DNA from: Variovorax paradoxus
GTDB taxonomy: Bacteria > Pseudomonadota > Gammaproteobacteria > Burkholderiales > Burkholderiaceae_C
Length of the DNA: 64,000 nucleotides
Direction of reading: 5' to 3'
Assembly (NCBI RefSeq): GCF_030815975.1
Contig: NZ_JAUSXL010000002.1
Span: 806,001 to 870,000 of the forward strand
Below the pieces are notes generated by a model. It was not told the DNA's origin. It saw only the letters and a program-made list of their open reading frames with translations, and did not search any database. A program made the position numbers and the translations under genes. Numbering within the stretch: the first letter of the stretch is position 1; each line of letters starts with the position of its first letter. Below, in pieces: positions 1 through 64,000 of this stretch.

Positions 1-1577
1 GAATCGGCCTTGCTCCCCAGTTCAGCGAGGGTCGCCACCGGGCTCAGCAACTGAACGCCCAGGTCGAAGGCCAGAGGCTGCTTCAGCCGCTCGTCCTTGC
101 TCCAGCTCCAACGGCTGCCGCCGCTTTCGATGCGGCGGTCGATTTCGGCCAGCACCGCCGCAATCACATGGATCAGCGCGCGCTGCGTGGCCTGCAGCCA
201 TTGCAGCTCGCCGCCGTAGTTCTTGCCTTGGTTGGGATGCCGGCTCGCACGCGCCCACTCCGGCGAGGCTTGCAGCCCGTGGTCCAGCAGCTGCCAGCGG
301 TAGGTGAAATAGTGGCCCATGTGCTGGCGGTGCATCTCCTCCACGGGGCCGGGCGCGATGCCCGCGGCCTTGTAGTAGGCGTTGAAGGCTTCGAGGGTGT
401 CGGGGTGGGGCACCAACGCCTTTGCCACCGGCTCCCGCAACTTTTCCAGCGGCGTGAAAGGCACGCCAGCAATCAAGGCCGCGCAGTACATCTCGAAGCC
501 CGGAATACGCGCCAGCTGCCGGTCGTCCTCGGCCCAGTCGTTCTTGCCCAGGCACATCGGCATGTAGCCGCCGCCCACGTCGGAGTGCGAACCGGGATAC
601 ACGTACTCCCGCACATTGGACGGGTACCTGCCGTCGATGCGCACCGAGTCGAGCGGAAAACACGCACGCACCTCGTGGCCCGCCACCAGGTGCAGGCACT
701 GCTCCACGGCCGGGTGCACCTGCATGTTGTTCCAGGCCCAGCTCTGGCGGCCCTCGAACACGCTGTACAGCCCGGCCGCACCCACCGAGGCCACGGTGTC
801 GAAGATGCCCAGGAACTGCACGCGCAACGGGATGCCGGCCAAGAGATAGCCGCCATCCTTCAGTTCGCAGATTTCGCAAAGCCAGTTGACGAAGGCCCGT
901 GCCTCGGCCGCGCCGCGAGAAAACCCGAAGACGCTGAGGTTGATCTGCGTGATCTCGGGCTTGCGGTTGACCAGCTGGGCCTTGAGCTTGGCCTGCCAGG
1001 TGTGCTTGAGCACCTTGCGCCGTTCCGAGCCAAAGGAGGTGACGCCGCTCAGGTCGCGGGCCAGCGAGGCGGCCGTTTTGTTGTCGAAGATGTTGGACTT
1101 GTAGGCATACCAACTGACGGCATTGAACACGCGTGTCAGGCCCCAGATGATCCGTGGCTCGCCATACCAAGCACTGGTGGAGCCCAGCGTCTGCGAGATC
1201 TGGCCACCGAAACCCTTGCCGTCGTCGCCGATTTCTTTGAAGGGCGTGCCCACGCCGGGTATGTAGTAAGCGTAGTAGCCCGTGGTGCCACGCTCGACCT
1301 TGTCGGGGAATGCGTGATACAGCCGCACCACGTTGCTGTGCTTTTGCTCGCGCGGAGGACGCGGAGGCTCCTTGTAGTCGGCGTCCTCGTTGTTGCCCGT
1401 CCCGTCGAAGAACATGCCCACGAAGATGACGCCAGTGCAGCTTGGCTTCGAACTCACGGGGTTGGCGGCGCACACTGCCTTGTCGCGCTGCATCAGTTCG
1501 CGCGGCGTCAACGGACGCTCGCGACTTCGGGTCAAGCCAAGTGCGGGGTTCAATGCCGCATCGATGCTGTCCGTCAT
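1..1577 (-). CDS. DUF2235 (Tle-type) phospholipase-like T6SS effector, C-terminus beyond window
   Basis: Seen: 525 residues are in the window and the frame is still open at base 1. The alpha/beta-hydrolase pattern of DUF2235 is clear: FFDGTGNN near residues 57-64, the nucleophile elbow GFSRG at 218-222 (Ser220), an LGIFDT strand with Asp260, and GSHSDVGGGY at 331-340 (His333), giving a plausible Ser-Asp-His triad. Known: this family includes type VI lipase effectors (Tle1 and relatives) that attack phospholipids of neighbouring cells. The start ATG overlaps the stop of the upstream lipoprotein gene by 4 bases (ATGA), so the two are co-transcribed. Inference: the upstream DUF3304 lipoprotein is its immunity or accessory partner. 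No signal peptide is present, as expected for a T6SS cargo. Confidence 0.85.
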   Translation of the reverse strand, partial: MTDSIDAALNPALGLTRSRERPLTPRELMQRDKAVCAANPVSSKPSCTGVIFVGMFFDGTGNNEDADYKEPPRPPREQKHSNVVRLYHAFPDKVERGTTGYYAYYIPGVGTPFKEIGDDGKGFGGQISQTLGSTSAWYGEPRIIWGLTRVFNAVSWYAYKSNIFDNKTAASLARDLSGVTSFGSERRKVLKHTWQAKLKAQLVNRKPEITQINLSVFGFSRGAAEARAFVNWLCEICELKDGGYLLAGIPLRVQFLGIFDTVASVGAAGLYSVFEGRQSWAWNNMQVHPAVEQCLHLVAGHEVRACFPLDSVRIDGRYPSNVREYVYPGSHSDVGGGYMPMCLGKNDWAEDDRQLARIPGFEMYCAALIAGVPFTPLEKLREPVAKALVPHPDTLEAFNAYYKAAGIAPGPVEEMHRQHMGHYFTYRWQLLDHGLQASPEWARASRHPNQGKNYGGELQWLQATQRALIHVIAAVLAEIDRRIESGGSRWSWSKDERLKQPLAFDLGVQLLSPVATLAELGSKAD

Positions 1578-2290
1578 TCAGGCAGTCTCCCTTCCTTCTC
1601 ATATTCCAGCAGCTGCTTGCTGGTTTCCCAGGGAAGTTTGTCTTCCTCGCTCATGGGGTAGCGGGGATGCTCGATGCCATAGTTGGAGACCACGACCTTG
1701 ACCTTGTGGTTCGGATAGAAATGCGCCTGGATATCTCCAGTGCGCTTGGAGTACTCAGGGATTTCAACCACGGCTTCTTGAGGAGGCGGCGGCCTGGGAC
1801 CACCTTGCGTGGTGTCGTAGCTCCATCGCACTTTGACTTTCATGCCTGCGTGCCAACGCACCGGAATTCTTGCGCAGCATGAAGATTTCCCTCCTCCTGC
1901 CTCGGGCGTTATGTTCGGCCCCCCTGCACCATCGACCGTAAAGCTCTCGATGCCCCAATCGCTCATGTGGTTGTAGCCCATGACCGACGCCGGGACCATC
2001 TCATCGCTGCAACCGACCAGCAGCGCGCATGCGCCTGCGGCCAGCCAACCCAGCTTCTGCCTCCTGGCAAGGCAGACGGTCGATTTACCGACCCCTATGA
2101 ATTTTCTGAGCAAGGTGTTCCCCATCACGACGGTGGCGGGCTTGCCCAGCAGGGCCTTCGCGTCGATGGCGTTGCTGCCCAGCACGTCTAGGTCGAAAGC
2201 GTAGGCCTGGCTGAGCGCCTCGCGCCCGACCAGCCGATGGAATTGCAGTGCCTCACCCAGCGGCCTCTGGATGGTGACGCGGCGCTTCAT
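1574..2290 (-). CDS. VgrG N-terminal remnant fused in frame to a DUF3304-like lipoprotein
   Basis: Seen: one 238-codon frame. Residues 1-56 read like the first residues of a VgrG/TssI spike protein (RRVTIQRPLGEALQFHRL, then a DLDVLGSNAID-KALLGK stretch). Residues about 57-238 are a different protein: a basic stretch, a hydrophobic segment with lipobox LVGC, then a DUF3304-like domain (GYNHMSDWGIESF, a Cys-Cys pair, KVRWSYD). The real lipoprotein probably begins inside the frame, at ATG 2125 (residue 56) or TTG 2113, because a lipoprotein signal must be N-terminal. Inference: recombination or deletion removed the body of vgrG and left its start joined to the cargo's partner gene. It is translationally coupled to the DUF2235 effector gene downstream. 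Start uncertain. Confidence 0.65.
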   Translation of the reverse strand: MKRRVTIQRPLGEALQFHRLVGREALSQAYAFDLDVLGSNAIDAKALLGKPATVVMGNTLLRKFIGVGKSTVCLARRQKLGWLAAGACALLVGCSDEMVPASVMGYNHMSDWGIESFTVDGAGGPNITPEAGGGKSSCCARIPVRWHAGMKVKVRWSYDTTQGGPRPPPPQEAVVEIPEYSKRTGDIQAHFYPNHKVKVVVSNYGIEHPRYPMSEEDKLPWETSKQLLEYEKEGRLPE

Positions 2291-2524
2291 GGCTGCCGCA
2301 AGCGTGCAGGCACGCCGAGTAGATCGAACATGGGACTCCCTGAATGTGTCTGCCGCTCCGGGTACGGGCTGGCTTTTGTGCAGGGATTATGTAAGTCGAT
2401 GTTCCTGCGGCGGAAGCACCCGAAAGTAGCAATTGCGAGCCGGACCCCCTCCATTCAAGTGAACAAATGCACGTCCAGCGGTGGCGCCCGACGCCCGCTT
2501 CTTCCGCATCCACCCCACCCCTGG
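2291..2524. other. Intergenic stretch between T6SS remnant and groES
   Basis: No convincing gene is visible here on either strand. The stretch separates the leftward type VI fragment from the rightward groES promoter and presumably holds the promoter of the vgrG remnant, but no clear -35/-10 pair was recognised. Confidence 0.4.
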
Positions 2525-2580
2525 CCTTGAAACTCCGCCGATTGCCCTTATGATTAGCACTCGCTGCTGACGAGTGCTAA
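2525..2580 (+). promoter_or_regulatory. groESL promoter with CIRCE (HrcA) operator
   Basis: A -35 TTGAAA (2527-2532) and -10 TATGAT (2549-2554) lie 16 bases apart; the same bases also fit a heat-shock sigma-32 pattern (CCTTGAAA then CCCTTAT). The -10 runs directly into a perfect CIRCE element, TTAGCACTC at 2554-2562 and GAGTGCTAA at 2572-2580 with a 9-base spacer. Known: CIRCE is the HrcA repressor site and keeps groESL off until heat shock. Both control modes appear to be combined here. Confidence 0.95.
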
Positions 2581-2662
2581 CAAGCCTCGCTTCCAGTCGA
2601 TGGGCCGCCGGTTTTTCCCGCCGGCGCCCGACCACAACCCCGTTTCTTATCCAGGAGATGCA

Positions 2663-2953
2663 ATGAAACTTCGTCCTTTGGCCGATCGCGTGATCGTCAA
2701 GCGTATCGACAGCGAAACCAAGACCGCCTCCGGCATCGTCATCCCCGACGCAGCCGCCGAAAAGCCCGATCAGGGTGAAGTCCTGGCCGTGGGCCCGGGC
2801 AAGCGCACCGACAAGGGCGAACTGACCGCACTGACCGTCCGGGTCGGCGACCGCGTCCTGTTCGGCAAGTACAGCGGCCAGACCGTCAAGGTCGATGGCG
2901 ACGAACTGCTCGTGATGAAGGAAGACGACCTGTTCGCAGTCGTCGAGAAGTAA
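2663..2953 (+). CDS. groES: Co-chaperonin GroES (10 kDa chaperonin)
   Basis: 96 residues, the normal length. The start ATG 2663 is preceded by AGGAG at 2653-2657. The protein begins [14 protein letters not shown], has the mobile-loop region around [13 protein letters not shown] (residues 16-29) and the [18 protein letters not shown] strand order near the end, all typical of GroES. It caps the GroEL ring and closes the folding chamber in the cytoplasm. It is the first gene of the CIRCE-controlled groESL operon, 54 bases upstream of groEL. An upstream in-frame ATG at 2600 is ignored because it lies in the untranslated leader. Confidence 0.98.
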
Positions 2954-3001
2954 GTCTTCTCTCCCTTCCATCCCATCCAAATTCAATCCATTCGGAGTTA
3001 A

Positions 3002-4660
<1,659 letters not shown>

Positions 4661-4688
4661 TGCCCGGCTGAGCACTGCTCACCAAAGT

Positions 4689-4716
4689 AAAAAGGGCCGC
4701 GCAAGCGGCCCTTTTT
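4689..4716 (+). terminator. Rho-independent terminator after groEL, usable in both directions
   Basis: GGGCCGC (4694-4700), loop GCAA and GCGGCCC (4705-4711) form a 7-bp GC stem, flanked by five A on the left and five T (4712-4716) on the right. The symmetry lets it end groESL on the plus strand and the polyol operon, whose last gene xylB stops at 4732, on the minus strand. Confidence 0.92.
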
Positions 4717-4731
4717 CATTGCGCGCCACCT

Positions 4732-6204
4732 TTATCGAAACTGGTCGCGCAGTGCCATGTACAGCACCTGGAACCGCGCATGGCGCGTCTTGTGCCCATC
4801 GGCACCTTCGAGCGAAGGCACCAACTGCTGCTTGACCGGCGGCAGCGTGCACACCTCGGCCACAGTGCCGCCGTCCGCCAGCCACGCGAGGCGCGCCGCA
4901 CCCAGCGCGCCGCCGGTCTCGCTGCCCGCATAGAGCGTGAGCGGCACCTGGAAGATATCGGCCAGCAACTGGCCCCACCAGACACTGCGCGCGCCGCCCC
5001 CCACCAGTGCCACTTCGCGCAGCGGCATGCCGGCGGGCAGGCGCAGGGTGTCGAAGCCGTCGCGCAGACCAAAGCTCACGCCCTCGACCACGGCATAGGC
5101 AATCTCCGCCGGGCCGTGCGCATGCGTCAGCCCGAACAGCACGCCCTGCGCGTTCGGGTTGTTGTGCGGCGAGCGCTCGCCCGAGAGATACGGCAGGAAC
5201 AGCGGGCAGCGTGCCCGCTGTTCAGGCGCGACCGACGCCGCGGCTTCGAGCAACGCGGCCTCGTCGGCAAACCTGAAGGTCTTGGCGGCCCAGCTCACGG
5301 CGCTCGCGGCCGAGAGCATCACCGACATCTGGTGCCAGCGCTTCGGCAGCGCATGGCAGAACGCATGCATCGCCTGCGCCGGGTTCGGCAAAAAGCGGTC
5401 GGTCGAGACGAACACCACGCCCGAGGTGCCGAGCGACACGAAGCCCTGCCCCGGTTCCACCAGCCCCATGCCGACGGCGCTCGCAGCGTTGTCGCCCGCG
5501 CCACCCGCGATGAGCACCGTGCCGCCATTGCCCACGCCCCAGCGCGCGGCAAGCTCGGGCTTGAGCTGCGCCGACACTTCGCTGCCCTCGACCAGCCGCG
5601 GCATGTGCTCGCGCGTGAGCCCGGTGGCCGCGAGCAGTTCGTCGGACCAGTCGCGCGCGCCGACGTCGAGCCACAGCGTGCCGGCCGCATCGGACATTTC
5701 GCTGACGGCCTCGCCGCTGAGCATGAAGCGCAGCCAGTCCTTGGGCAACAGCACACGCGCGACGCGATTGAAGATTCGAGGTTCGTGCTCGCGCATCCAC
5801 AGCAGCTTGGGCGCGGTGAAGCCGGGCATCGCGAGGTTGCCCGCGATCTCGCCCAGGCGCGGCACGGCGCGCGCGAGGGCCTCGCACTGCGGGCCGCTGC
5901 GGCCGTCGTTCCAGAGGATGGCGGGGCGCAGCACCTCGCCCGCGGCGTCGAGCAGCGTGGCGCCATGCATCTGGCCCGACAGGCCGATGGTGCGCACGGC
6001 CGCAAGTTCCTCGGGATGCGATTTGCCGAGCGCGCGCATCACCTCCTCGAGCGCATGCCACCACTGCTGCGGCGCCTGCTCCGACCAGAGCGGCTGCGGC
6101 CTGTCGACCGTGAGCGGCGCGCGTGCCAGGCCGACGATGCGGTGATCGTCGGCCAGCAGCAGCGCCTTGAGCTCGGACGTGCCGAGGTCGAGTCCCAGAT
6201 ACAA
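4732..6204 (-). CDS. xylB: Xylulokinase (FGGY carbohydrate kinase)
   Basis: 490 residues with a TTG start at 6204, chosen because GGGAG at 6212-6216 sits 7 bases upstream and the protein then begins YLGLDLGTSELK, the phosphate-1 motif of FGGY kinases. Other family marks are GLSGQMHGATLLD, ILWNDGRS, IAGGAGDNAASAVG and the C-terminal VGGGARS. It phosphorylates D-xylulose to xylulose-5-phosphate, feeding the pentose-phosphate pathway. It is the last gene of the polyol operon, downstream of the AraC regulator; with the arabinitol-type dehydrogenase at 9979-11427 this fits D-arabinitol or xylitol use. The frame stays open far upstream but that part overlaps the AraC gene and is not coding. Confidence 0.92.
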   Translation of the reverse strand: MYLGLDLGTSELKALLLADDHRIVGLARAPLTVDRPQPLWSEQAPQQWWHALEEVMRALGKSHPEELAAVRTIGLSGQMHGATLLDAAGEVLRPAILWNDGRSGPQCEALARAVPRLGEIAGNLAMPGFTAPKLLWMREHEPRIFNRVARVLLPKDWLRFMLSGEAVSEMSDAAGTLWLDVGARDWSDELLAATGLTREHMPRLVEGSEVSAQLKPELAARWGVGNGGTVLIAGGAGDNAASAVGMGLVEPGQGFVSLGTSGVVFVSTDRFLPNPAQAMHAFCHALPKRWHQMSVMLSAASAVSWAAKTFRFADEAALLEAAASVAPEQRARCPLFLPYLSGERSPHNNPNAQGVLFGLTHAHGPAEIAYAVVEGVSFGLRDGFDTLRLPAGMPLREVALVGGGARSVWWGQLLADIFQVPLTLYAGSETGGALGAARLAWLADGGTVAEVCTLPPVKQQLVPSLEGADGHKTRHARFQVLYMALRDQFR

Positions 6205-6248
6205 GATGGTGCTCCCTGATTGCGGCTTGAAGAATGCCGGGCCCGGCG

Positions 6249-7187
6249 TCAGCCGAAGCGCGTGTCGGCCTGGCGCCGGAATTCGCTCGGCGTCATGCCC
6301 TTGATCTCGAGAAAGCGCCGGTTGAAGTTGGCCACGTTGTTGAAACCGACCTGGTAGCAGATGTCGGTCACATAGTGGTCGGTCTGCATCAGCAGGTGGC
6401 ACGCGCTGTTGATGCGCACGCGGTTGACGAAGTCGGTAAAGCTGTTGCCGGTGGAGCGCCGGAAAAAGCGGCTGAAGCGGCTTTCGCTCATGCCGAGTTC
6501 GGCCGCCACATCGGACATGGAAATCGGCTCCGCCATGTTGCTGGTGATGCGGTTGACGATGTCGTTGATCTGGTCGACCTGCGCATCGCCTTCGACGCCG
6601 TGCGCGCCCTGCATCTGCACGCTCGAGAGCAGCCGGTAGTCGGTGCATTGCGCGAGGTCGGCCATGAACTCGAAGAACAGCCCGAGCCGGCGCACGCCGC
6701 GCGCGGCCTTGATGCTGTCCCAGTGCGTCTGCGCCTGCTGCGACATGCCGAAGAACTCGATGCCGTGCCGCGCGCGTTCGAACAGCTGCATGACGTCGCG
6801 CAGCTCCGGAATCTCGGCCGCGGCGCGTTCGATGGGCTCGTGGCGGAACTGGATCACCCGGTCGCGCCCCGCGGCTCCGCCTTCGGGCACGTCGAGCGAG
6901 ATCCAGTTGTGCGGCAGCCGCGGCCCGCAGAGCACGAGGTGCCCGGGCTGGAACGGCCCGATCCAGTCGCCGATGAAGGCCTTGCCCGAGGTCTCGGTGA
7001 TCAGATGCAGCTCGTAGTCTTCATGGAAATGCCATCGCACCAGCGGGCTCGGAAAGCCGTGCGCCAGGCAGCGCACCAAGCCGGTTTCGGGGGCCTCGTA
7101 GCCCAGCGACGGGGAGCGCGCAATGTCGCGCTCCAGCTCGGGTTGGCGCTGACGGGGAATCGAGCGTTTGCGTGTGGAGGTTGTCAT
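6249..7187 (-). CDS. AraC-family regulator of the polyol operon
   Basis: 312 residues. The N-terminal half is a cupin-like sensing domain (WHFHEDYELHLI at about 52-63). The C-terminal 100 residues carry two helix-turn-helix units, with SDVAAELGMSESRFSRFFRR and the AraC signature VTDICYQVGFNNVANFNRRF ending in GMTPSEFR. It sits inside the minus-strand polyol gene run, between the kinase at 7200 and xylB, so it most likely activates this operon in response to the polyol or its product. A 21-base-spaced direct repeat upstream of the binding-protein gene (15867-15896) is the best candidate target. MtlR of Pseudomonas is a similar arrangement. Confidence 0.9.
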   Translation of the reverse strand: MTTSTRKRSIPRQRQPELERDIARSPSLGYEAPETGLVRCLAHGFPSPLVRWHFHEDYELHLITETSGKAFIGDWIGPFQPGHLVLCGPRLPHNWISLDVPEGGAAGRDRVIQFRHEPIERAAAEIPELRDVMQLFERARHGIEFFGMSQQAQTHWDSIKAARGVRRLGLFFEFMADLAQCTDYRLLSSVQMQGAHGVEGDAQVDQINDIVNRITSNMAEPISMSDVAAELGMSESRFSRFFRRSTGNSFTDFVNRVRINSACHLLMQTDHYVTDICYQVGFNNVANFNRRFLEIKGMTPSEFRRQADTRFG

Positions 7188-7199
7188 GGCAGCACGGGA

Positions 7200-8168
7200 T
7201 CAGGGCCGGGAAGCGACGGCCTCATTGTCTTCCTGCGCCAGCGCGGCGTGAACCGCTTCGAGCGTGGGGGGATCGGCACCTTCGCGGGTGCAGTTGAGGG
7301 CGGCGGCCGTGGCGGCGAAACGCATCACTTCGCGCCAGGCGTCGTCGCCGAGTTCGCCGAGCTGGGCCGGGTGCTCGACGCCGTGCGCGAGCAGCGCCAC
7401 CGAAAGCCCGGCCGTGAAGGTGTCGCCCGCGCCGATGGTGTCGACCACCTTGACGCGCGGCGCCGCCACGGCAAGCGGCGCGTGCCCCGTGCGCCAGAGC
7501 GTGGCGCCCGCACCGCCGCGCGTGACGATCACGGCATGCACGCCGGCTTGCAGGCACTCCGCCGCCAGTGCATCGACCGGTTGGCCGGGGGCCAGCAGTT
7601 CGGCATCCTCGTCGCTGAGCTTGACCAGGTCGGCCATGGCCAGCCAGTCGGTCACGCACGCGCGGTAGGCGGCCATGTCGGGAATCAGGCTGGGCCGCAC
7701 GTTCGGGTCGAACACGATTACGCGGCGCCCGGCGTTGGCCGTGACCAGCTCGGCAATGCGCGTGGCCGCCGGCTCCTGCAGCAGCGAGATCGAGCCGAAA
7801 TGAAGAAAGCGGCAGTCCGCCGGCAACTGCGGCAGCGGCTCGGGCGCCCAGGTGGCGTCGGCGCTGCCGCGCGTGTAGAAGGCATAGCGGTTGGTCTGCG
7901 GCGTGCGCTCGACAAAGGCCAGGGTCGAGGGCGCATTGCTGCGCAAGATGAAGCTGGTGTCCACGCCGTTGCGCTCCAGAAAACGCATCAACCGCTCGCC
8001 GAACAGGTCGGTCGACAGCTGCGTGAGAAAACCGGTGGGCTGGCCCAGGCGCGCGCAGGCCACGGCGGTGTTGAGCGGCGAGCCGCCCTCGTGGCCCAGG
8101 AACGCGAGCGTGCCGGCCTCGCTGGCGGTGAAATCGATGAGGGCTTCGCCCGTGAGTGCAATGCGCAT
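7200..8168 (-). CDS. PfkB-family sugar kinase, probable fructokinase
   Basis: 322 residues, start ATG 8168. PfkB/ribokinase-fold marks: GEALIDF near the N-terminus, GGSPLNTAVACARLG (28-42) and the anion-hole signature DTIGAGDTFTAG at 243-254 with catalytic Asp249. In this operon the expected substrate is the ketose made by the two dehydrogenases, most simply fructose to fructose-6-phosphate. The substrate cannot be read from sequence alone. It follows the FSA-like aldolase gene by 20 bases, so the two are co-translated or nearly so. Confidence 0.85.
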   Translation of the reverse strand: MRIALTGEALIDFTASEAGTLAFLGHEGGSPLNTAVACARLGQPTGFLTQLSTDLFGERLMRFLERNGVDTSFILRSNAPSTLAFVERTPQTNRYAFYTRGSADATWAPEPLPQLPADCRFLHFGSISLLQEPAATRIAELVTANAGRRVIVFDPNVRPSLIPDMAAYRACVTDWLAMADLVKLSDEDAELLAPGQPVDALAAECLQAGVHAVIVTRGGAGATLWRTGHAPLAVAAPRVKVVDTIGAGDTFTAGLSVALLAHGVEHPAQLGELGDDAWREVMRFAATAAALNCTREGADPPTLEAVHAALAQEDNEAVASRP

Positions 8169-8188
8169 GGTTCTCGGATTTTCCTCTG

Positions 8189-8860
8189 TCAGGGCAAGGC
8201 GCGTACATCGGCCAGGAAGCCGCGTTCGGCGGCCAGCGTGGCGGGATGGTCGAGCAGTTCGGCAAAGAGTCGCGGCGGGATCGTGATGGCGCCCACGCCC
8301 AGCGCCAGCAGCGAAAGATAGGCCTCGCGCGAACGGACGCTGGCCACCAGCAGCCGCGTGCCGGACGAAGGGCGTTGCGCGACCAGCGCCTGCATCTGCG
8401 CGATCAGCGCGAGCCCGTCGATGCCGGCATCCTCGAGCCGGCCGAGGTACGGTGCCGCGTAGGCCGCGCCCAGTTGCGCGGCAAAGTGCGCCTGCTCGGG
8501 CGCATAGACGGCGGTCCACGTGACGGGCACGCCTTGTGCGATGAGCCGCGCGCCGGCATCGAGGCCCTGGCGCGTGGCGGGGATCTTCACGACCAGCTGG
8601 CCCCGGTCGAAGTGCGAGAGCAAGGCGTCCGCGTCTTCGAGCATGCCGTCGACTTCGCTCGAATACACCTGCGCCTGCACCTGCCGCGCGCCCAGTTCGA
8701 TGCAGCGTTTCAGCAAACCCGGCACCTCGCCGCGGCCGATGCCCGCACGCAGCAGCAGCGTGGGGTTGGTCGTCACGCCATGCACCACGGGGTGCGGCAG
8801 GCAGGTCTGCAGTTCGGCCAGGTCGGCGCTGTCGAGGTACAGATGGAAGTCGTTGTTCAT
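8189..8860 (-). CDS. Small transaldolase-like / fructose-6-phosphate aldolase-like enzyme
   Basis: 223 residues, the size of the FSA/TalC subfamily and much shorter than the 318-residue transaldolase at 21112-22068. It has the family's LYLDSADLAEL start, GVTTNPTLL at 28-36, the Schiff-base lysine in VVKIPAT (Lys92) and a TAVYAPEQA stretch equivalent to the GTAVYG region of E. coli FSA. FSA cleaves fructose-6-phosphate to dihydroxyacetone and glyceraldehyde-3-phosphate. In this operon it could act directly on the product of the adjacent kinase. Whether it is an aldolase or a transaldolase is not settled by sequence. Confidence 0.8.
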   Translation of the reverse strand: MNNDFHLYLDSADLAELQTCLPHPVVHGVTTNPTLLLRAGIGRGEVPGLLKRCIELGARQVQAQVYSSEVDGMLEDADALLSHFDRGQLVVKIPATRQGLDAGARLIAQGVPVTWTAVYAPEQAHFAAQLGAAYAAPYLGRLEDAGIDGLALIAQMQALVAQRPSSGTRLLVASVRSREAYLSLLALGVGAITIPPRLFAELLDHPATLAAERGFLADVRALP

Positions 8861-8900
8861 GGATTGCGCGCTGCAAAAGAAAATACATTTTCGGGACGCA

Positions 8901-8992
8901 TGCACAGGCCACCGGGTGCTCCCCTCCGCGAATGTCCCCCGGGCTCGCCTCCTCCTTGATTTCGCTGCGGGGAGCACCCGATGCCCTGTGCA
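8901..8992. repeat. Hairpin repeat A with conserved core
   Basis: Arms 8901-8924 and 8969-8992 pair at 22 of 24 positions, enclosing a 44-base core (8925-8968) that starts TCCGCGAATGTCCCCC and ends TTGATTTCGCTGC. The same core recurs inverted in repeat B at 9066-9111, inside arms of unrelated sequence. It lies between the SDR gene and the FSA-like gene of one operon, so it is transcribed and could form a long mRNA hairpin. Confidence 0.85.
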
Positions 8993-9041
8993 CCTGGGCA
9001 CGCTGCTATTGATCTTGCGATCAACGACTGCTCTGTCCAAC

Positions 9042-9135
9042 GATCACGCTGATGGGGTGCCTTGCGCAGCGAAATCAAGGAGGAGGCCGCAGGCCGGGGG
9101 ACATTCGCGGAGCAAGGTACCCCGTCGGCGGGATC
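9042..9135. repeat. Hairpin repeat B, same core in opposite orientation
   Basis: Arms 9042-9065 and 9112-9135 pair over 24 positions with 20 Watson-Crick matches and three G-U type changes. The 46-base core (9066-9111) is the reverse complement of core A apart from a few bases in the middle. Together, repeats A and B fill most of the 333-base gap between the SDR and FSA-like genes; I see no gene in that gap. Confidence 0.85.
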
Positions 9136-9193
9136 GCGCCCCGAACAAGGCACCAAACGCACAACGCGGCGAACAAAAAAACAAGGTTTCATC

Positions 9194-9982
9194 TCAACTC
9201 ATGACATTGCCGCCATCGACATTCAAGGTCTGCGCCGTGATGTAGCGCGCCTCGTCGCTGGCAAGAAACACGGCCGCCCCCGCGACGTCGGCCGGCACGC
9301 CCATGCGGCCGAGCGGCACTTCCAGGCCCACGCGGCGTTTCTTCTCGCCGGGCGGCAACCCTTCGGCCTTGGCGAACAGGCTGTCGACATGGTCCCACAT
9401 CGGCGTGTCGACCACACCGGGTGCAATGCCGTTGACGCGGATACCGTGCGGCGCCATGGCCAACGCGGCGCTCTGGGTGTAGCTGATGACGGCCGCCTTG
9501 GTCGCGCAGTAGTGCGACACCAGCGCCTCGCCGCGCCGCCCCGCCTGCGAAGCCATGTTGATGACCGACGCACCCTGGGTGCCGTCCTCGACCATGTGGC
9601 GCAGCACGGCCTGCATCACGAAGAACATGCCCTTCACATTGACCGCGAACAGCCTGTCGAACGAAGCTTCGTCGCTGTCGAGCAGCGGCGCCAGGTCGAA
9701 CACCGCGGCGTTGTTGAACAGCGTGTGGATCGGACCGAAGGCGACCTGCGCCTCGGCCAGCATGTGCGCGATGGCCTGGGTGTCGGTCACATCGGCCGCG
9801 ATGTAGGCGAGCTTGTCGGGGTGCTGCTGCAGCAGCGCCCGCACGGCCTCGGGCGCCGCCGCCGCGCGGTCGACTACGCTGCAGCGCGCGCCCTCCGCAA
9901 TGCAGGCCTCGGCCACGGCCAGGCCGATGCCGCCACCGGCGCCGGTCAGCAGTACGTGGCGGTTCTTCAAACGTTCGCTCAT
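9194..9982 (-). CDS. Short-chain dehydrogenase, sorbitol dehydrogenase-like
   Basis: 262 residues. Classical SDR: TGAGGGIG at 13-20, NNAA near 90-93, Ser145, and the YxxxK pair Tyr158/Lys162. It ends with GGNVMS, as in many polyol SDRs such as SmoS. It oxidises a sugar alcohol with NAD(P)+ to the ketose. The ATGA overlap with the end of the arabinitol-type dehydrogenase upstream shows translational coupling, and two dehydrogenases of different families in one operon suggest that several polyols are used. Confidence 0.87.
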   Translation of the reverse strand: MSERLKNRHVLLTGAGGGIGLAVAEACIAEGARCSVVDRAAAAPEAVRALLQQHPDKLAYIAADVTDTQAIAHMLAEAQVAFGPIHTLFNNAAVFDLAPLLDSDEASFDRLFAVNVKGMFFVMQAVLRHMVEDGTQGASVINMASQAGRRGEALVSHYCATKAAVISYTQSAALAMAPHGIRVNGIAPGVVDTPMWDHVDSLFAKAEGLPPGEKKRRVGLEVPLGRMGVPADVAGAAVFLASDEARYITAQTLNVDGGNVMS

Positions 9983-11427
9983 GTCGTTGCTCCAGGATTC
10001 AAGAAATTTGCCACGCGCGCGCTCGCTGCGCGCACCGCGCCCACCAGCCGTGCATCGCCCGCGGCGGCGCCCCACAGTCCCGCGTCCGAACACAGTGCGA
10101 GCACCGGATCGGTGGCATCGCAGATCGCGTGCGCCACGGCCTCGTCCATGCCCTGGTCCTGATAGGCATAGGGCAGCGCCCCGCGATGCCAGCGCTGCAG
10201 GAAGGCAAGGAACAGCGCAGGCAGCATCGCGACGCTGTCGATCGACTGCCCCGCGGCGAGCCGCTCGCGCACCGTGGGCGCGATGAAGCCCGGGATCTTC
10301 GAGAAGCCGTCGGCCGCCACGCGCTGGTTGGTGTCGCGGATCGCGGGATTGCCGAAGCGGTCGAGCACCACGTCGCGGTAGGCCGCGAGGTCGATCGGGC
10401 TCGGGCTGAGGCACGGGATCACGTCGTCGGTGACGTAGTCGAACGCCATCTGGCGGATGGCCGCGTGGTGCGTGCCTTCGTGGATGAAGTCGAGCCCCGC
10501 CAGCGTGCCGGCCCACGCAATGCAGCTGTGCGCGGCATTGAGAATGCGGATCTTGGCCTCTTCATAAGGCTGCACCGATTCGACCAGCTCCACGCCCACG
10601 CGGCCCCAGTCGGGCCGGCCGGCCGCGAAGTTGTCTTCGATCACCCACTGGATGAAGCTCTCGCCCGTGATGGCAGCCGCATCGTCGCGACCCGTCGCGG
10701 CCTTTACGCGGGCGTGCAGCTCGGGCGGCGGGCGCGGCGTGATGCGGTCGACCATCGCGTTCGGGCAGGCGGTGTTCGCCTGCACCCACGCAAGCAGTTC
10801 GGCATCGCCCGCGCGTTCGACGAATTCGAGCAGCCCGGCGCGGAAGCGGTCGCCGTTGTGGCGCAGGTTGTCGCAGTTGAGCAGCGTCACCGGCCCGGCT
10901 TGCGCGGCCTTGCGCGCGCGCAGGATCGCGCAGACGGCGCCGTAGATGGTCACGCCCTCGCCCATGGCATAGCCGCGCCGCGCACGCTCGATGTCGGCCG
11001 CAAGATCGCCGAACGAGAGGTCCAGCTTGCCCTTGGTGTCGAGGTAGTAGCCCGCCTCGGTCACGGTGAAGGACACGATGCGCGTGGACGGCGCCGCGCC
11101 GCGCGCAACCACCGCGGCCAGCGAAGGCTCCCACGGCAGCACTTCGCGGATGGCCTCGATCCGCTCGTAGCGGTACTCGCCGGCCGGCGACACGGTTTCG
11201 AGCGTGTAGCGACCGCCCTGCGCCTGCAAGGCCGCGACGATCTCGGCCATGTCGGGCCGGATGTTGGCGCCCGAGAGCGACCAGCGGATGTCGCCCGCAT
11301 CGATCAGCCGCTGAAGGTAGACGGCCTGGTGGGCTCGATGGAATGAGCCGAGTCCGAGGTGAAGCACCGTGAACTCCGAAGGAGCCGGTGGAGGTGGCGC
11401 ATCGAGAGGCGCTGCTGCGAGGGTCAC
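9979..11427 (-). CDS. dalD: Mannitol dehydrogenase family: D-arabinitol/mannitol 2-dehydrogenase-like
   Basis: 482 residues of the long-chain polyol-specific dehydrogenase family. N-terminal Rossmann start VLHLGLGSFHRAHQ (21-34) and the family's catalytic stretch KIRILNAAH at 292-300, followed by the helical C-terminal domain. It converts D-arabinitol to D-xylulose or D-mannitol to D-fructose with NAD+. The downstream xylulokinase favours the arabinitol reading and the fructokinase-like gene favours mannitol; both may be true. It is directly downstream of the transporter ATPase (19-base gap). Confidence 0.87.
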   Translation of the reverse strand: MTLAAAPLDAPPPPAPSEFTVLHLGLGSFHRAHQAVYLQRLIDAGDIRWSLSGANIRPDMAEIVAALQAQGGRYTLETVSPAGEYRYERIEAIREVLPWEPSLAAVVARGAAPSTRIVSFTVTEAGYYLDTKGKLDLSFGDLAADIERARRGYAMGEGVTIYGAVCAILRARKAAQAGPVTLLNCDNLRHNGDRFRAGLLEFVERAGDAELLAWVQANTACPNAMVDRITPRPPPELHARVKAATGRDDAAAITGESFIQWVIEDNFAAGRPDWGRVGVELVESVQPYEEAKIRILNAAHSCIAWAGTLAGLDFIHEGTHHAAIRQMAFDYVTDDVIPCLSPSPIDLAAYRDVVLDRFGNPAIRDTNQRVAADGFSKIPGFIAPTVRERLAAGQSIDSVAMLPALFLAFLQRWHRGALPYAYQDQGMDEAVAHAICDATDPVLALCSDAGLWGAAAGDARLVGAVRAASARVANFLNPGATT

Positions 11428-11446
11428 GGGAATGTTCCAGAAGAAA

Positions 11447-12484
<1,038 letters not shown>

Positions 12485-12568
12485 TCACGACTCCTTGATT
12501 GCTTGTGAGCAGGCTGCCGAAGCGCCCGCGCGGGTCAAAAGCGCGCAGCCAAATCCGGGAGCTGCCGC

Positions 12569-12654
12569 GGAACCGGCTTTGCCGGGCCGCTGGCGGCGCC
12601 CCCTCGAGGGGGTTGGCGAAGCGACACGCAGTGCGCGAAGACTGGGGGTGCTCA
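12569..12654. repeat. Intergenic palindromic repeat between permease and ATPase genes
   Basis: Contains two nested palindromes, an imperfect one around GCGGAACCGGC/GCCGGGCCGC and a perfect CCCCCTCGAGGGGG at 12599-12612, followed by GCGAAGCGACACGCAGTGCGC. The combination looks like a dispersed intergenic repeat of this bacterial group rather than a gene. As it is transcribed it may stabilise or process the operon mRNA. Confidence 0.6.
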
Positions 12655-13476
12655 TTTCACGGCGCCGAAGGTCAGGCCCTGGACCAATTGCTTCTGGCTG
12701 AACCAGCCGAACACGACGATGGGCGCAATGGCCATCAGCGAGGCGGCCGACAGCTTGGCCCAGAACAGGCCCTCGGGGCTGGAGTACGAGGCGATCAGCG
12801 TGGCCAGCGTGCCGGCCTTGGCCGAGCTGAGGTTGAGCGCCCAGAAGGCCTCGTTCCAGCTCAGTACCAGGCACAAGAGGCCGGTCGATGCGAGCCCGCC
12901 CACCGACAGCGGCAGCACGACGTGGCGGAACTCGGTCCACAGGCTGGCGCCGTCCATGCGCGCGGCTTCGAGGATTTCGTTCGGAATGTCCTTGTAGGCG
13001 CTGTAGAGCATCCACACCATGATCGGCAGGTTCGACAGCGTGAACACGATCGTCAGCGCGGTGAGCGAATCCAAGAGGCCCGCAGTCTGCGCGAGCACGT
13101 AGATCGGCACCAGCGCGCCGACGGCCGGCATCATCTTGGTGGAGAGCATCCACATCAGGATGTCGCGCGTCTTCTTCGTGCGGAAGAAGGCCATCGAGTA
13201 CGCGGCCGGCGCCGCGATCAAGAGGCCGATGATGGTCGAGCCCAGGCTGGTGATGAGCGAGTTGCGCGCATACAGCAGGTAGTCGCTGCGGCGCTGCACT
13301 TCGCTGAAGTTGCCGAGCGTGGGCTCGAAGATGAAGAGCGGCGGCACGTGGATCGCCTGTAGCTCGGTCTTGAACGCCGTGAGGAACAGCCAGCCGAGCG
13401 GAAAGAACAGCAGCAGCGCCACGGCCCACGCACCCACGGTGCGCAGCAGTTGGGGAAGGAAGTTGCTGGGTTGCAT
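12652..13476 (-). CDS. Polyol ABC transporter permease (MtlG/SmoG type)
   Basis: 274 residues starting MQPSNFLPQLL at 13476. Six hydrophobic segments are visible, with the MalG-type EAA loop EILEAARMDGASLWTEFRHV near residue 180 that docks on the ATPase. A longer frame starts at 13563 but that part overlaps the other permease gene. It forms the inner-membrane channel with the partner encoded 10 bases upstream. Confidence 0.92.
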   Translation of the reverse strand: MQPSNFLPQLLRTVGAWAVALLLFFPLGWLFLTAFKTELQAIHVPPLFIFEPTLGNFSEVQRRSDYLLYARNSLITSLGSTIIGLLIAAPAAYSMAFFRTKKTRDILMWMLSTKMMPAVGALVPIYVLAQTAGLLDSLTALTIVFTLSNLPIMVWMLYSAYKDIPNEILEAARMDGASLWTEFRHVVLPLSVGGLASTGLLCLVLSWNEAFWALNLSSAKAGTLATLIASYSSPEGLFWAKLSAASLMAIAPIVVFGWFSQKQLVQGLTFGAVK

Positions 13477-13486
13477 GGTCGTTCCT

Positions 13487-14344
13487 TCAGTCGAGGTTCT
13501 TGCCGATGATGCGGATGAGGAACACGGCCACGATGTTGGCCAGCACCACCGCGAACAGCGCACCGGCCGAGGCCACGCCCACGTCGAAATTCATCAGCGA
13601 CTGCTTGAAGATCAGATAGGTCATGTTGGTGCTCTCGTTGCCCGGGCCGCCATTGGTGGTGATGGCAATCTCGGCGAACACGCTGAGCAGGAAGATCATC
13701 TCGATCATGATCACCACCGCCATCGGCCGGCCGAGGTGCGGAATGGTCAGGTAGAAGAAGCGCTGGAACGCGCTCGCGCCGTCCATGCGCGCGGCCTCCA
13801 TCTGCTCGCGGTCGAGCGACTGCAGCGAGGTGATGAAGATCAGGCAGGCGAACGGCAGCCACTGCCAGGCCACCATGACGATCACCGAGAACAGCGGCAC
13901 GTCGGTGAGCCAGTCGACCGGCGTCGCGCCGAAGAAGCGCCACACGTCGGCCAGGATGCCGTAGATGGGGTTCATCATCATGTGCTTCCACAGCAGCGCA
14001 TTGACCGCGGGCATGACGAAGAAGGGCGAAATCAGGAGCACCCGCACGATGCCGCGGCCCGGGAAGGGTTCGTTCACCAAGAGCGCGAGCAGCACGCCGA
14101 ACACCACCGTGATGACGATCACGCTGCCGATCAGCATCAGCGTGTTCCAGGTGGCGGGCCAGAAGTCCGGATCGGTGACGAAGTAGTGAAAGTTCTCGAT
14201 GCCCGCGAACGTGCGTTCGCCGGGCTGCATGAGGTTGTAGTTCACGAACGAGAAGTACAACGTCATCGCAAGCGGCACGATCATCCACAGCAGGAGCGTG
14301 AGCACGGCGGGCGCCATCAGGGCCCGGGGCAGGAGTCGTTTCAT
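13487..14344 (-). CDS. Polyol ABC transporter permease (MtlF/SmoF type)
   Basis: 285 residues starting MKRLLPRALMAPAV, with six predicted membrane spans and the EAA loop QMEAARMDGASAFQRFFYL followed by the PHLGRP turn. It is the MalF-like partner of the following permease gene. A REP-like doublet fills the 136-base gap from the binding-protein gene. Confidence 0.92.
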   Translation of the reverse strand: MKRLLPRALMAPAVLTLLLWMIVPLAMTLYFSFVNYNLMQPGERTFAGIENFHYFVTDPDFWPATWNTLMLIGSVIVITVVFGVLLALLVNEPFPGRGIVRVLLISPFFVMPAVNALLWKHMMMNPIYGILADVWRFFGATPVDWLTDVPLFSVIVMVAWQWLPFACLIFITSLQSLDREQMEAARMDGASAFQRFFYLTIPHLGRPMAVVIMIEMIFLLSVFAEIAITTNGGPGNESTNMTYLIFKQSLMNFDVGVASAGALFAVVLANIVAVFLIRIIGKNLD

Positions 14345-14365
14345 CTTGTGTTCCTCTCAGGCTGT

Positions 14366-14473
14366 TGCCCCCTCTCCCGCCCGCGGGAGAGGGTTGGGGT
14401 GAGGGCATGCGGCGGCGGCCGTGGACGTGCTGCTGCCCCCTCACCCTGCCCTCTCCCCGGGGGGAGAGGGGAA
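14366..14473. repeat. REP-like doublet (inverted pair of CCCTCTCCC-type units)
   Basis: Two GC-rich units in opposite orientation: CCCTCTCCCGCCCGCGGGAGAGGG followed by TTGGGGTGAGGG is shown here only by its ends (14366-14405), and the partner CCCTCACCCTGCCCTCTCC begins near 14439. Each unit is itself palindromic. Such doublets are common in proteobacteria. Its place right after the binding-protein gene suggests a role in protecting that mRNA from 3' decay, so that the receptor outnumbers the permeases. Confidence 0.75.
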
Positions 14474-14480
14474 AAACGGC

Positions 14481-15791
14481 TTACTTGTAGTACCCGGCCT
14501 TCTTCATCTCGCGCTCGGCGGCCGTCTGCGAGGTCTTCAGCGCCTGGTCCACCGTGACCTTGCCCGACAGCGCCGCGCTCATCTGCTGGCCCACCGCCAC
14601 GCCGATGGCCTGGAATTCGGGAATGGCCGCGTACTGCACGCCCACGTACGGCGACTTGGGCAAGGTGCTGTCGCTGAGGTTGGCGGTGTCGATGGCCTTC
14701 TTCTCGGCCGCGGCGAACTTGGCCACCTTCTGGAACTCGGGGTTCGCATAGGTCGACTTGCGCGTGCCGGTGGGCACCGTGGCCCAGCCATGCTCCTTGG
14801 CGACCAGGTTCACATACTCCTTGGACGTGGCCCACTTCACGAAGGTCTGCGCGGCGGCGCCCTTGGTCGAGCTGGCGGGAATGGCCAGGTTCCAGGTCCA
14901 CAGCCAGTTCGCGCCCTTGGGTGTGACGGCCACGGGCGCCTGCGCGAAGGCCACCTTGTCGGCCACCTTCGACTGCTTCGGATCGCTGATGAACGAGGCC
15001 GCGATGGTCGCGTCCACCCACATGCCGCACTTGCCCTCGTTGAAGAGCGCAAGGTTCTCGTTGAAGCTGTTGGCCGAAGCGCCGGGCGGGCCGTAGGCCT
15101 TCATCAGGTCGACGTAGAAGTTGATCGCGTCCTTCCACGGCTTGGTGTCGATCTGCGGCTTCCACTGCATGTCGAACCACTGGCCGCCGTTGGTGTTGAC
15201 CAGCGTCGTCAGGAAGGCCATGTTGTCGCCCCAGCCCGGCTTGCCGCGCAGGCACATGCCGTACACGCCGGCCTTCGGGTCGTGGATCTTGCCGGCGAGT
15301 TCTTTCACCTGCGCCCAGGTGGGCTGCTCGGGCATCTGGAAGCCGACCTTGTCGGCCAGGTCCTTGCGGTACATGAGCATCGAGCTCTCGCCATAGAACG
15401 GCGCGGCGTAGAGCTTGCCTTCGGACGACAGGCCGGCGCGGATGGCGGGCAGCAGGTCGTCCGCGTCATAGGCGGCGTCGGTGGCAATGGGCTGGAGCCA
15501 GCCCTTCTTCGACCAGATCGGCGCCTCGTACAGGCCGATGGTCATCACGTCGAACTGGCCGCCCTTGGTGGCGATGTCGGTGGTCACGCGCTGGCGCAGC
15601 GTGCCTTCTTCCAGCGTGACCCACTTGAGCTTGATGTCGGGGTTGGCTTTTTCGAAGAAGGGGGTGAGCTTCTGCATCTCGATCATGTGGCCGTTGTTGA
15701 CGGTCGCAATCACGAGTTCGGTGGCGGCCTGGGACGCGAGGCCCGTGCCGATGAGTGCGAGGACGAGGCCCGCTTTCAGAAAACGCTTCAT
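14481..15791 (-). CDS. Polyol ABC transporter periplasmic binding protein (MtlE/SmoE type)
   Basis: 436 residues with a classic signal peptide (MKRFLKAGLVLALIGTGLAS-QA, cleavage near 22). The rest is a family-1 extracellular solute receptor with VTLEEGTLRQRVTTDIA, a KAYGPPGASANSF stretch and many aromatic residues for sugar stacking. It is the first gene of the polyol operon, with AGGAG 6 bases before ATG 15791. Its neighbours point to mannitol, sorbitol or arabinitol as ligand; which one cannot be told from sequence. Confidence 0.92.
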   Translation of the reverse strand: MKRFLKAGLVLALIGTGLASQAATELVIATVNNGHMIEMQKLTPFFEKANPDIKLKWVTLEEGTLRQRVTTDIATKGGQFDVMTIGLYEAPIWSKKGWLQPIATDAAYDADDLLPAIRAGLSSEGKLYAAPFYGESSMLMYRKDLADKVGFQMPEQPTWAQVKELAGKIHDPKAGVYGMCLRGKPGWGDNMAFLTTLVNTNGGQWFDMQWKPQIDTKPWKDAINFYVDLMKAYGPPGASANSFNENLALFNEGKCGMWVDATIAASFISDPKQSKVADKVAFAQAPVAVTPKGANWLWTWNLAIPASSTKGAAAQTFVKWATSKEYVNLVAKEHGWATVPTGTRKSTYANPEFQKVAKFAAAEKKAIDTANLSDSTLPKSPYVGVQYAAIPEFQAIGVAVGQQMSAALSGKVTVDQALKTSQTAAEREMKKAGYYK

Positions 15792-15866
15792 GTTGTCTCC
15801 TAGAGGTGAGCGACGCCCTCTGTTCAGGTCGCCGTGGCAGGATTCTGGAGAAACGCGCTTGCGGGT

Positions 15867-15896
15867 TTGGTACTTCGCTGGCTCGCCTTGGTACTT
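15867..15896. promoter_or_regulatory. Candidate AraC-type operator: direct repeat upstream of the polyol operon
   Basis: TTGGTACTT occurs at 15867-15875 and again at 15888-15896, exactly 21 bases apart (two helical turns), 76-105 bases upstream of the binding-protein start. Same-face direct repeats with this spacing are how AraC-family activators usually bind. The operon's own AraC gene (6249-7187) is the natural candidate. Confidence 0.5.
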
Positions 15897-15966
15897 TCAT
15901 GCACCAGTTGGCTAGGAGATTCCCTAATCAACGCAATACAGCATGGAAACTCGCAAGCCAAAGGCC

Positions 15967-16905
15967 TCAGGCGCCGCCCAGCAGCTGGCGCCGGAACTGC
16001 GCCGCGGCCGGCGAGAGCGGGCGATCCTGCCGGGTGACGAGGCAGATCGGCGGCACGCGCACCGGCAGCTCCACCGCCACCGTGCGCAGCACGCCCAGCC
16101 GGGCGTAGTGGTTGGCCTGCGAAGCCGGCATCACGGCCGCCATGTCGGAGTTCTCGAGCAAGGCGGTGATGGCGATGGGCGATGCCGTTTCGATGATGTC
16201 GAGCCGCGCCTGGATGCCCGCCTCCCGCATGGCCGCCTCGAAGCGCCCGCGCTGCGGCGAGCCCGGCGGCTGCAGCACCCAGGACCAGTTCGCCATCTCG
16301 GCCAGCGTGACGACGGTGGCGCGCTCGAACACCGGGTGCGCGGCGCGCACCACGACCACCTGCGATTCGCCCAAGAGCGGCACGCTCGCGTACTTCGCCT
16401 CGTCGTGGGCATCGGTGAGCCGGCCCAGCACCAGGTCGACATCGCCCTGCTCCAGCTGCGCCTGCATCACGTCGCTGGTCTCGACCACCACCGACACGGC
16501 CACCTGCGGATGGCGGCGGTGGTATTCGACCAGCGCCGGCGCCAGCAGCTCGGGCACGGCGCCCGGCACGCTGCCCACGCGCAGCGAACCACTGAGGCCC
16601 GAGCGCAGCGCAAGCATTTCCTCGCGGGCGCTGCCGAAGTCGCTGAGCACGCGGCGGGCGTAGCGGATCAGGATCTCGCCATACGGCGTGGGCTCCATGC
16701 CGCGCGCGAGGCGTTCGAAGAGCCTTTCGCCCAGCGAATCCTCCAGCTGCTGCAGCAGCTTGGTGGCGGCCGGCTGGCTGATGTTCATGGCCTCCGCCGC
16801 GCGGCCCAGGTGGCGGTGGGCGTCGAGCCGGGCCAGCAGGAGCAACTGGCGCGGCCGCACATGGAGCATCAGCGACGCGTCGGTCAGGCCGGAACCGGAA
16901 GTCAT
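15967..16905 (-). CDS. LysR-family transcriptional regulator
   Basis: 312 residues with start ATG 16905. The N-terminal winged helix-turn-helix has AAEAMNISQPAATKLLQQLEDSLGERLFER near residues 35-65, followed by the two-lobed effector-binding domain (GSLRVGSVPGAVPELL from about 100). It is divergent from the Bug receptor and pdxA2-like genes with only 91 bases between, the usual layout for a LysR protein controlling its neighbour. The effector is unknown, probably the organic acid bound by the receptor. A longer frame starting at 16956 is less likely. Confidence 0.9.
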   Translation of the reverse strand: MTSGSGLTDASLMLHVRPRQLLLLARLDAHRHLGRAAEAMNISQPAATKLLQQLEDSLGERLFERLARGMEPTPYGEILIRYARRVLSDFGSAREEMLALRSGLSGSLRVGSVPGAVPELLAPALVEYHRRHPQVAVSVVVETSDVMQAQLEQGDVDLVLGRLTDAHDEAKYASVPLLGESQVVVVRAAHPVFERATVVTLAEMANWSWVLQPPGSPQRGRFEAAMREAGIQARLDIIETASPIAITALLENSDMAAVMPASQANHYARLGVLRTVAVELPVRVPPICLVTRQDRPLSPAAAQFRRQLLGGA

Positions 16906-16996
16906 GCACAAAAGTATATGGAGTTTCGGCCTTTTTCGATTGGATCGGGCGCACAAAGCTCCCTAAGCTCGCGCCAAACAAGCAGGAGACACACCG

Positions 16997-17975
16997 ATGA
17001 AGCCATCTTTTTCTTGCCCGCGCAGCGGGCGCGGCTGCGCTGGCGCTGCTGGGCGCCACCGCCGGCGCCCAGCAGCCGGCCTACCCCGACAAGCCGCTGC
17101 GCATCATGGTCGGCGCCTCGCCCGGCGGCGGCACCGACATCCTGGCGCGCGTGCTGGCCGACAAGTTTGCGCCGGTGCTCAAGCAGCCGGTGACGGTGGA
17201 GAACCGGCCCGGCGCCTCCAACACCATTGCCGGCGAGCTCACGGCGCGCGCCGCGGCCGACGGCAGCACGCTGCTGCTGGCCACCAACACCGCGCAGGCA
17301 GTGGCGCCCCACATCCTCAAGCTCAAGTACGACCCGCTGAAAGACCTGCAGCCGATCGGCCTGGTGGCCGTGATGCCCAACGTGCTGGTGGTCTCGGCCA
17401 GTTCGCCGTACAAGTCGGTGAAGGACCTGGTGGCGGCCATGGCGGCCAGACCCGGCGGCTTCAAGTACGCGTCCTCCGGCATCGGCAGCACGCAGCACGT
17501 GGGCGGCGAGGCCTTCAACCTGGCCACGGGCATGAAGTCGATCCACGTGCCCTACAAGGGCAGCTCGCAGGCCCACATCGACATCATCGGCGGCGAAGTC
17601 GACATGATGTTCGACAGCACCTCGTCGGCCATGGGCCAGATCAAGGCCGGCAAGTTCCGCGCGCTGGCCGTGAGCGCGCCGCAGCGCTCGCCCGAGTTGC
17701 CCGACGTGCCCACGCTGGCCGAGCAGGGCATCAAGGGGGCGGACGTCTCCACCTGGTACGGCCTCTACGTGACGGCCGGCACGCCGCGGCCCGCGGTCGA
17801 GCGGCTGAACGCCGAGCTCGTGCGCACGCTGAAGCTGGCCGACGTGCAAACGCGCATCAAGGCCCTGGGCGGCGAGCCCGGAACGGTCACCGGCGACGCC
17901 TTCGCGGCAATGAACAGGCAGGAGTTCGACCACTACGGCCAGCTCGTGCGCGACGCCAACATCAAGGCCGAGTAA
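16997..17975 (+). CDS. Bug-family (TctC-like) periplasmic receptor, frameshifted in its signal peptide
   Basis: The receptor body reads from 17001 in one frame: a hydrophobic stretch ending ATAGAQQ, then YPDKPLRIMVGASPGGGTD (the Bug ligand loop) through to VRDANIKAE at 17975. The only good start, ATG 16997 with AGGAG upstream, is in another frame. Removing one T from the T5 run at 17008-17012 would join them into an ordinary signal peptide (MKPSFLARAAGAAALALLG). So it is either a real +1 frameshift, a slippage site or a sequencing error. The first in-frame ATG inside the body, 17106, would lose the export signal and the first strand. Known: Bug proteins bind carboxylated compounds for tripartite transporters. 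Confidence 0.75.
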
Positions 17976-18009
17976 GGCCTCCCTTTTTCATCATTTCATT
18001 CCTGACCAC

Positions 18010-19074
18010 ATGTCCACCCCATCGAAGACCCCGAGCGTCATCCCTGCCAAGCCCCGCATCGCCGTGCTGCTCGGCGACCCCGGCGGCGTCGGCCCCGAGA
18101 TGGCCGTGAAGCTGCTCGCGCGCCAGCGCAACCTGGACGCCGCGCGCGTGCTGCTGATTGCCGACCCGGTGGTGCTGGCCGCAGGCGAGCGCGCGGCGGG
18201 CACGAAGCTCGACCCGCTGCGGGTCGGCGGATTCGACGATCTGCGCTTCGAGGACGGCCGCCCCACCCTGCTGCTGCACGACTGGATGGAAGGCCGGGAG
18301 CCGGTGCTCGGCGAGTCGAACGAGGCCTCGGGCCGCGCTTCCTTCGAGGCGCTCGAACTCGCCACCGCGGCCGTGCGGCGCGGACAGGCCGAGGGCATTC
18401 TCTTCGCGCCGCTCAACAAGCATTCGCTGCGCCTGGGCGGCCTCGTGCACGAGGACGAGCTGCGCTACATGCAGGAGCGTTTCGCGGTGACGGGCTTCGT
18501 CTGCGAGTTCAACCTCACCGGTTCACTCTGGACCTCGCGCGTGACCTCGCACATTCCGCTGAAGGACGTGGCGAGCCACATCACTGTGGAGGGCGTGAGC
18601 GATGCGGTGAAGATCATTGCATCAGCGCTGCGCCGCGCCGGTGTGGCACAGCCGCGCATTGCGGTAACGGGGCTCAACCCGCATGCGGGCGATGGCGGCT
18701 CCATCGGCATGGAAGAGATCGAGATCATCGCGCCGGCCATCGAGCGGCTGCGCGCCGAGGGCTTCGACGCACGCGGCCCGTTCTCGCCCGACACGGTGTT
18801 CATCGGCGCGCGCCGCGGCGACGTGGATGCGGTGGTGTCGATGTACCACGACCAGGGCCAGATCGCGATGAAGCTCATGGGCTTCGAGGAGGGCGTGACC
18901 CTGCATGGCGGCCTGCCCGTGCCGGTGGCCACCTCGGCCAGCGGCAGCGCCTTCGACATCGCGGGCAAGGGCATCGCGCAGATCGAAGGGCTGCAGCAGG
19001 CCTTCGACCTGTGCGTGCGCATGGCCAACGGTGCGCCGGTGCGCGCGCTCTCCAGCGCGGAAGTTGCAGCCTGA
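18010..19074 (+). CDS. PdxA-family dehydrogenase (PdxA2-like)
   Basis: 354 residues. It starts with the family's GDPGGVGPEMAVKL (22-35) and has the three metal-binding histidines: HIPLKDV (His181), GLNPHAGDGG (His225) and MYHDQGQIA (His280). PdxA oxidises and decarboxylates 4-phosphohydroxy-L-threonine in vitamin B6 synthesis; the PdxA2 branch acts on phosphorylated four-carbon acids such as D-threonate-4-phosphate. The gene follows the Bug receptor by 34 bases and is under the same LysR gene, which favours a catabolic PdxA2 role over B6 synthesis. The sugar-acid kinase usually paired with PdxA2 is not in the vicinity. Confidence 0.85.
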   Translation: MSTPSKTPSVIPAKPRIAVLLGDPGGVGPEMAVKLLARQRNLDAARVLLIADPVVLAAGERAAGTKLDPLRVGGFDDLRFEDGRPTLLLHDWMEGREPVLGESNEASGRASFEALELATAAVRRGQAEGILFAPLNKHSLRLGGLVHEDELRYMQERFAVTGFVCEFNLTGSLWTSRVTSHIPLKDVASHITVEGVSDAVKIIASALRRAGVAQPRIAVTGLNPHAGDGGSIGMEEIEIIAPAIERLRAEGFDARGPFSPDTVFIGARRGDVDAVVSMYHDQGQIAMKLMGFEEGVTLHGGLPVPVATSASGSAFDIAGKGIAQIEGLQQAFDLCVRMANGAPVRALSSAEVAA

Positions 19075-19082
19075 CGCGAAGC

Positions 19083-19412
19083 TCAGGCGGCGGGCGCCCC
19101 GTGCGGGTTGGCCTCGGGCTGCGACGGCTGCACGTAGAAATAGATCAGCACCAGATTGACGATCGGAATGATCATCAACAGCTGGAGCCAGCCGCTCTTG
19201 CCGATGTCGTGCAGGCGGCGCGCGCCCACGGCCAGCACGGGCAGCAGGAAGGCCAGCGCCGCGATGAAGTACACATATTCATGGACCAGACCCGCCACGA
19301 TGAGAACGACGAGCTCGGTCAGCACGAACCACCAGTACTCCGAACGCGATGCGCGCCCCTTGAAATCGGTGTATTTGCTGAAGCAGGTCTTGACCGCTGT
19401 TTGAAAGTCCAT
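19083..19412 (-). CDS. DUF805 membrane protein
   Basis: 109 residues with start ATG 19412. It begins MDFQTAVKTCFSKYTDFKGRASRSEYWWF, the DUF805 signature, followed by three hydrophobic segments, with GARRLHDIGKSGWLQL before the last one. A small inner-membrane protein of unknown function, widespread in proteobacteria. It stands alone, convergent with the pdxA2-like gene (8-base gap), and ends in a short cytoplasmic tail. Confidence 0.88.
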   Translation of the reverse strand: MDFQTAVKTCFSKYTDFKGRASRSEYWWFVLTELVVLIVAGLVHEYVYFIAALAFLLPVLAVGARRLHDIGKSGWLQLLMIIPIVNLVLIYFYVQPSQPEANPHGAPAA

Positions 19413-19549
19413 TGATCGACTCCTCTTGATTGAATCCCAGGGAAATTCCCCGGGCCGATCATATCGATGCATCTTTCAACAGTACATTCGGCCATCCGTT
19501 CGCAAACAAACGGCCTATTGATTGGCCCGTTGCCTGGCCTTTCAGCGAA

Positions 19550-21109
19550 TCAAGCCCGGGTGCCCAGGCGTTTCAGCAGGCCCGCCGTCGAGGCGTCGAG
19601 CCCCATGATGTCGCCCGAGGCCAGGCGCGGCTCGATGTCCTTGGCAAGCACCTTGCCGAGCTCCACCCCCCACTGGTCGAAGCTGTTGATGCCCCACAGC
19701 GCGCCGCTGGTGAACACGCGGTGCTCGTACAGCGCGAGAAAAGCGCCCAGCGATTCGGGCGTGAGCTTGTCGAACACGAAGAAGGTGCTCGGCCGGTTGC
19801 CCGGGAAGTTCTTGTGGCCGCCGGCATCGAGCTTGCCGACCATCAGCGCCTGCGCCTGCGCGAGCGCGTTGGCCAGCAGCTTGGGGTGGTGGCCGTCGAG
19901 ATCGTGCGCCGCATCGCGCACCGCCACGAATTCGAGCGGGATCACGTCGGTGCCCTGGTGCAGCATCTGGAAGTAGGCATGCTGGCCGTTGGTGCCGGGC
20001 TCGCCCCAGAGCACGGGCGAAGTGCCGATGGAAAGCGCCGCGCCCTCCGCATCGACCTGCTTGCCGTTGCTCTCCATCTCGAGCTGCTGCAGGTAGGCCG
20101 GCAGGCGCTTCAAGGCGCTGTGGTACGGCGCGATGCCGCGGCTCGTGAACCCGTGGAAGTTGCGGTACCAGACGTCGAGCAGGCCCAGCCGCACCGGCAG
20201 GTTCTGCTCGAGCGGCGCGCTGCGGAAGTGCCCGTCCATCGCATGCGCGCCCGCCAGCAGCCGGCGGAAGCCGTCGGCGCCAATGGCCAGCGCAATCGGC
20301 AATCCGATGGCCGACCACAGCGAATAGCGCCCGCCCACCCAGTCCCAGAAGCCGAAGGTGGTGTCGATGCCGAATTGCCTCGCGGCCTCCACGTTGGTGG
20401 TGAGCGCGGCAAAGTGGCCGGCAATGTCGGTGCCGCCCGACTGCTCGTACCAGCGCCTGGCCGAGAGCGCGTTGGCCATGGTCTCGGCCGTGGTGAAGGT
20501 CTTGGAGGCCACGAGGAACAGCGTGTGCTCCGGCGCCAGGTCGCGCAGCACGCTCGCCAGCTCGTGGCCGTCGACGTTGGAGACGAAGTGAAAGCGCTTG
20601 CCCGGCGCGGCGAACTCGGCCAGCGCCAGCACCGCCATCTGCGGGCCGAGGTCGGAGCCGCCGATGCCGATGTTGACCACGTCGGTGATCGTGTGGTCGC
20701 TGCGCACCTTCTCTGCATAGGCCAGCATCGCATCGAGGGTGGCGTGCACTTCGCGCAGCTCGTTCGCGGTCTTCGGGCCGGTCGGCGCATCGGCCGGCGC
20801 GCGCAGCAGCGTGTGCAGCACGGCGCGGTCTTCGGTGGTGTTGATGTGCTCGCCCGCGAACATCGCGTCGCGGTGTGCCTCGAGGCCGCACTCGCGGGCC
20901 AGCGTGAACAGCAGCTCTTGGGTTCGCGCATCGATCAGGTTCTTCGACAGGTCGGCGAACACGTGCGGCGCCTCCTGGCTGAAGCGCTCGAAGCGCCCGG
21001 CATCGTCGACGAAGGCGTGGCGCACGTCGAACTGGCGGCCTGCGGTCTCGAAGGCGGCCTGCAGTTGCGCCCAGGCCGGCGCGCGGTCGCAGCGAAGGGT
21101 CATGGCCAT
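19550..21109 (-). CDS. pgi: Glucose-6-phosphate isomerase
   Basis: 519 residues. Family marks: GIGGSDLGPQMAV, HFVSNVDGHELASVL, SKTFTTAETMANA and the C-terminal INSFDQWGVELGK signature. It interconverts glucose-6-phosphate and fructose-6-phosphate in the cytoplasm. It begins 2 bases after the stop of tal, so the two form an operon. An imperfect hairpin (AACGGGCC / GGCCGTT) followed by TGTTTG at about 19505-19534 probably ends transcription. Confidence 0.96.
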   Translation of the reverse strand: MAMTLRCDRAPAWAQLQAAFETAGRQFDVRHAFVDDAGRFERFSQEAPHVFADLSKNLIDARTQELLFTLARECGLEAHRDAMFAGEHINTTEDRAVLHTLLRAPADAPTGPKTANELREVHATLDAMLAYAEKVRSDHTITDVVNIGIGGSDLGPQMAVLALAEFAAPGKRFHFVSNVDGHELASVLRDLAPEHTLFLVASKTFTTAETMANALSARRWYEQSGGTDIAGHFAALTTNVEAARQFGIDTTFGFWDWVGGRYSLWSAIGLPIALAIGADGFRRLLAGAHAMDGHFRSAPLEQNLPVRLGLLDVWYRNFHGFTSRGIAPYHSALKRLPAYLQQLEMESNGKQVDAEGAALSIGTSPVLWGEPGTNGQHAYFQMLHQGTDVIPLEFVAVRDAAHDLDGHHPKLLANALAQAQALMVGKLDAGGHKNFPGNRPSTFFVFDKLTPESLGAFLALYEHRVFTSGALWGINSFDQWGVELGKVLAKDIEPRLASGDIMGLDASTAGLLKRLGTRA

Positions 21110-21111
21110 GG

Positions 21112-22068
21112 TTACTTGCGGCTTTCCTGCATGAGTTTTTCGAGCTTCACGGCGTCGGCCGCAAAGGCGCGGATGCCCTCGGCGAGCTTCTCGGTGGCCA
21201 TGGCGTCTTCGTTGAGCGCGAAGCGGAAGCCGGCCTCGTCGTAGCTCAGCTTCGGCACGTCGGCACCTGGCGCGGCCTTGGCATCGAGCGCATGCGCGAG
21301 CGGCTCGTTGTTCGCGGCCAGTTCAGCCAGCAGCTCGGGGCTGATGGTCAGCAGGTCGCAGCCGGCCAGGGCCTGGATCTGTCCCACATTGCGAAAGCTC
21401 GCGCCCATCACCTCGGTCTTGATGCCGTGCTGCTTGTAGTACTCGAAGATCTGGCGCACCGACTTGACGCCCGGATCGTTCGCGCCCGCGCTGGCGGCCT
21501 CGTTCCATTGGGCGCCGGCCGATTTCTTGTACCAGTCGTAGATGCGGCCCACGAAGGGCGAAATGAGCTGCACGCCGGCCGCGCCGCAGGCCACGGCCTG
21601 GGCGAACGAGAACAGCAGCGTCAGGTTGGTGCGGATGCCCTTCTGCTCCAGGACGCGCGCCGCCTCGATGCCCTCCCAGGTGGAGGCCACCTTGATCAGC
21701 AGGCGCTTGCCGGTGTCGATGCCTTCGGCCTTGTAGAGCGCCACGATACGCTCGCCGCGCGCAATGGTGGCGGCCGTGTCGAACGAGAGGCGCGCGTCGA
21801 CCTCGGTCGACACACGGCCCGGAATGATCGAGAGGATTTCAGTGCCGAAGCGCACCAGCAGCCGGTCGATCACCTCGTCGAGCGGCTTGCCCGCGTGCTT
21901 GCTGACGGCTTCGTCGAGCAGCGGCCGGTACTCGGGCTTCTGCACCGCCTTCAGGATGAGCGACGGATTGGTGGTCGCATCCTGCGGCCTGGAAATGGCG
22001 AGTTGCTTGAAGTCGCCCGTGTCGGCGACCACGGTGGTCCATTGGCGGAGAGCATCGAGTTGGTTCAT
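21112..22068 (-). CDS. tal: Transaldolase
   Basis: 318 residues, TalB type. [12 protein letters not shown] at 30-41, Schiff-base lysine in LLIKVAST (Lys126), and [16 protein letters not shown]. It moves a dihydroxyacetone unit between sugar phosphates in the non-oxidative pentose-phosphate pathway. It is the first gene of the tal-pgi operon; the 246-base gap to the lipocalin gene must hold its promoter. Distinct from the short FSA-like enzyme of the polyol operon. Confidence 0.96.
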
Positions 22069-22314
22069 GGAGAAAGATTATCCAGTGCGGGTGATGACAA
22101 GTCCTGCACGCAGTTGCGCTGGGGCCGATGTTTTCATGCGCACCGTAGCACGGGTTTTCACCGCCCTGCATCGGCCTGCCGCCGACAGGGTTGTATGCCG
22201 GCCGCCCTGCCCTACAGCGGCTGTGGTCCGTCGCTGACGGCACGCCGCCCCGGCCGGGCGCTACGCTGGCCTTCCCCCTTTTTTGATGCTTTCGATCACA
22301 GGAGTGCCACGTCC

Positions 22315-22992
22315 ATGCCTTTTCGCCATCGCTCCGCGGCGCCTGCCGCTGCCAGCCGCGCTCCTTTCGACGACCGGCGCACCAGCCGTTCCATCGGCAC
22401 CCTGGCCACGGCCTTCGTGGTGGGCGGCGTCGCCACCTGGATCGCCATGGGCGCGGGCCGCAGCGCGCGGGCGCAGCTGCCCGGCCCGGCCGATGGCGCG
22501 CCCCTGATGCGCGCGCCGCTGCAGGTGGTGGCGCCAGTCGATATCCAGCGCTATGCCGGCATCTGGCACGAGCAGGCCCGCCTGCCCAACCGCTTCCAGA
22601 AACAGTGCGCCGGACCCGTGAGCGCCGAGTACACGCCCCAGCCCGACGGCACCGTGCAGGTGCTCAACCGCTGCGTGCGGCCCGACGGCAATTTCGACGA
22701 GGCCGTCGGAACGGCCCGCGTGGTGCCGGTGGCGGGCCAGCCCGGCGCGGGCCGGCTCGAAGTGCGCTTTGCGCCCTCATGGCTGAGCTGGCTGCCGATG
22801 GTGTGGGGCGACTACTGGATCCTGAAGCTCGACCGCGACTACCAGGTGGCGCTGGTCGGCACGCCCGACCGCGAATACCTCTGGGTTCTTTCGCGCGCAC
22901 CCCGCCTCGAAGACGACGCCCTCCAGGCCGAGCTGGACTACGCCGCCAGCCTGGGCTTCGATACGTCCAAGGTGGTGCTCACCGGCCGATAG
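22315..22992 (+). CDS. Lipocalin (Blc-like), exported or membrane-anchored
   Basis: 225 residues. After an N-terminal hydrophobic stretch (SIGTLATAFVVGGVATWIAMG, about 30-48) comes the lipocalin start YAGIWHEQARLPNRFQKQC and the strand order of bacterial Blc, ending with WVLSRAPRLEDD. Blc-type lipocalins bind lysophospholipids or fatty acids in the envelope. There is no lipobox, so export is by an N-terminal signal or anchor. AGGAG lies 10 bases before ATG 22315. The last 14 bases overlap the end of the convergent HAD gene. Confidence 0.88.
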   Translation: MPFRHRSAAPAAASRAPFDDRRTSRSIGTLATAFVVGGVATWIAMGAGRSARAQLPGPADGAPLMRAPLQVVAPVDIQRYAGIWHEQARLPNRFQKQCAGPVSAEYTPQPDGTVQVLNRCVRPDGNFDEAVGTARVVPVAGQPGAGRLEVRFAPSWLSWLPMVWGDYWILKLDRDYQVALVGTPDREYLWVLSRAPRLEDDALQAELDYAASLGFDTSKVVLTGR

Positions 22993-23629
22993 TCGGGGCA
23001 ACCGGCACCGCCGGCAGATGGCGCGCCAGCTGCGCCGCCAGCGCCGCGGGATGCGTGCAATGGACGGCCTGCCAGCCGAAGGCGCGCGCGGCCTCCACGT
23101 TGGCGGCCGAATCGTCGATGAACACCGTCTGCGCGGGATCGAGCGCATGGCGCACCGCCAGCAGTTCGTAGATTTCGCGCTCCGGCTTGATGAACTTCAC
23201 GTCGCCCGAGAACACGCCCCCGTCGAAACGCCGCATGAAGCCGTGCCGGCGCTCGACCGCGCGCGCGTACGGCGCAGGCATGTTCGAGAGGTAGTACAGG
23301 CGCAGCGCCTCGCCGGCCTCGCGCCGGGCGAACAGCTCTTCGAGCAGCGCCACGGTGACGGCAATGGGCTCGAGGCGCTCGCCGAGCGTGCCGAGCATGG
23401 CGTCGAGCCGGGCCGCCGGCAGCGACAGCCGCTGGGCCATGCGCGCGATGGCGTCGTCCAGCGAGCGCGTGCCGCAGTCGAAGCTCATCCAGTCGTCATG
23501 GTGGAAGAGTGCGCGGCCCAGCGCCGCTGCGGCAGCTTCCGTGGGGGCATGCTCAGGAAGATGGGCCTGCACCAGCCGGGTGGGCTCCCATGCCAGCAGC
23601 ACGGCGCCAAGATCGAAAACCACGTTCAT
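22979..23629 (-). CDS. HAD-superfamily phosphatase (subfamily IA, YihX-like)
   Basis: 216 residues. Motif I is changed: VVFDLGAVLL has Asp6 but not the usual second Asp of DxD. Motif II YYLSNMP, motif III Lys in VKFIKPEREIY and motif IV FIDDSAANV are present. The DLGxV variant is typical of YihX-type sugar-phosphate phosphatases. It is downstream of an AfuABC-like importer on the same strand (12-base gap from the ATPase gene), so it may act on an imported sugar phosphate. Substrate is inferred, not seen. Confidence 0.83.
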   Translation of the reverse strand: MNVVFDLGAVLLAWEPTRLVQAHLPEHAPTEAAAAALGRALFHHDDWMSFDCGTRSLDDAIARMAQRLSLPAARLDAMLGTLGERLEPIAVTVALLEELFARREAGEALRLYYLSNMPAPYARAVERRHGFMRRFDGGVFSGDVKFIKPEREIYELLAVRHALDPAQTVFIDDSAANVEAARAFGWQAVHCTHPAALAAQLARHLPAVPVAPTIGR

Positions 23630-23641
23630 GGCGCCATTGTT

Positions 23642-24691
23642 TCACGCGCCGGGCACCACGCTGACGCCATGCGCCGCCAGCGACAGCATGGCCTCGGCGC
23701 CCGCGGCCAGCGGGCTCGAAAGATCGGGCGACACCACGAACACCGGCCCCAGCGGCGTGTCGAAGCCGTATTCGTAGAAGCTGCCGAGGTAGGCCGCCTT
23801 GCGCAGCGTGGCGGGCAGGCCGTCGCTGGCGCCGCCCGCCCCAATTTGCCAGGCCTCGGGCCGCACCGCCACCTTCACCGCGCCGGGCGCCACCGCATGG
23901 CGCGGCCGCAGGCGCAGCGGGCCGAGCGCGACGCTGCCGTCGGCTTGCGCCACCGCCGGGAACACCATCGCCTCGCCCATGAAGCCGGCGACGAACTCGC
24001 TCTCTGGCCGGGCGTAGAGCTGCTCGGGCGTGCCGCGCTGGGCGATCACACCGTGGTCCATCACGATGATCTGGTCGCTCACGGCCAGCGCCTCGCTCTG
24101 GTCGTGCGTGACGTAGGCCACCGTGAGCTTCAGCCTCTGCTGCAGTGCGCGGATTTCCTCGCGCATTTCGCGCCGCAGCCGGGCATCGAGGTTGGACAGC
24201 GGCTCGTCGAACAGCAGCACCGCGGGCTCCAGCACCAGCGCGCGCGCCAGTGCCACCCGCTGCTGCTGGCCGCCCGAGAGTTCGCTGGGCAGCCGTTCGT
24301 CGAAACCGACCAGCCCCACGCCCTTGAGCGCGCCGCGCGCCCGCAAGATGGCCTCGTCCTTCTTCACGCCGCTCATGCGCAGGCCGTAGCCCACGTTCTC
24401 GATCACGTTCATGTGCGGGAACAGCGCGTAGCTCTGGAACATCATGCTCACGTTGCGCTCGGCCGGGCCTAGCGTGGTGACGTCGCGCCCGCCCATGAAG
24501 ATCGAGCCCGAGGTGGCCGATTCGAGCCCCGCGATCATGCGCAGCGTGGTCGTCTTGCCACAGCCCGAGGGCCCGAGGATAGTGGTGAGCGTGCCCACCG
24601 GCACCTCGAAGCTGATGCCCTTGACCGCCAGCGGCCCGTTCCTGTCGGTGCCGTAGCGCTTGGTGACGTTGCGGAATTCGATGCCGTTCAT
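23642..24691 (-). CDS. ABC transporter ATP-binding protein, AfuC/FbpC type
   Basis: 349 residues. Walker A GPSGCGKT near residue 39, Q-loop MFQSYALFPHMNV, signature LSGGQQQRVALARAL, Walker B VLLFDEPLSNLD, then a TOBE domain. It forms one importer with the permease (ATGA overlap at 24688-24691) and the binding protein upstream. FbpC/AfuC/PotA-type ATPases serve iron, sugar-phosphate and polyamine systems; the neighbouring zwf, pgi and HAD phosphatase genes make a sugar phosphate worth considering. Confidence 0.85.
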   Translation of the reverse strand: MNGIEFRNVTKRYGTDRNGPLAVKGISFEVPVGTLTTILGPSGCGKTTTLRMIAGLESATSGSIFMGGRDVTTLGPAERNVSMMFQSYALFPHMNVIENVGYGLRMSGVKKDEAILRARGALKGVGLVGFDERLPSELSGGQQQRVALARALVLEPAVLLFDEPLSNLDARLRREMREEIRALQQRLKLTVAYVTHDQSEALAVSDQIIVMDHGVIAQRGTPEQLYARPESEFVAGFMGEAMVFPAVAQADGSVALGPLRLRPRHAVAPGAVKVAVRPEAWQIGAGGASDGLPATLRKAAYLGSFYEYGFDTPLGPVFVVSPDLSSPLAAGAEAMLSLAAHGVSVVPGA

Positions 24692-26961
24692 GCTGCCAAG
24701 CTTTCCATTTTGTGATGCCCCTCATGCGGAGGCACAGCCCCGCGCCGCCCCAGCTTGCGCTCCCCGACCACGAACTGCACCAGCGCAATGGCCAGCGACA
24801 TCAGGATCATGAGCACCGTGCAGTACGCGAGCGCAATGCCGTAGTCGCCGTTGCCCACGCGGCCGATGATGTAGGTGGTGGCCAGTTCGTTCTCGGCCGT
24901 GACCAGGAAGATCACCGCGCTCACCGTCGTCATGGCGCGCACGAAGCTGTAGACCAGCGCAGCCACCAGCGCGGGCTTCAGCAGCGGCAGCATCACCTTG
25001 AAGAGTGTCTGGGCCGTGGAAGCGCGCAGCATCAGCGAGGCTTCGTCCAGCGACCGGTCCAGCTGCTTGAAGGCCGCGGTGCCGGCCCGCACGCCCACCG
25101 GCAGGTTCCGGAACATGAAGCACAGCACGATGATCAGCCCGGTGCCCGTGAGCTCGAACGGCGGCACGTTGAAGGCCAGGATGTAGCTCACGCCCAGCAC
25201 GGTGCCCGGAATGGCAAAGGCCAGCAGCGCACCGAACTCGAACACGCTCTGCCCCTTGAACTCGTTGCGCGCGAGCAGCCAGGCAATCAGCAGGCCCAGC
25301 GCGGCGGTGATGGGCGCCGAGATGCCCGCGAGCTTGAGCGTGGTGAGCAGCGAATTCCATGCGGTGCCGGCCCACACCAGGCCGAACTGGCCCCATTCGA
25401 GCGCGAACGCGTTCTTGAAGTGATCGAGCGTGAAGCTGTAGTCGCGCCCCCAGGTCTGCACGAAGCCGCCCGCAAAGGCGAACAGGTAGACCACCGCGGT
25501 GAACGCGATCCAGGGCAGTGCGATGCACTGGATCGTGCGCCGCACGCCGTCGGGCAGCGCCATCGCAATGCCCGCATCGCCCTTGCCGCTCACGGTGGTG
25601 TAGTTCTGCTTGCCGAGCACGCCGCGCTGCAGCGCGAACACGCCGAGCGCAAAGACCGTCAGCACCCACGCCAGCGAAGCCGCGCGGCCCTGGTCGTACT
25701 GCGCGCCGACGATGGCAAAGAAGATGTCGGTCGACAGCACCGAGAACTGCCCGCCCACCACCACGGGATTGCCGAAGTCCGCAATGCTTTCGATGAAGCC
25801 CACCAGGAAGGCATTGGCCAGCCCGGGCTTCAGCAGCGGCAGCGTGATGGTGAAGAAGGTGCGGCGGCGGTCGGCGCGCAGCATCTGCGCCGCCTCCTCC
25901 AGGCTGGGCGCAATGCCCTGCACCACGCCGCGCATGATCATGAAGGCAATGGGCGTGAAGGCGAACAGCTGCGCCACCAGCACGCCCGGCATGCCGTAGA
26001 ACCAGCGCGTCGGCTCGATGCCGAACATGCTCTCGAGCAGCTGGTTGACGATGCCCGCGCGGCCGAACAGCAGGATGAGGCCGAGGCCCACCACGAAGGG
26101 CGGCGTGATGATCGGCAGCAGCGCCAGCACCCGCAGCGCGGCCTGGCCGCGCCTGCTGCCGCGCTCGGCCATCAACGCCATCAGGGTGCCGAGGAAGGTG
26201 GTGCCGGCTGCCGTCAGCAATGCCAGCACGAGCGTGTTCCAGGCCACGCCGCAGCGCACGCCGCCCGCCAGGCAGCCCACGCCCCAGATGCGTTCGGCGA
26301 ACACGCGCGCGGCAAAGGCCGTGACCGACCAGCGGCCGTCTTCGTCGAGGAAGGCCCCCGCGAGCGCCTTGCTCACCGGGTAGGCGATGAACAGCGCCAT
26401 CAGCACCCCGCAGCCGATGACCGCGGCCGCCACGAACAGGTCGCCCTTGAAAAGCCCGAGCCGCGCAATGCCGAAGGCGGCCAGCAGCGTCAACGCCGCG
26501 AGCGCCACGAAGCCGCCTGCGCCGATGCCGAACTGGTTGATCGCGAGTTCGCCGAACTGCGCGTTGAGCGCCGCAAAGCTCCAGCCGCGCGCGCCGATGG
26601 CGAAGCCCGCGATGGCCAGGCCCACGGCACCGATGGCGCCGCCCGCCAGCAGCCAGCGCCCCTGCGCACGGCCGGCCGGCAGCCAGGCGCCGATGGCGCA
26701 CATCGCCAGGCCGGCAAGCCCGATGAAGAGCCAGCCGCGCCCCTGCGTGGCTGCCTGCATCAGGCCGTTGGCGCCCTCGGCCCGGCCGAAGACTTGCGGA
26801 ACGGCTTCGTACCAGCTCGAGTCCTGGATCGCGTACCAGGGCAGCAGCAGGTAGGCCGCAAGGCCCAGCGCCACCCAGGCCCAAATCCAGCGCTGCGCCC
26901 GCCGGGCGGCGGCCACCGACGCCGGATTGACCGGCGCGCCGCCGATGGAAGGGGCTTGCAC
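24688..26961 (-). CDS. ABC transporter permease, fused two-domain (AfuB/FbpB type)
   Basis: 757 residues with a GTG start directly after the stop of the binding-protein gene. About 12 to 14 hydrophobic segments in two homologous halves, each with an EAA loop: SLEEAAQMLRADRRRTFF in the first half and SLDEASLMLRASTAQTLF in the second. The fused arrangement is the hallmark of FbpB/AfuB permeases. The N-terminal 200 residues carry several extra spans before the first transport domain. No Shine-Dalgarno is obvious at the GTG, consistent with translation coupled to the preceding stop. Confidence 0.87.
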   Translation of the reverse strand: MQAPSIGGAPVNPASVAAARRAQRWIWAWVALGLAAYLLLPWYAIQDSSWYEAVPQVFGRAEGANGLMQAATQGRGWLFIGLAGLAMCAIGAWLPAGRAQGRWLLAGGAIGAVGLAIAGFAIGARGWSFAALNAQFGELAINQFGIGAGGFVALAALTLLAAFGIARLGLFKGDLFVAAAVIGCGVLMALFIAYPVSKALAGAFLDEDGRWSVTAFAARVFAERIWGVGCLAGGVRCGVAWNTLVLALLTAAGTTFLGTLMALMAERGSRRGQAALRVLALLPIITPPFVVGLGLILLFGRAGIVNQLLESMFGIEPTRWFYGMPGVLVAQLFAFTPIAFMIMRGVVQGIAPSLEEAAQMLRADRRRTFFTITLPLLKPGLANAFLVGFIESIADFGNPVVVGGQFSVLSTDIFFAIVGAQYDQGRAASLAWVLTVFALGVFALQRGVLGKQNYTTVSGKGDAGIAMALPDGVRRTIQCIALPWIAFTAVVYLFAFAGGFVQTWGRDYSFTLDHFKNAFALEWGQFGLVWAGTAWNSLLTTLKLAGISAPITAALGLLIAWLLARNEFKGQSVFEFGALLAFAIPGTVLGVSYILAFNVPPFELTGTGLIIVLCFMFRNLPVGVRAGTAAFKQLDRSLDEASLMLRASTAQTLFKVMLPLLKPALVAALVYSFVRAMTTVSAVIFLVTAENELATTYIIGRVGNGDYGIALAYCTVLMILMSLAIALVQFVVGERKLGRRGAVPPHEGHHKMESLAA

Positions 26962-27975
26962 TTAGCGCGGCAGCGAATTGACGTCTTTTTCCCAGCGCGC
27001 GATCAGGCGGCGGCGCTCGGCGCTGGCACCGTACTTCGCGTAGTCGTAGTTGATGAACCTGATCTTCTTGAAGTCGGGAATGCGCGGGTCGAGCTTGGCA
27101 TTCGCGTTGCTCGGCAGCTGGAACTGCTTGTTGGCGGCGCCGAGTTCCTGCGCGCCGGGCGTGAGCGCCCATTCGTAGAACTTCTTCGCAGCCTCGAGGT
27201 TGCGCGCGCCCTTGATGATGCTCATGGAGCCGATCTCGGCGCCGGTGCCGTCGCTGGGCGTGATGGTCTCGACCGGAAAGCCCTGCATCTTCTCGCCCGG
27301 GCCGTCATGCACGAAGCTGATCGACACGGCCGTTTCGCCGCGCGCCACCGCCTTGATGGGGCCCGTGCCGGAGCGGGTGTACTGGCCCACGTTGCGGTGC
27401 AGCGCCTTCAGGTAGTCGAAGGCCTTGTCCTCGCCCATCAGCTGGACCAGCGTGGCGATCATGGTGTAGGCCGTGCCGCTCGACGCCGGGTTGGCCACCT
27501 GGATGTCGCCCTTGTATTCGGGCTTGAGCAGGTCGGCCCAGGTCTTGGGCACCGGCAGCTTCTTCTTGGCGAGAAGCTCGGGGTTGTAGCCGAAGCCCAG
27601 CGGCCCGGAGTAGATGCCCACGGTCCTGTAGCCCGACTGTTTCGCCTGCTGCTGCGCCCAGGGATGCAGCTGCGCCAGCGTGGGCGACTTGTATTCGAGC
27701 GTCAGGCCCTGTTCGGCCGCCTGCAGGTGCGGGTCTCCGGTGCCGCCGAACCAGATGTCGGTCTTGGGGTTGTCCTTCTCGGCGATGAGCTGGGCCAGCG
27801 CCTCGCCCGAGCCCTTGAGCGACATGTTGATGCGGGTACCGGTGGTGCGGGCATACACGGTGGCAATCACGTTGCACCATTCGGCCTGGACCGAACAGAT
27901 CACGTTGACCGTGCCCTGCGCCGACGCGGCGGCCGACAAACCCAGCAATGCCGCTGCAGTAAAAAGCTTCTTCAT
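26962..27975 (-). CDS. Periplasmic binding protein, AfuA-like family (sugar phosphate, phosphonate or iron)
   Basis: 337 residues starting MKKLFTAAALLGLSAAASAQ, a clear signal peptide. The mature part begins TVNVICSVQAEWCNVIATVYA and has VANPASSGTAYTMIATLVQ, GTGAEIGSMSIIKGARN and YEWALTPGAQELGA, typical of the AfuA/FbpA/PhnS fold. AfuA-type members bind hexose phosphates through the same fold that binds Fe3+ in FbpA. The iron-binding Tyr-Tyr pair of FbpA is not evident. It is divergent from zwf and shares a 143-base promoter region with it. Confidence 0.85.
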   Translation of the reverse strand: MKKLFTAAALLGLSAAASAQGTVNVICSVQAEWCNVIATVYARTTGTRINMSLKGSGEALAQLIAEKDNPKTDIWFGGTGDPHLQAAEQGLTLEYKSPTLAQLHPWAQQQAKQSGYRTVGIYSGPLGFGYNPELLAKKKLPVPKTWADLLKPEYKGDIQVANPASSGTAYTMIATLVQLMGEDKAFDYLKALHRNVGQYTRSGTGPIKAVARGETAVSISFVHDGPGEKMQGFPVETITPSDGTGAEIGSMSIIKGARNLEAAKKFYEWALTPGAQELGAANKQFQLPSNANAKLDPRIPDFKKIRFINYDYAKYGASAERRRLIARWEKDVNSLPR

Positions 27976-28048
27976 GTGAAAACCCCGCAACGAAAACAAA
28001 AATAGGCCTTTCGGCCGGGGTGGAGCGTAGCTTTCGTACAGGTTTCAT

Positions 28049-28069
28049 GAATCGGTACAAGTACCATTC
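28049..28069. promoter_or_regulatory. Palindromic operator candidate between the Afu-like operon and zwf
   Basis: GAATCGGTAC-AA-GTACCATTC reads as an inverted repeat with one unpaired base in the left half. It is midway between the divergent starts at 27975 and 28119. It contains AAGTACCA, which is also the half-site of the direct repeat before the polyol operon (reverse strand of 15867-15896). The regulator is unknown; the HexR consensus was not found here. Confidence 0.4.
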
Positions 28070-28118
28070 GGTTGAAACAGAGAGCCTTCTCGGCACAAGA
28101 CAAAAGGAAATTCGACTC

Positions 28119-29588
28119 ATGAGCTTCGATCTCGTTCTGTTCGGCGGCACTGGCGATCTCGCATGGCGCAAGCTCATGCCCGCCCTGTTCCAGGCCTTCA
28201 GGCACGGCAGCCTCCCGAAAGACGGACGCATCGTCGGCGTGGCGCGCGACGACCTCTCGGACGACCAGTACCGCGAACTGATCCAGTCGCGCTTCAATGC
28301 CGTCGAAGGCGCCAAGCGCCCTTCGGCCGAGGAGTTCGAGAAGTTCGCCTCGCTGCTGCACTACCTGCGCATGGACCTGTCCAAGCCGGCCGACTACGCG
28401 CGGCTTTCCGACCTGCTCAAGCAGCGCAATGCCGACACGGTGGTGATGTACGTGGCCACGGCGCCCGCGCTCTTCACCCAGGTGGTCGAGCAGATTGCCG
28501 CGGCCGGCCTCAATGGCCCGTCCACGCGCGTGGTGCTCGAGAAGCCGCTGGGCCACGACCTGGCATCCAATCGCGCGATCAACGCCGCAGTGTGCAAGGT
28601 GCTCGACGAGAAGCAGGTCTTTCGCATCGACCACTACCTGGGCAAGCCCTCGGTGCAGAACCTGTTCGCCATGCGCTTCGGCAATGCGCTGTTCGAGCCC
28701 ATCTGGCGGCGCGAGCACATTGCCAACATCCAGATCACCATCGCCGAAGACCTGGGCGTCGAAAAGCGCGGCGCCTTCTACGACCAGACCGGCGCGCTGC
28801 GCGACATGGTGCAGAACCATGCGCTGCAGCTGGTCTGCGCCATCGGCATGGAGCCGCCGATCAACTCGCATGCCGACGCCATCCGCGACGAGAAGCTCAA
28901 GGTGCTGCGCGCACTCAAGCCCTGGACGCCCGAGACGCTGGGGCTGCATGCGATTCGCGGCCAGTACACGGCCGGCACGGCGTACGGCGAGCGCGTGCCG
29001 GGCTACAAGGACGAGCCCGGCGTCGACCCCGACAGCCGCACCGAGACCTTCGTGGCGCTGCGCACCGAAATCGCCAACTGGCGCTGGGCCGGCGTGCCGC
29101 TGTACATCCGCACCGGCAAGCGGCTGGCCTCGCGCGATGCGCGCATCGAGGTCAACTTCCGGCCCACGCCGCATGCGATCTACCGTGCACCTTCCGGCGC
29201 CGTCAACAAGCTGGTGATCAATCTGCAGCCCAGGGACGGCCTGGAACTGCACATGCTCGCGCAGGCCCAGGACAACCGCCGCAGCAGCAACGGCCACCAC
29301 AGCGCCGCGCAGCTCGCGCCCGTGCAGCTGGACCTCGACTTCGACAAGCGCTTTGGCGCCGAGCGCGTGGGCGCCTACGAACGGCTGCTGCTCGACGTGA
29401 TCGACGGCCGCCTGAACCTGTTCGTGCGCAGCGACGAACAGGAAGAGGCATGGCGCTGGGTCGAGCCGCTGATCGACAGCTGGGCCTCGGACGGCGGGCC
29501 GCGCCCCTATGCCGCCGGCACCTGGGGCCCGAGCGCATCGAGCGCGATGATCGCGCGCGACGGCTTCGCGTGGAGCGAGGAACAGTAG
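28119..29588 (+). CDS. zwf: Glucose-6-phosphate 1-dehydrogenase
   Basis: 489 residues. NADP-binding GGTGDL at 9-14, EKPLGHDLASN at 141-151 and the active-site signature RIDHYLGK at 169-176. It makes 6-phosphogluconolactone for the oxidative pentose-phosphate and Entner-Doudoroff routes. The start ATG 28119 has AAGGA 10 bases upstream; earlier in-frame ATGs at 28020 and 28047 lie in the promoter region. The C-terminal PYAAGTWGP motif is intact. No pgl or edd follows directly, unlike many relatives. Confidence 0.97.
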   Translation: MSFDLVLFGGTGDLAWRKLMPALFQAFRHGSLPKDGRIVGVARDDLSDDQYRELIQSRFNAVEGAKRPSAEEFEKFASLLHYLRMDLSKPADYARLSDLLKQRNADTVVMYVATAPALFTQVVEQIAAAGLNGPSTRVVLEKPLGHDLASNRAINAAVCKVLDEKQVFRIDHYLGKPSVQNLFAMRFGNALFEPIWRREHIANIQITIAEDLGVEKRGAFYDQTGALRDMVQNHALQLVCAIGMEPPINSHADAIRDEKLKVLRALKPWTPETLGLHAIRGQYTAGTAYGERVPGYKDEPGVDPDSRTETFVALRTEIANWRWAGVPLYIRTGKRLASRDARIEVNFRPTPHAIYRAPSGAVNKLVINLQPRDGLELHMLAQAQDNRRSSNGHHSAAQLAPVQLDLDFDKRFGAERVGAYERLLLDVIDGRLNLFVRSDEQEEAWRWVEPLIDSWASDGGPRPYAAGTWGPSASSAMIARDGFAWSEEQ

Positions 29589-29602
29589 GTAGGCCCACGC
29601 GC

Positions 29603-30535
29603 TCAGCCGAACTGGATGCAGCGCATGCCGAGCGTGCCCGACTGGAATCCCTCGTAGACCGTTTTCGCGCGTTCGCTCACGCCCGCAGCGCCGAGCGCAT
29701 AGAGAAACGGAAAGTAGTGGTCCGGCGTGGCGACCGCCATCGATGCGCCCGCGAGCTTTTCATAGCCGACCAGCGCGCGATCGTCCCGGCCCGCGAGCGC
29801 GGCCTTCACCGCATCGTCGAAGGATTGGGCCCAGGGCCGGCTTGCCATGAGCCCGTCGGCCGTGCCGCGGTCGGTGGCCCGCAGGTTGTGCACCACGTTG
29901 CCGCTTCCCATCACGAGCACGCCCTTGTCGCGCAGCGCCGCCAGGTCGCGCCCGACGGCGTAGTGGAAGGCGGCCGGCTTGTCGTAGTCGATGCTGAGCT
30001 GAAAAACCGGAATATCGGCCTTCGGGTAGAGGTGCTTCAGCACCGTCCATGTTCCGTGGTCCAGGCCCCACTGCTCGGTGCCCACCACCGCGGACTGCTT
30101 CACCGCGCCGACGGTTTCGCGCGCGAGCGCGGGATGGCCCGGCGCGGGATACTCGATGTCGAAAAGCGCCTGCGGAAAGCCGCCGAAATCGTGGATCGTC
30201 TTCGGCCGCTCCTGCATCCCCACGCCGGTCGCGCCGCGGCTCAGCCAGTGGGCCGAAACGCTCAGGATGGCCGAGGGCCGCGCAAGCTCCCTGCCCCAGG
30301 CGGACAGCCGGCGCGTGAAGGCGTTGTCGGCCAGCGCATTCATGGGCGAGCCGTGGCCGATGAAGATGACCGGCATCCGCTGCGGCGGCGCACCGGCGGC
30401 GGCATGCGACAGCGAGCAAAGAGAAGCCAGCGTTGCGGTGACTCCGAGCGCGGAACCCATGAGAAAGCCGCGTCGGCCCAGCGCCGACTGGATCGCCGGA
30501 CTGCCGCCGGTGCCTGTGTTCTTCTTCATGGTCAT
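29603..30535 (-). CDS. Tat-exported DODA-type extradiol dioxygenase (LigB fold)
   Basis: 310 residues from ATG 30535. N-terminal twin-arginine signal: LGRRGFLMGSALG, then a hydrophobic core to SHAAAGA. The mature enzyme has FIGHGSPMNAL, SAHWLSRG, DFGGFPQALFDIEYPAPG, GLDHGTWTVLKHLYP and SGNVVHNL, the metal-binding His/Glu pattern of the 4,5-DOPA dioxygenase (YgiD) family. Family members open catechol rings. Export by Tat is unusual for this mostly cytoplasmic group. It trails the dipeptide ABC operon by 57 bases and may be part of its transcript. Confidence 0.87.
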   Translation of the reverse strand: MTMKKNTGTGGSPAIQSALGRRGFLMGSALGVTATLASLCSLSHAAAGAPPQRMPVIFIGHGSPMNALADNAFTRRLSAWGRELARPSAILSVSAHWLSRGATGVGMQERPKTIHDFGGFPQALFDIEYPAPGHPALARETVGAVKQSAVVGTEQWGLDHGTWTVLKHLYPKADIPVFQLSIDYDKPAAFHYAVGRDLAALRDKGVLVMGSGNVVHNLRATDRGTADGLMASRPWAQSFDDAVKAALAGRDDRALVGYEKLAGASMAVATPDHYFPFLYALGAAGVSERAKTVYEGFQSGTLGMRCIQFG

Positions 30536-30591
30536 GGCTGCACTCTGCGCAGGCTGGCCGCGCACGTCAGTGCGTTTACGCACGCTTTCAG

Positions 30592-31620
30592 CTAAATGCG
30601 GCCTTCTTCCACTGCATGGCAGGCCACCTGCACGCCCCTGATGCTCAGCAGCTTAGGCCGCTCGGCCGAGCACCGCGCATTCGCGTGCGGGCAGCGCGGA
30701 TGAAAAGCGCAGCCGGTCGGCGGGTTCAGCGGATTCGGCACTTCGCCCTGCACCGGCGTGCGCGCGCGGCCGGTGTGCTTCATCTGCGGAATCGCGTCGA
30801 GCAGCATGCGCGTGTAGGGATGCTGCGGCTCGGCGAAGAGCTTCTGCTTGTCGGCCACCTCGACCAGCCGGCCCAGGTACATCACGCCGACCTGGTCGGC
30901 CACGTGCCGCACCACCGCGAGGTTGTGCGAGATGAAGAGATAGGTCAGGCCCTGCTGGCGCTGCAGGTCCTTCATGATGTTGAGCACCTGCGCCTGCACG
31001 CTCACGTCGAGCGCCGAGGTGGGCTCGTCGCACACCAGGAACTCGGGCTGCGTGGCGAGTGCGCGCGCGATGGAGATGCGCTGGCGCTGGCCGCCCGAGA
31101 ACTGGTGCGGGTACTTGCTCATGTCCAGCGGCGAGAGGCCGACCGACTTGAGCAGTTCGCCCACGCGCTCGCGCAGCTCGGCCTTGCCGCTGAGGATGCC
31201 GTGCTCGCGCAGCGGCTCGCCAACGATGTCTTCCACGATCCAGCGCGGGTTCAGGCTCGCATACGGGTCCTGGAAGATCATCTGGATGCGGCGGCGCAGC
31301 TTGCGGCCTTCGGGGGTCTTGAACGCGGCGTGCGCGTCCTGCCCGTCGAACTGCAGGCCGCCGCGCGTGGGTGCGTAAAGGCCGACCAGCAGCCGCGCCA
31401 CGGTGCTCTTGCCGCAGCCCGATTCGCCCACCAGCGCCAGCGTCTTGCCGCGCTCGATCGAAAAGCTCACGCCGTCCACCGCATGCAGCAGCACGCGCGG
31501 CTTGCGTTCGAGCACGCGGTTGAGCCAGGGCGGCGAGACATCGAAGGTGCGGGCCAGGTCGTGCGCCACCACGAGCGGCTCGCCGCCTTCCGCCTTGCGG
31601 GGTTCGATCACGGCGCTCAT
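30592..31620 (-). CDS. dppF: Dipeptide/oligopeptide ABC transporter ATPase (DppF/OppF type)
   Basis: 342 residues from ATG 31620, which overlaps the stop of dppD by 4 bases. Walker [10 protein letters not shown] near residue 67, the [15 protein letters not shown]-loop of Opp/Dpp ATPases, signature [15 protein letters not shown], Walker [13 protein letters not shown], and the C-terminal oligopeptide-transporter domain with [15 protein letters not shown], whose cysteines match the iron-sulphur-type cluster region of this family. It supplies energy together with DppD. Confidence 0.93.
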
Positions 31621-32687
31621 CGGGTCACCTCGGCCAGCGGTGCGGCCGCATCGGGCACGGCGCGCTCGCCGGCCAGCTGCGCATCGTGGTGCTGGGCGGC
31701 CAACTCGGCCTGGCCCTTGTGCGGATCGGTGGCATCGTGCAGCCAGCATGCGGCGCGCGTGGCGCCGGCATGCATGAGCTCGGGCCGCTCGGTCAGGCAG
31801 CGCGCGAAGGTGCGCGGGCAGCGCGGGTTGTAGGCGCAGCCCTGCGGAATCGCATTGAGCCGCGGCATGGCGCCGTCGATCTGGTTGAGCCGCTCGCGGT
31901 CGCTCGTCATGTCGGGAATCGAGGCCATCAGGCCCGAGGTGTAAGGATGCGCCGGCTGGTGGATCACTTCGTGCACCGGGCCGATCTCGGCGATGCGGCC
32001 CGCGTACATCACGGCCACGCGGTCGCAGGTTTCGGCGATCACGCCCATGTCGTGCGTGATCAGCATCACGGCCGCGCCGCGGTCCTTGCAGATGCGCTTG
32101 AGCAGCTGGATGATCTGCGCCTGGATCGACACGTCGAGCGCCGTGGTCGGCTCGTCGGCCACGATGAGCTTGGGCTCGGCCGCCAGCGCCAGTGCAATCA
32201 CCACGCGCTGGCGCATGCCGCCCGAGAACTGGTGCGGGAAGTGCTCGATGCGTTGCTCAGCGGCCGGAATGCCGGTGTCCTGCAGCAGGCCGATGGCGCG
32301 TTTGCGCGCTTCGGCTTCCGTCACCGGCAGGTGGGCGCGGATGGTTTCCACCAGCTGCCGGCCGACGGTGTAGAGCGGGTTCAGCGAGGTCAGCGGGTCC
32401 TGGAAGATCGCGCCGATCTTGCGGCCGCGAATGGGCCGCATCGCGTCGAAGCCGAGGTTGTCGATGCGCTGGCCTTCGAGCAGGATTTCCCCGCTGGCCA
32501 CGCGGCCCGGCGGTTCGAGCAGCCCGATGATGGCCGCGCCCGTGAGCGACTTGCCGGCACCCGATTCGCCCACCACGCCAAGGATTTCCCCGGGCGCGAT
32601 GTCGAATGAAATTCCGTCGAGCGCGCGCAGCGTGCCGCGGCGGTGCGGGAACTCGACGACGAGATTCTTGACCTGGAGCAGCGTCAT
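31617..32687 (-). CDS. dppD: Dipeptide/oligopeptide ABC transporter ATPase (DppD/OppD type)
   Basis: 356 residues. Walker [11 protein letters not shown] near residue 39, [30 protein letters not shown] and [12 protein letters not shown], then the C-terminal oligopeptide domain ([15 protein letters not shown]). It lies 22 bases after the dppC stop. Partner of DppF in the heterodimeric ATPase of the importer. Confidence 0.93.
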
Positions 32688-32709
32688 GGTGGCGTTGTCC
32701 TTTTTTCCA

Positions 32710-33621
32710 TCAGCGCAGACGCGGGTTCAGCGCGTCGCGCAGCCAGTCGCCCAGCAGGTTCACGCTGAGCGCGATCAGCACCAGCATCAGGCCCGGAAAC
32801 ACGGTGATCCACCATTCGCCAGAGAACAGGTACTGGTTGCCGATGCTGATCAGCGTACCCAGCGAAGGCGATGTCGGCGGAACGCCGACGCCGAGGAACG
32901 ACAGGGTCGCCTCGGTGATGATCGCAGTGGCCACCTGGATGGTGGCCAGCACCATCACCGGCCCCATCACGTTGGGCAGCACGTGGCGCAGCATGATGCG
33001 CAGCGGCGCCACGCCGGTCACGCGCGCGGCCTGCACGTATTCCTTGTTGCGCTCCACCAGCGTGGAGCCGCGCACGGTGCGCGCGTACTGCACCCAGCCC
33101 GTCAGCGAGATGGAGATGATGAGCACGCCGAAGGCCAGCGACTCATGCGCATTGGGGAATAGCGCGCGGCCGACGCCGGCAATCAGCAGCGCCACCAGAA
33201 TGGGCGGGAACGACAGCATCACGTCGCACAGGCGCATGAGGAACGAGTCGAGCCAACCGCCGAGGAAACCGGCCAGCAGGCCGAACACCACGCCCACCGT
33301 GATCGACAGCACCACCGACACGATGCCGACGATCAGCGAGATGCGCGCGCCGTAGATCACGGCCGAGAGAATGTCGCGGCCCTGGTCGTCGGTGCCCAGC
33401 AGGTACTTGGAGGAACCCTCGGCACTCCACGCGGGCGGCAGGCGCGCGTCGCCGAGTTCGAGCGTTGCGAGGTCGAAGGGGTTGTGCGGCGACACCCATC
33501 CGGCAAAGACCGCGCAGAACACGCAGGCCAGCGCAATGAGCGCCGCCGCCACGGCCACGGGCGAAGTGCGAAAGCTGTAGCCGACATCGCTGTCGAGCCA
33601 GCGGGCGAATGTTTTTTTCAT
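32710..33621 (-). CDS. dppC: Dipeptide ABC transporter permease (DppC/OppC type)
   Basis: 303 residues from ATG 33621. An alternative ATG at 33648 lies inside a transcription hairpin and is rejected. An N-terminal OppC segment is followed by six membrane spans with the EAA-type loop EYVQAARVTGVAPLRIMLRH, typical of DppC. It is separated from the binding-protein gene by a hairpin with a T run. Confidence 0.92.
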   Translation of the reverse strand: MKKTFARWLDSDVGYSFRTSPVAVAAALIALACVFCAVFAGWVSPHNPFDLATLELGDARLPPAWSAEGSSKYLLGTDDQGRDILSAVIYGARISLIVGIVSVVLSITVGVVFGLLAGFLGGWLDSFLMRLCDVMLSFPPILVALLIAGVGRALFPNAHESLAFGVLIISISLTGWVQYARTVRGSTLVERNKEYVQAARVTGVAPLRIMLRHVLPNVMGPVMVLATIQVATAIITEATLSFLGVGVPPTSPSLGTLISIGNQYLFSGEWWITVFPGLMLVLIALSVNLLGDWLRDALNPRLR

Positions 33622-33628
33622 CGTGAGG

Positions 33629-33659
33629 AAAAAAGGATGGGCCCGCAAGAAGCGGGCCC
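33629..33659 (-). terminator. Intra-operon hairpin with T run between binding protein and dppC
   Basis: On the minus strand GGGCCCGC, a 5-base loop and GCGGGCCC (33652-33659 and 33639-33646) are followed within five bases by a run of six T (33634-33629). It has terminator form but lies inside the operon, so it probably stops part of the transcripts and keeps the receptor in excess of the membrane components. Confidence 0.75.
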
Positions 33660-33704
33660 AGAATCGAGCCGCTCAGGCCGCCCATTGATGAGCGGCCGGC
33701 AGGA

Positions 33705-35291
33705 TCACGGCTTGATGCTCATCCACTTGAAAGGCATGTAGTTGTCGGCCATCTGCGTCAGCGCCACCTTCTTGCTGACACCCCAGGCCAGCGTCTGCTG
33801 GTGCAGCGGCAGGTGGCCGATGTCGGCGGCGTGCAGGTCGAAGGCTTCCTTGATCATCGCGTCGCGTTTGGACTTGTCGGTTTCCGACTGGATCTTCTTG
33901 GTCAGCTCGTCGACCTTGGGATTGCAGTAGGCGCCCAGGTTGAACTGGCCGGCGCCGGTCTTGTCGTCGGGGCAGGCCGTCAGCGCGGTCAGCGCGTTGT
34001 GTGAGTCATAGGTCGTGGGGGTCCAGCCCAGCATGTAGAAGCTGGTGTCGCGGCGCAGCACCTTCGGGAAGTAGGTGCCCTTGGTCTCGGCCGCGAGGTT
34101 GATCTTGACGCCGATCTTCGCGAGGTTGGAGGCCACGCTCTGGCAGATCTGGCCGTCGTTCACGTAGCGGTCGTTCGGGCAGTTCATCGTCACCTCGAAA
34201 CCGTTCGGGTAGCCGGCTTCGGCCAGCAACTTCTTTGCGGCCTCGACGTCGTAGGGCAGGCGCTTGTCCTGGGCTTCGGTCCAGCCGTTGATGCCGGGGC
34301 CGACCATCAGCCCGGTGGGCCGCGAGGCGCCGCGCATCACGGTGCGCTGGATGCCTGCGATGTCGATGGCCTGGTAGAAGGCCTGGCGCACGCGCTTGTC
34401 CTTGAACGGGTTCTTGCCCTTGACGCTGGAGTACAGCAGCTCGTCGCGCTTCTGGTCCATGCCCAGGAAGATGGTGCGCAGCTCCGGGCCGGAGATGACG
34501 CGCGCCGTCGGGCTGGCGTTGACGCGCGCGATGTCCTGCACAGGCACCGGCTCCATGACGTCGACCTCGCCCGAGATCAGCGCGGCGACGCGCGTGGCCG
34601 GGTTGGCGATCGGCGTGAAGATGATCTCCTGCGCGTTGCCTTCGATCTTGCCCCAGTAGGTCGGGTTGCGCACGAACACCGTGCGCACGTTCGGCTGGCG
34701 CTCGCGCACACGGTACGGGCCGGTGCCATTGGCCTTGAACGAGGCGGTGTTCTCGATGCCCTTGCGGCGGTCGACCGGCGTGACGGCCTTGTTCTCCTCG
34801 CACCACTTCTTGCTCATGATCATGAGCTGCGTGATGACGTCCGGAAGAATGGGGAACGGCCCCTTGGTCTCGATCTCGATGGTGTGCGGGTCGACCTTGC
34901 GGACTTCCTTGATGTCGGTGGTGTTGGACTTCATGTCCGAGCCGTCGCCCGAGGCGCGCGCGAAGCTGAAGATCACGTCGTCGGCCGTGAAAGGCGTGCC
35001 GTCGTGGAACTGCACGTTCTTGCGCAGTTCGAAGCGCCACACGGTGGGCGAGGTCTGCTTCCAGCTGGTGGCCAGCAGCGGTGCAACGCTCAGGTCCTTG
35101 TTGCGGCCGACCAGCGTTTCATAGACGTTGGCGGTGGTGCTCAGCTGCAGCGATTCATTGAGCGAGTGCGGGTCGAGCGACAGCGCATCGCCCTGGTTCG
35201 CAACGCGGATGGTCTGCGCGCCGGCCATCAGGCTGGTGGCGCCCAGCAGGCACAAAACCGCGACCGCAGCCGCCTTCTTCTGGAAACTCAT
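33705..35291 (-). CDS. Dipeptide ABC transporter periplasmic binding protein (DppA/OppA type)
   Basis: 528 residues. Signal peptide MSFQKKAAAVAVLCLLGATS to about 25. Family-5 receptor marks: LSLDPHSLNESLQL, RFELRKNVQFHDGTPFTADDVIFSF, GTGPYRVRE, and the C-terminal AADIGHLPLHQQTLAWG. It captures peptides or related ligands for the Dpp-type channel. The 33-base gap from the M20 hydrolase gene contains AGGAG. The ligand is not fixed by sequence; the adjacent amidohydrolase suggests N-acylated amino acids or peptides. Confidence 0.92.
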   Translation of the reverse strand: MSFQKKAAAVAVLCLLGATSLMAGAQTIRVANQGDALSLDPHSLNESLQLSTTANVYETLVGRNKDLSVAPLLATSWKQTSPTVWRFELRKNVQFHDGTPFTADDVIFSFARASGDGSDMKSNTTDIKEVRKVDPHTIEIETKGPFPILPDVITQLMIMSKKWCEENKAVTPVDRRKGIENTASFKANGTGPYRVRERQPNVRTVFVRNPTYWGKIEGNAQEIIFTPIANPATRVAALISGEVDVMEPVPVQDIARVNASPTARVISGPELRTIFLGMDQKRDELLYSSVKGKNPFKDKRVRQAFYQAIDIAGIQRTVMRGASRPTGLMVGPGINGWTEAQDKRLPYDVEAAKKLLAEAGYPNGFEVTMNCPNDRYVNDGQICQSVASNLAKIGVKINLAAETKGTYFPKVLRRDTSFYMLGWTPTTYDSHNALTALTACPDDKTGAGQFNLGAYCNPKVDELTKKIQSETDKSKRDAMIKEAFDLHAADIGHLPLHQQTLAWGVSKKVALTQMADNYMPFKWMSIKP

Positions 35292-35324
35292 GGGAACACT
35301 CCTCGGGTTGGAATCGGAAATACG

Positions 35325-36590
35325 TCAAGGCGTCGCGGTAGCGGCGTCTTTCAGGGGCTGCTCGCTGCGGGTAGCAGCCAGCGGCATGCCCTGCTCGATC
35401 AGCCCCGCATGCAATGCGGCGCCGAGCGGCAGGATCTCGTCGTTGAAGTCGTAGCGGCTGTTGTGCAGGAAGGCGCCGCACTTGGCGTCCTGGCCAATGC
35501 GCAGGTAGGCGCCGGCCTTTTTCTGCAGCATGAAGGAGAAGTCTTCGGCGCCCATGCTGGGCTCCATGCTGCGGTCGACGTTGGAAGCACCCACCAGCGA
35601 CTCGGCCACGTCGGCCGCGAACATCGCCTCGGGCGCGGTGTTGATGGTGGCCGGGTAGATGCGCTCGTATTTGATCGTGGCGGTCGCGCCAAAGCCGGCG
35701 GCGATGGCCGTGCACAGTTCGGTCAGGCGCTGCTCGACCTGCGCCTGCACGCGTGCGCTGAAGGTGCGCACGGTGCCCACCAGCGTGGCCTCGCCCGGGA
35801 TCACGCTCATCGCACCCAGGTCGCCGGCCTGCACCGCGCAGATGCTGACGACCGCCGCGTCGATGGGCCGCACGCTGCGCGACACGATGGTTTGCGCGGC
35901 GGTGATGATGTGCGCGGCCACCACCACGGGGTCGATGGTCTGGTAGGCATGCGCGCCATGGCCGCCCTTGCCCTTGATCTCGATCGTCACGCGGTCGGCC
36001 GCGGCCATCATGGCGCCGCGGTTGATGCCCACGGTGCCGGCGGGCATGGCGGGCCAGTTGTGCATCGCATAGACCGACTCGACCGGAAAGCGCTCGAACA
36101 GGCCGTCCTCGATCATCACGCGCGCGCCGGCAAAGCCCTCTTCGCCGGGCTGGAAGATCAGCACCGCGGTGCCGTCGAAGCTGCGGGTTTCGGCCAGGTA
36201 GCGCGCCGCGCCGACCAGCATGGCCGTGTGCCCGTCGTGTCCGCAGCCGTGCATCAGGCCGTCGTTGGCGGAGCGCCAGCCGAAGTCGTTGTCTTCGCGC
36301 ATGGGCAGCGCGTCCATGTCTGCGCGCAGGCCGATCATCCGCCCGCTCGCCGTGGACCGGCCGCGGATGACGCCCACCACGCCGGTCCTGCCGATGCCGT
36401 CGTGGATCTCGTCCACGCCGCAGGCACGCAGCGCCTCGCGCACGCGGCCGGCCGTGTAGACCTCTTCGAAGCCGAGCTCGGGGTGGGCATGCAGGTCGCG
36501 GCGAAAGGCCGTGATCTCCGGATAGAAGCTCGCGATGTGCGCAAACGCCCGTCCCGAGGCTTGCAGTCGCGGTGCTGCGGCAACCGTCAT
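35325..36590 (-). CDS. M20 amidohydrolase (hippurate hydrolase-like)
   Basis: 421 residues. Metal-binding motifs of the M20D group: GLRADMDALPMRE, HGCGHDGHTAMLVGAARYL near 115, QPGEEG, and the C-terminal MGAEDFSFML. It hydrolyses an N-acyl or peptide bond of an amino-acid conjugate, with no signal peptide, so in the cytoplasm. It lies inside the dipeptide ABC operon, one base after dppB, which suggests that it processes the imported compound. Confidence 0.92.
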   Translation of the reverse strand: MTVAAAPRLQASGRAFAHIASFYPEITAFRRDLHAHPELGFEEVYTAGRVREALRACGVDEIHDGIGRTGVVGVIRGRSTASGRMIGLRADMDALPMREDNDFGWRSANDGLMHGCGHDGHTAMLVGAARYLAETRSFDGTAVLIFQPGEEGFAGARVMIEDGLFERFPVESVYAMHNWPAMPAGTVGINRGAMMAAADRVTIEIKGKGGHGAHAYQTIDPVVVAAHIITAAQTIVSRSVRPIDAAVVSICAVQAGDLGAMSVIPGEATLVGTVRTFSARVQAQVEQRLTELCTAIAAGFGATATIKYERIYPATINTAPEAMFAADVAESLVGASNVDRSMEPSMGAEDFSFMLQKKAGAYLRIGQDAKCGAFLHNSRYDFNDEILPLGAALHAGLIEQGMPLAATRSEQPLKDAATATP

Positions 36591-36591
36591 T

Positions 36592-37572
36592 TCAATGTCC
36601 TCCCGCCTTGCCGACGCGCAGCCGCGGATCGACCACGAAATAGAGCAGGTCGACCACCAGGTTGATCACCACGAAGATCAGGGCGATGAGGCACAGGTAG
36701 GCCGCCATCACCGGAACGTCGGCAAAGGTCACGGCCTGGATGAACAAGAGCCCCATGCCGGGCCACTGGAACACCGACTCGGTGATGATGGCAAAGGCGA
36801 TGAGGCCGCCAAGCTGCAGGCCCGTGATGGTCATCACCGGCACCAGCGTGTTCTTGAGTGCATGGCCGAAATGGATGGCGCGGTTCGTCAGGCCGCGGGC
36901 GCGCGCAAACTTGATGTAGTCGGTGCGCAGGACCTCGAGCATCTCTGCGCGCACCAGCCGCATGATCAGGGTCAGCTGGAAGATCGCGAGCGTCACGGCC
37001 GGCAGGACGATGTGATGCCATCCGTCGGCCCGGAACAGGCCGCTGCTCCACCAGCCGAACTGCACGGTCTCGCCGCGCCCGAAACTCGGAAACCAGCCCA
37101 GCAGCACTGCAAACACCAGGATCAGCAGGATGCCGATCAGGAAGGTGGGAAGCGACACCCCGAGCAGCGACACGGTCATGAACACCTGGCTCAGGAAAGT
37201 GCCGCGGCGCAGCGCGGTGTACACGCCCATCGGAATGCCGATGAACAAGGCCAGCACGGCCGCCACGAGCGCGAGTTCGAGCGTGGCCGGAAAGCGCTCG
37301 CCGATGAGGCGCGAGACTTTCGCGCCCTGGCGCAGGCTCAGGCCGAATTCGCCCTGGGCTGCATTGACGAGAAAGTGCCAGAACTGCACGAAGAAGGGCT
37401 GGTCGAGCCCCAATGCGGCGCGCAGCTCGCGGATCTGCTCGGGCTTGGCATCCTGGCCCAACAGAAAGACGACGGGGTCGCCCACATATTGGAAGAGAAG
37501 AAAGGCGATGAACGCGACCGCGATCATGACGATCACGGCCTGGATCAGGCGGCGCAGGACGAAAGCAATCAT
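36592..37572 (-). CDS. dppB: Dipeptide ABC transporter permease (DppB/OppB type)
   Basis: 326 residues, first gene of the minus-strand operon. N-terminal FVLRRLIQAVIVMIAVAFIAF span, then five further spans and the loop EMLEVLRTDYIKFARARGLTNRAIHFGHAL that contacts the ATPase. Gene order is dppB, M20 hydrolase, receptor, dppC, dppD, dppF; the receptor is internal rather than first. The promoter must lie within the 95 bases between its start and the porin terminator. Confidence 0.93.
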   Translation of the reverse strand: MIAFVLRRLIQAVIVMIAVAFIAFLLFQYVGDPVVFLLGQDAKPEQIRELRAALGLDQPFFVQFWHFLVNAAQGEFGLSLRQGAKVSRLIGERFPATLELALVAAVLALFIGIPMGVYTALRRGTFLSQVFMTVSLLGVSLPTFLIGILLILVFAVLLGWFPSFGRGETVQFGWWSSGLFRADGWHHIVLPAVTLAIFQLTLIMRLVRAEMLEVLRTDYIKFARARGLTNRAIHFGHALKNTLVPVMTITGLQLGGLIAFAIITESVFQWPGMGLLFIQAVTFADVPVMAAYLCLIALIFVVINLVVDLLYFVVDPRLRVGKAGGH

Positions 37573-37667
37573 TCAGCAAACAAAGTGAACAGGCATGCTA
37601 GCAGTGCAAGGTGCGTGCCCGCACGGTGGTTCCCCGGGGGTGCACGCGGATGGTGCGCCACAAATAA

Positions 37668-37699
37668 AAAAGCCACTCGACTTTCGTCGAGTGGCTTTT
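37668..37699 (-). terminator. Strong hairpin terminator of the porin gene
   Basis: AAAAGCCACTCGAC (37668-37681), loop TTTC and GTCGAGTGGCTTTT (37686-37699) form a 14-bp perfect stem with A and T tracts at its base. It ends the leftward porin transcript and can also block anything coming from the other side. Confidence 0.93.
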
Positions 37700-37738
37700 G
37701 AGTCTTTCGATTCAAAGCTGGCTTACGCCAGCGTCAGA

Positions 37739-38983
37739 TCAGAAAGCGTGACGGATACCGAAGTCGTAGCCGGTCGAGGTCTTCGGGGTGAAGACGCCGT
37801 TGCTGATGAAGGCCGGGCCGCCAACGGTCAGGGCTGCACCGTTCTTGTTGCTCACGCGAGCGATCGTTGCGTACAGAGCCGTGCGCTTCGACAGGTTGTG
37901 CACGTAGCCCAGAGCCAGCTTGTTGGCCTTGGGGTCAGCAACTTCAGGTGCGAACAACACCACAGGAGCGTTGTTGTCATACTTGACGTGCGAGTACGAA
38001 GCGCGGATCAGGCCAGCACCGACCGGCACGGTCACGCCGAGCAGGTAGCCGGTGAGGTCGATGTCAGGACGGCCGCCAGCGAACGGTTCGACTTCGAAGT
38101 CCATCTTGTTCTTGGCCTTCGACACTTCACCGAAGAGCTTCACGGGACCGAAGTCATACGAAGCGCCGAGGTTCAGCGTGTTGACCTTGGTGGTCGTGCC
38201 GACGTAGTACTGATCGCCAACCGTGCTGCTGCCGTAAGCGATTGCAACGTCCAGAGGACCGTTGGCGTAGCCGAAGCGACCACCAACGTAACGGCCTTGG
38301 CGCGAAGCGTTTGCGGTGGCAGGCGTGGCGAGGCCCGGATCGTACTTGGTCTTTTCGCTGAAGGCGTACATCAGCTGACCGTAGAAACCACCCAGGTTCG
38401 GCGGCAGGAAGTAGCCGATCGAGTTGCTGGCGCGGGTGGAGTTGTTGGCACCAATGTTGGTGAACGAGCCGACAGCAGCGGTAGGGGTACCGAAAGCGCC
38501 GAACGTGCCGCTGGCGCTCGAAATCAGATTGGTGCCAACGCCGTTGGTGCCGAACGGATCGAACACGGTGTCGTTCCAGAACGTGGGGGTGTAGTCACGG
38601 CCGAGGCGGACTTCACCGAAACCACCCGACAGGCTCACGGTCGAGCGGCGAGCGAAGGTGGCAACACCTTCCGAGCCGTCGTCGTTCTTGATCGGGGCTT
38701 CGAGCCAGAAGCTGGCTGCCAGGCCACCACCGAGGTCTTCCGTACCACGGAAGCCCAGACGGCTGGAGTTGTAGCCCGAGTTAGCCAGTTCACGACGGCT
38801 GACCTTGACGCTGCCTTGGTTCAGGTAGAACGGGTTCAGGAGCGTGGCACCGTTCAGGTCACGCGAGGTGCTCGAATAGCCGCTGATCGACGCGTCGACC
38901 ACGCCGAACAGCGTGACGGACGACTGAGCCGAGGCAACACCGGCAACAGCCAGGGCAGCCAGAGCAACTAGAGATTTTTTCAT
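37739..38983 (-). CDS. Gram-negative porin (intact copy)
   Basis: 414 residues from ATG 38983 with GGAG upstream. Signal peptide MKKSLVALAALAVAGVASA, mature start QSSVTLFGVVDASISGYS, then the strand-turn pattern of the OmpC/Omp32 beta-barrel (SRLGFRGTEDLGGGL, GEVRLGRDYTPTFW, YVGGRFGYANGPLDVA) and a terminal Phe (GIRHAF) for outer-membrane assembly. A trimeric outer-membrane channel. Codon choice suggests high expression. A second, closely related copy lies inverted at 40618-41766. Confidence 0.95.
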   Translation of the reverse strand: MKKSLVALAALAVAGVASAQSSVTLFGVVDASISGYSSTSRDLNGATLLNPFYLNQGSVKVSRRELANSGYNSSRLGFRGTEDLGGGLAASFWLEAPIKNDDGSEGVATFARRSTVSLSGGFGEVRLGRDYTPTFWNDTVFDPFGTNGVGTNLISSASGTFGAFGTPTAAVGSFTNIGANNSTRASNSIGYFLPPNLGGFYGQLMYAFSEKTKYDPGLATPATANASRQGRYVGGRFGYANGPLDVAIAYGSSTVGDQYYVGTTTKVNTLNLGASYDFGPVKLFGEVSKAKNKMDFEVEPFAGGRPDIDLTGYLLGVTVPVGAGLIRASYSHVKYDNNAPVVLFAPEVADPKANKLALGYVHNLSKRTALYATIARVSNKNGAALTVGGPAFISNGVFTPKTSTGYDFGIRHAF

Positions 38984-39265
38984 TGCAAGTTTCTCCAAGG
39001 TTAAACATAGGGCTCCGGTGCGAAGGGCTCACCGTGACTGGCACTTTTGTGCTCCCACCGGACCCCGGGCCAACCTCCTTTTGGGAAGTTGATGCTATTG
39101 CACCAGAGCCGCTGCGGCAGGGCAAAACAAATCGCCCGAAATCTCTGGTGGCCCGCGCGTTTCGTTGCAGTCCTGCAACAAAGGACTTTGGCGCGCTCAC
39201 AAACCACCATATGAAATGAAGCAACTGTTTCGCCCGGCTCTTTTCGCATACGTTCAAATACGGGC

Positions 39266-39895
39266 ATGACTTTCACGCTCGACCCCGTTCTGACTGCGGC
39301 TGATGCGGCATTGCGCACTCTTTTTGCCCGGCCCCATGCAACGCGGTCCACGCCTGCGCCCGTCCAGCCGCCGGGCGACATGACCAATTCGGAGCGGCGC
39401 GAGGCCGGCGCACTGATGCGGGTGAACCACGTGGGCGAGGTGTGCGCGCAGGCGCTCTACACCGCCCAGGCCGCGGTGGCACGCGACCCGGTCCTCCGCG
39501 CCCGCTTGCTCGAAGCCTCTCACGAAGAAACCGATCACCTGGCCTGGACGCGCCAGCGGCTGGACGAGCTCGGCGCTCGGCCCTCGGTTCTGAACCCGCT
39601 CTGGTATGCGGGCGCCTTCAGCCTGGGCCTGGTGGCCGGACGCCTGGGCGATCCGCTGAGCCTCGGGTTCGTTGCAGAAACCGAACGCCAGGTGGAAGCG
39701 CACCTGGAGAGCCATCTGGGTCGCCTGCCGCCCGCCGACAGCGCATCGAGGGCGGTGGTCGAGCAGATGAAGATCGATGAGGCACGGCACGCCGCACAGG
39801 CCATCGGTGCCGGCGCGGCGGAATTGCCGGCCCCTGCCAAGGCCCTGATGCGGTTCGCCTCCCGCGTGATGACCACGGTGGCGCACCGGATCTGA
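39266..39895 (+). CDS. coq7: 5-demethoxyubiquinol hydroxylase Coq7
   Basis: 209 residues. Di-iron pattern: [17 protein letters not shown] (first Glu), [23 protein letters not shown] and [11 protein letters not shown]. This enzyme performs the last ring hydroxylation in ubiquinone synthesis and is peripheral to the inner membrane. It is read rightward, away from the intact porin gene; 282 bases separate them. The stop lies 11 bases before the end of the convergent OsmC gene. Confidence 0.95.
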
Positions 39896-39906
39896 GGCCT
39901 TGCGGA

Positions 39907-40371
39907 TCAGGTTTCGATCAGATCGAAGCTGGTGGTGATCTCGGCGGTCTTCGCGAGCATGACGCTGGCCGAGCAGTAGGTGTCGTGGCTCATGGCAATC
40001 GCGCGCTCGACGGCGGCGGCAGGAATGCCCTTGCCCGCCACGGTGAAATGCATATGGATCTTGGTGAAGACCTTGGGGTCTTTTTCCGCGCGTTCGCTGG
40101 TGAGCTTGACGCTGCAGCGCTCGACGCGGTGGCGGCCGCGCTTCAATATCAGCACCACGTCGTAGGCGGTGCAGCCCCCTGTGCCCGCGAGCACGGTTTC
40201 CATGGGCCTGGCCGCCAGGTTCTGGCCGCCGTTCTCGGGTTTCGCGGCATCCGGCGCACCGTCCATCATCAAGACATGGCCGCTGCCGGTTTCGGCCACA
40301 AAACCCATGGCCGAGCGCGTTCCGGCGTCGCCGGTCCAACTTACTGTGCATTCCATCTTCGTCAGATCCAT
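39907..40371 (-). CDS. OsmC/YhfA-family thiol peroxidase-like protein
   Basis: 154 residues. The two conserved cysteines of the OsmC fold are present in GGCTAYDV (near 66) and TYCSASVM (near 131), with the KIHMHFTVAGKGI central region of the YhfA branch. OsmC/Ohr proteins reduce organic hydroperoxides; the physiological role of the YhfA branch is less defined. It is divergent from the candidate small RNA gene at 40472. Confidence 0.9.
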   Translation of the reverse strand: MDLTKMECTVSWTGDAGTRSAMGFVAETGSGHVLMMDGAPDAAKPENGGQNLAARPMETVLAGTGGCTAYDVVLILKRGRHRVERCSVKLTSERAEKDPKVFTKIHMHFTVAGKGIPAAAVERAIAMSHDTYCSASVMLAKTAEITTSFDLIET

Positions 40372-40437
40372 TCAGAATGTTCAGCAAAAAAAGCACGCTG
40401 ACATCGATTTGTGTGTGGGAAAAGCGTCATTTGCTTG

Positions 40438-40465
40438 TTGCAACGCAGCAAACAACCGATATACT
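40438..40465 (+). promoter_or_regulatory. Sigma-70 promoter of the candidate sRNA
   Basis: TTGCAA (40438-40443) and TATACT (40460-40465) with a 16-base spacer, in an unusually AT-rich stretch. Transcription would begin at about 40472. Confidence 0.7.
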
Positions 40466-40471
40466 TTATTT

Positions 40472-40562
40472 CATCGCACACGAAACCGTGTGCACAGGTT
40501 GTCTCCTCCACCCTTCCAATTGGTGGATTTAGCCCCGAGCCGCAAGGCTTGGGGCTTTTTTC
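40472..40562 (+). ncRNA. Candidate ~90-nt small RNA with anti-Shine-Dalgarno loop
   Basis: Seen: promoter at 40438-40465; a first hairpin GCACACG-AAAC-CGTGTGC (40476-40493); a single-stranded C-rich stretch with CTCCTCC at 40503-40509, complementary to a ribosome-binding GGAGG; and a strong terminator GCCCCGAGCC-GCAA-GGCTTGGGGC plus six T (40532-40561). No open frame fits. Known: small RNAs with exposed CCUCC loops exist in alpha- and betaproteobacteria, including a betaproteobacterial family named for toxicity when overexpressed. Inference: this is a member of, or analogous to, such a family. Alternatively it was an attenuated leader of the porin gene that follows. Confidence 0.65.
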
Positions 40563-40617
40563 TTTTCCGGGCCTGCCGCTCTGCGGCCACTCTAGTTTCC
40601 TGGGGGTCCAAAGGGCA

Positions 40618-41766
40618 GTTGCTCTGGCTGCCCTGGCTGTTGCCGGTGTTGCCTCGGCTCAGTCTTCCGTCACGCTGTTCGGCGTGGTCGACGTTTCCAT
40701 CAGCGGCTACTCGAACACTTCGCGTGACCTGCGCAACCCGCCCGCCCTCAACCGGGGCAGCGTCAATGTCAGCCGCCGTGAGCTGACGAACTCGGGCTAC
40801 AACTCGAGCCGCCTGGGCTTCCGCGGCACGGAAGACCTCGGTGGCGGCCTGGCAGCCAGCTTCTGGCTCGAAGCCCCCGTTGCCAATGACGACGGCGAAA
40901 GCAGCGTCGTGACGTTCGCTCGCCGTTCGACCGTGAGCCTGTCGGGCGGTTTCGGTGAAGTCCGCCTCGGCCGCGACCTCACGCCGACCTTCCACAACAA
41001 CTCCACGTTCGATCCGTTCGGCACCAACGGCGTCGGCACCAACCTGATCCAGACGGCCGCGAGCTCGTTTGGCCAGCCCACTCGCTCCAGCAACTCGGTC
41101 AGCTACTTCCTGCCGGCGAACCTCGGTGGGTTCTACGGCCAGCTGATGTACGCCTTCAACGAGAAGACCAAGTACAGCCCTGGCTTGGCCACGATTCTCG
41201 CGACCGACAATTCGCGCGCCGGCCGTTACGTGGGTGGCCGCTTCGGCTATGCCAACGGACCGCTGGACGTTGCGCTGGCTTATGGCAGCAGCACCGTGGA
41301 TGACGACTACTTCGCCGGCACGACCGACAAGGTCAACATCTTCAATCTCGGTGCTTCGTATGACTTCGGTCCCGTGAAGCTCTTCAGTGAACTGTCTCAA
41401 GCCAAGCGGAAGACCGACTTCGACAGCGCGTTCTCTTCCCAATCGGCTACCGTGGCATCGACCAAGCTCAACGGCTGGCTGCTGGGTGTGACGGCTCCCG
41501 TGGGCGCCGGCTTGATCCGTGCATCGTATTCGGCTGTGAAGTACAAGACGGACAATCCGTTCCTCGACGACCCGAAGGCCAACAAGCTGGCGCTGGGCTA
41601 CGTTCACAACCTGTCGAAGCGCACGGCCCTGTACGCAACGATCGCTCGCGTGAGCAACAAGAACGAAGCAGCGCTGACCGTTGGCGGCCCCAAGTTTGTC
41701 ACCGGGGGCGTCTTCACCCCGAGGACCTCAACCGGCTACGACTTCGGCATCCGCCACGCCTTCTGA
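40618..41766 (+). pseudogene. Second porin copy with start codon and signal n-region lost
   Basis: The frame from 40618 to 41766 encodes VALAALAVAGVASAQ and a complete porin barrel ending GIRHAF. It is very close to the intact porin, nearly base for base over the signal core. The first codons (ATG plus MKKSL) are missing: upstream there is CTCTAGTT as in the intact gene, then about 20 foreign bases, and no ATG, GTG or TTG in frame near a ribosome site. The frame does run back to ATG 40411, but that would translate through the sRNA promoter and terminator. The body has no stop, so decay is recent or the copy serves as a recombination donor. Confidence 0.65.
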
Positions 41767-41818
41767 TCGCGGCTGATTCCAAATGCTGGCTTCAGCCAGT
41801 TCGAATCAATTCAGTATC

Positions 41819-41849
41819 AAGCCGCCCAGCGCAAGCCGGGCGGCTTTTT
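41819..41849 (+). terminator. Terminator after the second porin
   Basis: AAGCCGCCC (41819-41827) and GGGCGGCTT (41838-41846), with an inner GC pair, followed by TTT. It lies 53 bases after the porin stop and 9 bases before the end of the convergent recombinase-like gene. Confidence 0.88.
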
Positions 41850-41857
41850 GGCTTTGC

Positions 41858-42988
41858 TCAGTTCGCGCGGCCGCGCCTGCTTTGCAGCAGTCCCACATTC
41901 ATTTCTCCGCTCAGAACCGAAGCGTAGAAGCGTTCGACCATGTTCACGCTCGTGCGTGCATTGCGCGCCAAGGTCAGCATGTCGATGCCCTGCCCATACA
42001 GGAGCCGCAAGGTGATGGCGGTGTGGCGCAGGCAGTAAAGCGTCCTCGACTGGCCCAGCGGCCCTTTCTGGAGCGACGTTGCCTCCAGCGTCCAATGAAA
42101 AAGAAAATTGAGCACGGCCAGCGCGTGTTCACGGTTCTTCAATTGCGGCATGAAGATGTAGTCGTCTGCATTGCCAAAGCCCTGCTCGCGGCGGTGAGCG
42201 AGCAGGCATTCATAGACCCGCACCGCCGGACGCAAGCTCACGATGGGCTGGCTGTGCCGCTTGGTTTCGGGCAGGTTCATGCGCAGGTAGACATGCTTGC
42301 CGCGCACGATTTCGATGTGCCTGTGCTTCATGAGCTTGATGTCGCTCGGACGAACGAAGGTGTTGACCATCCAGCGGATCAACCAGGGCAGTTCTTCGGG
42401 CATGACGAGCAGCTCGCGCGCAATCCAGAAGCGTTCACCGGACGCCAGTCGGTCGAGCACCGGGTGCTGTTGGCCGCGCAACTTTCGCGCGGCCGCCACG
42501 AGTGCCCGGTACTCCGCAACGCTGAAGCTGCCGCGCGGCTGGCTGCGCACCTTGACCTTCGGGAAGAGCGGCGCATCGCGAAGCACGCCGATGTTCACGC
42601 CATGCATCACCACCTTTCGCAGCAGCACGAGGTATTGCGCAATCGTCGTGCTGGTGAAGCCCTGCGCGCCGAGATGGTCGATCAGCCGCTGCGCATCGGG
42701 CGTGGCAAATGCCTGCGCCGGCACGGCACCCAGCAGCGGAAGCACATGGGCGCGCAATCTGTTGCCCATCACTTGCCAGGTGGCTCGTCCGATTTCACCG
42801 CGCTGCACGCGCGCTGCTTCTGCCTGCATCAGTCCTTTGGAAAGGTCGCTGACAGAAACGGTTAACAGATTTTGCTCGTTTGTTAAATGATTGGCGGACG
42901 TATGGATCGCGGGATAGGTGCGCGCAAAAAATCCTGAATCGTTCGCGGCCGGGGCTCTTTGAATGAGGTTTATGACATTTGTGTCCAT
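41858..42988 (-). CDS. Tyrosine-recombinase-fold protein with altered catalytic residues
   Basis: 376 residues from ATG 42988 (TTG 43006 possible). An N-terminal core-binding region (residues about 50-140) is followed by a catalytic-type domain with FVRPSDIKLMKHRHIEI (first Arg), CLRHTAITLRLLYGQGID (second Arg) and a C-terminal ERFYASVLSGEM (Tyr). The usual H of HxxR is Tyr (YCLR), and the GH before the tyrosine is replaced by RN in LARNARTSVNMVERFY. So the integrase fold is clear but several catalytic side chains differ. No phage or integron genes surround it. Divergent from ilvA with about 61 bases between. Confidence 0.8.
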   Translation of the reverse strand: MDTNVINLIQRAPAANDSGFFARTYPAIHTSANHLTNEQNLLTVSVSDLSKGLMQAEAARVQRGEIGRATWQVMGNRLRAHVLPLLGAVPAQAFATPDAQRLIDHLGAQGFTSTTIAQYLVLLRKVVMHGVNIGVLRDAPLFPKVKVRSQPRGSFSVAEYRALVAAARKLRGQQHPVLDRLASGERFWIARELLVMPEELPWLIRWMVNTFVRPSDIKLMKHRHIEIVRGKHVYLRMNLPETKRHSQPIVSLRPAVRVYECLLAHRREQGFGNADDYIFMPQLKNREHALAVLNFLFHWTLEATSLQKGPLGQSRTLYCLRHTAITLRLLYGQGIDMLTLARNARTSVNMVERFYASVLSGEMNVGLLQSRRGRAN

Positions 42989-43049
42989 GCCATGTCCCGT
43001 ATGCAATCCCGATGCCTCTTATCATTGCTATTTAACAATTGAGCCTCCC

Positions 43050-44651
43050 TTGGAAAAAACCGTGCGCGACGTACCTGTGCCGGCACTGACGCCCGCCGAC
43101 TATCTCAGAAAAATCCTGAACGCCCGCGTCTACGACGTGGCGGTCGAAACTGCGCTAGAGAAAGCCAAAGCGCTCAGCGAAAGGCTGGGCAACAACGTGC
43201 TGCTCAAGCGCGAAGACCAGCAACCGGTCTTCAGCTTCAAGCTGCGTGGCGCCTACAACAAGATGGCGCACCTCTCGGCCGAGCAGCTGGCGAGTGGCGT
43301 CATCTGCGCATCGGCCGGCAATCACGCGCAAGGCGTGGCACTGGGCGCGCGCAAGCTGGGCGCGCGCGCGGTGGTGGTCATGCCGGTGACCACGCCTCGG
43401 CTCAAGGTCGATGCGGTGCGCGGCTTCGGCGGCGAAGTGGTGCTGCATGGCGACAGCTATTCCGATGCCTACCTGCATGCGCTCGAATTGCAGGCGCAGC
43501 AGGGCCTGACCTTCGTGCACCCCTTCGACGACCCCGACGTGATCGCGGGCCAGGGCACCATCGCCATGGAAATCCTGCGCCAGCACCAGGGCCGGCTCGA
43601 TGCTGTCTTCGTTGCCATCGGCGGCGGCGGACTCATCTCGGGCGTGGCCAACTACATCAAGGCAGTGCGCCCGGAGATCAAGGTGATCGGCGTGCAGATG
43701 AACGACTCCGACGCCATGATGCAATCGGTGGCGGCGCGCCAGCGCGTGAGCCTGTCCGATGTCGGGCTGTTCTCGGACGGCACGGCCGTCAAGCTCGTGG
43801 GCGAAGAGACGTTTCGCATCGCCAGCAACCTGGTCGATGAATACATCGCGGTCGACACCGATGCCGTCTGCGCGGCCATCAAGGACGTGTTCGTCGACAC
43901 CCGCAGCATCGTGGAGCCGGCGGGCGCGCTCGCGGTGGCCGCCATCAAGCAGTACGTGGCCGGGCACGGCCGCCATGGCGAGACCTACGCGGCCATCCTG
44001 TGCGGCGCCAACATGAACTTCGACCGGCTGCGCTTCGTGGCCGAGCGCGCAGAGGTCGGCGAGGAGCGCGAGGCGCTATTCGCGGTGACGATTCCCGAAG
44101 AGCGCGGCAGCTTCCGCCGCTTCTGCGAACTGGTCGGCGAGATGCCGGCCAGCGAGTCGCAGGAAACAGGCTCGATCGGCGGCGCGCCGCGCAATGTGAC
44201 GGAGTTCAACTACCGCATCAGCGATGCAGCCAAGGCGCATGTGTTCGTGGGCCTGACCACCTCGACGCGCGGCGAGTCGACGACCATCGCGCAGACCTTC
44301 ATTGCCCATGGTTTCGATGCGCTCGACCTCACGCACGACGAGCTCGCCAAGGAGCATTTGCGGCACCTGGTGGGCGGACGCACGGGCCTCGCGCATGACG
44401 AGCGGCTGCTGCGCTTCGTGTTTCCGGAACGCCCCGGGGCGCTGCTCAAGTTCCTGAGCCTGATGCGGCCGAACTGGAACATCAGCCTCTTCCACTACCG
44501 CAACCAGGGCGCCGACTACGGCCGCATCCTGGTGGGCCTGCAGGTGCCGGCCGGCGATGCGGCGGCCTTCGACGACTTCCTCGAGACGCTGGGCTATCCG
44601 TACGTCGAGGAAACGGCGAATCCGGCGTATCGGCTGTTCCTTCAGGCCTGA
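43050..44651 (+). CDS. ilvA: Threonine ammonia-lyase (biosynthetic), two ACT-like domains
   Basis: 533 residues from TTG 43050; GTG 43062 is a possible alternative and earlier in-frame ATGs (42963, 42972) would overlap the divergent gene. PLP lysine in QPVFSFKLRGAYNKM (residues about 60-74), CASAGNHAQGVALGA, and the IGGGGLISG phosphate loop. The C-terminal third carries two regulatory ACT-like units (REALFAVTIPEERGSF and RLLRFVFPERPGALLKF), so feedback control by isoleucine is expected. It makes 2-oxobutanoate for isoleucine synthesis. No strong Shine-Dalgarno is seen at any candidate start. Confidence 0.92.
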   Translation: MEKTVRDVPVPALTPADYLRKILNARVYDVAVETALEKAKALSERLGNNVLLKREDQQPVFSFKLRGAYNKMAHLSAEQLASGVICASAGNHAQGVALGARKLGARAVVVMPVTTPRLKVDAVRGFGGEVVLHGDSYSDAYLHALELQAQQGLTFVHPFDDPDVIAGQGTIAMEILRQHQGRLDAVFVAIGGGGLISGVANYIKAVRPEIKVIGVQMNDSDAMMQSVAARQRVSLSDVGLFSDGTAVKLVGEETFRIASNLVDEYIAVDTDAVCAAIKDVFVDTRSIVEPAGALAVAAIKQYVAGHGRHGETYAAILCGANMNFDRLRFVAERAEVGEEREALFAVTIPEERGSFRRFCELVGEMPASESQETGSIGGAPRNVTEFNYRISDAAKAHVFVGLTTSTRGESTTIAQTFIAHGFDALDLTHDELAKEHLRHLVGGRTGLAHDERLLRFVFPERPGALLKFLSLMRPNWNISLFHYRNQGADYGRILVGLQVPAGDAAAFDDFLETLGYPYVEETANPAYRLFLQA

Positions 44652-44669
44652 AGAAAGGCCGCCCCGGTT

Positions 44670-45314
44670 TTATTGCTGCTCGGGCTGCGCGGAGGGCTGC
44701 TGCACAGACCCCGGCGGCGGCGATGACGGCGCCTGCGGCGGTGCAGTCCCGCCGGCGGATGGCGCCACCACGGGAGGCACCGTGGCCGGAAAAAGCCCGC
44801 TGGGCCTGGCGGTCGGCGTTGGCGAGGCCGGCACCCCCGAAGCAGCAGGACTGCCGACACTGATCGGCGCGCGCACCGGCAACTGCAGCGTGAAGGCCGC
44901 CGGACCCTGCGCACTGGCGCCGAGCGTCGCCGCGCGCACCCCGACCGACTGCAGCACATAGTTGTCGCCAACCTGCGAACCGACGCGAAACGGACGCGGC
45001 GGCTTGCCGTCGATCGAGATCAGCGCGGCGCCCTGGTTGAACGGATCCGCCACCACGCCCGACAACGCGAAGCGGCTGGCCGCCTCGGGTGCGGCGGGCG
45101 CCGCTTCGTTGGCCGGCATCACGCCGAGCAGCCGCGCGACCGCATCCGCCTCGGCCGAGACCGATGCCTGGGGCATGGTGGCCGCCGCGGCCACGGGCTC
45201 GGGCGGCGCCGCGAGCCGCAGCCCCCAGAACACCGCCGCGCCGGCGGCCAGCGCCCAGAGTCCCGTGGTTGCAACAGGGGCGTGCCAGCGCGCGGCGGAA
45301 TAGGGACTTGTCAT
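44670..45314 (-). CDS. gspC: Type II secretion inner-membrane protein GspC
   Basis: 214 residues. A short cytoplasmic N-terminus, one membrane span (TTGLWALAAGAAVFWGLRL), then the HR domain RFALSGVVADPFNQGAALISIDGKPPRPFRVGSQV that contacts the secretin. There is no PDZ domain; the last 60 residues are Pro/Ala/Ser-rich. It links the inner-membrane platform to GspD. Uniquely for this locus it is read leftward, divergent from gspG with 49 bases between starts. Confidence 0.9.
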   Translation of the reverse strand: MTSPYSAARWHAPVATTGLWALAAGAAVFWGLRLAAPPEPVAAAATMPQASVSAEADAVARLLGVMPANEAAPAAPEAASRFALSGVVADPFNQGAALISIDGKPPRPFRVGSQVGDNYVLQSVGVRAATLGASAQGPAAFTLQLPVRAPISVGSPAASGVPASPTPTARPSGLFPATVPPVVAPSAGGTAPPQAPSSPPPGSVQQPSAQPEQQ

Positions 45315-45363
45315 GGCCGCGGATTATCATGCAGCGGGCCTTCCGAACCATGTCATCCAAGCT

Positions 45364-45804
45364 ATGAAAAAAATCCTACGCGACGCCACCCGCGCTGCCC
45401 AGCGCGGCTTCACGCTGATCGAGCTGATGGTGGTGCTGGTCATCATCGGCGTGCTGGCCGCGCTGATCGTGCCGAACGTGATCGAGCGCGCCGACGACGC
45501 GCGCGTGACCGCCGCCAGGACCGACATCAACAACCTGATGCAGGCGCTCAAGCTCTACCGCCTGGACAACCAGCGCTACCCGACGGCCGAGCAGGGCCTG
45601 CAGTCGCTGCTGGTGCGACCCACCGTCGGCCCGGCCGCGCCCAACTGGAAGCCCTACGTCGAGAAGCTGCCGAACGATCCGTGGGGCCATCCGTACCAGT
45701 ACATGAATCCGGGTATCAAGGGCGAAATCGACGTGCTCTCGCTCGGCGCCGATGGCCAGGCCGGCGGCGAGGGCAAGAATGCCGACATCGGCAGCTGGCA
45801 GTAG
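45364..45804 (+). CDS. gspG: Major pseudopilin GspG
   Basis: 146 residues from ATG 45364. Prepilin site RG-FTLIELMVVLVIIGVLAAL, with Glu at +5 of the mature protein, then the GspG calcium-loop region (DNQRYPTAEQGLQSLL, NDPWGHPYQYMNPG). It is the main subunit of the periplasmic pseudopilus. First gene of the rightward gsp operon. The prepilin peptidase (GspO/PilD) is not in the window. Confidence 0.96.
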   Translation: MKKILRDATRAAQRGFTLIELMVVLVIIGVLAALIVPNVIERADDARVTAARTDINNLMQALKLYRLDNQRYPTAEQGLQSLLVRPTVGPAAPNWKPYVEKLPNDPWGHPYQYMNPGIKGEIDVLSLGADGQAGGEGKNADIGSWQ

Positions 45805-46243
45805 CCGCACGGGCGGCTTCACGCTGCTCGAACTGATCGTGGTGATCGCGATCATCGCGATCGCGACGGCCGGCGTGAGCTTCGCGCTGCGCGACAGCAA
45901 CGCGGCCCGGCTCGACCGCGAGGCCGACCGGCTGGCCGCGCTGCTCGAATCGGCCCGCGCCCAGTCGCGGGCGAGCGGCGTTGCGGTGCGGTGGCGCATC
46001 GTGGAGGGCGGCAGCTTCGTGTTCGACGGCCTGCCGCCCGATGCGCTGCCGAGCGGCTGGGCCGCCAGCGGCATCAGCGCCCAGGCTTCGCTGGCTGGCG
46101 GCGCGCCGATTGCGGCGGTGCAACTGGGCCCCGACCCGATCATTGCCGCGCAGCAGATCGTGCTGTATTCCGAAGGCCCGCCCGCGCGGTCACTGCGTAT
46201 TGCCACCGACGGCCTGCGGCCGTTCACCGTGACCGCGCCATGA
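45779..46243 (+). CDS. gspH: Minor pseudopilin GspH
   Basis: 154 residues from ATG 45779, overlapping the end of gspG by 26 bases; ATG 45752 is possible but gives a longer basic leader. Prepilin motif GG-FTLLELIVVIAIIAIATAG, then the FimT/GspH-type globular domain (ARAQSRASGVAVRWRI). Part of the pseudopilus tip complex. Confidence 0.9.
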   Translation: MPTSAAGSSRTGGFTLLELIVVIAIIAIATAGVSFALRDSNAARLDREADRLAALLESARAQSRASGVAVRWRIVEGGSFVFDGLPPDALPSGWAASGISAQASLAGGAPIAAVQLGPDPIIAAQQIVLYSEGPPARSLRIATDGLRPFTVTAP

Positions 46244-46617
46244 GAACAGCCCGGCGCCGCTTCGAATGCAGCGGATTCACGCTGATCGAAGTGCTGATTG
46301 CGCTGGGCATCGTCGCGCTCGCGCTCGCGGCGGGCTCGCAGGCCACGATGTCGCTGACACGCAATGCGCAGCGCCAGTCCGACCTGCTGCTGGCCGACCT
46401 GTGCGCGGAAAACGAGCTTGCCAAGGCGCGGCTGGCCAGGCAGATGCCGGCCGTGGGCGATTCGGGCTCGATCTGCGTGCAGGCCGGCGTCTCGTTCAAC
46501 GTGACCAGCTCCACCATCGCCACGCTCAACCCCAACTTCCGCCGCGTCGACGTGCAGGTGCGCGACGAAGCCAATGCGTCGGTGCTGCGCGTCTCGACCG
46601 TGGTGGGCCGCTTCTGA
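46240..46617 (+). CDS. gspI: Minor pseudopilin GspI
   Basis: 125 residues. ATG 46240 overlaps the gspH stop (ATGA). Prepilin motif SG-FTLIEVLIALGIVALALAAG, then the small GspI domain with NELAKARLARQMPAVGDS. It starts the tip complex with GspJ and GspK. Confidence 0.93.
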   Translation: MRTARRRFECSGFTLIEVLIALGIVALALAAGSQATMSLTRNAQRQSDLLLADLCAENELAKARLARQMPAVGDSGSICVQAGVSFNVTSSTIATLNPNFRRVDVQVRDEANASVLRVSTVVGRF

Positions 46618-47300
46618 TGCGCCGCTTCGCAAGCCCGCGAACCCGCCGCGGCTTCACGCTGATCGAGCTGCTGGTGGCCATTTCGGTGATGGCGCTGCTG
46701 GCGCTGGTGAGCTGGCGCGGCCTGGACAACATGTCGCGCGCCACCACGCAGAACCAGCAGCGCGCCGACGCGGTGCTGACATTGCAGACCACGCTCTCGC
46801 AATGGGGCGCCGACCTCGACGCCGTGACCCCGATCGCGCAGACCCGCCCCATCGACTGGAACGGCCGCGTGCTGCGGCTCACGCGGCGCGGCAGCGATGC
46901 GGGCGCCCCCGCAATGCTGGTGGTGGCATGGACGCTTCGCTCCGGTGCCGACGGCACCCGCTGGCGGCGCTGGCAGTCGCCGCCCTTCACCACGCGCGGC
47001 GAATGGCAGCAGGCGTGGAACATGGCCGCCTCGTGGGCGCAGGAAGGCGGCGGCGGCGACGTCGCGCTGATGCCGGTCTCCGACTGGCAGCTCTACTACT
47101 TCCGCGAGAACGCCTGGACGCCCGCCGGCGAGCTGCCGGCCAGCGCGCCCAATCCGGCGAACCCGGCCAACCCGGCCGGCGCCCTCGTGGCCATGCCGGA
47201 CGGCGTTCGCCTGGTGCTGAACCTGTCTCCCGGCGAAGGACTGGCGGGCACGCTCACGCGCGACTGGGTCAAGCCCACGGTGGGAGCGCCGCGCTCATGA
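46617..47300 (+). CDS. gspJ: Minor pseudopilin GspJ
   Basis: 227 residues. The start shares a base with the gspI stop (TGATG). Prepilin motif RG-FTLIELLVAISVMALLALVSW, then RGLDNM and the GspJ beta-domain (QSPPFTTRGEWQQAW). A proline/asparagine-rich linker (NPANPANPAG) lies near residue 185. Confidence 0.93.
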   Translation: MRRFASPRTRRGFTLIELLVAISVMALLALVSWRGLDNMSRATTQNQQRADAVLTLQTTLSQWGADLDAVTPIAQTRPIDWNGRVLRLTRRGSDAGAPAMLVVAWTLRSGADGTRWRRWQSPPFTTRGEWQQAWNMAASWAQEGGGGDVALMPVSDWQLYYFRENAWTPAGELPASAPNPANPANPAGALVAMPDGVRLVLNLSPGEGLAGTLTRDWVKPTVGAPRS

Positions 47301-48298
47301 CCGCCTCCACGGTCTTTCGAACCAACGGGCAACGCCAGCGCGGCGCCGCGCTGCTCGCGGCCATGCTGACCGTGATGCTGGTCGCGACCTTCTCCGCCGC
47401 GGCACTGTGGCAGCAATGGCGCGCATCCGAAGTCGAGGCGGCCGAGCGCGGGCGCGTGCAGGCGGCGTGGGTGCTGATCGGCGCGCTCGACTGGTCGCGC
47501 CTGATCCTGCGCGAGGACGCACTCACCGGCGGCCCCGACCACCTGGCCGAGCCCTGGGCCGTGCCGCTCGCGGAAGCGCGGCTCACGAGCTTTCTGTCGG
47601 CCGAGAAGAACGTGGCCAGCGACAACCTCGAAGGACTGCCCGATGCCTTCCTGTCGGGCCGCGTGGTCGATGCACAATCGAAGCTCAACGTGCTGTCGCT
47701 GGTCGACGGCAACAAGCCGGTGCCGGCGAGCATCGCCACCTTCGCCAAGCTGTTCAACATCCTGGGCCTGCCGGCCTCGGAGCTCAGCGCGATGACGGCC
47801 TCGCTGGTGCGCGCGCTGGCCACCGGCACCGATGCCGCAGGCGGCGGCGATGCCGGCGCGGCGCCGCTGATGCCGCAGGAGGTTTCGCAGCTGGTGTGGC
47901 TCGGCCTTTCGCCCGCGACCGTGGCCGCGCTCGAGCCCTACGTGACGATTCTTCCCATACGCACGCCGCTCAACATCAATACCGCGAGCGCCGAAGCCAT
48001 CAGCGCCAGCCTGCCGTCGCTGAGCATCAGCGACGCGCGCCAGCTGGTCGAGAAGCGCACCCGCTCGTTCTTCAAGCAGATTGCCGATGCGAATGCCGCG
48101 CTCCCGAGCGGCGGCACGCAATTCAACGCCAACCAGCACAGCGTGGGCACCCAGTTCTTCGAGGTCTACGGCAGGCTGCGGCTGGACCGCACCTGGGTCG
48201 AGGAACGCTCGCTGCTGCAGCGCGATGGCGTGACCGTGAAGACGATCTGGCGCAACCGCGGCGCCGGCCTTGCCACGGCCACTCCGGCTAAACCCTGA
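47297..48298 (+). CDS. gspK: Minor pseudopilin GspK
   Basis: 333 residues, ATGA overlap with gspJ. Its prepilin motif RG-AALLAAMLTVMLVATFSA lacks the Glu at +5, which is normal for GspK. It carries the large alpha domain that caps the pseudopilus and the helix-hairpin-helix-like NINTASAEAISASLPSLSI. A 136-base gap follows before gspL. Confidence 0.94.
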   Translation: MTASTVFRTNGQRQRGAALLAAMLTVMLVATFSAAALWQQWRASEVEAAERGRVQAAWVLIGALDWSRLILREDALTGGPDHLAEPWAVPLAEARLTSFLSAEKNVASDNLEGLPDAFLSGRVVDAQSKLNVLSLVDGNKPVPASIATFAKLFNILGLPASELSAMTASLVRALATGTDAAGGGDAGAAPLMPQEVSQLVWLGLSPATVAALEPYVTILPIRTPLNINTASAEAISASLPSLSISDARQLVEKRTRSFFKQIADANAALPSGGTQFNANQHSVGTQFFEVYGRLRLDRTWVEERSLLQRDGVTVKTIWRNRGAGLATATPAKP

Positions 48299-48434
48299 GT
48301 GCGGCTTGCTTTCTTCATTTCTGTTGCATCAATACATCGTCCAGAGCCCGTCGCACCTACGTCAAACGCTACAAATAAAGTAGCAATGGCACCATGGACG
48401 CACCCCTACAATCACCCGCCCTCCTGAAATCGAA

Positions 48435-49646
48435 ATGACCCCGCTGCTGCTCATCGCCCCCCTCCCCCCGGCCGACGCCGCGGGCGAGTACGACTGGGCC
48501 CAGGCAGGCGACGACGGCATCGCCCTGCGCAACCACGGCCGCGCGCTGCTCGCGCTGCTTCCGGCCAGCGCGGAGGTCACGCTCGGCATTCCGGCCGCGG
48601 CGCTTTCCTGGCACCGCGTCACGCTGCCCAAGGGCAGCATGAGCAGCGCATCGAAGCTGCGCGCCGTGCTCGACGGCCTGCTCGAAGAGCATCTGCTCGA
48701 CGAACCCGAGGCCCTGCACTTCGCGCTCGAGCCCGAGGCCCGGGCCGGCGCGCCGGTCTGGGTGGCGGCCTGCAACCGCATCTGGCTGCGCACGCTGGTA
48801 CAGGGCCTGGAGTCGGCGGGGCGGCGCGTGGTGCGCATCGTTCCCGAGTTCGCGCCGCAGCCTGCCGATGGCCCGCCCCTGCTGCAGGTCACCGGCGAAG
48901 CCGAGGCGCCGCAACTCACGGTGTGCGATGCCGACGGCGTGGTCTCGCTGCCGCTCGCGGGCGCCGGGCTGGCGCTGTCCGGCAGCCTGCCGCTCGACAC
49001 CGCCGTGATCGCCGCCGAACCCGCCGTCGCCGAAGCCGCCGAGCGTCTGCTCGAACGCCGCGTGCCCATCGTGCAGGCGCCGCAACGCTGGCTTCAGGCC
49101 GCGCGCTCGCCCTGGGAGCTCGCGCAGTTCGACCTTGCCGTGACGGGCCGCGCGCGCGCCGGCAAGAAATTTGCATCGTTGGTCCAGACCTTGCGCCATG
49201 CGCCCGAGTGGCGCGCCGCACGCTGGGGCGTCGTTGCCCTGCTGCTGACCCAGCTGATCGGCCTCAATGCCTGGGCCTGGAAGGAGCGCAATGCACTCGA
49301 GGCCAAGCGCCAGGCCGTCAAGACCATGCTGACCCAGACCTTCCCCTCCGTGAAACTCGTGGTCGATGCGCCGTTGCAGATGGCGCGCGAAGTCGCGGCG
49401 CTGCAGCAGGCCGTGGGCGATGTCGCGGGCAGCGATCTCGAACCGATGATCGGCGCCCTCGCCCCCCATCTTCCGCCGGGCAAAACGCCCAGCGCCATCG
49501 ACTACAGCGCTGGCCAGCTGCGCCTGCGCGGGCTGGGCCTGCAGCCGTCCGAGCTCACACGGCTGTCCGGCGCGATGGGCCCGCGCGGCTACAGCGTGCG
49601 CGCCGAGGGCGATCTGCTCTTGGTGCAGGCCGAGGCGGCGCGATGA
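48435..49646 (+). CDS. gspL: Type II secretion platform protein GspL
   Basis: 403 residues. An actin-like cytoplasmic domain (LPKGSMSSASKLRAVLDGLLEEHLLDEP) is followed by one membrane span near 260-280 (RWGVVALLLTQLIGLNAWAW) and a periplasmic ferredoxin-like part. It binds the GspE ATPase and couples it to GspM. The 136 bases before it hold an inverted repeat GCTAC-AAATAAA-GTAGC (48369-48385) and a TACAAT box (about 48410), so an internal promoter is possible. Confidence 0.93.
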   Translation: MTPLLLIAPLPPADAAGEYDWAQAGDDGIALRNHGRALLALLPASAEVTLGIPAAALSWHRVTLPKGSMSSASKLRAVLDGLLEEHLLDEPEALHFALEPEARAGAPVWVAACNRIWLRTLVQGLESAGRRVVRIVPEFAPQPADGPPLLQVTGEAEAPQLTVCDADGVVSLPLAGAGLALSGSLPLDTAVIAAEPAVAEAAERLLERRVPIVQAPQRWLQAARSPWELAQFDLAVTGRARAGKKFASLVQTLRHAPEWRAARWGVVALLLTQLIGLNAWAWKERNALEAKRQAVKTMLTQTFPSVKLVVDAPLQMAREVAALQQAVGDVAGSDLEPMIGALAPHLPPGKTPSAIDYSAGQLRLRGLGLQPSELTRLSGAMGPRGYSVRAEGDLLLVQAEAAR

Positions 49647-50176
49647 ACTTCAGCGACCAGCTCCGGGCCCGCTGGGCCACCCTCGAACGGCGCGAGCGGC
49701 GCATGGTCGCCATCGCGGCCGCGCTCGTGGCGCTCGCGCTGCTGTGGTGGATTGCGCTCGCCCCCGCGCTGCGCACGCTGGCCGCGGCGCCGGCCGACCA
49801 CGCGCAGCTCGACGCGCAGTTGCAGCAGATGGCTCTGCTGCAGAACCGCGCCAAGGCGCTGCAGGCCCAGCCCCGGCTGAACCGGGACGACGCGCTGCGC
49901 GCCCTCGAAACCTCGGTGCGCCAGAGCCTGGGCACCAATGCCCAGCTCATGACGGCCAGTGGCGATGGCGCCGCCACCCTCACGATGCGTGCCACGCCCG
50001 CCGATGCCGTGGCCCAGTGGCTGGCGCAGGCGCGCGGCAATGCCCACGCCGTGCCGCGCGAGGCCCACCTGACCCGTGTGGCCGCCGCCCCGCCGGCCGC
50101 CGGCGGCAAGGACCCGCAGCCTGCGAAGGTGCGCTGGGAGGGCACGCTCGTGATGGCGCTGCCCGCAGCCCGTTGA
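49643..50176 (+). CDS. gspM: Type II secretion platform protein GspM
   Basis: 177 residues, ATGA overlap with gspL. A short cytoplasmic helix (RWATLERRERRMVAIA), one span (ALVALALLWWIALAPAL), then a coiled segment and the small periplasmic domain. Partner of GspL. Confidence 0.93.
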   Translation: MNFSDQLRARWATLERRERRMVAIAAALVALALLWWIALAPALRTLAAAPADHAQLDAQLQQMALLQNRAKALQAQPRLNRDDALRALETSVRQSLGTNAQLMTASGDGAATLTMRATPADAVAQWLAQARGNAHAVPREAHLTRVAAAPPAAGGKDPQPAKVRWEGTLVMALPAAR

Positions 50177-50186
50177 GCACGGCCGC

Positions 50187-50987
50187 ATGGTGACGCGCTC
50201 CCCCCTTGCCGAATCCGCGCCGCGCCGCGGCTGGCGCTGGGCCTTGCTCGGCATCGTGCTGGGAGCGCTGCTGGCGCTGGTGCTGTTCGCGCCGGCCCGC
50301 TGGCTGGCCACGGCGCTCTCGAGCTGGAGCCAGGGCCGGCTGCTGCTCGTGAACCCGCGCGGCACGGTCTGGAACGGCACTGCGGCCGTGGTGCTTGCCA
50401 GCGGTGCTGGCGGCGCCGAAGCGGTGTCGCTGCCCGGCGCGCTCAACTGGCGCATGCGGCCCGCCTGGAGCGGCCTGTCCGCCGTGCTCGATCTGCCCTG
50501 CTGCGCGGCCCGGCCGCTCCAGCTCAAGGCCAGCCCGCGTGCGGGCGGCATGCAGCTGCAGTGGGGCGACGGCAGTTCGCGCTGGCCCGCCACCTTGCTG
50601 ACCGGCCTGGGCGCGCCCTGGAACACGCTCAAGCTCGAAGGCACGCTCGACCTCTCCACCCGGGCCCTCTCCATGCAGTGGGACGGCCCCGTGCTGCGCA
50701 TCGCGGGCCAGGCCACGCTCGACGCCACCGATGTGTCGTCCAGCCTCTCGACGCTCAAGCCGATGGGCAGCTACCGCCTCACGCTCGAAGGCGGCAGCCG
50801 TCCGAGCCTGCTGCTGAGCACGCGCGAAGGCAGCCTGCAACTGAACGGCAGCGGCAGCTGGAGCGGCACCGCCTTTCGCTTCAATGGCGAAGCCAGCGCC
50901 GCGGCCGGCCGCGAAGACGCGCTTTCCAATTTGTTGAACATCATCGGACGGCGCGACAACGCGCGTTCGATCATCACCCTGGGTTGA
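50187..50987 (+). CDS. gspN: Type II secretion protein GspN
   Basis: 266 residues starting MVTRSPLAESAPRRGW with one N-terminal span (WALLGIVLGALLALVLFAPARWL), followed by a beta-rich periplasmic domain with several LxL repeats ending GRRDNARSIITLG. GspN occurs in only part of the T2SS family, and its exact job is not settled. Confidence 0.9.
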   Translation: MVTRSPLAESAPRRGWRWALLGIVLGALLALVLFAPARWLATALSSWSQGRLLLVNPRGTVWNGTAAVVLASGAGGAEAVSLPGALNWRMRPAWSGLSAVLDLPCCAARPLQLKASPRAGGMQLQWGDGSSRWPATLLTGLGAPWNTLKLEGTLDLSTRALSMQWDGPVLRIAGQATLDATDVSSSLSTLKPMGSYRLTLEGGSRPSLLLSTREGSLQLNGSGSWSGTAFRFNGEASAAAGREDALSNLLNIIGRRDNARSIITLG

Positions 50988-50989
50988 TC

Positions 50990-53296
50990 ATGATGAAGCC
51001 ACTGACTTCGACCGGCAGCCGCCTCGCCGTCGTTGCACTCGCAGCGCAGATGCTGGTTGCCGCCACCTTGCTGCAGGCCGCGCCGCCCGCGTTCGCGCAG
51101 ACTGGCGATGCGCCGCGCCGGGGCGAGCCCATCACGCTCAACTTCGCCAACGCCGACATCGAGGCCGTGGCCCGCACCATGGCGGTGGTCACCGGCCGCG
51201 ACGTGGTGGTCGACCCGCGCGTCAAGGGCACGATGAATCTCGTCACCGACCGCGCCATCGCGCCGGCCGCGGCGTTCAACCAGTTCGCGTCCGCGCTGCG
51301 GCTGCAGGGCTTTGCGGTGGTGGAGGCCGAAGGGCTCTACAAGGTGGTGCCCGAAGCCGACGCCAAGCTCCAGACCCAGACGGTCAACACCGCGACACCC
51401 AGCGCCGGCTCGGTGGGCGGCAACCAGATCGTCACGCAGATCTTCAGGCTCAACTACGAGTCGCCGAACAGCCTGCTGCCGGTGCTGCGCCCGCTCATTC
51501 CGCCCAACAACACAATCAACGTGAACCCGGGCAACAACTCGCTGGTGATCACCGACTACGCGGACAACATGCGCCGGCTGGCGCGCATCATCGCGGCGCT
51601 CGACGTGCCCAATGCGTCGGACATCGAGGTGATCCCGCTCAAGCATTCGATCGCCACCGACATGCTGCCGCTGATCACCCGGCTGGTCGACGGCAGCGGT
51701 TCGGGCGCCACACCGGGCGCGGCCGCGCCGGGCACGGCCGATGCGTCGTTCCGCACCACCTTGCTGGCCGATCCGCGCAGCAACGCGCTGATCCTGCGCG
51801 CGGCCAATCCGGCGCGCGCGGCGCTGGTGCGCACACTGGTCGACAAGCTCGACCGCGCGCCTGCCGAGAGCAGCAACGGCGCGGCCGGCAACATCTACGT
51901 GGTCTACCTGAAGAATGCCGATGCGGTGCGGCTGGCGGCCACGCTGCGCGCCGCCATGGCGGCCAACCAGCTGCCCGGCACGCCGGGCACGCCGGGCGCG
52001 GCCGGCGGCACACCAACGTCGCAACCACAAGCCAATGCGCCGTCTCCGTTTCCAGTTAATTTCGGCCAGCAAGGTGGTGGAGGTTCATCAGCGGCCAACA
52101 CGCCGCTTAACAACGCTAACCAGCCATCTGTTGGGGGTCAGATACAGGCTGACCCCTCAACTAATTCGCTCATCATCACGGCGCCCGAACCTCAATATCG
52201 ACAGTTGCGAGCCGTGATAGACAGACTTGATGGCCGCCGCGCGCAAGTCATGATCGAGGCTTTGATCGTCGAAGTTAACGCAGTCAAAGCCGCTAACTTT
52301 GGCGTCCAATGGCAAAGCGCGCTCGGTCGCAACGCGGTTGTTGGCACTAATTCCAGTCTAGCCAGCACCAACATCTTAGCCTTAACTCAGGCACTAGCGA
52401 CCGGCGTTATTAGTCAAAACTCACTGCCATCCCCAGGATTGAATTTAGGCATCGCTGGCAAAATCGGTGGCAACTATGTGTTGGGCGCGATCGCAAATTT
52501 CTTTAGCAGCGATAACGATGCCAACATTCTCTCGACACCTAATCTTCTCACCCTTGACAATGAAGAGGCGAAGATTGTGATCGGGCAAAATGTGCCCTTC
52601 CCCACCGGCTCCTATGCCAGTACAACCGGGGTCCCTGGTATTAGTCCGTTTACTACCGTCGAACGCAAAGATGTAGGCTTAACGCTACGAGTTCGACCGC
52701 AAATCAATGAGAATGGCACCGTGAAGATGGTCATTTTTCAAGAAACCTCGGATGTTGACCGCACCACTCTCTCAAACCCTAATGGCCCAACAACAAATAA
52801 ACGATCAATCGAATCCAGCGTCTTAGTCGATGATGGTGGTCTCGTGATGCTTGGCGGCCTGCTATCAGACACGTATGGAAATACTACCGAGAAAATTCCA
52901 ATAGCTGGAGATATTCCTCTGTTTGGCAATCTTTTCAAGAATGAAGTCCGTTCGCGCGACAAGAAAAACCTCATGATGTTCTTGCGTCCCGTTGTGATGC
53001 GAGATGGGATGGCAACAGAGACTTTCGCCAATGATCGGTATGACGAAATTCGCACTCTTCAGCGACAAGCGCAACCCGATCCCGCCAACGTAATGTTACG
53101 CAACGTGGATGCCGCGCCGGTGTTACCCGAAAGATCAAGTCCGCGCTCGCGTGAGCAAACAGGGAATCTTCGAATGGAGGGCACCGTGCTTATTCCTCCA
53201 CCATCCCCCGCTGCAAAATCCGACCTAAGTCCAAATCCTTTGCGCGGTGCACCACCGCCTACTGCGGACCCAGCTAGTAAACAAGAATTACCTTAA
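50990..53296 (+). CDS. gspD: Secretin GspD, mosaic gene with foreign 3' half
   Basis: 768 residues from ATG 50990 (or 50993). Signal peptide to about residue 36 (PPAFAQ), N0-N3 domains (ITLNFANADIEAVARTM; IFRLNYESPNSLLPVL; VIPLKHSIATDMLPLI; IYVVYLKNADAVRLAATL), then the C-terminal secretin barrel (VMIEALIVEVNAVKAANFGV, ILSTPNLLTLDNEEAKIVIG, VERKDVGLTLRVRPQINENG, GGLVMLGGLLSDTYGNTTEKIP). It is the outer-membrane gate of the type II system. Odd: up to about 52010 codons are GC-rich like the neighbours; from there to the stop they are AT-rich (TTA, AAT, GAA, ATT) with no break in frame. The protein looks functional. Confidence 0.95.
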   Translation: MMKPLTSTGSRLAVVALAAQMLVAATLLQAAPPAFAQTGDAPRRGEPITLNFANADIEAVARTMAVVTGRDVVVDPRVKGTMNLVTDRAIAPAAAFNQFASALRLQGFAVVEAEGLYKVVPEADAKLQTQTVNTATPSAGSVGGNQIVTQIFRLNYESPNSLLPVLRPLIPPNNTINVNPGNNSLVITDYADNMRRLARIIAALDVPNASDIEVIPLKHSIATDMLPLITRLVDGSGSGATPGAAAPGTADASFRTTLLADPRSNALILRAANPARAALVRTLVDKLDRAPAESSNGAAGNIYVVYLKNADAVRLAATLRAAMAANQLPGTPGTPGAAGGTPTSQPQANAPSPFPVNFGQQGGGGSSAANTPLNNANQPSVGGQIQADPSTNSLIITAPEPQYRQLRAVIDRLDGRRAQVMIEALIVEVNAVKAANFGVQWQSALGRNAVVGTNSSLASTNILALTQALATGVISQNSLPSPGLNLGIAGKIGGNYVLGAIANFFSSDNDANILSTPNLLTLDNEEAKIVIGQNVPFPTGSYASTTGVPGISPFTTVERKDVGLTLRVRPQINENGTVKMVIFQETSDVDRTTLSNPNGPTTNKRSIESSVLVDDGGLVMLGGLLSDTYGNTTEKIPIAGDIPLFGNLFKNEVRSRDKKNLMMFLRPVVMRDGMATETFANDRYDEIRTLQRQAQPDPANVMLRNVDAAPVLPERSSPRSREQTGNLRMEGTVLIPPPSPAAKSDLSPNPLRGAPPPTADPASKQELP

Positions 53297-53408
53297 CTTC
53301 AATAGTGCCAACCAACAACCTGAAGGGAGACCAAAGCAGAGAAATACCTCATCACAATTTGATATCCATAAAAAAACCAAATCCAATATCATTATCAAGG
53401 GAATTCAA
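53297..53408. other. AT-rich gap after gspD
   Basis: No gene, hairpin or promoter is clear here. The base composition is much lower in GC than the surrounding operon. It is part of the imported block. Confidence 0.4.
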
Positions 53409-53756
53409 ATGAATATCTTCAAATACAGTGCAATCGCATTGCTTTTTTGTGCATTTTCAGCGCATGCAACTGGCGAACGGGTGACGTCCTGCTCAGGGTA
53501 CGGGCCGAATGGATCAATTCCGGTAGGCTGGGCATTAGTGCGGATTGAGGGCAATTGGAGTTGCGGCGTACCTTATGGAATTTTATATACTTGGGAAAAT
53601 CTCAACGGAAGAACATGGGGTTCCAGAGTCGAAGTCTGCAGCTTGAGCAATATACCTAATTGGTGGCCCGTTCAATACATCGGCAATTTTAACAACACCC
53701 CTCCTTGTTATCAGGCCGGGCCATACAGATACATAGTGGAATACAGAGGAAATTAA
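53409..53756 (+). CDS. Small secreted protein with four cysteines, function unknown
   Basis: 115 residues. ATG 53409 with AAGGGA a few bases upstream. Signal peptide MNIFKYSAIALLFCAFSAHA, giving a mature protein of about 95 residues with four cysteines (TSC, WSC, EVC, PPC), many Trp/Tyr/Gly and several Asn. Two disulphides are likely. I do not recognise the family. It lies between gspD and gspE inside the AT-rich block, in the operon direction. The usual T2SS gene set has nothing at this place. It could be a secreted substrate, a secretin accessory factor or a passenger of the imported DNA. Confidence 0.75.
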   Translation: MNIFKYSAIALLFCAFSAHATGERVTSCSGYGPNGSIPVGWALVRIEGNWSCGVPYGILYTWENLNGRTWGSRVEVCSLSNIPNWWPVQYIGNFNNTPPCYQAGPYRYIVEYRGN

Positions 53757-53772
53757 TCTTATTTCACAAATA

Positions 53773-53817
53773 CGACCAAAATTCGAAATACAACAAATTA
53801 AAGTCGAATTTTGGTCG
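53773..53817. repeat. Perfect 14-bp inverted repeat after the small secreted protein gene
   Basis: CGACCAAAATTCGA (53773-53786) and TCGAATTTTGGTCG (53804-53817) are exact reverse complements around a 17-base AT-rich loop. There is no T run next to the stem, so it is not a standard terminator, but it could slow polymerase or protect the 3' end of the upstream message. Confidence 0.85.
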
Positions 53818-53836
53818 GCCAAGCACCTTTTATTCA

Positions 53837-53905
53837 ATGAGCACGAGATCGTCGGCCTTAACAGAGAATCAAGCCCCCGAGCCATTAGTGATGGCATTTG
53901 ATTAA
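53837..53905 (+). pseudogene. Probable 5' stump of a foreign gspE
   Basis: A 22-codon frame, MSTRSSALTENQAPEPLVMAFD then TAA (the last eight residues, EPLVMAFD, resemble HPLPYAFA of resident GspE residues 3-10 in the PL..AF pattern). The resident gspE ATG begins 3 bases after the stop. Inference: this is the start of the donor's gspE, cut at the right end of the imported block, leaving two gspE beginnings side by side. The match is short, so confidence is limited. Confidence 0.45.
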
Positions 53906-53908
53906 ATA

Positions 53909-55300
53909 ATGAGACACCCCCTGCCCTACGCGTTCGCACGCAGCCAGCAGCTGCTGCTCGAAGCAGCCGACGACGGCAGCCACACGCTGTGGATGTCGAG
54001 CCATCCCTCGCGCAGCGCGGTCGGCGAGGTCACGCGCAAATACGGTGTGCAGGCCTTCGAGGTGCTGGCCGACGGCCCGCTCGCGCAGCGCATCAGCGCG
54101 GCCTATGCGCAGGGCGAATCGAGCGCCGCCGCGGTGGTGAGCGAGGTGCAGAGCGACGCCGACCTCTCGCGCATGATGCAGGAGCTGCCGGCGGTGGAAG
54201 ACCTGCTGGAAAGCGCCGGCGACGCGCCCATCATCCGCATGCTCAACGCGCTGCTCACGCAGGCCGCGCGCGACGGCGCAAGCGACATCCACATCGAGCC
54301 CTACGAGCGCACCTCGTCCGTGCGCTTTCGCATCGACGGCACGCTGCGCGAGGTGGTGCAGCCCAACCGCGCGCTGCACGCCGCGCTGATCTCGCGCCTG
54401 AAGATCATGGCCGACCTCGACATCTCCGAGAAGCGGCTGCCGCAGGACGGACGCATCAGCCTGCGCATCGGCACGCGCGCGGTCGACGTGCGCGTCTCCA
54501 CGCTGCCAAGCGCGCATGGCGAGCGCGCGGTGCTGCGCCTCCTGGACAAGACCGAATCGAAGCTCACGCTCGAATCGGTCGGCATGCAGGGCGACACGCT
54601 CGCGCGCTTCGAGAAGCTCATTTCGCAGCCGCACGGCATCATCCTGGTGACCGGCCCCACGGGCTCGGGCAAGACCACCACGCTGTACGCCGCGCTGGCG
54701 CGGCTGGACGCCAGCCGCAGCAACATCATGACGGTGGAAGACCCGATCGAATACGAGCTGCCGGGCGTGGGCCAGACGCAGATCAACGCCAAGATCGAGC
54801 TCACCTTCGCGAAGGCATTGCGCGCCATCCTGCGGCAGGACCCGGACGTGATCATGATCGGCGAAATCCGCGACTTCGAAACCGCGCAGATCGCCATCCA
54901 GGCCTCGCTCACCGGCCACCTCGTGCTTGCGACGCTGCACACCAATGACTCGGTCAGCGCCGTCACGCGGCTGACCGACATGGGCGTGGAGCCGTTCCTC
55001 TTGAGCTCGTCGCTTTTGGGCGTGCTCGCGCAGCGCCTGGTGCGCAAGGTCTGCACGGCCTGCGGCGGCGCCGGCTGCGATGTGTGCGGGCAAACCGGCT
55101 ACCAGGGCCGCACCGGCATCTTCGAACTGCTGGTGGCCAACGACGAAGTGCAGGCGCTCATTCATGGCAAGGCCGCCGAGAGCCGACTCTTCGAAGCCGG
55201 CGCGCGCGGCGGCCTGCGCTCGATGCGCGAGGACGGCGAGCGGCTGGTGCAGACCGGCATTACCTCGCGCGCCGAGCTGGTGCGGGTCACGCGCGAATAG
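53909..55300 (+). CDS. gspE: Type II secretion ATPase GspE
   Basis: 463 residues. Walker A GPTGSGKTTTLYAAL near 250-264, Asp box (MTVEDPIEYELPG), Walker B VIMIGEIRDFETAQIA, His box (LVLATLHTND) and a four-cysteine zinc motif (VCTACGGAGCDVCGQTG near 382). The cytoplasmic hexameric motor of the secretion platform. The composition returns to the high-GC norm within the first codons. No Shine-Dalgarno is visible before ATG 53909; the preceding bases belong to the foreign segment. Confidence 0.95.
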   Translation: MRHPLPYAFARSQQLLLEAADDGSHTLWMSSHPSRSAVGEVTRKYGVQAFEVLADGPLAQRISAAYAQGESSAAAVVSEVQSDADLSRMMQELPAVEDLLESAGDAPIIRMLNALLTQAARDGASDIHIEPYERTSSVRFRIDGTLREVVQPNRALHAALISRLKIMADLDISEKRLPQDGRISLRIGTRAVDVRVSTLPSAHGERAVLRLLDKTESKLTLESVGMQGDTLARFEKLISQPHGIILVTGPTGSGKTTTLYAALARLDASRSNIMTVEDPIEYELPGVGQTQINAKIELTFAKALRAILRQDPDVIMIGEIRDFETAQIAIQASLTGHLVLATLHTNDSVSAVTRLTDMGVEPFLLSSSLLGVLAQRLVRKVCTACGGAGCDVCGQTGYQGRTGIFELLVANDEVQALIHGKAAESRLFEAGARGGLRSMREDGERLVQTGITSRAELVRVTRE

Positions 55301-55318
55301 CCCGACGGCCTTTCTTCC

Positions 55319-56554
55319 ATGCCCGCCTATTCCTTCGAAGCCATCGATGCCAGCGGCCAGTCGCGCGAAGGCGTGCTCGAGGCCGACACCGCGCGCAGCG
55401 CCCGCAGCCTGCTGCGCGCGCAGGCGCTCATTCCGCTGTCGGTCACACCGGTGGGCAGCAGCCACGTCAACGGCACCGGCAATGGCGGCCTGCGCCGCTG
55501 GCTGGGCGGCGGCGCGAGGATCTTCAGCTCGACCGGTCTTGCGGTCTGGACGCGTCAGCTCGCGGGCCTCGTGTCCTCCGGCCTGCCGCTCGAACGCGCG
55601 CTGACCGCGCTCACCGACGAAGCCGAGACCGAGCCGCAGCGCAACCTGGTCGCGTCGCTGCGCGCCGAGGTCAACGCGGGCTCGCCTTTCGCGCGTGCGC
55701 TCGCGGCCCATCCGCGCGAGTTCTCGCCCATCTACACGGCAGTGATCGGCGCGGGCGAGCAGAGCGGCAACCTCGGCCTCGTGCTCGACCGGCTCGCCGA
55801 CGACTTGGAGGAGCGGCAGGCGCTGCAGCAGAAGCTCATCGGCGCCGCGCTTTATCCGGCCATCGTCACGCTGGTGGCGATCGTGATCGTGATCTTTCTC
55901 GTGAGCTACGTGGTGCCGCAGGTGGCGCAGGTGTTCGCGGGCACCAAGCGCTCGCTCCCCTTCCTCACCACCGTCATGCTGTCGCTGAGCGCGGCGGTGC
56001 GCAACTACGGGTGGTGGATGCTGGGCGGCGTGGTGCTCGCCGCCATCGCTGCGCGGTTGGCATTGGCGCAGGAGGCCTTCCGCCTGAAGTTCGATGCCGC
56101 CTGGCTCCGGCTGCCGCTGGTGGGCAAGCTCGCGCGCGGCTACAACGCGGCGCGCTTTGCCAGCACGCTGGCCATGCTGGCCACCGCCGGGGTGCCGATC
56201 CTGCGCGCGCTGCAGGCAGCTTCCGAAACGCTGGGCAACCGCGCCATGCGCGCGGATGCGCTCGACGCACTGGTGCTGGTGCGCGAAGGCGCGCCGCTGG
56301 CCTCGGCACTGGCGCAGAAAAAACGCTTTCCCGGACTGGTCTCGATGTTCGCGCGCCTGGGCGAGCAGACCGGCACGCTGCCGCTGATGCTGCAGCGCGC
56401 GGCCAACCAGCTGGGCGCCGAAGTGCAGCGCCGCGCGATGCACCTGGCCACTATCCTCGAGCCCCTCTTGATCGTGGCCATGGGCGGCGTGGTGATGCTC
56501 ATTGTGCTGGCGGTGATGCTGCCTATCATCCAGCTCAACCAGTTCGTCAAGTAA
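55319..56554 (+). CDS. gspF: Type II secretion platform protein GspF
   Basis: 411 residues, 18 bases after gspE. Two GspF repeats with WTRQLAGLVSSGLPLERALTAL in the first and FASTLAMLATAGVPILRALQAA in the second, and three membrane spans, the last at the C-terminus (VVMLIVLAVMLPIIQLNQFVK). Polytopic core of the inner-membrane assembly. Last gene of the gsp run. Confidence 0.95.
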   Translation: MPAYSFEAIDASGQSREGVLEADTARSARSLLRAQALIPLSVTPVGSSHVNGTGNGGLRRWLGGGARIFSSTGLAVWTRQLAGLVSSGLPLERALTALTDEAETEPQRNLVASLRAEVNAGSPFARALAAHPREFSPIYTAVIGAGEQSGNLGLVLDRLADDLEERQALQQKLIGAALYPAIVTLVAIVIVIFLVSYVVPQVAQVFAGTKRSLPFLTTVMLSLSAAVRNYGWWMLGGVVLAAIAARLALAQEAFRLKFDAAWLRLPLVGKLARGYNAARFASTLAMLATAGVPILRALQAASETLGNRAMRADALDALVLVREGAPLASALAQKKRFPGLVSMFARLGEQTGTLPLMLQRAANQLGAEVQRRAMHLATILEPLLIVAMGGVVMLIVLAVMLPIIQLNQFVK

Positions 56555-56578
56555 CGCCGCCAGGAAGCACTGCACGCC

Positions 56579-57478
56579 ATGCCCGTCACGCTCGAAGACA
56601 AACTCGTGGTCGCGATCTCGTCGCGCGCGCTGTTCAACCTCGAAGAAGAGAACAGGATCTTCGAGGCCGGCGACAACGAGGGCTACATGAAGCTGCAGCT
56701 CGACCGCATCGACGTGCCGGCCGCGCCGGGCATCGCGTACTCGCTGATCCGCAAGCTGCTGCGCTTCAACGACGACGGCGTGCAGCGCGTCGAGGTGGTG
56801 ATCCTCTCGCGCAACGATCCGGTCTCGGGCATGCGGATCTTCCGCTCGAGCGCGGCCGCCGACATCAAGCTGCAGCGCGGCGTGTTCACGCAGGGGCGGC
56901 CGCCCTTCGGCTATCTGCGGCCGCTGCGCGCGCACCTGTTCCTCTCGGTCAATGCGCAGGACGTGCGCGAAGCGCTCAGCGCGGGTTTTCCGGCCGCGCG
57001 GGTGCTGGTCGAATCGGTGAAGGCCAGCGATGCATGGCCCAACGAAGTTCGCATTGCCTTCGACGGCGATGCGGTGCTGTTCTCCGACGAGGCCGAGCGC
57101 GTGTTCCAGGCCGAGGGCCTCGACGCCTTCCAGGCGCACGAGCTCAGCAAGGCCGACCTGCCGCTGCCCGAAGGTCCCTTCAAGCCGCTGCTGATGGCGC
57201 TGCATCGCCTGCAGATGGCAGGTAACGCGCAGATGCGCATCCGCACTGCGCTGGTCACCGCGCGCAGCGCCCCGGCGCACGAGCGCGCGATCCGCACGCT
57301 CATGAAGTGGAACATCCGCGTCGACGAGGCGATGTTCCTCGGCGGCCTTCCGAAGGGTGAATTCCTGCGCGAGTTCGAACCCGATTTCTTCTTCGACGAC
57401 CAGACCGGCCACGTCGATGCCGCGGCACGCCACGTGCCCGCGGGCCACGTCTCGAGCGGCATCAGCAACGAGCGCTGA
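56579..57478 (+). CDS. Cytosolic 5'-nucleotidase family protein
   Basis: 299 residues, start ATG 56579. It matches the 5-nucleotidase family (Pfam 5-nucleotidase) in LVVAISSRALFNLEEENRIF, VVILSRNDPVSGMRIF, HLFLSVNAQDVREAL, RIAFDGDAVLFSDEAE and MFLGGLPKGEFLREF. It dephosphorylates nucleoside monophosphates in the cytoplasm. It follows gspF by 24 bases but has no evident link to secretion. Confidence 0.88.
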   Translation: MPVTLEDKLVVAISSRALFNLEEENRIFEAGDNEGYMKLQLDRIDVPAAPGIAYSLIRKLLRFNDDGVQRVEVVILSRNDPVSGMRIFRSSAAADIKLQRGVFTQGRPPFGYLRPLRAHLFLSVNAQDVREALSAGFPAARVLVESVKASDAWPNEVRIAFDGDAVLFSDEAERVFQAEGLDAFQAHELSKADLPLPEGPFKPLLMALHRLQMAGNAQMRIRTALVTARSAPAHERAIRTLMKWNIRVDEAMFLGGLPKGEFLREFEPDFFFDDQTGHVDAAARHVPAGHVSSGISNER

Positions 57479-57509
57479 GCGCTCCCGCGGCGCGCCCTGC
57501 GCCGCTGCC

Positions 57510-57554
57510 TTGTCATCGCTCGTTCATGGCGATGTAACGCGATCTCCCTAGTCT
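57510..57554 (+). promoter_or_regulatory. Pho-box-like repeats and -10 box before the lipoprotein/phospholipase genes
   Basis: TTGTCAT (57510-57516) and CGTTCAT (57521-57527) are spaced 11 bases, close to the PhoB half-site CTGTCAT and its period. A weaker third repeat starts at 57532, and TAGTCT at 57549-57554 would be the -10 region. No good -35 is present, as expected for PhoB-activated promoters. Phosphate-starvation control of phospholipase C is well known in Pseudomonas. Confidence 0.55.
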
Positions 57555-57679
57555 TGCGGCCTGTCCGCTGCGCGGTGCCTCGCGATGCTTTGCTGCGTCG
57601 CGTCGTCGAGCCCGCACGGCCTTTTTTCGACGCTCTGCTTCCGAGCGCCCACGCAACGACGACTCCCAAGGAATCCCCC

Positions 57680-57874
57680 ATGCGACTTTCATCCCTGCCT
57701 GCGCGGCTCGTTCCCGCGCTGATCCTGGCCTCTGTCCTTTCCGCCTGCGGCGGCGGCAACGGCGGTGGTGGTTTCTTCGGCGGCCTGCCTGGCGTGGGCG
57801 CTCCGACACCGACCACGCCCACCACGCCGCCGCCCGACGCCGGCACCAAGCCCGAGATGCGCTGCGCCCCCTGA
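57680..57874 (+). CDS. Small glycine-rich lipoprotein
   Basis: 64 residues from ATG 57680 with AAGGAA upstream. Lipoprotein signal ending LSAC (lipobox), then GGGNGGGG and a Thr/Pro-rich tail (PTPTTPTTPPPDAG). No domain recognised. It is 26 bases before the phospholipase gene, probably on the same transcript. A role as an assembly or lipid-bilayer partner of the phospholipase is a guess. Confidence 0.75.
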   Translation: MRLSSLPARLVPALILASVLSACGGGNGGGGFFGGLPGVGAPTPTTPTTPPPDAGTKPEMRCAP

Positions 57875-57900
57875 ACACCACGAAACGCCAGAACAACACC

Positions 57901-60105
57901 ATGAACTCACGCCGCAAATTCCTGACAGGCACCGCCACCACCGGTGCTGCCGCGCTCGCGCTCTCGGCCTTTCCGCCGAGCATCCGCCGCGCACTCGCCA
58001 TTCCCGCCAACAACAAGACCGGCACCATCAAGGACGTGGAGCACATCGTCATCCTGATGCAGGAGAACCGCTCGTTCGACCACTACTTCGGCACGCTCAT
58101 GGGCGTGCGCGGCTTCGGCGACCGCTTCACCATTCCGCTGCCCCAGGGCCGTGGCGTCTGGCAGCAACTCGACGATGCCGGCAAGGAAGTGCTGCCCTAC
58201 CATCTCGACGGTTCGAAGGGCAATGCGCAGCGCGTGGCCGGCACGCCGCACAGCTGGAGCGACGGCCAGGCTGCGTGGGCCGGCGGGCGCATGTACGAAT
58301 GGGTGCGCTACAAGAAAACCAGGACGGCGCCTTTCACGCAATCGATGGGCTACCTCGAAGAAGCGGAACTGCCGTTCCAGTTCGCACTGGCCAACGCCTT
58401 CACGCTCTGCGACGCGTACCACTGCAGCATGCACACCGGCACCAATTCGAACCGCATGTTCCTCTGGACCGGCACCAACGGCCCCACGGGCGCGAACGTG
58501 GCCACGGTCAACAACGAGTGGGATTCGATCGACAGCTCGGCCAACGGCTACAGCTGGAAGACCTATCCCGAGCGGCTGCAGGAAGCCAAGGTGAGCTGGA
58601 TGGTCTACCAGAACATGCCCGAGAACTTCGGCGACAACTCGCTGGCCGGCTTCAGGCAATACCGGCTCGCGAACGAAGCCTCCGGCAAGCCCGTGAGCAA
58701 CGACGTGGCCTCTCCCGCCTACGACCCGGCCAGCGACGACGCCGGCAATCCGCTCTACAAGGGCATTGCCAACACCATGCCCGACGGCGGCTTTCTCGAG
58801 CAGTTCCGCCAGGACATCAAGAACGGCAAGCTGCCCCAGGTGTCGTGGATCGTCGCGCCCGCGACCTATTCGGAGCACCCCGGCCCGTCGAGCCCGGTGC
58901 AGGGCGGCTGGTACATCCAGGAAACGCTCGATGCGCTCACCGCCGTGCCCGAGGTGTGGAGCAAGACCGTGCTGTTCATCAACTTCGACGAGAACGACGG
59001 CTATTTCGATCACATTCCTTCGCCGGCCGCGCCTTCCATCAACGCCGACGGAACGCCCGCGGGAAAGACCACGCTGCCGCCCGAAGCGCTCAAGCCCGAG
59101 TACTTCAATCACCCGAATCCGCCCGGCACCACCGACCAGCCGCCGCCCGACGGCCGCGTCTACGGCCCCGGCGTGCGTGTGCCGATGTATGTGGTGTCGC
59201 CCTGGAGCCGCGGCGGCTGGGTCAACTCGCAGGCCTTCGACCACACCTCGGTGCTGCGCTTCGTCGAGGCGCGCTTCGGGGTGAAGGAGACCAACATCAG
59301 CGATTTCCGCCGCGCCGTGTGCGGCGATCTCACGAGCGCCTTCAATTTCGTTTCTCCGAACAGCGAAGCACTGCCGGCACTCGCAGGCCGAAAGACCAAG
59401 GCGCAGGCCGACCAACTGCGCGCCGACCAGGAGGCGCTGTCGCAGGTGGCACTGCCGCTCGACCCGCTGCTGCCACGCCAGGCCGCCGGCACGCGCCCCT
59501 CGCGCGCGCTGCCCTACGAGCTGCACACGAGTGCCCGCGCCGATGCCGTGAACGGCAAGCTCCAGCTGATCTTCGCGAACACCGGCACCGCCAGCGCGGT
59601 GTTCCACGTCTACGACAAGCTCAACCTCGACCGCCTGCCGCGCCGCTACCTGGTCGAACCCGGCAAGACGCTCGACGATGCATGGAACGCGACGCGCGAC
59701 GACAGCGGTTTCTATGATCTGTGGGTGCTCGGGCCCAATGGCTTTCACCGCCACTTCAAGGGCGACCTGAACGCGCTTCGCGCCGGCGGCGTGGCCGTGC
59801 CCGAGGTGCGCGTGTGCTACGACATCGCCAACGGCAACGTGTACCTGGAAATGCGCAACGACGGCAAGAACGCCTGCAAGTTCAGCGTGCGCGCCAAGGC
59901 CTACCGAACCGACGGCCCGTGGACCGCGACGGTGGAAGGCGGCGCCAAGGCCGAGCTGCACTGGGATCTGTCGGCGAGCGGCGCGTGGTACGACTTTGCC
60001 GTGGCCTGCGATGCGGACACGAGCTTCGTGCGCCGCTTTGCCGGCCGCGTCGAGACCGGCCGGCACTCGGTGAGCGACCCGGCCATGGGTCTGGCCGATC
60101 TCTGA
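57901..60105 (+). CDS. Phosphocholine-type phospholipase C, Tat-exported
   Basis: 734 residues. Twin-arginine signal NSRRKFLTGTATTG at the start. Phosphoesterase core: VEHIVILMQENRSFDHYFGTL (about 45-65), MHTGTNSNR, INFDENDGYFDHIPSPAAP, and two C-terminal DUF756-type domains near 520-720. This matches the PlcH/PlcN family, which hydrolyses phosphatidylcholine and sphingomyelin. Known: such enzymes use Tat across the inner membrane and type II secretion across the outer one. The gsp locus lies just upstream, so it is a likely substrate. Predicted to be induced by phosphate shortage through the Pho-box-like site. Confidence 0.95.
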   Translation: MNSRRKFLTGTATTGAAALALSAFPPSIRRALAIPANNKTGTIKDVEHIVILMQENRSFDHYFGTLMGVRGFGDRFTIPLPQGRGVWQQLDDAGKEVLPYHLDGSKGNAQRVAGTPHSWSDGQAAWAGGRMYEWVRYKKTRTAPFTQSMGYLEEAELPFQFALANAFTLCDAYHCSMHTGTNSNRMFLWTGTNGPTGANVATVNNEWDSIDSSANGYSWKTYPERLQEAKVSWMVYQNMPENFGDNSLAGFRQYRLANEASGKPVSNDVASPAYDPASDDAGNPLYKGIANTMPDGGFLEQFRQDIKNGKLPQVSWIVAPATYSEHPGPSSPVQGGWYIQETLDALTAVPEVWSKTVLFINFDENDGYFDHIPSPAAPSINADGTPAGKTTLPPEALKPEYFNHPNPPGTTDQPPPDGRVYGPGVRVPMYVVSPWSRGGWVNSQAFDHTSVLRFVEARFGVKETNISDFRRAVCGDLTSAFNFVSPNSEALPALAGRKTKAQADQLRADQEALSQVALPLDPLLPRQAAGTRPSRALPYELHTSARADAVNGKLQLIFANTGTASAVFHVYDKLNLDRLPRRYLVEPGKTLDDAWNATRDDSGFYDLWVLGPNGFHRHFKGDLNALRAGGVAVPEVRVCYDIANGNVYLEMRNDGKNACKFSVRAKAYRTDGPWTATVEGGAKAELHWDLSASGAWYDFAVACDADTSFVRRFAGRVETGRHSVSDPAMGLADL

Positions 60106-60114
60106 CGGCGCGAG

Positions 60115-61368
60115 CTACGCCGCGGCGGTGCGAAGCCGCAGTTGCCGGACCCTGAACAGCAGCATCGCTGCGATGCTGACGTTCAGCAGGTTCCAGCCGA
60201 TGCCGTTGAGAAACGCCGCGTGGTAGCTGCCGGTCAGGTCGAACACCTTGCCCGACATCCAGCCGCCCAGCGCCATGCCGAACAGCGTGAACATCAGCAC
60301 CGTGCCCACGCGCGCACCGGCTTCCTCGGGCGGAAAGTGCTCGCGCACGATGATCGCGTAGGACGGCACGATGCCGCCCTGGAACAGCCCGAACAGCGCC
60401 GAGATCACATAGAGCGACACCAGCCCGTCGAACGGCAGGAACAGCAGCAGCGCCACGCACTGCAGCACGCCGCCCAGCAGCAGCGTGCGCAGCCCGCCGA
60501 TGCGGTCGCAGATCGCGCCCGACACCAGCCGGCTCACCACGCCGAAACCCAGCATCAGCGACAGCATCTGCGCGCCCTGCGCCGGGCCGTAGCCGAGGTC
60601 GCCGCAGTAGGCCACGATGTGCACCTGCGGCATCGCCATGGCCACGCAGCAGGCCACGCCCGCCACGCACAGCAGGCCCTGGGCCGTGCCCATGCTGAAA
60701 CCGAAAGGCCGTGTCAGATCGCGCCGCCGAGCGGCATGGCCCGCATGGCCGGCCGGCGCGGCCGCCAGCGCCGGCGGCCGTGCACGAAAGCAGAGCGCGA
60801 GCGCCGCCATCGCGAGGCCGCAGAACACGCCCATGCCGATGTAGGTCTGGCGCCAGCCGACCGCCTCGATGAAATGCTGCGCGATCGGCGGCCAGATGGC
60901 GCCGGCCACATAGTTGCCGCTCGCGCACACCGCCACCGCGATACCGCGCCGCTTGACGAACCAGAGCGAGGTGTCCGCCACCAGCGGCGCAAAGGCCGCG
61001 GCGCTGCCGAGCAGGCCGACCAGCATGGCCTGCGCCACGATGAAGGAGACGATGCCGTCGGCCATGCCGCATGCGACATAGCCCACGCCGAGGCTCAGCG
61101 CGCCGATCAGTAAGGGCCACATCACGCCGAATCGATCGGCCAGCCGCCCCATCAGCACGCCGCCCACGCCGAAGCCGAGCATCAGCAGGGTGTAGGGCAG
61201 CGAGGCATCGGCGCGCGCAATGCCGAACTCGGCCTGCACGGCGGGCAGCATCACCGAGACCACGTACATGCCGCTGCTGCCGACCGTCATGACCAGCAGC
61301 GTGAGGCCAAGCCGCAGCATGGCGTAGCGCGAATCCGCCTCGTGGGCGCCTGTCTCCGATGTCTTCAT
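60115..61368 (-). CDS. Major facilitator superfamily transporter
   Basis: 417 residues, 12 hydrophobic segments. MFS loop motif GVLMGRLADRFGVMWP near residue 76 and a second half beginning FSMGTAQGLLCVAGV. It resembles the monocarboxylate/oxalate-formate (OFA) type. Substrate unknown. Convergent with the phospholipase gene (9 bases between). Confidence 0.9.
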   Translation of the reverse strand: MKTSETGAHEADSRYAMLRLGLTLLVMTVGSSGMYVVSVMLPAVQAEFGIARADASLPYTLLMLGFGVGGVLMGRLADRFGVMWPLLIGALSLGVGYVACGMADGIVSFIVAQAMLVGLLGSAAAFAPLVADTSLWFVKRRGIAVAVCASGNYVAGAIWPPIAQHFIEAVGWRQTYIGMGVFCGLAMAALALCFRARPPALAAAPAGHAGHAARRRDLTRPFGFSMGTAQGLLCVAGVACCVAMAMPQVHIVAYCGDLGYGPAQGAQMLSLMLGFGVVSRLVSGAICDRIGGLRTLLLGGVLQCVALLLFLPFDGLVSLYVISALFGLFQGGIVPSYAIIVREHFPPEEAGARVGTVLMFTLFGMALGGWMSGKVFDLTGSYHAAFLNGIGWNLLNVSIAAMLLFRVRQLRLRTAAA

Positions 61369-61471
61369 TGTTTTTTGCTCCGCGCCGAGGATACCGCCGG
61401 GCGCGAATATGCGAAGGCGAGCGCGCGCAATGCCCGGCGGCGCATGGCCGCCTGCGCGCCCGAGGGGCGAA

Positions 61472-61606
61472 TCAGCCCGCGAGCGGAACCGGCATCACGA
61501 CATCGGCAGAAGCCTTGGGCACCGGCACGCCGGGCTTGGGCTTGTTGTCGCAGCCGGCCGTCAGGAGGCCGATGCAGAACAGAAGAACAAGGGCTGTGCT
61601 TCTCAT
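61472..61606 (-). CDS. Tiny lipoprotein (44 residues)
   Basis: MRSTALVLLFCIGLLTAGC is a complete lipoprotein signal with lipobox LTAGC; the mature part is about 26 residues, lysine and proline-rich (DNKPKPGVPVPKASADVV). Start ATG 61606, stop 61472-61474. It does not carry the LptM-type motif GxKGPLxLP. It lies alone in the gap between the MFS gene and the ABC exporter; the rest of that gap shows nothing else. Confidence 0.6.
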   Translation of the reverse strand: MRSTALVLLFCIGLLTAGCDNKPKPGVPVPKASADVVMPVPLAG

Positions 61607-61754
61607 GCGGCGGATGCTATGCCCGCCTTCATGCAAGTCAAGTCGGACGCCGCGCCGACCGTGCCGGGCCGGCTTCAGGCCCGTCTAAGGAACATTTGAC
61701 TACCATCGTTTCCTCACGAAGTCCGGCGCACCCGCGCCCAGCCAGGAAATCCGC

Positions 61755-63551
61755 ATGCCTTTATCTGCCACGGCGCGAGCCGCCACGTTCGCCCAAGTGC
61801 TGCGCCGCGTCTTGTCGCTCTCTGCGCCCTATTTCAAGTCGGAAGAGAAGTGGCGCGCCCGCAGCCTGTTCCTGGCCGTGATAGGGCTGAACCTCGGCAC
61901 GGTCTATGTTGCGGTGCTGCTCAACGATTGGAGCCGAGTCTTTTTCGACGCCCTGCAGAACAAGAACGAGCCGGTCTTCTGGACCCAGCTGCTGCGCTTC
62001 ACCTACATCGCGATGGCTGGCATCGGTGTCGCGGTCTTCAAGTTTTATCTGACGCAGCTGCTCCAGGTGCGCTGGCGCGCCTGGATGACGCGCAGCTATC
62101 TGAGCCGATGGATGGCCAACCGCACCTTCTATCGGCTGGAGCTCGCGCGCTACGCGCAGAAAGCCGCCACCGCGGAAGGCCAGCCGGCTAATACCGACAA
62201 TCCGGACCAGCGCATCCAGGAAGACATGCAGCTGTTCACCGACTACACGGTGACGCTCTCGATGGGAATCTTGAACTCGGTGGTGACGCTGGTGACGTTC
62301 GTCGGCATCCTCTGGAGCCTGTCAGGGCAGTTCGCATTCAATCTGGGCGGGCATGAATTCACCGTGCCGGGGCTGATGGTCTGGGTCGCGGTTATTTACT
62401 GCACCGTGGGCACGGTCATCACCCACTTCATTGGCCGGCCGCTGATAGGACTCAACTTCCAGCAGCAGCGCCTCGAAGCAGATTTCCGCCATCACCTGGT
62501 ACGGGTTCGCGAATACAGCGAGGCCATCGCGCTTGACCGCGGCGACCGCGTGGAGCGCGGCCAGCTCGACACGCGCTTTTCGAGCGTGCTGCGCAACTAC
62601 CTTGCGCTCATCAAGCAACAGAAGAATTTGGTCACTTTCACCGCCTCGTTCGGGCAACTGGCGATCGTGTTTCCGTACTTCCTCGCCGCGCCCCGCTTCT
62701 TCAGCGGTGCAATCCAGTTCGGCGAGATGATGCAGATCGCCCGTGCCTTCAACACGGTGCAGGACGCGCTCTCCTGGTTTGTCGAGAACTACGACCGGGT
62801 CGCCATCTGGCGCGCCACCGCCGACCGGCTCACCAGCTTCGATGACGCCATGCGCGCCCAGGAAGTGCCCAACGAGCAGCTCGAGCGCGACAGTGCCATC
62901 GGCCTGCGCTCCGACGATCTGTCGATTGCACTGCCCAACGGCACCTCGCTGCTCGCGGGAGCGACGCTTTCGGTGCAGCCGGGCGACAGCGTGCTGCTGC
63001 AGGGGCCTTCGGGCAGCGGCAAGTCGACCCTGTTCCGCACCTTCGCCGGCATCTGGCCGTTTGCGCGCGGCCATGTGAAAGTGCCGGACGGCGCGGTGTT
63101 CATGCCGCAGCGGCCCTACGTGCCGGACGGCACCTTGCGCAACGCGCTGACCTATCCGAATCCGGCCGAGAACTACAGCGATGCCGAGCTGCGCCAGGCG
63201 CTGGTCGACGCGCTGCTGCCCGACCTTGCGAGCCGCCTCGACGACAGCGATGCCTGGAGCCAGAAGCTCTCGGGCGGCGAGCAGCAGCGCCTGTCCATCG
63301 CACGCGTGCTGCTGAAGAAGCCGTCATGGCTCTTTGCCGACGAGATCACCAGCGCGCTCGACGCCGAGGCCGAGGGCGTGCTCTACAAGCGGCTCTCCGA
63401 CCGGGTGAAGGCCGCAGGCGGCGCCATGGTGTCGATCGCGCACCGCGCGGCGGTCGGCGATTTCCACAACCAGCGCTGGACGCTGGTGCCCCAGCCCGAA
63501 GGCGCACCCGCGGGCGGCGCGCGCTACCGGCTGGAGACTGCGGCCACCTAG
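61755..63551 (+). CDS. SbmA/YddA-like ABC transporter, fused membrane and ATPase domains
   Basis: 598 residues. N-terminal membrane domain with about six spans ([20 protein letters not shown] first) in the SbmA/BacA (ABC_membrane_2) pattern, including [22 protein letters not shown]; then an ATPase: Walker [10 protein letters not shown] near 418, signature [15 protein letters not shown], Walker [14 protein letters not shown]. Similar to E. coli YddA. Possible peptide or vitamin-B12-type transport; substrate not known. Its last 4 bases overlap the stop of queC. Confidence 0.92.
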
Positions 63552-64000
63552 GATTGCAGGGGGCGCGAGGCGTAGCGCTCCCAGCCCTTCTTGCGCAGGT
63601 CACAGGCGGGGCACTCGCCGCAGCCGTAGCCCCAGGCCTGGCGATGCTCGCGGTCGCCGAGGTAGCAGGTGTGGGTTTCTTCCACGATGAGATCGACCAG
63701 CGGCTCGCCGCCCAGGCGGTGCGCCATCTGCCAGGTCTCGGCCTTGTCGATCCACATCAGCGGCGTCTCGATGACCAGGCGGCGCTCCAGACCGAGCGAG
63801 AGCGCGAGCTGCATCGCCTTCATGGTGTCGTCGCGGCAGTCGGGGTAGCCCGAGAAGTCGGTCTCGCAGACGCCGGTGACGATCACCTGCAGGCCGCGCC
63901 GGTAGGCCAGCGCACCGGCCAGCGTGAGGAACAGCAGGTTGCGGCCGGGCACGAAGGTGTTGGGCAGCCCATCGGCCTGCATCTCGAAGGCCACTTCCTC
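63548..64000 (-). CDS. queC: 7-cyano-7-deazaguanine synthase QueC, N-terminus beyond window
   Basis: At least 150 residues visible, the C-terminal two thirds. Family marks: [40 protein letters not shown], and the zinc-binding cysteines in [15 protein letters not shown]. It converts 7-carboxy-7-deazaguanine to preQ0 with ATP and ammonia for queuosine. The frame is open at base 64000, where the ATP-binding SGGxDS loop would follow. Confidence 0.94.

Follow-up and report, generated by a model that had tools for sequence, protein, structure and literature searches.

In this work we have analysed a window of 64,000 nucleotides from Variovorax paradoxus (the whole stretch of DNA under study), in which about 1.9 kb of the gsp operon is, judged by sequence comparison, almost certainly a homologous import from an AT-rich relative that is unsampled. 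The complete explanation, a recombinational replacement in the operon which produced a mosaic GspD and brought in a small donor gene, appears highly probable to us. According to it, the region from about 52000 to 53914 would have been exchanged for the matching stretch of the relative's gsp operon, with crossovers at two points, one within the N3 loop of gspD, which is rich in Gly/Pro, and one among the conserved codons that open gspE. The product would be a full-length GspD in which a native N0-N2 base is combined with a barrel, lip, gate and pilotin-binding S-domain of foreign origin, and the donor gene for a small, possibly exported protein would have come in between gspD and gspE. The foreign base composition would still be unadjusted because the replacement was recent. 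The N0-N2 periplasmic base of GspD is the part which contacts GspC. The features of the region are collected in Table 1.

Table 1. Features of the gspD-gspE region, in window coordinates
Feature	Position	Strand	Basis
Native part of gspD: signal peptide, N0, N1, N2, first N3 strand and helix	50990..51988	+	identity to NBRC 15149, GC3 0.92
5' junction zone, Gly/Pro-rich codons 334-341, N3 loop	51989..52010	+	onset of mismatches
Donor-type second half of gspD: remaining N3, secretin barrel, lip, gate, S-domain, tail	52010..53296	+	identities, fourfold GC
gspD-gspE spacer, 612 bp, 42% GC	53297..53908	+	absent from relatives examined
AAGGGA, RBS-like, 6 nt 5' of the small-ORF ATG	53397..53402	+	read from the sequence
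Orphan ORF, 115 aa, possible exported protein	53409..53756	+	start and cysteines judged by eye
Perfect 14-bp inverted repeat, 17-nt loop, hairpin	53773..53817	.	z -5.6
22-codon ORF in the frame of gspE, stop 3 nt 5' of the gspE start	53837..53905	+	no counterpart at other GspE starts
gspE; ATG AGA donor-like, native from 53915	53909..55300	+	nucleotide identity, T2SSE domain

Composition, reading frame and borders of the block

In windows of 300 bases the GC content is 0.65-0.75 ahead of the block, 0.43-0.56 across approximately 52000-53900 and 0.70 again in gspE. In gspD itself (50990-53296) GC3 is 0.92 for residues 1-340 and 0.50 beyond them; in windows of 50 codons it is 0.84-0.98 for all starts up to codon 301, 0.64 at codon 321 and 0.38-0.58 from codon 341. 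The sharp AT-rich step inside gspD, which a preliminary description of this DNA had placed near 52010 and proposed to follow in GC windows, is thus seen at both scales. The same description let the AT-rich block end at gspE; the composition does return there, but native DNA begins at 53915 and not at 53909. GC at fourfold sites is 0.54 in the second half of gspD against 0.93-0.96 in gspN, gspE and gspF. The difference in GC3 between the two halves amounts to 0.44, whereas the maximum is 0.07 in the 122 other gspD loci for which both halves were measured, some of them from other genera and some orphan copies.

The frame of gspD is open across the whole composition change, and the protein matches PF21305 (N0), PF03958 (Secretin_N, in three stretches) and PF00263 (Secretin) in Pfam as well as the NCBIfam GspD model TIGR02517 (577 bits, cut-off 351), which accords with the earlier view that frame and secretin motifs are uninterrupted. 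A T2SSN-domain gene lies upstream of gspD and a T2SSE-domain gene downstream; prepilin-like ORFs were noticed by eye in the ORF list farther upstream. The protein could be aligned to the solved GspD 5wln over residues 47-343 and 376-697. Its predicted model was of moderate quality (pLDDT 57, 37 sequences) and was used for loop positions only; pLDDT is mostly below 50 in the N3 loop (327-381), and the 5' junction sits in this loop, which is predicted to be disordered. By alignment to solved chains, read with parts of PMC6882859 and PMC8563730, residues 473-479 are the putative lip and 538-549 the putative gate.

Compared with V. paradoxus NBRC 15149, residues 1-340 are 97.1% identical in protein and 96.1% in DNA, and the second half 77% and 67%, respectively; fourfold sites agree at 91% in the first half and at 32% in the second. 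The 422 codons compared in the second half hold 204 synonymous and 96 non-synonymous differences. From 51989 on, the DNA often departs from that of NBRC 15149 and V. beijingensis, and it is AT-rich and divergent from about 52010. On the other side 294 of 300 nt of gspE are those of NBRC 15149 from 53915 (CAC on), and the preceding ATG AGA is donor-like, native sequence restarting at codon 3. Both borders of the import (5' 51989-52010, 3' 53915) are sharp and flanked by homologous DNA. Identity to the closest loci (L114, L083 and L086), calculated per 500 bp, is 0.89-0.98 in ten windows either side of the block, 0.70-0.78 within its gspD part and 0.98 at the gspE start, and the spacer aligned neither to these three nor to any of the six sister loci. 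No comparable dip of gspD identity was found in six other sister comparisons, nor does any examined sister have the same composition step, a point on which the preliminary description had wanted sister strains compared.

Could the second half of gspD have diverged in place, by local mutation bias or relaxed selection and without any import? The regions involved are variable: in 30 genus rows the entropy of lip, S-domain, loop and tail is 0.55-0.99 against 0.26 in the first half. However, the size of the GC3 step relative to all other loci, the absence of the 612-bp spacer from the relatives examined, the occurrence of the same second-half type in two further proteins (P0002 and P0003, see below) and the predominance of synonymous changes make this explanation extremely improbable. 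Because of the GC3 step, the drop in identity and the lack of a comparable step in the 122 loci, we conclude that about 1.9 kb has most probably been replaced by import.

Relatives of the two halves and the search for a donor

The half-trees contained 47 rows chosen from 99 aligned ones after removal of duplicates, of fragments and of sequences from outside the genus. The first half of gspD falls among the V. paradoxus/beijingensis rows and the second half joins P0002 and P0003 in a 100/100 clade, so that the halves differ in their nearest relatives and in their trees, as the preliminary description expected of them. A topology that unites L114, L083 and L086 with the window's second half was rejected by the AU test (p = 5.8e-8); together with the trees, this supports its proposal that homologous recombination with a lower-GC relative swapped the second half. 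Two further topologies were not rejected: on the first half, descent of the three carriers from one origin (p 0.135, identical rows left free), and on the second half, one clade uniting these carriers with every V. paradoxus-type row (p 0.293). The trees of the first half and of gspE, compared on 37 rows from which P0002, P0003 and orphan copies had also been removed, conflict too (6 of 16 starred clades), and the gspE of the window pairs with L137. Recombination in the operon is therefore not limited to the block.

The second half of the window's GspD is 92% identical in protein to P0002 and 89-90% to P0003, which stems from a metagenome record. In both of these, known here as proteins, it stands on a V. 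paradoxus-type first half. P0002 (Variovorax sp. CCNWLW235) agrees with genome G004 (L004) at 333 of 334 positions in residues 1-335 and at only 314 of 396 in residues 371-768. Amino-acid make-up, taken as a proxy for AT-richness, gave no useful difference for P0002 and P0003.

No donor was identified in 101 genus genomes, 399 family genomes or the plasmid collection. Within the genus the best match to the block was 73% in DNA, except for one 32-nt match at 89%, and 79% in protein; a search of genome contigs gave at least 80 loci. In the family genomes outside the genus the best protein identity among the matches listed was 64%, and plasmids and phages gave a single match, to a gspD of Comamonas (67%), which covered 19% of the block. 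Such low DNA similarity within the genus could also speak for an assembly chimera or contamination. Against this, the block is embedded in a contig of 5.3 Mb in a two-contig genome, the frame is continuous over the 5' junction, and the separate records P0002 and P0003 have the same second-half type with similar first halves; we consider an artefact of this kind highly unlikely.

The spacer between gspD and gspE

The survey of GspE starts (motif within 1.5 kb) covered 102 rows, of which two were from this genome and 13 had no start found; in all of the other 87 the spacer is 96 bp or shorter. The small ORF in the window's long spacer, which like the inverted repeat beside it is absent from the preliminary description, has, by eye, a signal-peptide-like start and four cysteines in its mature part. 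A search of 5.8 billion proteins gave no homologue at E ≤ 0.001, and there was no match in Pfam, NCBIfam, PHROGs, phages, plasmids or viral contigs. Its length is weak evidence, since 115 codons were reached in 82 of 2000 shuffles; its codon pattern fits the block better, which AT-richness alone would give; and its predicted structure was poor (pLDDT 42) and was set aside. We nevertheless think it reasonably likely that the ORF is real and was imported together with the block, and we infer that it is expressed and arrived with the donor operon.

Nine of the 398 other family genomes gave weak matches to the small ORF, with E between 1e-4 and 1e-3. In seven of them (L032-L036, L038 and L040) the best match falls at one place of a large ORF which by eye resembles the window ORF at 57901-60105, with its Phosphoesterase and phospholipase-C C-terminal domains; of the remaining two, L039 lies in a 77-aa frame and L037 in none. 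We took these matches as due to chance. A T2SS pilotin of the AspS/PulS type was also considered for the small ORF and rejected, there being no Pfam or NCBIfam match and, by eye, no lipobox.

It may be that two events took place: gspD was exchanged with one source, and the small ORF and its inverted repeat were inserted independently of this. The perfect 14-bp repeat adjoins the ORF, and no relative examined has a spacer longer than 96 bp. Nevertheless, the two parts are alike in their AT-rich composition (fourfold GC 0.50 in the ORF and 0.54 in the second half of gspD), a single border at the gspE start accounts for both, and the exact repeat pattern occurs in this genome and in none of the other 100 of the genus. 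Two events thus seem rather unlikely, and a single import remains the preferred reading. For insertion by an integrase or transposase, neither a mobility gene nor a repeated element was recognised: the small ORF has no Pfam match, nor have the two that were scanned of the other ORFs of at least 100 aa lying mostly in the block, and the exact repeat is absent from the other 100 genus genomes.

The preliminary description had further taken 53837-53905 for the 5' stump of a second gspE. This was not upheld: by eye, its 22 residues resemble nothing in frame upstream of gspE in any of the 87 rows. The ORF has no Pfam match and is more likely a chance frame or a leader.

Exchange of secretin halves in Variovorax

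Signs of similar swaps are also present in sequences of related strains. Among the ten genomes with two gspD genes (those with two GspD matches at ≥ 70% in the genus search), four have tracts of 97-100% DNA identity between the copies. Gene conversion of this kind, from a second, orphan gspD within the same genome, might be proposed for the window as well. However, no GspD-like match other than gspD exceeds 29% identity among those listed for this genome, on which ground its own paralogue does not appear to be the donor. Six sampled orphan copies have a second-half GC3 of 0.91-0.95, and none of the copies included in the tree clusters with the second half from the window. Moreover, the orphan copies lack a GspE start motif in the adjacent 1.5 kb, whereas the imported stretch ends at the gspE start. 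Taken together, we regard conversion from a resident copy as very improbable, and import from an AT-rich relative as the better explanation.

The orphan copies, that is, Variovorax gspD genes which are not followed by a GspE start motif, include one that adjoins an alginate-lyase-domain gene, and the orphan copy examined has an AMIN domain. Three exchange junctions lie at the disordered N3 loop and others elsewhere. Given the other mosaics and the tracts common to copies, the outer half of GspD looks like a recombining module. Is it possible that this half is an exchangeable cassette in Variovorax, passed between species and between operon and second copies, with a favoured junction in the N3 loop, the outer channel (lip, gate and pilotin-binding end) open to change, the inner docking half kept and, in some cassettes, a matched gene for a small exported protein? 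We put this forward tentatively, as a reading that is less likely than not. The statement in the preliminary description that a working mosaic secretin is unusual should be revised, as P0002 and P0003 are of the same type and four of the ten genomes exchange between copies.

Like the T2SS secretins PulD, XcpQ and EpsD, the window's GspD has N0, Secretin_N and Secretin domains in one chain; unlike them, its halves come from different lineages, its N3 loop is long and variable, and it is followed by a possible exported-protein ORF and not directly by gspE. The mosaic alleles penA and porB of Neisseria, which were made by homologous import, likewise have sharp in-frame borders, a foreign block within a native gene and a type common across strains. 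In the present case, by contrast, the gene encodes a secretion channel, the donor is unsampled and far removed in base composition, and an additional ORF is involved. XqhA of Pseudomonas aeruginosa is an orphan secretin paralogue, comparable to the Variovorax copies without the GspE motif, whereas the gspD of the window is in its operon. Paper searches in an open-access library, judged by titles and abstract openings, brought up no description of a naturally mosaic GspD.

Would such an exchange matter to the cell? The conserved coding pattern and the full-length type in two other records suggest that the mosaic GspD is very probably a functional channel. We infer that the exchange may have been kept for altered surface binding or passage (of phage tail fibres, toxins or substrates) with retention of the inner docking surface. 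EpsD is the receptor of phage VP2 in Vibrio cholerae according to PMC8101328, and the ability of GspD to act as a phage receptor would give the surface a reason to vary. That phage or toxin selected for the exchange is possible but doubtful. Escape from them is plausible, and neutrality is as likely. The odds are even that the import was a chance exchange between two working secretin halves and has no functional consequence, with which the mostly synonymous changes and the tree conflicts along the operon, those between first half and gspE included, are consistent. The repeated exchange in the same half of gspD argues against it, as do the differences at the putative lip and gate and in the S-domain, although such sites vary throughout the genus. 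As a natural chimera whose halves meet at a defined loop, this secretin points to a T2SS in which periplasmic base and outer channel are modules that can be separated. Together with the near-identical tracts in second gspD copies, the mosaic provides a testable argument that exchange occurs in a kind of channel which serves as a phage receptor in another species.

Composition and origin of the second half of gspD

The gspD gene of the window changes composition sharply within a single frame. GC at third codon positions (GC3) drops from 0.92 in residues 1-340 to 0.50 in the remainder. Along the gene, 50-codon windows give 0.84-0.98 when they begin at codon 301 or earlier, 0.64 when they begin at 321 and 0.38-0.58 for all beginning at 341 or later. 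The frame is intact throughout and the protein scores as GspD in the GspD model; both the step from high-GC to AT-rich codons and the continuity of the gene across it hold as set out in the preliminary description. Fourfold-site GC follows the same course: gspN 0.93, the two parts of gspD 0.94 and 0.54, the small ORF behind gspD 0.50, gspE 0.96 and gspF 0.94. Both halves were measured in 123 gspD loci: the one in the window and 122 more, among them loci of other genera and orphan copies that lack a following GspE start motif. GC3 falls between the halves by 0.44 in the gspD of the window and by 0.07 at the next-largest step. The window covers 806001-870000 on one contig of a Variovorax genome made up of 2 contigs, the genus being taken from its closest named relatives.

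Compared with V. paradoxus NBRC 15149, residues 1-340 are 97.1% identical in protein and 96.1% in DNA, and those after 340 are 77.0% and 67.4% identical. The 422 codons of the second half hold 204 synonymous and 96 non-synonymous differences, an excess of the former that would be expected of a selected protein in an AT-rich genome. When the loci nearest in sequence (L114, L083 and L086) are compared, 500-bp identity is 0.89-0.98 in the ten windows either side of the block, with a minimum of 0.86 further out; it is 0.70-0.78 in the gspD part of the block, the spacer has no alignment, and the gspE start gives 0.98. No comparable dip in gspD was seen in six locus comparisons excluding the window genome; the 500-bp stretch containing the N3 loop is slightly lower there, at 0.94 and 0.93 for the two most similar pairs. 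Together with the conflicting trees described below, the unequal halves and the GC3 step support the earlier reading of a homologous import.

Where does the imported DNA begin and end? Frequent mismatches to three sisters start at 51989, in Gly/Pro-rich codons, and the sequence is AT-rich by 52010; the 3' edge moves from 53909 to 53915, where native DNA resumes (ATG AGA CAC against ATG CGC CAC in the sisters, then 294 of 300 positions identical). The donor sequence closes with a start codon and an arginine codon, like those of the sisters' GspE; it would then have run into the donor's own gspE, which suggests that the donor was a gsp operon. The 5' border lies inside the N3 loop (residues 327-381), mostly at pLDDT below 50 in a moderate-quality GspD model. 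Amino acids 288-303 are unmodelled in the PulD structure, according to an excerpt of PMC6882859, and by our reading of alignments would correspond to this loop.

Positions of features in the window (nucleotides) and of tracts shared by two gspD genes of one genome (residues); outside-tract identities omit the first 40 residues (0.35-0.46)
Feature	Position	Details	Identity outside tract
gspD	50990-53296	768 aa	
Small ORF	53409-53756	115 codons	
Perfect inverted repeat	53773-53817	14 bp, 17-nt loop; between small ORF and gspE; folding z -5.6	
22-codon ORF	53837-53905		
Phospholipase-C-like gene	57901-60105	Phosphoesterase and PLipase_C_C domains; downstream of gsp genes	
Tract in G463	~361 to end	L218/L219	0.80
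Tract in G479	161-720	L224/L225	0.60
Tract in G512	401-640	L232/L233	0.58
Tract in G032	361-720	L236/L237	0.76

The spacer between gspD and gspE

A GspE start motif was sought within 1.5 kb past gspD in 102 rows; 13 had none, 2 were the window genome and 87 were others, some genomes appearing twice. The spacer is at most 96 bp in all 87 and 612 bp in the window, where it contains the small ORF. This ORF has AAGGGA 6 nt 5' of its ATG, and its product has a signal-peptide-like start and four cysteines in the mature part. No homologues were found in the protein database (E <= 0.001), Pfam, NCBIfam, PHROGs, phages, plasmids or viral contigs. Its length was reached in 82 of 2000 dinucleotide shuffles, length alone being weak evidence, and its codon pattern is closer to the block than to host genes, as that of any AT-rich sequence might be. 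The exact inverted-repeat pattern occurs only in the window genome of 101 genus genomes searched. The 22-codon ORF, previously taken for the 5' stump of a second gspE, has no counterpart among the GspE starts of the 87 rows, and that interpretation is not supported. The ORF, within 53837-53908, is in frame with gspE and stops 3 nt before its start; with gspD no longer immediately before gspE, it could serve gspE as a leader.

Recurrence of exchange in the genus

The second-half type is shared by two database GspDs, P0002 from Variovorax sp. CCNWLW235 (92%) and P0003 from a metagenome (89-90%), both with V. paradoxus-type first halves; all remaining rows among the 120 matches listed reach at most 79%. 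P0002 agrees with the GspD of locus L004 (G004) at 333 of 334 aligned residues in 1-335, 17 of 35 in 336-370 and 314 of 396 in 371-768, and is thus another naturally occurring mosaic, joined at roughly the same point. Trees of the two halves, proposed in the preliminary description, place the three proteins differently: they are scattered among V. paradoxus-type rows in the first-half tree and share a clade (100/100) on a long stem inside Variovorax only in the second. Constraining the window second half with L114, L083 and L086 was rejected (AU test, p 5.8e-8). Two other constraints were not rejected: a common origin for the first halves of the three proteins (p 0.135, the identical P0002/L004 pair being unconstrained), and a second-half clade uniting them with all V. 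paradoxus-type rows (p 0.293). Independent exchange on two or more occasions is thus likely, short of proven.

In 37 strains, the second half contradicts 10 of the 16 first-half clades that have good support, and likewise 10 of 13 gspE clades; between first half and gspE the conflict involves 6 of 16 and 5 of 13. The second half is the most discordant part, and the flanks also show conflict. The window gspE groups with locus L137, not with L086 or L114. At 54901-55400 its identity dips to 0.90 with NBRC 15149 and is 0.93 with L137, perhaps a second, smaller exchange.

Ten of the 101 genus genomes have two GspD matches of at least 70% among the matches listed. In four of them the two genes share tracts of 97-100% DNA identity (Table), evidence of intragenomic gene conversion; G464 has 0.96-0.98 over 281-400, and the other five have no such tract. 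The left edge lies at the N3 loop in G032 and G463, shortly beyond it in G512 and far away in G479, making the loop a frequent but not sole junction. In the second copy of G032 (G032:C1:2970300-2975300) the reading frame is broken in two around residues 359-365, close to the tract edge. The preliminary description had called a working mosaic secretin unusual; this claim loses force, since comparable exchanges are seen again in P0002/L004 and in the paired copies.

Two further loci deserve mention. An orphan GspD with an AMIN domain (L106:4424-11483), for which a GspE start motif is lacking in the 1.5 kb that follow, adjoins a LacI-type regulator and a gene whose product combines alginate-lyase and F5/8 type C domains; it is perhaps a substrate-linked spare secretin. 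Near the C-terminus of the predicted GspD P0004 (L071, Variovorax sp. Root318D1, G033), whose gene is cut by a contig end, is a tandem repeat of about 70 residues, possibly an assembly effect.

Possible meaning of the exchange

Of 428 positions compared, 62 separate the three proteins completely from nine V. paradoxus-type rows, with no residue in common. Among the 62 are 473-479 in the putative extracellular lip, five positions of the putative gate (538-549) and, in the S-domain (673-700), 9 of 28. Genus-wide entropy is 0.59 in the lip, 0.55 in the S-domain, 0.23 in the gate and 0.26 in the first half; as lip and S-domain vary across the whole genus, the 62 positions are no test of selection. 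The tail fibre of a lytic Vibrio cholerae phage binds GspD (EpsD), as stated in an excerpt of PMC8101328, and by analogy receptor escape is a fair idea. On present data neutral replacement is at least as likely. The phospholipase-C-like product encoded downstream is a possible secreted substrate. The chief interest lies in the recurring exchange and in the fact that the halves of the channel appear to be separable.
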